Positions 1 through 20,235 of a stretch of 20,235 nt of DNA are shown in pieces. The number at the start of each line of letters is the position of its first letter. Positions within the stretch are counted from its first letter, which is position 1. Source of the stretch: a virus; IMG/VR virus record IMGVR_UViG_3300020433_001020, positions 1 through 20,235 of that record. One strand, given 5' to 3'. Both the position numbers and the translations under genes were made by a program. The notes below the pieces were generated by a model that did not search any database, was not told the DNA's origin, and worked only from the letters and a program-made list of their open reading frames with translations.

Positions 1-58
1 TATCCTTATTAAAATCATCATAATAAGGTGATATATTTAAGTTAGTCTTCTGTGACAT
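1..58 (-). CDS. 5' fragment of a phage structural protein (DUF4815-like N-terminus)
   Basis: Only the first 19 codons lie in the window; the gene runs off the left edge. The visible peptide starts MSQKTNLNISPYYDDFNKD. From memory, this resembles the start of large structural proteins in T4-like cyanophages, where an N-terminal 'NxSPYYDDF' stretch opens a DUF4815-type domain. The ATG lies 3 nt after the gene 8 stop codon, so it is co-transcribed with gene 8. In T4 this slot holds genes 9 to 12 (fibre connectors and short fibres), which fits a baseplate-proximal or fibre role. The family assignment rests on a very short stretch, and no function can be read from it directly. Confidence 0.6.
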   Translation of the reverse strand, partial: MSQKTNLNISPYYDDFNKD

Positions 59-61
59 TGG

Positions 62-1657
62 TTAAAATTCCAGTATGATTTTTATGTCTTCTTTTTGACG
101 AGGGTTTCTGTTAATAATGGGTCTATTATCTAGATAGATTATTTCACCAGACCCTTTATTTATCTCACTATCAGATAACCCTTGTGTAAACGTTGTACCT
201 AAATTAATAACTTTATTTCCATTTGGATTCAAAGTTGCGTCGGAAAAGTTTAAATCGACTGCTCCAGAGAAAGAGGATGCAGTTCCTACTATATTATTTG
301 AGGTAATTGCGTTTTCAAATCCATATACTCTACCAGATGTAGAAATTCCTGAATAATCAGTCTGATCTAATGTAGTTCTGTTAAAATTTAAAGACCTATC
401 TTTAAAATATTTTAAAACTTTAGTTTCAAGATCATATGATGCTACAAAACCAGTTGCAACTTTTCCATCAAGCGGGGTGACAGTGAGAGTTTGCTTTATT
501 TCTTCACCAATTTTTGGTGAAGATCCAGTCACCGTACTAAATTTTACTGCTTGTAAAGATGAAAAATTATTATCAGTGTAAGTTAATGCTGTACCTACTT
601 TTGTTGGATTTTTTACGATTCCTACCTGTGCAAATTTTGTATCAATAGGAAAATCTTTCGTAGAATCATCAAATCTAGCATAAACAATAACTCTATCAGT
701 ACCTAACTCAGTATATACATCACTACCGTGTCCTAATTTAGGTGGAATTATTGGAATTAATTTTGCTCTTTGATTAGTTGCAACGTTACTATTAAGAGTA
801 CCTAAATCAACAAGTGCATAACTATATCCCTTTCCTCCAGCACTCACAGTTACATTAGTAATTGTTCCTCCAGTATCTACATCAATCCTTGCCTTTGCAC
901 CTGAACCATCACCTATAATATCTACCTCTTGACCATTTCCAGATGCATAATTACTACCACCATTTTCAATGTAAACGTGTTTGATTTGATTTTCATTTAC
1001 TGATGAGTCTCCATTCTCACGCACTGCCCTTATTTGAGCATCAGTGGAAGAAGACCAATTGTTCGGGACAGTAATGAACTCAGTTGAGTCAAATTTAATA
1101 ATATCACTAGGTGAAACAGTGAAAAGATACTTCCAAACATATCCATCTCCACTATTCCCCGCTTTTGATGGTTCCAAGTCTGTGAAGGTTGGTTCATCTT
1201 GTGACACGTTTCCAAGACGGTTAGTTCCACTTGATCCATTATCAATACAAACGTAAACCTTGAAGTCGGAATTAAGTACGTAGTAGTTCGCATCATATAA
1301 CCTGTTTGCTTTAGTTAAAGGACTTTGATTGGTAGCACTATAATCATCTCTGTATATTTCATATCTATTTCCAGATATCCAGTCAACTCTTCTTATTATC
1401 CTTCTTATGTTTGCTGATGATACTTTCTTACCGAACATCATCGTGTCACCAGAATGTGCTCTGTATGAAAAACTATCTATTGGTGCAGGGGTATTTGAGT
1501 TCCAATCTCCTGATCTTCCATAACCCACAACAGTATCTGATCCTGTAGGATTTGATAATCCTACAAAAACATAGTATGAATTATTTGTATTTTCTACTGA
1601 TTCAACAAAATTATTTGCGTTCAGAATTCTAAATTGGTCAGTAACAATTGCCGACAT
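62..1657 (-). CDS. 8: Baseplate wedge protein gp8-like
   Basis: This 531-residue protein is a homologue of T4 gp8, which sits on the outer side of the baseplate wedge and contacts gp7 and gp6. The evidence is a set of blocks that match T4 gp8 from memory: RR-x-DW at residues 89-93 (T4 RRDW), GDGYVWKYLF at 170-179 (nearly identical in T4), a following 'FITVP' like T4 'YIVVP', and a C-terminal SGE-hIY-h-(D/E)NRP block ending in a Q-x-E-x-I-x-I pattern as in T4. T4 gp8 has 334 residues, so about 200 extra residues lie between the VP block and the C-terminus. These include a glycine-rich module at residues 226-286 (GGSNY, GDGSGAKAR, GGKGY) of a type also found in the giant upstream protein. The ATG is 22 nt downstream of a late promoter octamer and 42 nt after the giant gene's stop. 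The family call is firm. Confidence 0.92.
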   Translation of the reverse strand: MSAIVTDQFRILNANNFVESVENTNNSYYVFVGLSNPTGSDTVVGYGRSGDWNSNTPAPIDSFSYRAHSGDTMMFGKKVSSANIRRIIRRVDWISGNRYEIYRDDYSATNQSPLTKANRLYDANYYVLNSDFKVYVCIDNGSSGTNRLGNVSQDEPTFTDLEPSKAGNSGDGYVWKYLFTVSPSDIIKFDSTEFITVPNNWSSSTDAQIRAVRENGDSSVNENQIKHVYIENGGSNYASGNGQEVDIIGDGSGAKARIDVDTGGTITNVTVSAGGKGYSYALVDLGTLNSNVATNQRAKLIPIIPPKLGHGSDVYTELGTDRVIVYARFDDSTKDFPIDTKFAQVGIVKNPTKVGTALTYTDNNFSSLQAVKFSTVTGSSPKIGEEIKQTLTVTPLDGKVATGFVASYDLETKVLKYFKDRSLNFNRTTLDQTDYSGISTSGRVYGFENAITSNNIVGTASSFSGAVDLNFSDATLNPNGNKVINLGTTFTQGLSDSEINKGSGEIIYLDNRPIINRNPRQKEDIKIILEF

Positions 1658-1679
1658 CTTAAAATTTTACTTTTCTTTT

Positions 1680-1687
1680 TATTTATA
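1680..1687 (-). promoter_or_regulatory. T4-type late promoter upstream of gene 8
   Basis: The minus strand reads exactly TATAAATA here, the T4 late promoter octamer recognised by the gp55 late sigma factor with gp45 and gp33. It lies in the 42-nt gap between the giant structural gene and gene 8, with 22 nt from the octamer to the ATG, so the leader would be very short. An exact match in one of the few gaps of the structural block supports a real site. Function is inferred; gp55, gp33 and gp45 are not in this window. Confidence 0.75.
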
Positions 1688-1699
1688 GTGGTTATTTAA

Positions 1700-4600
1700 T
1701 CAAAGTCCAAATACTCTAATCGCACCAGTGGATCTAAGACCCCTATGTGATGTTGGATCATAATTTTTTCTTTGAATAGTTGGGAAAGTTGTTAATCCAG
1801 TATTTACAATTAATCCAGTAACACCTATTGAGATAGGATCACTTGAACGCTCTCCATTATATAATCTACCCCAACTTAATCGACCCATTGATATAGAAGT
1901 TGTTATTCCAGCAGGATAATGGAAACCCTCAGTTGTAATACCAGTAAGGTTAGATCCATTTTCAACATTACAAATAATTTCACCATCCTTATCAATATTT
2001 GTAATTGATGCTACCTGATAAACATTATCTAAGAAGGTTGTTCCAATACCAACTATAGATGAATTATGACCACCAACTGATGTTACCCCATGACCAACTG
2101 ATGTATCCCGTATAAAGACTGGATATCCAACGAGAAGACTTGATGCATTTTTTGTTGCTCTAAAGAAGAATTTAATCGCTGGTTGACTACCATTAGTTGT
2201 TGGTGCAATACCTGTTATGATACCAGTAAATCCTTCTACATTTGCTAATGATGTTACTTTATCAGTCTGGAATTGAGGTAATTCTATAAGAACCTCTGGT
2301 GGATTAGAGTGAGTATAACCAAATCCAACAGCAGTCAATGTTGTATCAGTTACTGCACCATTTGTTATGGTAGTTGTTGCAAACGCTGTAGATCCTATAC
2401 CAGTTGTAGTTCCAGAACCAATTGGTGGACGAATTGAAATACTTGGTGCTGATAAGTATCCAGAGCCAGCATTTGTTATATCGATTGATATAGTTCCAGC
2501 AGCGGAAACAACTGCAGTCGCTGAAGCTCCAACATTAATTTTTCCTGATGTGATTAGAGCATCAACTTCAAATGATGATAAACCATAAACATCATCTTCG
2601 TAAATAAATGACTCAACCTCGTCAACAAATATACTATTTGCACTATTTGTTCCAGAAACTATTGATAGGTCTCCGATTATTTTTGCAGTTGGGTAAATTT
2701 GTGGTTCAATTGATGGTCTAGATTTATCAATTACTTGACCATTTACAATTAAATCAACTTTTTGTTTAGTCCATCTAACTGGTTTTTCATTAACTTCATC
2801 GACACCTATTCCAGTGTAGATATTTGTCTCAACTAAATCTGCACCCAATATCTCTTTAACAACTCTTTCACCTGTCTGAGATGTAGTAATACCTATAGGA
2901 CTTTTTGAAATTTTTAATTCATCACCAATTTTAACTGTTTCTTGAATGTCAACAATATCAACATCTACTCCATCTTGACCTTTATAGAAGAATATGTCAA
3001 CTTTATCATGATCATTCGCACCTGGTGATGTTTCACCTGTAGGTGCTTCTTCAAACGTAAATGTAGTTCCACCCTCAAATGTGTATGATTGTCCTGGTTT
3101 TTGAAGAACTCCATTGACAAATATCAATAAAACAGCATCTAGATCAATTAGTTGAGATTGTGAATTTGTAGAATCTTTCTCAAAACTAATTAATTGTCCG
3201 TTAAAGAATAATGGGAATCTGACCCTAGAACCATCCTGTAAATTTTTAATATCATCAATAAAGTCTATTTCACCAAACTGCCAAGCAGAGAACTTATCGT
3301 TAAATATTCCTAATACTTCAAGTTCAAATTCATTGATTGGTTTTGTTAAATGAGCAGCAGTAACTAATCCAACAGGTTTAAATTTATCACCAATTTTGAA
3401 TGAATGTCCTGGTCTTGCTATTTTGAAATTAGATATTTCAAATGTGGTTGAACCAATACCAACATTTGTTTTAGATGCTCCTACTTCAACGTCAATAAGT
3501 AAATTAGATCCAGTGTCTGTTGTTTGTCCGATACCTAATCTTGATACACCAACTACAGGTAAATTATCATAATTAGGTTCTGGAATAATAATTTCTGGAT
3601 TTACATAACTTGTGCCAGCAGAAACAATATTAAATGCTAATGTACCACCTACACCAACAGTAGCAGTTACATTCGCACCAGTTCCACCACCACCTCCTTG
3701 TCCAACAAAGAATGTTATCGTATTGGTTGTAGTTGCATCTACACTAGTCTGTATACCAGCAAATGGATCTTTACCACCTACACCATCAGATGCTACTCCT
3801 TTAGTCTTAGATACTTCACGAGGATAAGGATGATTTGAGAAGAAATCATCTTTAGAACATTTGAATACTAATCCACCAGTGTCAATACCAACTGTATCAC
3901 TTGTAGTAAACGTATGATTAGGTATGGTAAGTATCAAATTACCAGTATGTGAAATATATTGTGCGTCAGTTGCAGTAAATCCTTGACTTGATGCTCCTGA
4001 GAATGCTGTTTTCTTGATTGATCCAATGCCAGAACTTACAAATCTATGCTCATATGCCTGATCAGTTACACCAATCGCAACAGAACCACCACGATATCCA
4101 GATCCAAATGAGAGGTCATTATAGAATTCATATGCGTGACCACCACCTTGATAAGTATGTGGAATAGTACTCGCACCTGCTTGAACTTCAAATGTTCTTT
4201 CAGATACAATACCCACAACAAACAATGGTCTTTCGTGATCTTGGAAGATTGTCGTTGTAACTCCTACATATCCACCACCACCAATTGTCTTAACTGCAGT
4301 AGCAGTTGCTGATACAAAGGTATGAGCATAAACATCACCAGGATTAGAAGCACCGACATTAACTCGGAATGTATTTGTAGTTACATTACTTACAGTGAGG
4401 TATTGATTTGCTGCAGGGTCAGTAGCACGAGGATAACAATGAGTTGAATTATTACCATCTTTGGTGCAAGTAAAGCATATTGAACCAGTGTCAAGAATTA
4501 CCGCATCTCCATTCACAAGACCATGATTTGCAATCGTTATTGTAGAAATACCAGTTACGCCATCATAAGTTGCATTAGTAGGTTGTCCAACAACAGTCTT

Positions 4601-7600
4601 AGGACATCTAAACTCTAATCCTTTGAGTTTGACTGTGTTTGGTCTCTCTAGTCCGAAACCGTGAACAGTGTTAGTGGTGACTGTAATAATACCTGTGATA
4701 TTATCATAAGCAGCAGTTTGAATACCTAGATTAAATCCTGATGATGTGCCAATACCAACAATGCTTGTCAATCCACCAGCGTTATTTTTAAATGCTCTAA
4801 CTTTTGCTCCGTGTAATGGTGCATATCCAAGACCAGAGGTTGATCCTAGAGAAACTATTATTCCACCTCTTGGAACTTGGTTTTGATTTATATCAGATTC
4901 TGAGACTATAAAGTCACCATTAGTTGATGTTATACCAGTAAACTCAACGGTTGATATACCTGCTGTTGTATCTGCTATAAATTCATAATTATTACCTGCA
5001 TTGTTTAAAGTTTTTGGTGTTTGGAATACTCCATTTATGAAGAGAACTCCGTTACCAACTCCTATGCCTGATGAGGTATTTGCTCCACCAACTTTAAGAC
5101 TGTATGTTTTTCCTATTCCTGTAAAGTCATCTGATATATCATCAAATAACATATTAGTTGTATAATCACTTCTTAAGAAAGTTCTTCCACTAAAATCAGC
5201 TTTAACAAAAGGTAAATTTGTATCATCTCTTCTTGACCTAGTATTTCCTTTTGGAGGATCTGTAAAGTGTAAGGTGCTATCAACAATATTGATTGATCCT
5301 CTATGTAACCTAGCTTCTACACCAGCAGTATGTGTTGTTGCTGGAATTCCTAGTTGACCTCTCCTTACTTTAACTGAAGGTAATGTTGCAATACCTGCTG
5401 CAACATCTACTGCATCGTTAATTGTGCCTGTTGGAGTGCTTGAAAAACCAACTTCAGTCACAATCATAAATTCATCATTTACTTTTAATATATCAGAAGT
5501 TGTTATAGATCCTATACCACTTAAAATAAATTGTGTGAGACCAACTCCAATGTTGTTATTATGTGTGAAACCATCAAAAATTCCTAATGTATGAGATATT
5601 TTTGTAAATGTAACAGGTTGTTGAACTACACCATCTAATCCAATAATAGTTTTTGTCAATTGTTTCGTCATTGACAATTTGTGTAAATTACCAGAACCAC
5701 TACCAGTGAATGTTACTGCTGCACCTGATGAGACATACTCAGGTCGTGTATATAACTCAAATTGGTTTTCATCAATAACTTTTGCAAATACAGTGCTTGG
5801 TAATATTGTTGTTAAAATACCTGCTGTATTAGTTGTTTGACCAATAGAAACTGCAGTCGCTGCTACACCAATAAATGTCGATCCAGGTGTATATGTTAGT
5901 TGTTCGTTTGTGTTAAAGAAGTGATTTGGTATATTGAAAAGACCTGTTGTTTTTAGTAACCCCACACCATCAGCAATTGAGTTGATACCCACGGGATCAA
6001 ACTCTTTAGTGTAAATTGGAACTCCCTCATACTTTAAATCAAATGCTGTCTTGTTTGCTCTTAGTCCACTCAAACCATCGTATGTTGATAGGAATAATTT
6101 TTCTGTCACTCTTCCGTGTGTAAATTCTTCAGGAACGTTTGAAAAATCATTGTCAGTGTAGAATATTTGATTGAAAGATTGAACTTCTATTAATGAGTCA
6201 AACTCAGCATCTGGATAAAATCTTAAGTTAATATCACTACCAGATATTTCACCACCAAAAGTACCAATACCAGTAGTCGATCCTGCAGATACAAACGGAT
6301 ATTGTACTGTTAGAACATCGTCAGTGTCTCTTAAAGAGATAATTTGATGTATTGCAGATGTTTCTCCACAAGATACTCTTACAATGGATTTAACAGAACT
6401 TTCATTATCTTTGTTTATTGTATTATAAGTTATTGGACTTGCTGTGCCAGTTACATATTTTGACTCTAATCTTGCACTTCTCTCCGATCCAGAAGGTTGA
6501 CCTATTGTCAAAAATCTATGTGTTCCTATTCCAGTTGTAGTTGTTCCCAATCCTACAATGTTTGCTCTAACTTCAAGTGGATTTAATCTATCATTTTCAC
6601 ATTGCAATTTGATAAAATTATTTTCAAATCTTGCAGTTATTACACCCACTGATGAATTACTTAAACCTAATGAAGTATCAATATATGTTTGAGAAGTTGT
6701 AGTTTTTGTTCCATCAAAATCTACAATAACTTCATTGTAATTAATTTCTTTAGTAGTGCTATCTTGTACAAAAATATTTGCATAGAGACCATTAAAATCT
6801 GTATTAGGGAATTGAGCTATAGTGGTTGTGGTCACTCCACTAGTTGTACTATCTACTCCTACATTTGAACCAACCAAATCTACTTGCCCAACTGCCTGTG
6901 TTCCAATACCAATTAAATCCGAATTAAAATCTATTTTTAAAATTTTAATATCATGATCTTTTGTAAATTTTTCTGTTGGTGTAAATATAAGATTTTTTTC
7001 TCCAGATGAAGTGATTTCAGTAGAGAACTCACCTAATTCTAAAGTTGTAAAATCAGTTGTTTTTTCAAGCAAAAATGCATTATCAGTTGTGGTTAATGTT
7101 ATAATCTCTGAGAATTGAACATCAGATGTATCAGGATCAACTATTTGTATTAAATAATTTCCAAAATCCTCTGTAAGTTGTTCAATAACTGTGTTATTTT
7201 CTTGGAAACCTGTGCTTGAAAACTTATCACTTATATCATCGTGAACTAAAACTCTATTTGATTTACATCTTGTAAAGTCTGTTAACGTTCTAGTTGATAA
7301 TTCAATAAATTTTGAACTGTTTCCTCTTGTTTCATAATCTCTTACAAAATCAAAATTGTTAATTGCATCAACTCTCTGTTGTTCTTCTAAACCTAAAATA
7401 TTAAGCACATCAAGAACTATTAAATCATTTGTTATTGCAGTAGTTCCAATACCAACAGAAACTTGACTTTCGATTGAAGTATCTGCAAAATTCTTTAATC
7501 CAGCAGGGTGAACAAGACGATTTACTGGATTTACAAATTTATCCCATTCTACTGTGCTCTTAACTGTATAAGATAAATTTTGATAGTAATCATTATCAGG

Positions 7601-10600
7601 AATTACTTGATAATCTTCATTTAATTTTCCAATATCATCTAACCAACCATACTCTTGTCTGTTTGAAAAATCAGTTTTAAACTTCGCTTTATTTGAAATT
7701 AGACTTGTTACTTCAGCAGAAACATTACTAGATCTTCCTTTAATTCTATCTCCCTTTTTAAGTTCAAATTTACCATCAGTTTTTATATAATCATCTCTTA
7801 TTTCTACAACTGTTAAATCAGTTTTAACTGAATTAACCATCAGTGTTTCAAATAATTCAAACACACCCCTTGTTTGTATGGGTTCTATTACAGGATAATT
7901 TGACTTATTAATAATTGAAGCATAACCTGATTGGAATGTTTTTGCAATACCAGTATTAGTTGTTAAACCTGCTAAATTAAATTTAAGTATTGCTTGTGCA
8001 CCTGCAATATAATCAGTAATTTTAAAGAATTGATAGTTGTAATTTTCTGAGTTAAATCCATCACCATCAACAGTGGTATTTGTAGATATACCCCCTTGAG
8101 TTGCACCAACACCAATTTCTCCAATTCTTTGTATTCCTTCAACAAATATTTCATCTCCTATCGCAAATGGTTGTGGATCAACAAATCCATTCATAGGTGT
8201 TTCTAAGAAACAAGTAACTAATCCAGATGAACTTGATTGTACGGAGTTTATTCCAATTCCATTTGAATTGTTAATGGCAATAATTTGATGATTTAAGGAA
8301 TCTAAACCAGTTACAGGTGCAGTAATTTTGACATCAGATATTGTTTGGTTAGGTGCAATAGGTTGCAATGAGGAATCATCAGCAACTACGTTTCTAACGG
8401 GATTAAAAACAATTAAATTTGGTGCATTTATGTAATTATTACCACCACTTATGATTCTTACATTTTCAATAATATCAAGATTATCAATATTTACAACTGG
8501 TGATATAAATGCCTCTGGACTTAATGTTTTATCCGATGAATACTCATATCCTATATCTACAATTCTTACATCATTAATTCTACCTATGGATGTTGATACT
8601 GCAACTATATTTGCATTTTTACCATTTGCACTAGTAATTGTTTTAAATTTAGGTAGTTTTTTGTAGTTAAAACCAGGTGAAATTATTTTAAAATCTTTAA
8701 TTGCACCTTGAACATTTTTTGATCTTGTGCTATACTCTAATTTTTCACAATCTGTATCCAAATATGTTGTAAATTCTGGAACTAGAGGTGAAATTTTAAA
8801 CGTTTCATTTGTAACATCAAATATTTTATATTCACCATTATAAACACTATCAATAAATCTTATCTCTGCATAATTTTCAACATCAGTATCAGATGTGCTA
8901 ATATATCCACCTTTAGATAAACCATAGTATAATCTATCAGGTGTATTTTCTGAATATTGAATAGAAAGTTGAGCACCTATTGGATCAGCATTATTTGTAC
9001 CAATACCAATTGTTCCAATTCCGATTACATTAAAAGTTGTTGTATCTTGTGAACTTAAATATTCATTACTTAAATTCTTATCATAAAAAAGTTTAAAATC
9101 AAAGTTTAATAAAGTTGTGCTTGATAATCCAAAAGTTAATTTGGAATTTTTTACGACATCAATTCTAGGATTTATTAAAGATAGTGACTGATTAGCACCT
9201 CCAGTATTTGCTGCAATCGATACGATCTTGACTGGGGTTATATTTAAATCAGTTTTTGTTTCTGCAAGTTGAAAATATCTATCGCTAATTTTATTAATAT
9301 AATAATCTCCTGTTGATAAACCAGTAGCTCCTCCGTCATAAAATACTTTATCACCAGTTTCAAAACCATGATCACTTATATCAATTCTATTTGTCTCAAC
9401 ATCCGATGCTGAAAATGTAATCGGATTAATTAATAACTTTTCATACTCAGAATTATAATTAACAGAAATTGGTGCTGTTGTGCCTATACCAACTGATAAG
9501 TTGGGTACCACATTCATCTTGATAATATCACTCTCTTGAAGATTATGAGTTGTTGTATTTGCAGCTGAAACATTAGTTAAAACTGTAGTTGTTACTTTAT
9601 CAATATCTCCAGTTACTTGTTGATGGTTAGATGAAAAATAATATAGTCCTGATGAGATACCAGAGTTTGATCCTTTTGAATAGAAGAATAAACCTTCACT
9701 TGTGCTCCCTATACCAACTTTTGTAGTAAGTATGCCAACATAATCTTCACCTTTGTTTATGATATAAACATCAAGTGAATTTTGTCCAACATGAGGTACT
9801 TTAAATTCAGCAACATTAGGTGTTCTACCTACATCAAATCTATTTGCACCGTTATTTTTAAATAAAGTAACTTTTTGACCAGTTTCAAATGGATGATTTG
9901 GTAAGTGTATTGTTCTAGTAGGTATTGATAAATCTTGAACTATTTCTCCAACAATATATTTGACACTAGTTGCACTTCCTGGTGTTGTGCCAACACCGAC
10001 TGATTGAGGTCCATTAAAGTAAACTAAATCATTTGTTTTAGACTCAAATTTACTAGTTTTTACAGGAATATTAATTTGATTATTCAATACATCAATTTTT
10101 GATCCCAAAGTATGAGCAATACCAACTGATCCTGCCTCATTTCTCTGTACTCTAATAACTTTTCTTACATTATAAACATTTAATACTCTTACAATTTCAG
10201 ATCCAACTCTTAAAGATCCACCTATTGAAACTGTATTAGGGATATCTGTAACGTAAATATCTTCAATAACTCCCAAAGCATTTCCAACTGCCATAGTTTT
10301 TGCCAAACCTATGGTATCAGTTGAAATTCCAACTTTAAATGATCCCGTTAAATTAACTATACTCGTACTCAATCCAGAAACTGATATAGAGGTTTGATCA
10401 TTTAATTCATAAAAAGGAAGAACATTTGCAGTAACATTATTATTATCTTTCCATGTAAATACCGCATCTTCAAATTTTTCTAAAACTGTATCTATTCTTG
10501 AAACACCAATACCAACGATTTCATCAACTTTAGCACTAAATCCAGATCCATTAGTATCTAAATTATCAAAAACAGTTAAATCACCAACTTTATAACCTTC

Positions 10601-13600
10601 TCCACCATCTAAAACATTTACGTTATCAATATCACCCTTTGTAACAGACTCAATTTTTGTGATTTGTCTTATTGTTTCATTTGACTCGATAATAAAATCA
10701 TTATCACCAAATTCTTCATCAACAAGATATGGTAATGTATTTCTCAATAAATTAGAATTATTAAAATCAAAACTATGATCTAAAATAAGATTATCATTTA
10801 TTAAAGGAGATCTATAAGTTTTTCCTAAGAAGTATGGATACTTACCCTCTAATTTTCCAGTCGCTGATGATATTCCTACAGTTGCAAAATATGCATATAT
10901 TCCATTTGGAAACTCAGGTGTTTTACAAAATCTTCCATTGTGTTTGTCTAAGTCACCTGACCCATCACATATGAAATCATTTATGAAAAATCCCTCTTTA
11001 AAACCATTAGGTCTATTTTTAACTTTAGATATATCAAGCACAAATGAGGAAGATAATATTTTTAATTCAGAATTTATATTATCTGGATCAGAGTAACCAA
11101 ATGGACCATAGATTGGATTTCCATCATATGCCCAACCAATAATTGGTGAATGAGCAGTTATTTCTTTAAAATCATCATTTTCTTTAACCGTGAAACTACT
11201 CTCTAAAGTCTTAGCTACTTTTTGTGAATATCCAAGAACACTAAAACCAAATGAATTTTTTCTAGATACTAAATTAAAGTCTCCAAATCTTTCTACCCTA
11301 TTTAAATTTAAACTTCTAACTCTTGCATCAAGAACTCCATTAGATCCTCTTGGCACTACATTGATTTCTGTAGTTGATGCATCATAACCTATACCAGAAA
11401 ATATAACGATAGCATCAATTATCTGCCCATTTTCAACTACAGGTCTCACAATTGCTCCTGATCCTGTTCCAGTATCTTTAACTTCTAAATCGGGTGTAGA
11501 GAAGTAATTCTCTCCTTTACCTACAACACTTGCACTGATAACCTTTCCATTTACAATAATTGGTTTTATCACTCCATTCGTACCTGTTAAAATAGACACA
11601 TCTGGTTTTACTTGATGATTTAAAATTGTTGATCCATAATTAGTTCCATTTTCATAAAGATAACTATCAATTATTTCACCTTTTACGATAGGAGTTAAAT
11701 TGAAAGATCCAGTAACTGTTGATCCAAAAGATACTTCAATATTAACTTTAATTTCTGGATATTGAAATACCTGATGTCCTGTTCCTGTTGAACTTAAATT
11801 AACATATTTTTCTCTATCATAATCTACTGTAGATGTGCCACCAATACCTGCATTTGCAAGTTTAAATGTATTATTATCAATTTTTTTAACAAGATAAGAT
11901 GTCGTTGTGCTTAATCCTTGAATTTGATTATCAGCAGAATATTCTATTATTTCACCACTTGAAAAACCGTGATTAACAAAATTAATTGTATCAAAAGATG
12001 TAGAAATACCTGATGGTTCAACTCTAAGTTTACGATTTGTATAACCTGATCCCTCCTCTAAAACTTTAACCGATATAAGGGTTGTTCTATTTTCAGTTCT
12101 AAAACGATGAATACCACTAGCTCCAGTGTCTGTAGAGAGACCAACTGTATTAATACCAGCTATACCTGCTAGAGCGTCTTCTTTCTTATTAAATATCCTA
12201 ACTGTTGTTGGATTTACAACTCTTACAAAATATGGATCACCATCTGACAATGTACCTGTGATGATATTGTTTATATCATACGCAGAACCTATACCTATAG
12301 GTGGATTACTATTTGAACCGTAATAAACCAACTGACCATTCTCTAAATTATGTTCAGTTTTAAACGTGATCGTTTCATCGTTGATATCAATACCACCATT
12401 AAAAAATATATCTCTACTATCAAATTCTATAAATCTATTTCTAATACCAACCACAGGTTGTAAAACACATCCCGAACCATTACCTCCTGTTATGGAGATA
12501 TTTTTTACAGACGCAATATCAAAATTTTGTGGATCAACTAAAATTTCTTTAACACTACCTTTCACAACAGGTTGAACTAATGCTCTTGTTCCAGATGATT
12601 TTTCAACACTTATTGAAGGTGGATTGATAACATCATAATTTCTACCACCATTTAATACATCTACCGACTCTAAATTTCCATAATAAATGATATCATCAGA
12701 TATCGGTGATCTAATTTGAACACCATCTCTCAATATTCCAATATCATTGATAGGAGTTTCATTTTTTGAAGATGATGATAAGTTTTGTGATAGAGGAATT
12801 CTTCTTAAAATTTTATCAGATTGTAATTTTCTATCTGCGTGTGGTTGTAAAATAAAAGTATGATCTTCAGTTGCATGTTTAATAGTTATTTGTGATCCAA
12901 TTGAAATGACAGATGTAGTTGAACCAGTGAATGTAACCAATCCAGTATTAGTGTCAAAATCTGTAATAGTTGCATTAGTTGGTATACCTGTGCCTAATAT
13001 TAAATCATTTACAACTACATTATCAAGATTATTTAAAATTACTGTTGATATACCAACCACAGTTGATACACCTGTTACAACCTTGGTACTTTTTGTTTCA
13101 CCAAGTTGCACGGTGCTTGCTGTCCCAATTTGACTAAGTGATTGGTATAACGCTATTTTTGATATGTTAGCACCTGCAGGAGGGATTATAGGGTCTACAT
13201 AATAAGTTCTACCAGACTCTAAACCAACTATAACATTTGTTTTAGGAGAATAGATAATAGCATCTCCTTGTATAAATTTAATATTTTGATTAGATGGTGG
13301 TGAGAATTGAATAAAATTGAATTTATCTGTTAGTATATTTTTACCGTCTAAACTAATACCACTAGAAATTTCTTTTATTGTATCAATTGTAATATCATAA
13401 TTTGGTAGTGAATTAGAAGCAACATATCCATCAACTTCACCATCACTATAAACATTTAATACATCTGATATTAATACATCATTTCCTTGCTCTATTTCAA
13501 CTCCACTACTTGATGCAGTTTGAATTACTCTTCTTATATCATATAATTGATTAGAGATTGTAGTAAAACCAACAACATTATCAACTGTGATTTGATTTTT

Positions 13601-15109
13601 ATTATTGTCTATGCTACTTACAGTTCCAGTGCCTTCAATAACCTGTTCGTTTCTTCTTAATATATTAAATGTATCTCCTACCTTTAAATTTGATTTGTCA
13701 ATAGGTGCTCTAAAAGTATATGTTGTTCCTTCTATATCAACTTGAATTCTTGAGGATGTATTATATTTCCAAGAATTAGCAAAAATTTCTTTATAAGTTG
13801 AATTTTGATTTTTAATTTTTTCACCTACATTTTTAACAAAAATATTTTCTCCCTCATTTGCAAGACTAATATCAGATACAGGTATCAATTCAGAGAGAAC
13901 TCCTGTAATTCTTAGATCAATTCTTTTAGATAAATCACCATTTTCATATCCAAAAATCGTTTCATTTGAACGAATATCATCAGCGGTATTAATCTTAACC
14001 CCAACACCTGTACATCCGAAAAATTGATTTATTGTTTTAGATGTATAATCAATGCTATTTTGCCCACTAATAATAGTTCCTGTTGCTCCAAATCCAACTG
14101 TTGAGTCAACTGATATGACTTCACTATTAATTGCAACATCAGTTAGAACTTTTGTTTTACCTGGTATTGTAAAAACACCTTCAATTAAATCACGATCATT
14201 AAATCCAACAAATAATGAAATTTTGTAATATGTTTTTTGATCTCTTTTTAAAATTTCAACTTCAGATACTGATGCATTAGTTGATGTATCTGTGGATTTA
14301 AATATAGTCTGCCCAACTAAGTTTTGTGGATCTCCTGTAGATGAAATTAAATCTGCAACAATAACTTCTCTACGAATAAATTCAGCATCTGAAGGTTTTA
14401 TAAGATTTCCTTCAAGATCTAAAATTGTAGACTCAACACCATATAATACTTTGAATAATATTCTTACAGACTCTTCAATACCTTTTGATTGATAAAAAGA
14501 ACGTGCAAATTTTACAAAGTTTCCAACATCTAAATTTGCAGCGAAATCATTATCCTCTAAACCAGGTAAAAATGTTCTTTTAAGTTTTTTATAGAATTCT
14601 TGTAAAAATAAAACTGATAAATTGGTGATTGTGCTACCAGTATTATGATTATTTGCAACGGTATCCTCAAAAACTAAACTCTCACGATTAATTTCTAGAA
14701 GAGATGAGGATATACCTACATTGTAACCAGTTATGCCACTAAAACCACGAATACATCCTGTAAAGGATGTAGATGTAATTCCAGTATAAGATATTATTTC
14801 ATCATTTATTTTTAGAAGACCATATTCCGATGGAAAACCCTTTGTGCTTGGAACTTCAATTATGGTGTCAGTGGTAGAAATATCAGATGATAAACTTGTA
14901 GTGCCAGTAATAACTTCAGGCACTAAATTATCTGATTTTAAATATTGATCAAAGTTACCTATAAGATCACTAGGACCACCTTGAAACTCTTGTGAAATAT
15001 AATATTGTTTGAAAAACTCAGCAGCATTTGGAAAATCAGCAACCACAAATTCAGGTAACTGGTTTTCAATAATAGTATTGACTTTTATTCTTTTGTCAAT
15101 TTGAGACAT
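1700..15109 (-). CDS. Giant virion structural protein with gp7-like N-terminal region
   Basis: This uninterrupted 4469-codon gene occupies the T4 gene 7 position, between genes 6 and 8. Residues ~1-330 resemble the C-terminal part of T4 gp7 as remembered: a block near 195-225 (SKGIEESVRILFKVLYGVE, T4 TKGIEASYKFLFKVLYNEE) and LVGQTI near 260. A second gp7-like block (YYQNLSYTVKS, W, LVHPAG) lies near 2505-2545, so a very long insertion seems to split the gp7 region. The rest is mostly beta-rich repeated modules: HG-x3-GD (about eight copies from ~913 to ~3726), 'KINDEI...RG' (at least four), 'NGVxQxP' (~3153, ~3352, ~4005), glycine-rich GSG/GY modules and many VGIG-T tracts. A YHYH-like domain lies at ~1320-1413 (GWAYDGNPIYGPFGY, then LDKHNGRF, then PNGIYAYFA). 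No signal peptide or membrane span is evident. The ATG has a good AGGA ribosome site 8 nt upstream and follows the gene 6 stop by 3 nt. The virion role is firm; calling it gp7 is likely but needs a profile search. Confidence 0.85.
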   Translation of the reverse strand: MSQIDKRIKVNTIIENQLPEFVVADFPNAAEFFKQYYISQEFQGGPSDLIGNFDQYLKSDNLVPEVITGTTSLSSDISTTDTIIEVPSTKGFPSEYGLLKINDEIISYTGITSTSFTGCIRGFSGITGYNVGISSSLLEINRESLVFEDTVANNHNTGSTITNLSVLFLQEFYKKLKRTFLPGLEDNDFAANLDVGNFVKFARSFYQSKGIEESVRILFKVLYGVESTILDLEGNLIKPSDAEFIRREVIVADLISSTGDPQNLVGQTIFKSTDTSTNASVSEVEILKRDQKTYYKISLFVGFNDRDLIEGVFTIPGKTKVLTDVAINSEVISVDSTVGFGATGTIISGQNSIDYTSKTINQFFGCTGVGVKINTADDIRSNETIFGYENGDLSKRIDLRITGVLSELIPVSDISLANEGENIFVKNVGEKIKNQNSTYKEIFANSWKYNTSSRIQVDIEGTTYTFRAPIDKSNLKVGDTFNILRRNEQVIEGTGTVSSIDNNKNQITVDNVVGFTTISNQLYDIRRVIQTASSSGVEIEQGNDVLISDVLNVYSDGEVDGYVASNSLPNYDITIDTIKEISSGISLDGKNILTDKFNFIQFSPPSNQNIKFIQGDAIIYSPKTNVIVGLESGRTYYVDPIIPPAGANISKIALYQSLSQIGTASTVQLGETKSTKVVTGVSTVVGISTVILNNLDNVVVNDLILGTGIPTNATITDFDTNTGLVTFTGSTTSVISIGSQITIKHATEDHTFILQPHADRKLQSDKILRRIPLSQNLSSSSKNETPINDIGILRDGVQIRSPISDDIIYYGNLESVDVLNGGRNYDVINPPSISVEKSSGTRALVQPVVKGSVKEILVDPQNFDIASVKNISITGGNGSGCVLQPVVGIRNRFIEFDSRDIFFNGGIDINDETITFKTEHNLENGQLVYYGSNSNPPIGIGSAYDINNIITGTLSDGDPYFVRVVNPTTVRIFNKKEDALAGIAGINTVGLSTDTGASGIHRFRTENRTTLISVKVLEEGSGYTNRKLRVEPSGISTSFDTINFVNHGFSSGEIIEYSADNQIQGLSTTTSYLVKKIDNNTFKLANAGIGGTSTVDYDREKYVNLSSTGTGHQVFQYPEIKVNIEVSFGSTVTGSFNLTPIVKGEIIDSYLYENGTNYGSTILNHQVKPDVSILTGTNGVIKPIIVNGKVISASVVGKGENYFSTPDLEVKDTGTGSGAIVRPVVENGQIIDAIVIFSGIGYDASTTEINVVPRGSNGVLDARVRSLNLNRVERFGDFNLVSRKNSFGFSVLGYSQKVAKTLESSFTVKENDDFKEITAHSPIIGWAYDGNPIYGPFGYSDPDNINSELKILSSSFVLDISKVKNRPNGFKEGFFINDFICDGSGDLDKHNGRFCKTPEFPNGIYAYFATVGISSATGKLEGKYPYFLGKTYRSPLINDNLILDHSFDFNNSNLLRNTLPYLVDEEFGDNDFIIESNETIRQITKIESVTKGDIDNVNVLDGGEGYKVGDLTVFDNLDTNGSGFSAKVDEIVGIGVSRIDTVLEKFEDAVFTWKDNNNVTANVLPFYELNDQTSISVSGLSTSIVNLTGSFKVGISTDTIGLAKTMAVGNALGVIEDIYVTDIPNTVSIGGSLRVGSEIVRVLNVYNVRKVIRVQRNEAGSVGIAHTLGSKIDVLNNQINIPVKTSKFESKTNDLVYFNGPQSVGVGTTPGSATSVKYIVGEIVQDLSIPTRTIHLPNHPFETGQKVTLFKNNGANRFDVGRTPNVAEFKVPHVGQNSLDVYIINKGEDYVGILTTKVGIGSTSEGLFFYSKGSNSGISSGLYYFSSNHQQVTGDIDKVTTTVLTNVSAANTTTHNLQESDIIKMNVVPNLSVGIGTTAPISVNYNSEYEKLLINPITFSASDVETNRIDISDHGFETGDKVFYDGGATGLSTGDYYINKISDRYFQLAETKTDLNITPVKIVSIAANTGGANQSLSLINPRIDVVKNSKLTFGLSSTTLLNFDFKLFYDKNLSNEYLSSQDTTTFNVIGIGTIGIGTNNADPIGAQLSIQYSENTPDRLYYGLSKGGYISTSDTDVENYAEIRFIDSVYNGEYKIFDVTNETFKISPLVPEFTTYLDTDCEKLEYSTRSKNVQGAIKDFKIISPGFNYKKLPKFKTITSANGKNANIVAVSTSIGRINDVRIVDIGYEYSSDKTLSPEAFISPVVNIDNLDIIENVRIISGGNNYINAPNLIVFNPVRNVVADDSSLQPIAPNQTISDVKITAPVTGLDSLNHQIIAINNSNGIGINSVQSSSSGLVTCFLETPMNGFVDPQPFAIGDEIFVEGIQRIGEIGVGATQGGISTNTTVDGDGFNSENYNYQFFKITDYIAGAQAILKFNLAGLTTNTGIAKTFQSGYASIINKSNYPVIEPIQTRGVFELFETLMVNSVKTDLTVVEIRDDYIKTDGKFELKKGDRIKGRSSNVSAEVTSLISNKAKFKTDFSNRQEYGWLDDIGKLNEDYQVIPDNDYYQNLSYTVKSTVEWDKFVNPVNRLVHPAGLKNFADTSIESQVSVGIGTTAITNDLIVLDVLNILGLEEQQRVDAINNFDFVRDYETRGNSSKFIELSTRTLTDFTRCKSNRVLVHDDISDKFSSTGFQENNTVIEQLTEDFGNYLIQIVDPDTSDVQFSEIITLTTTDNAFLLEKTTDFTTLELGEFSTEITSSGEKNLIFTPTEKFTKDHDIKILKIDFNSDLIGIGTQAVGQVDLVGSNVGVDSTTSGVTTTTIAQFPNTDFNGLYANIFVQDSTTKEINYNEVIVDFDGTKTTTSQTYIDTSLGLSNSSVGVITARFENNFIKLQCENDRLNPLEVRANIVGLGTTTTGIGTHRFLTIGQPSGSERSARLESKYVTGTASPITYNTINKDNESSVKSIVRVSCGETSAIHQIISLRDTDDVLTVQYPFVSAGSTTGIGTFGGEISGSDINLRFYPDAEFDSLIEVQSFNQIFYTDNDFSNVPEEFTHGRVTEKLFLSTYDGLSGLRANKTAFDLKYEGVPIYTKEFDPVGINSIADGVGLLKTTGLFNIPNHFFNTNEQLTYTPGSTFIGVAATAVSIGQTTNTAGILTTILPSTVFAKVIDENQFELYTRPEYVSSGAAVTFTGSGSGNLHKLSMTKQLTKTIIGLDGVVQQPVTFTKISHTLGIFDGFTHNNNIGVGLTQFILSGIGSITTSDILKVNDEFMIVTEVGFSSTPTGTINDAVDVAAGIATLPSVKVRRGQLGIPATTHTAGVEARLHRGSINIVDSTLHFTDPPKGNTRSRRDDTNLPFVKADFSGRTFLRSDYTTNMLFDDISDDFTGIGKTYSLKVGGANTSSGIGVGNGVLFINGVFQTPKTLNNAGNNYEFIADTTAGISTVEFTGITSTNGDFIVSESDINQNQVPRGGIIVSLGSTSGLGYAPLHGAKVRAFKNNAGGLTSIVGIGTSSGFNLGIQTAAYDNITGIITVTTNTVHGFGLERPNTVKLKGLEFRCPKTVVGQPTNATYDGVTGISTITIANHGLVNGDAVILDTGSICFTCTKDGNNSTHCYPRATDPAANQYLTVSNVTTNTFRVNVGASNPGDVYAHTFVSATATAVKTIGGGGYVGVTTTIFQDHERPLFVVGIVSERTFEVQAGASTIPHTYQGGGHAYEFYNDLSFGSGYRGGSVAIGVTDQAYEHRFVSSGIGSIKKTAFSGASSQGFTATDAQYISHTGNLILTIPNHTFTTSDTVGIDTGGLVFKCSKDDFFSNHPYPREVSKTKGVASDGVGGKDPFAGIQTSVDATTTNTITFFVGQGGGGGTGANVTATVGVGGTLAFNIVSAGTSYVNPEIIIPEPNYDNLPVVGVSRLGIGQTTDTGSNLLIDVEVGASKTNVGIGSTTFEISNFKIARPGHSFKIGDKFKPVGLVTAAHLTKPINEFELEVLGIFNDKFSAWQFGEIDFIDDIKNLQDGSRVRFPLFFNGQLISFEKDSTNSQSQLIDLDAVLLIFVNGVLQKPGQSYTFEGGTTFTFEEAPTGETSPGANDHDKVDIFFYKGQDGVDVDIVDIQETVKIGDELKISKSPIGITTSQTGERVVKEILGADLVETNIYTGIGVDEVNEKPVRWTKQKVDLIVNGQVIDKSRPSIEPQIYPTAKIIGDLSIVSGTNSANSIFVDEVESFIYEDDVYGLSSFEVDALITSGKINVGASATAVVSAAGTISIDITNAGSGYLSAPSISIRPPIGSGTTTGIGSTAFATTTITNGAVTDTTLTAVGFGYTHSNPPEVLIELPQFQTDKVTSLANVEGFTGIITGIAPTTNGSQPAIKFFFRATKNASSLLVGYPVFIRDTSVGHGVTSVGGHNSSIVGIGTTFLDNVYQVASITNIDKDGEIICNVENGSNLTGITTEGFHYPAGITTSISMGRLSWGRLYNGERSSDPISIGVTGLIVNTGLTTFPTIQRKNYDPTSHRGLRSTGAIRVFGL

Positions 15110-15112
15110 AAA

Positions 15113-17059
15113 TTATTTCCTCTCTAGATCTCCATTAGAGTAACTAGAGGTGTAATAATCTCTAGTAAATACGACACCTGAAACATCTTCACCTGAAGCG
15201 ATTACATCCTTAAACATATTTATTGTGCTTTTTGAAACGTCAAAACTTAGATATAAATCTTTCAACCCAACGACATCGTTTGACTCTGGGAATGCTTGAA
15301 CTTCAATAATATTATTCTCTGCTGCTGTAGATGTAATGTTGATTGTATTTAAAATTATTTCACCCTTTTTATAATCAACGATACCTGCGTCTTTGATTAA
15401 AACTTGTTGATTATCTTTTTGATTTTTGAAAACTACACTCAAAGTTCCTTTCATCGATCCATCAAGATTACCAGCAGCATCTTTATTTGGAACATCAGTG
15501 AGAAAAGCAGTTTCATTTGATCCAGAAACTGTAAATCCAGTGCTCTTTATATTATAACCAGCGGGATTTATATTAAAACGATTACCAAAACATAATTCGT
15601 ACTGTGCAAATTGATTTAAGAGTGCCTTTAAATCTCTTCTTATAATTACCTTCGTAATATTTGATGTAATACCATTATCAACACGATCAATTAAGGTATT
15701 CAATTTACTATATTTAAATCTTCCACCGAATTTATTGATTTCAATATTTCGAGAATAATTATCTAATGAAGATATGATAGTTGTTCTTAAATTTGATGCT
15801 GAAGCGACCTGTGAGGGGTTATAATAGATCGTAGAGTTTAATTCTACATATAGTACCTTAAGATCAACTATTTGAGAATTAATACCAGCGATAGCGTAGT
15901 TTTTTAACTTATTTTTAATTTGTGCTTTGTCAAAATCTGATACATATGTGCCACCTTTTGGTTTAATACTAATTTGAACTTGTCCAAATTTTGGTGGATC
16001 TAATTCTTCCCCTCCAACGACTGCAACCGACTCAGTTTTTGGAAAAATGTCTTGAATTATCGCCTCATAATCCCTTGGTGTAACTGCCCTATATTGTGCT
16101 GAGTAAAGTCTTGGAGCAAAATACTTAATAGAAGACACATCTTCAACTTCTGCACCGTTAGAGGCACTTGTGACGGTAGTTATGGTGATGTTATCAGTTG
16201 GAATGAATAATGTTCCATCACTCTTTGTAAAAGATCCTTGAAAACTAAAATTAGAAGGACCATTTCCATCTTCACCTTCAGTTACAAGATATTTTGCTGT
16301 AATAATTGAATTATTTTCAAGTTTTTTACCAAAAAGACCATCACCAAATAATATTTCATATTTTTCATCTTGAACTTCTTGTGCAAGGTAAATTTCTGAA
16401 TTTTTATTGATATTTAATATATTATCAACCATTGAATACTTTCTACCAAGTCCAACATCAGTTGTTCCTTTAACAAATACTCTCAATGTTGAACTATCAA
16501 TGTTTGGACTGTCAATTATAAACCTTTGATCTTGAGATGTATCAACTTTATATACTCTCTGAAGCAGTGTTCCCTCATAAACAGTAATTGGATCATCAAA
16601 TTGAGCAAAAGACACTCCATTTACATCACGAACACGAGATGATGTAATCTCATCAGGTATTGAGAACCGAAAAGTAGTGTTTTCTGTATTTCCAACACAA
16701 ACAAGACCTGATCGAAGAGTTAAAAATCTTGGTGTGCTGGAATTTGTAACTCCTAAATTAATATCAGATATTTCTATTGATGCTAACGCAGCAGTTTTTG
16801 AACGTGGTACGTATCCGATGTTACGTGCAAGTGAAACAACATTTTCACGTATAGTCGCTGAGTCTAAGAATGATTCATTTGCAAGCAAGTTTGCATTAAA
16901 TGCATTAATATAGGTATTATAAGCAAGAGTATCAATTAAAACAGAGAAGTTTGAACCCTCAAAATCAAAATCAGTAAAATTTGAGTTTGCACGAAGAAAA
17001 TCTTTGATTTGTACTTTGATTTGATCAAAGTCTAAATTTGTAAACTGTGTAAAGGGCAT
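15113..17059 (-). CDS. 6: Baseplate wedge protein gp6
   Basis: This 648-residue protein matches T4 gp6 (660 residues), the wedge protein that forms the continuous inner ring of the baseplate with gp25, gp53 and gp7. The N-terminus carries the family's blocks: DFEGS at 32-36, LAYNT at 45-49, ESF at 62-64, a TA-x2-R-like step, and GYVPRSKTAA at 82-91. All have close counterparts in T4 gp6 as remembered. A middle block near residues 315-370 (SAQYRAVTPRDYEAI, then GGEELDPPKFGQVQI) is typical of gp6 and baseplate J-like proteins. The ATG lies 1 nt after the gene 25 stop codon, so the two are probably translationally coupled. The gene is full length with no sign of damage. Confidence 0.95.
   Translation of the reverse strand: MPFTQFTNLDFDQIKVQIKDFLRANSNFTDFDFEGSNFSVLIDTLAYNTYINAFNANLLANESFLDSATIRENVVSLARNIGYVPRSKTAALASIEISDINLGVTNSSTPRFLTLRSGLVCVGNTENTTFRFSIPDEITSSRVRDVNGVSFAQFDDPITVYEGTLLQRVYKVDTSQDQRFIIDSPNIDSSTLRVFVKGTTDVGLGRKYSMVDNILNINKNSEIYLAQEVQDEKYEILFGDGLFGKKLENNSIITAKYLVTEGEDGNGPSNFSFQGSFTKSDGTLFIPTDNITITTVTSASNGAEVEDVSSIKYFAPRLYSAQYRAVTPRDYEAIIQDIFPKTESVAVVGGEELDPPKFGQVQISIKPKGGTYVSDFDKAQIKNKLKNYAIAGINSQIVDLKVLYVELNSTIYYNPSQVASASNLRTTIISSLDNYSRNIEINKFGGRFKYSKLNTLIDRVDNGITSNITKVIIRRDLKALLNQFAQYELCFGNRFNINPAGYNIKSTGFTVSGSNETAFLTDVPNKDAAGNLDGSMKGTLSVVFKNQKDNQQVLIKDAGIVDYKKGEIILNTINITSTAAENNIIEVQAFPESNDVVGLKDLYLSFDVSKSTINMFKDVIASGEDVSGVVFTRDYYTSSYSNGDLERK
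15118..15125 (-). promoter_or_regulatory. Ribosome binding site of the giant structural gene
   Basis: The minus strand reads AGAGAGGA, ending 8 nt before the ATG at 15109. It is one of the clearest Shine-Dalgarno sequences in the window and fixes the start of the 4469-codon gene. It overlaps the last codons of gene 6, as expected for a tightly packed operon. Confidence 0.75.
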
Positions 17060-17060
17060 A

Positions 17061-17462
17061 TTATCTCGTTGGTTCTAATATAAAGGTGAATGATTGAGTT
17101 GGAACATCCAATCCATTGATCTCAAAAAGCACTTTTACCTCTAAAGCGTTACTATCCATCAGTCCATCAACTTCAACACCGATTTCACCAACTCTTGGTT
17201 CAAAGTTTCTAATTGTATTACGTACTTGATCCTCGATTATCATTACAGTTGACCTTTCAAAGTTCTCAAATAGAGAGTCTCTGATGTCTGTACCTAAAAT
17301 TGAGTTAAAAAACCTCTCTGTCGGTATTGTTTCGACTAAATTTCTCACTGATCTGGTGATTGCTCGTTCATTCGTAAGCACAGGAAGGTCTTTTGTCACT
17401 GGATGTGGTGAAAAAGACAAACTGATATCCTTAAATGCTCTTGATTTGCGTTGAATCGCCAT
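17061..17462 (-). CDS. 25: Baseplate wedge subunit gp25
   Basis: This 133-residue protein is almost the same length as T4 gp25 (132) and belongs to the GPW/gp25 family. In T4, gp25 sits in the inner baseplate core next to gp6 and gp53 and links the baseplate to the start of the sheath. The family signature EPR is present at residues 88-90 (NFEPRVGEIGV), preceded by an amphipathic stretch (VMIIEDQVRNTIRNF). The older name 'gp25-like lysozyme' should not be read as an enzyme activity. The gene starts 18 nt downstream of an exact late promoter octamer and is the first gene of the late wedge operon. Its stop is separated from the gene 6 ATG by 1 nt. Confidence 0.95.
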   Translation of the reverse strand: MAIQRKSRAFKDISLSFSPHPVTKDLPVLTNERAITRSVRNLVETIPTERFFNSILGTDIRDSLFENFERSTVMIIEDQVRNTIRNFEPRVGEIGVEVDGLMDSNALEVKVLFEINGLDVPTQSFTFILEPTR

Positions 17463-17480
17463 TATTAATGCTTTTAGATT

Positions 17481-17488
17481 TATTTATA
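17481..17488 (-). promoter_or_regulatory. T4-type late promoter upstream of gene 25
   Basis: The minus strand reads exactly TATAAATA in the 28-nt gap between speD and gene 25, with 18 nt between the octamer and the ATG. It matches the T4 late promoter consensus and would start a very short leader feeding genes 25, 6 and the giant gene. Only one other exact copy was seen by eye in the window (before gene 8), so placement in both real gaps argues against chance. It separates the speD side, which may be expressed earlier, from the late wedge genes. Confidence 0.78.
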
Positions 17489-17490
17489 CC

Positions 17491-17841
17491 CTATCTTGCA
17501 TAATCTTTCATCACATAATCATCACTATCGAAGTAATTAAGCACCCACCACGCAACAGAACGTGGATTTTTTGTTCCACAAGTGAAAATATCGAACGCAA
17601 CACACTGTTTTTCTGGCCAAGTATGGCAAGAAAGGTGACTTTCACCTAAAGTTAGAGTACAAGTTACTCCATAAGGGTCAAATTGATGAGTATATGTATT
17701 TAAAATCTGTAAATTTTCACTTTTACAAGCATTAACGCATACTTGTTCAATTTTTTCTGTGTCATTTAACTTATCAAAGGGCACATTATACACTTCAACG
17801 AGTAAATGTTGACCCATATGAGCATTTTTTACGTGTTTCAT
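17491..17841 (-). CDS. speD: S-adenosylmethionine decarboxylase, prokaryotic class
   Basis: The product decarboxylates S-adenosylmethionine to give the aminopropyl donor for spermidine synthesis. The 116-residue length fits the short bacterial and archaeal enzymes. The self-processing site is clear: GESHLSCHTWPE places the cleavage between Glu67 and Ser68, with Ser68 becoming the pyruvoyl cofactor. His73 and Cys88 (in FDIFTCG) stand 5 and 20 residues after the serine, the same spacing as the processing histidine and catalytic cysteine of the Thermotoga enzyme. All key residues are present, so activity is likely. speD is a recognised auxiliary metabolic gene of marine T4-like cyanophages; polyamines may help DNA packaging or host metabolism during infection. 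The ATG directly follows the stop of the 297-residue gene (TAAATG), which suggests coupling. The late promoter of gene 25 starts just after its stop. Confidence 0.95.
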   Translation of the reverse strand: MKHVKNAHMGQHLLVEVYNVPFDKLNDTEKIEQVCVNACKSENLQILNTYTHQFDPYGVTCTLTLGESHLSCHTWPEKQCVAFDIFTCGTKNPRSVAWWVLNYFDSDDYVMKDYAR

Positions 17842-18735
17842 TTAATTTTTCTTGATTGGAACCTCAATAGTCCAAGAACCACCACTTAATTCGACCAAAT
17901 CAAAGTTTTTTTTCGCATATGCTTTACGTTTCTTTGCATCAGACTCTAGTTTTGTAAGATATGCCTCTCTACCAGGTTCTGGTTGGATTTCACCATAGTG
18001 ATAATCACCTAATTCTGGTTCAATATTGATCTCAACATCATTTGAAATCGGTTCAAATGGTTTTCTTTCGTCTTTTTTATCGTCTTCGTTGCGTTCTTTT
18101 GCTGTTTTCCAAAAATAATTCTCCTCTGAACCAAGTCCCATACGGTCATGACCATTTTCAACCTGATAGTATACTGTTGAAACCTTAAAGTCAGGTGTTT
18201 TTGGTGTTTCTGGAGTGATACTATTGTCATAAATTCTCATTCTGTTGTTTGGATAGAGACAATACTGTCCATTATCAAGTTCAATGATGTTATGAGACTT
18301 ATGTTCAGCGGGAACTTCACTTGTTGAGTAATCAATTGAGTCAACATCAGAGTGATAATTATCTAAAGTGCAAACATATGTACCAGTTTGAGTACCAAAA
18401 TCTCTTGTATAGACCTCATAATGCATTGATCCAATAAATTGCTTCTGAACTGCAACGATACCATAGTCCATACAGTTCCAAAATTGCAAGTTATGCAATG
18501 TCATATCTGGATCTGGTGTTTTTGGTTGAGATAAAAATGCTGAAATTGGTAATTTATCAAACATTGCAGCATATTCTGGTAAATATGTTTCAAAATAAAA
18601 GGCACGACCTGGCATACTCTTTGCACTTATCCAGACACCTTTCTCAAATTCACCATGACCACTTTGATGGTCAGTTAAATATTCTTTTCTTACCCATACA
18701 TCAATTGCGGGTAAATTTGTAATTAATGTGCTCAT
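17842..18735 (-). CDS. Phage protein of unknown function, 297 residues
   Basis: I do not recognise a defined family. The protein is soluble by inspection, with no signal peptide or membrane span. Residues ~1-200 are rich in Trp, Tyr and His (WVRKEYL, FYFETYLPEY, LQFWNCMDYG, MHYEVYTRDFG), which suggests a compact beta-containing domain. Residues ~205-235 are highly charged (KERNEDDKKDERKPFEP), probably a flexible linker. The C-terminus has a lysine-rich stretch (AKKRKAYAKKNF) and then a short likely strand (GGSWTIEVPI). It starts 2 nt after the SET-domain gene stop and its stop abuts the speD ATG, so it belongs to that cotranscribed block. It could be a small virion component or a host-interaction protein; neither is shown by the sequence. 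Confidence 0.85.
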   Translation of the reverse strand: MSTLITNLPAIDVWVRKEYLTDHQSGHGEFEKGVWISAKSMPGRAFYFETYLPEYAAMFDKLPISAFLSQPKTPDPDMTLHNLQFWNCMDYGIVAVQKQFIGSMHYEVYTRDFGTQTGTYVCTLDNYHSDVDSIDYSTSEVPAEHKSHNIIELDNGQYCLYPNNRMRIYDNSITPETPKTPDFKVSTVYYQVENGHDRMGLGSEENYFWKTAKERNEDDKKDERKPFEPISNDVEINIEPELGDYHYGEIQPEPGREAYLTKLESDAKKRKAYAKKNFDLVELSGGSWTIEVPIKKN

Positions 18736-18737
18736 AG

Positions 18738-19178
18738 TTAATCTTGATTAAGTTCCCAATCTCTTTCATCGGGTCGATAGTATGATGTGAGTTCTTCACC
18801 CTCTTGAATATCACGAATTGCAAAGAACTCGTGAGTTTTTCGATCCCAAAATAAATTTGGAGTATGTGAATGATTGATATAATATTCAGTGTACAACATA
18901 TTCAGAGGAACGTCGAGTATGTATGACTCCGTTTCTGGATTATACATACACATTCTTTCAATAAACTTCTCAATCTTAGAACCAACAAGTTTTTCAACCT
19001 TTTTCCAATGAACTTCGTGATTTGGATAATGGTTCCAGTATTTTTTATCATAAAGGATTTCATCTTGTTTAATAAATCTCAAAGCAAAAACACCAACTCC
19101 TGCTCCTTCAATTAAACTTGGTTGTAAGCAGGTTTTGATGTCTTGTATCGATGAAATCATATCATCGTATGTGTACAT
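18738..19178 (-). CDS. SET-domain protein, putative protein lysine methyltransferase
   Basis: The 146-residue protein shows the ordered signatures of a SET domain. These are GAGVGVFA at residues 25-32 (the usual G-x-G strand that binds S-adenosylmethionine), NHSHTPN at 102-108 (family NHSC-x-PN) and IRDIQEGEELTSYY at 121-134 (family I-x-GEEL-x2-Y). Tyr134 aligns with the catalytic tyrosine. No post-SET cysteine cluster is seen, and the protein is close to a minimal SET domain, with an insert at ~45-85. The family transfers a methyl group to lysine side chains; the target here is unknown. The start codon overlaps the stop of the preceding 47-residue basic gene (TAATG), so the two are probably translationally coupled. 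The next gene follows after 2 nt. Fold assignment is firm; activity is inferred from retained motifs. Confidence 0.88.
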   Translation of the reverse strand: MYTYDDMISSIQDIKTCLQPSLIEGAGVGVFALRFIKQDEILYDKKYWNHYPNHEVHWKKVEKLVGSKIEKFIERMCMYNPETESYILDVPLNMLYTEYYINHSHTPNLFWDRKTHEFFAIRDIQEGEELTSYYRPDERDWELNQD

Positions 19179-19321
19179 TAACGACCCTGCCCTCTGTATC
19201 TTTTACGAGACGAGTTACGGGAGGTTGCCGAGTATTTCGAGTGCTTTCCTCTTCCTTGTCGAGTTTTTTTCGGACGAGCATCACGGTTATAAGTACTGCC
19301 CGATAACATTCCTTTAGCCAT
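19178..19321 (-). CDS. Small, extremely basic phage protein, 47 residues
   Basis: Reading the minus strand gives a 47-codon gene that fills the gap between the 70-residue gene and the SET gene. The product begins MAKGMLSGSTYNRDARPKK and has 15 Lys or Arg and one Asp, with no acidic Glu and many Ser and Gly. This looks like an unstructured nucleic-acid-binding or histone-tail-like peptide. Support for translation is good: GAGG lies 9 nt before the ATG, the start overlaps the previous gene by 8 nt, and its TAA overlaps the SET-domain ATG (TAATG). I recall similar small basic proteins in cyanomyoviruses, without known function. It could be a substrate of the neighbouring SET protein, a DNA-condensing protein or a ribosome-targeting peptide; all are inference. 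Confidence 0.82.
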   Translation of the reverse strand: MAKGMLSGSTYNRDARPKKTRQGRGKHSKYSATSRNSSRKRYRGQGR

Positions 19322-19526
19322 TTAGTGGTTCCTCAATATAGGGTTCATAAGTGATATCATTTGATGTGAGTGTCTGATTGTAGTAACACTCAACTGCAAG
19401 GTCTTCCATAATGTCGAAGAGTTCGCTCTCTGATACATTCCAGAAGATCACCTTGCCTTTGCGTAGAACGTTATAACGCTCTATTTTCTTCTTTTGTTTT
19501 TCTTCTTGCTCTTGTTTTTGTCCCAT
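19314..19526 (-). CDS. Small phage protein of unknown function, about 70 residues
   Basis: The conserved-looking part is the second half of the protein, from RYNVLRKGKVIFWNVSE through LFDIMEDLAVECYY, which reads like a small globular alpha/beta protein. Similar short proteins occur in cyanomyoviruses as I remember them, without assigned function. The start is uncertain. The ATG at 19526 gives 70 residues, but its first ~15 codons (MGQKQEQEEKQKKK) are read from the same bases as the basic tail of the overlapping 34-residue gene and have no clear ribosome site. A TTG at 19559 would add 11 residues and overlap more. No ATG lies between 19526 and the conserved part. Its 3' end overlaps the next gene by 8 nt. 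Confidence 0.75.
   Translation of the reverse strand: MGQKQEQEEKQKKKIERYNVLRKGKVIFWNVSESELFDIMEDLAVECYYNQTLTSNDITYEPYIEEPLNG
19331..19334 (-). promoter_or_regulatory. Ribosome binding site of the 47-residue basic gene
   Basis: The minus strand reads TTGAGGAA with its GAGG core 9 nt before the ATG at 19321. It supports translation of this short, otherwise easily missed gene from inside the end of the preceding one. Confidence 0.6.
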
Positions 19527-19585
19527 TGGTAGAATACGAAAAGTCCGATAGAGATCCAAAAGATCAGTGTAAAACCATAGTTCAT
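19481..19585 (-). CDS. Predicted single-span membrane micropeptide, 34 residues
   Basis: The minus strand holds a 34-codon gene with an ATG at 19585 and a TAG at 19481. The product has an aromatic, hydrophobic segment (FTLIFWISIGLFVFY, about residues 5-19) followed by WDKNKSKKKNKRRK. It is a plausible inner-membrane span with a strongly basic tail that would stay in the cytoplasm by the positive-inside rule. The start lies 1 nt after the stop of the 25-residue peptide gene. No clear Shine-Dalgarno is present, so reinitiation from the upstream gene is likely if it is made. The last 46 nt overlap the 70-residue gene in another frame. Small holin-like, antiholin-like or membrane-modulating peptides look like this, but none of those roles is shown. 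Confidence 0.6.
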   Translation of the reverse strand: MNYGFTLIFWISIGLFVFYQWDKNKSKKKNKRRK

Positions 19586-19586
19586 G

Positions 19587-19664
19587 TTAATGATGTGGAT
19601 TATAATAATTTAACATCAAGATCAGAATGAATATGATCACAAGTATGGTAAGTACTGCCATCAT
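19587..19664 (-). CDS. Predicted membrane micropeptide, 25 residues
   Basis: A 25-codon gene fills the gap after the glycosyltransferase. Its ATG overlaps the glycosyltransferase stop codon (TAATG). The product is almost entirely hydrophobic from residue 3 to 18 (AVLTILVIIFILILML) and ends in NYYNPHH, so it looks like a bare transmembrane helix with a short polar tail. A clear AAGGA ribosome site lies 7 nt before the ATG. Together with the exact fit into the gap and the adjacent membrane peptide gene, this supports real translation. No function can be assigned. Chance cannot be fully excluded for so short a frame. Confidence 0.62.
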   Translation of the reverse strand: MMAVLTILVIIFILILMLNYYNPHH

Positions 19665-20235
19665 TAGATTATCCTTGTCTTTTCGTGACCAACTCGAACA
19701 CGAGGATCACACCAGATTTCAAATCCTGCCTCTTTTGCGTCTAAACAGAATGATACATCTTCACCGCACATATCCTGTACTTCACCCGATTCAAACACCT
19801 GCATCTTTGGAGCAAACCAAGGGTAGGGTAGACCTTCGTGTTCAAACACACCGTGCTTGATTAGTAACCAACCAAAACCAGTATAATCAACTGTAAATGG
19901 TTTCTTTCTTTTGCTAATACTATCTATTGTTTCGTGATTCATCACACCACCATTTGTGCGGAAATCATCTTCTTCTAACCAATGTGCAACTGATGTTGTC
20001 TTTCCATCTTCTGTGCAATACCAACCTCCTGCAATATCCTTATCCATTAGAACTAACTGATAAAACTTCTCAACACTGAAAACAATATCGCTATCAATCC
20101 ATAACTGATAATCATACTTTAACTTTCCATCCCAAGGAAGTTGTTCTGGACCTCGAAGAACGTTTGCACCAAGACACTTACATCGGGCAAAATTTACCAT
20201 TGATGAATAATCTTGACTGATTTGAATACTTGCAC
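19664..20235 (-). CDS. Glycosyltransferase, GT-A-like (5' end outside window)
   Basis: This is the 3' part of a gene that runs off the right edge; the frame is open from 20235, and the ATG at 20200 is probably internal. The product carries the features of a nucleotide-sugar-dependent GT-A glycosyltransferase. There is a DSD motif in YQLWIDSDIVF (residues 36-38 from the internal Met) that would bind the metal and nucleotide sugar, and AGGWYC near 57-62. GEDVSFC at 146-152 would supply acidic catalytic or acceptor-site residues, followed by a histidine in VRVGHEKT at 172. Similar proteins are common in T4-like cyanophages, as remembered. It may decorate DNA, virion protein or host surface polysaccharide; the target is unknown. 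Its stop overlaps the ATG of the 25-residue membrane peptide gene. Confidence 0.85.
   Translation of the reverse strand, partial: ASIQISQDYSSMVNFARCKCLGANVLRGPEQLPWDGKLKYDYQLWIDSDIVFSVEKFYQLVLMDKDIAGGWYCTEDGKTTSVAHWLEEDDFRTNGGVMNHETIDSISKRKKPFTVDYTGFGWLLIKHGVFEHEGLPYPWFAPKMQVFESGEVQDMCGEDVSFCLDAKEAGFEIWCDPRVRVGHEKTRII
19672..19676 (-). promoter_or_regulatory. Ribosome binding site of the 25-residue membrane peptide gene
   Basis: The minus strand reads AAGGA, 7 nt before the ATG at 19664. This near-ideal site lies within the last codons of the glycosyltransferase gene and is the main evidence that the tiny downstream frame is translated. Confidence 0.6.

Follow-up and report, generated by a model that had tools for sequence, protein, structure and literature searches.

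Which part of a baseplate wedge protein remains recognizable when the gene found in its place encodes a polypeptide of 4,469 amino acids? This question is raised by a virus record of 20,235 bases (IMGVR_UViG_3300020433_001020), itself a genome fragment, the whole of which is referred to here as the window. Pfam and PHROG matches place four wedge genes on its minus strand in the order gp25, gp6, giant open reading frame (ORF) and gp8:

1700..15109, minus strand: giant gp7-type ORF of 4,469 residues, one open frame; phrog_2885 ("baseplate wedge subunit")
15113..17059, minus strand: gp6 baseplate wedge; phrog_219 and PF21379
17061..17462, minus strand: gp25 baseplate wedge; PF04965
62..1657, minus strand: gp8 baseplate wedge with two matches to the GSGY module; PF09215 and phrog_438

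The order gp6, gp7, gp8 is identical in phage T4, and the giant ORF, flanked by gp6 and gp8, thus occupies the T4 gene 7 slot to which a preliminary description of this DNA had assigned it. It matches phrog_2885 across most of the 4,179 positions of this profile. The same-slot gene of the Prochlorococcus phage P-SSM2 (AY939844; 5,195 residues) belongs to the same giant family along its length and is annotated as gp7, "baseplate wedge initiator", while the copy in syn9 carries the label "putative fiber". By name, a giant gp7 is therefore already present in the databases, in P-SSM2, in other cyanophages and in a PHROG of its own.

T4 gp7 matches all three Pfam models of its type (Gp7_helical, Gp7_5th, Gp7_6th), and the window matches none of them at E ≤ 1. 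The Baseplate_wedge model PF23786, whose cut-off of 27 bits is passed by the slot proteins of Stenotrophomonas phage IME-SM1, Sinorhizobium phage phiM12 and Pelagibacter phage Mosig, reaches 16.3 bits with the whole giant protein and 21.1 bits with its residues 1-353. A phmmer comparison of the whole giant protein with the PDB sequences yielded nothing at E ≤ 10.

Two separated blocks of the gp7 core

The giant protein contains two sequence blocks that lie close together in the C-terminal part of T4 gp7. A first block with the consensus F/Y..SKG.E.S...LFK.LYG is followed, far downstream in the same ORF, by a second one with the consensus YY..SY.V.S...W....HPAG. In the window, the motifs start at residues 208 (SKGIEESVRILFKVLYGVE), 264 (LVGQTI), 2508 (YYQNLSYTVKS) and 2532 (LVHPAG); their T4 counterparts start at residues 737 (TKGIEASYKFLFKVLYNEE), 781 (LVGQTI), 861 (YYVMKIKS) and 882 (FVHPVG). 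The distance from LVGQTI to the YY motif is hence 2,244 residues in the window and 80 residues in T4, an excess of 2,164 residues that bears out the insertion of about 2,200 residues originally suspected. The core is in fact interrupted at three places (residues 68-163, 315-383 and approximately 415-2490), and about 1,900 further residues follow the second block:

14909..15094, minus strand: core block A1, residues 6-67, helical start of the gp7 core; profile A1 and low-confidence AlphaFold2 helices
14621..14908, minus strand: interruption 1, residues 68-163, with module I copy 1 (78-125); module profile and fold match
14168..14620, minus strand: core block A2, residues 164-314 (SKGIEESVRILFKVLYG, LVGQTI); phrog_964 match and deep profile
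13961..14167, minus strand: interruption 2, residues 315-383, module I copy 2; module profile and structure model
13868..13960, minus strand: end of the gp7 domain V equivalent, residues 384-414; model aligned to T4 gp7
7640..13867, minus strand: main insertion, residues ~415-2490 (~2,080 residues), with an approximate far boundary; profiles, model and motif positions
10871..11158, minus strand: YHYH-family domain within the insertion, residues 1318-1413; PF14240, 84.9 bits
7430..7639, minus strand: core block B, residues ~2491-2560 (YYQNLSYTVKS ... LVHPAG); deep profiles
1703..7429, minus strand: C-terminal extension, residues 2561-4469, with three GSGY and two HGF module matches; module profiles

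The homology of both blocks to T4 gp7 was assessed with deep A2 and B profiles built from relatives on viral contigs and from named phages, with T4-type sequences excluded, against 276 ORFs (at least 100 residues, six frames) of T4-type contigs, 29 of which are gp7. Either profile recovered 28 of these 29 gp7 ORFs at a domain E-value below 0.01, although the 29 are related to each other and do not amount to as many independent tests; T4 gp7 itself was matched at residues 731-759 by A2 (3.9e-7) and at residues 865-906 by B (2.9e-4). None of the 247 other ORFs was matched at E < 0.01 (best values 0.53 for A2 and 0.44 for B), and the best E-values were 2.1 and 6.1 with reversed ORFs, and 0.0032 and 0.032 among 5,520 shuffled sequences, for A2 and B, respectively. 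Residues 202-276 of the window protein additionally match the T4 gp7 family phrog_964 at positions 730-792 (E 7.2e-5), and the phiM12 slot protein matches the same profile at 643-832 (E 8.9e-7).

The HMM-HMM alignment recommended in the preliminary description gave a divided result. With hhalign, block A aligns with the T4 gp7 family at a probability of 95.4 (E 5.8e-9), and block B alone fails (probability 0.1), so that both segments match gp7, block B doing so through the deep HMMER profile only. The family of the pelagiphages likewise failed against T4 gp7 in hhalign (probability 0.4); that of IME-SM1 succeeded (93.7, E 2e-7), but its block B was not placed on T4 residues 865-906. A first, broad block A profile run against the T4-type ORFs with default HMMER filters had not matched T4. 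Matches were obtained once this profile had been divided into A1 and A2 and deepened, which can be attributed to the interruption that lies between the two parts. Profile A1 matches 16 of 17 slot proteins, T4 being the sole exception.

Insertion point, block order and conservation among relatives

Slot genes encode between 503 and 7,312 residues, and the spacing of their core blocks forms a graded series. Among the 17 proteins compared, the gap between A2 and B amounts to 106 residues in T4 (a value measured between partial matches that is, if anything, too large), 163 in IME-SM1, 261 in Mosig, 734 in phiM12, 965 in S-CRM01, 1,482 in S-PM2, 1,491 in S-B68, 2,038-2,135 in the seven proteins of the group to which the window (2,135) belongs, and 2,600-2,691 in syn9, S-SZBM1 and P-SSM4. 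The additional sequence enters the core at a common point. Interruption 1 varies as well and comprises about 600 residues in syn9, P-SSM4 and S-SZBM1. The compact slot proteins of IME-SM1 (503 amino acids), Mosig (874 amino acids) and phiM12 (1,007 amino acids) possess both blocks in the same order and in the same slot, but with a gap of only 163-734 residues and only two to three GSGY module matches each; those of IME-SM1 and Mosig are annotated as hypothetical proteins and that of phiM12 as a baseplate wedge subunit. PF23786 carries the two blocks directly adjoining one another (positions 158-228 and 232-281 of 284), and its two pieces lie 8.5 kb apart in P-SSM4. Since the blocks are contiguous in this model, the contiguous form is likely the older one and the insertion derived.

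Block A precedes block B in all 215 viral-contig ORFs that contain both, a count in which some contigs appear twice; 121 of them are bounded by stop codons on both sides, and 18 ORFs of more than 4,000 residues are stop-bounded at both ends. The uniform block order and these 18 closed giants rule out an assembly fault as the cause of the giant ORF. ORFs with a single block (79 with A only, 34 with B only) are not counter-examples either, since 74 and 30 of them, respectively, run off the end of their contig. Eight of the nine closed ones are accounted for by four loci in which a stop codon or frameshift divides an ORF into two halves (L037, L066, L144 and L230; L037 and L230 represent one contig), and the ninth (L371) ends 36 bases short of its contig end. 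A scan with the S-CRM01 gp7 added three loci, one of which is S-CRM01 itself. Phages of Stenotrophomonas, Methylophilales, Pseudomonas, Caulobacter and Ochrobactrum also contain matches to block B; the family consequently reaches well beyond the cyanophages.

A separate gp7 homologue elsewhere in the genome would speak against this assignment. As the window record is a fragment, such a gene was sought in complete relatives. The T4-gp7 profile phrog_964 matches the slot ORF and no other ORF in nine of the 11 complete genomes searched, among them those of six cyanophages with giant ORFs, and finds no match in the genomes of S-PM2 and Mosig; a control with 14 unrelated genomes gave one match. PF23786 likewise matches no ORFs other than those of the slot, in nine of the 11 complete phages, with none in ACG-2014f and T4. 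In the six complete cyanophage relatives, phrog_964 thus leads to the giant ORF and to no second gp7. Sequence identity between the window protein and that of P-SSM2 amounts to 71-81% in the core pieces and to 50-57% in the insertion; with five more distant relatives this contrast is smaller, and the YHYH stretch equals or exceeds the core in most of them. In each of the six relatives, 72-98% of the insertion can be aligned, which marks it as an old, inherited part of the protein rather than a recent arrival.

With regard to the T4-type loci themselves, a single 121 kb contig (IMGVR_UViG_2974739009_000001) carries two of them (L006 and L007), both 80% identical to T4 gp7; this double locus may be a repeat, a duplication or an assembly fault.

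Structure models and module content of the insertion

Residues 1-1000 of the window protein were modelled with AlphaFold2 on the basis of 57 relatives (mean pLDDT 54.8), as was the whole chain of the 503-residue IMG/VR copy of the IME-SM1 gene (L130; 30 relatives, mean pLDDT 60.8). T4 gp7 is the sole Foldseek match of the window model in the PDB at E ≤ 0.001 (2.8e-4, probability 0.75). In a VIA-align superposition, model residues 243-414 align with T4 gp7 763-853 over 89 residues (Z 9.3, rmsd 3.3), a Z-score level of 9.3-10.5 that five other chains also reach on this model via its barrel modules. The matched stretch spans 172 residues in the window and 91 in T4 because a β-barrel module (residues ~315-383) lies inside it; this module itself matches a tail-tube protein and ATP-synthase barrels. 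Interruption 2 is accordingly predicted by the model to sit inside the equivalent of T4 domain V. Model residues 62-166 match chain 9in6_M of a Vibrio phage VP1 capsid entry (Z 10.5).

All three matches of the L130 model at E ≤ 0.001 are gp7 (5iv5, 1.0e-5; 9f4a, 1.8e-5; 5hx2, 4.0e-4). Its residues 1-440 align with gp7 641-898 at Z 9.4, but the rmsd of 18.7 and query TM-scores of 0.18-0.20 reveal a string of domain matches rather than a whole-chain fit. Both models are of low confidence in the N-terminal helices and around block B, so that a gp7-like fold is predicted for the domain V equivalent only, the remaining core being modelled at low confidence. T4 gp7 (5iv5 and 5hx2) shares with the window the two core blocks in the same order and the fold of the domain V equivalent. 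It lacks the long C-terminal extension, which in the window comprises about 1,900 residues after block B; conversely, no counterpart of the 640-residue N-terminal part of T4 gp7 was found in the giant protein. Baseplate chains of phage P1, a diffocin, a Streptomyces and an Anabaena contractile injection system, and phage Mu match the L130 model across both blocks (for Mu, 9ki1_O residues 193-276 match residues 93-435 over 63 residues), with Z-scores of 4.7-6.9, a level also reached by many unrelated entries. In these chains, the blocks are not separated by an insertion. These chains probably represent the gpI/TssG-type subunit; TssG, together with two TssF, is described as playing the equivalent role in type VI secretion (PMC6300606).

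The preliminary description had portrayed the inserted sequence as repeated, fibre-like modules. That it is repetitive is correct, as three module types recur; the fibre-like character holds only in part, since the commonest module resembles domain I of the tail sheath protein gp18 in a compact relative. Counted with iterated profiles at E ≤ 1e-3 (a few matches overlap), the window giant contains two copies of module I, seven of a module with the pattern HGF...GLS...YYV, and 11 of the GSGY module (module III), with eight of the 11 GSGY and five of the seven HGF matches residing in the main insertion. The number of GSGY matches is two in IME-SM1 and in Mosig, three in phiM12, four in S-CRM01, seven in S-PM2 and 21 each in syn9 and P-SSM4; T4 gp7 is not matched by this profile. 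Residues 259-333 of L130 match gp18 domain I (chain residues 99-186) over 74 residues (Z 8.4, rmsd 2.6), and in the T4 genome phrog_26741 matches the reading frame of gp18 (E 1.2e-5). The GSGY profile of the window family matches gp18 weakly (E 0.028 at 102-157, and 0.034), at a level also attained by shuffled sequences. Among 14 structural proteins of T4, no match at E < 0.05 was obtained with the profiles of modules I and II, and module III matched gp18 only; 1,400 shuffled sequences yielded 9, 13 and 13 matches below this threshold for modules I, II and III, respectively.

The YHYH domain of the insertion scores 84.9 bits against a PF14240 cut-off of 25 (profile positions 91-184 of 193). 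Fusions of YHYH domains to proteins of the tail or baseplate are frequent according to PMC7824862, in which the domain is predicted to be a metal-dependent hydrolase. The name-giving motif reads YAYF in the window and thus lacks its histidines, both of which are also absent, by eye, in ten relatives in which the motif is readable; judging from these residues, the window copy is probably not a metal-dependent hydrolase.

Several observations extend beyond the insertion. The gp8 gene of the window encodes 531 residues (334 in T4) with two GSGY matches at residues 190-279. A cysteine-bearing module recurs, by eye, in the C-terminal part of the giant (CFTCTKDGNNSTHCYPRATDP, VFKCSKDDFFSNHPYPREVSKT), and a similar stretch is present in P-SSM4. 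The profiles phrog_3465 ("head closure Hc2"), phrog_4406, phrog_701 and phrog_19630 ("head and packaging") match gp7 proteins of the slot, core blocks included, as for instance at L115:14882-17506; their labels look wrong, perhaps as a result of the common GSGY module.

Significance of the split core for marine T4-like phages

We conclude that the giant ORF is the gp7 of this phage, with a core split by the main insertion, and assign this reading a probability of roughly 0.8. The gene slot, the profile matches, the compact relatives, the fold matches and the finding of no second gp7 in complete relatives all sustain the initial proposal that the gp7 core was kept even though it is split. The core would consist of residues ~6-67, 164-314, 384-414 and 2491-2560, matching T4 gp7 ~641-898. 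From the end of domain V to the YY...HPAG block (~853 to 861), T4 spends fewer than ten residues; at this position, the giant chain would exit the core, pass through approximately 2,080 residues of mostly β-modules, re-enter to complete the core, and finally depart once more into a C-terminal part of some 1,900 residues. Blocks A and B would accordingly fold together. Each T4 tail contains six copies of gp7, a monomer that supports gp6 on a platform formed together with gp8 and that has domains in contact with gp10 and gp9 (PMC3004832). The conserved core would be expected to keep the docking of monomeric gp7 on two gp6 chains, and six giant copies would then be present in each baseplate. The 640-residue N-terminal part of T4 gp7 has presumably been replaced by the elaborations in the insertion and at the C-terminus. 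Without a counterpart of that part, peripheral contacts must be made otherwise, and the insertion and the C-terminal part are the obvious candidates. An external appendage, as envisaged in the preliminary description, is a plausible role for the insertion, which may project outward as an adaptor or as a host-contact arm coupled to the wedge.

The core may well be split and the insertion nonetheless stay within the baseplate, as structural filler, for example as a second layer or a ring that holds other wedge proteins, with no arm outside. We consider this a quite possible arrangement, if not one that we would favor: two-layered baseplates have been predicted for these phages in PMC7029224 (where the role is given to the protein VrlC), the most frequent module looks, in a compact relative, like a domain of the tail sheath and not like a receptor-binding tip, and the histidines that give the YHYH domain its name are missing. 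The wide differences in length and module number among the groups speak against filler, and YHYH, HGF and β-barrel modules would be typical of surface-exposed or receptor-facing parts. A quite different proposal would have a fibre-type giant take over the slot and capture gp7-like pieces, with VrlC as the true wedge protein. The statement in the pelagimyophage study that gp7 is absent and the "putative fiber" label of the syn9 copy fit this scenario, which is improbable in view of the ordered blocks in 215 of 215 ORFs, their better conservation relative to the insertion in the comparison with P-SSM2, the compact 503- and 874-residue versions in the same slot, and a T4-gp7 profile that matches only the slot ORF.

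Two further explanations would dispense with an insertion in the mature protein or with the homology altogether. An intein would leave precisely two separated halves of one core, and the insert might be removed by splicing of this kind or by proteolysis, with the core re-joined in the virion. Yet a Pfam scan of the insertion found no intein model at E ≤ 0.5, the gap widens step by step among the relatives, starting at about 160 residues, GSGY modules like those of the insertion are also present in gp8 and in the C-terminal part, and the S-SZBM1 relative is listed by virion proteomics at 724 kDa with an overall coverage of 13.5% (PMC9146016). Excision of the insert is therefore very improbable. 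That the resemblance to T4 gp7 is a chance match of short motifs is hardly credible: block B does match T4 with a modest E-value (2.9e-4), and some of the profile-profile alignments were unsuccessful, but the specificity controls and the conservation of the slot argue against chance, as do the fold searches with two different proteins, both of which rank gp7 first.

The split gp7 core bears directly on the published record. According to the pelagimyophage study (PMC7029224), pelagiphages and cyanophages lack T4 gp7, for which VrlC appears to substitute, and a comparison of 26 genomes (PMC3037559) lists gp7 among the core genes of non-cyanophages; these statements, as worded there, are at odds with the evidence presented here. 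In the virion proteome of S-SZBM1, PMC9146016 reports a baseplate wedge initiator of 6,619 residues (724 kDa) detected with 71 peptides at 13.5% coverage, and it describes long tail fibres as absent in this phage. The S-SZBM1 giant gene contains both core blocks. Titles and abstract openings in the literature covered, which includes a minority of the subscription journals, mention no split or interrupted gp7, and no baseplate structure of a marine T4-like cyanophage stood out in a single search for one. The Anabaena phage A-1(L) was set aside, as its wedge naming in PMC10966104 is not T4-like. New are hence the split core, the common insertion point and the evidence against the published absence of gp7.

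Whether the abundant T4-like phages of the oceans do without a wedge protein that is central to the baseplate of T4 is the wider issue, and the data argue against such a lack. A core of a contractile machine that accepts insertions at one place, with a gap ranging from about 160 to about 2,700 residues, points to a loop able to carry large cargo. We suggest, tentatively, that the T4-like phages infecting marine picocyanobacteria and SAR11 have retained gp7 throughout, but opened its core at one fixed loop and built there an arm of sheath-domain-like modules that wires host contact into the wedge; as a whole, this scenario is possible rather than probable. If it were true, the arm would take over the job of the separate pins and fibre connectors of T4, and a single polypeptide could link receptor binding to the triggering of the baseplate. 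From the split core follows a clear prediction that can be tested on the baseplate structure of marine T4-like cyanophages.

Two further genes were noted in the vicinity of the wedge genes of the window. A gene for S-adenosylmethionine decarboxylase (SAM decarboxylase; PF02675, E 4.5e-32) adjoins gp25 at positions 17491-17841 (minus strand), and a small SET-domain protein (PF00856, E 2.1e-12) is encoded upstream of the wedge genes at positions 18738-19178 (minus strand).
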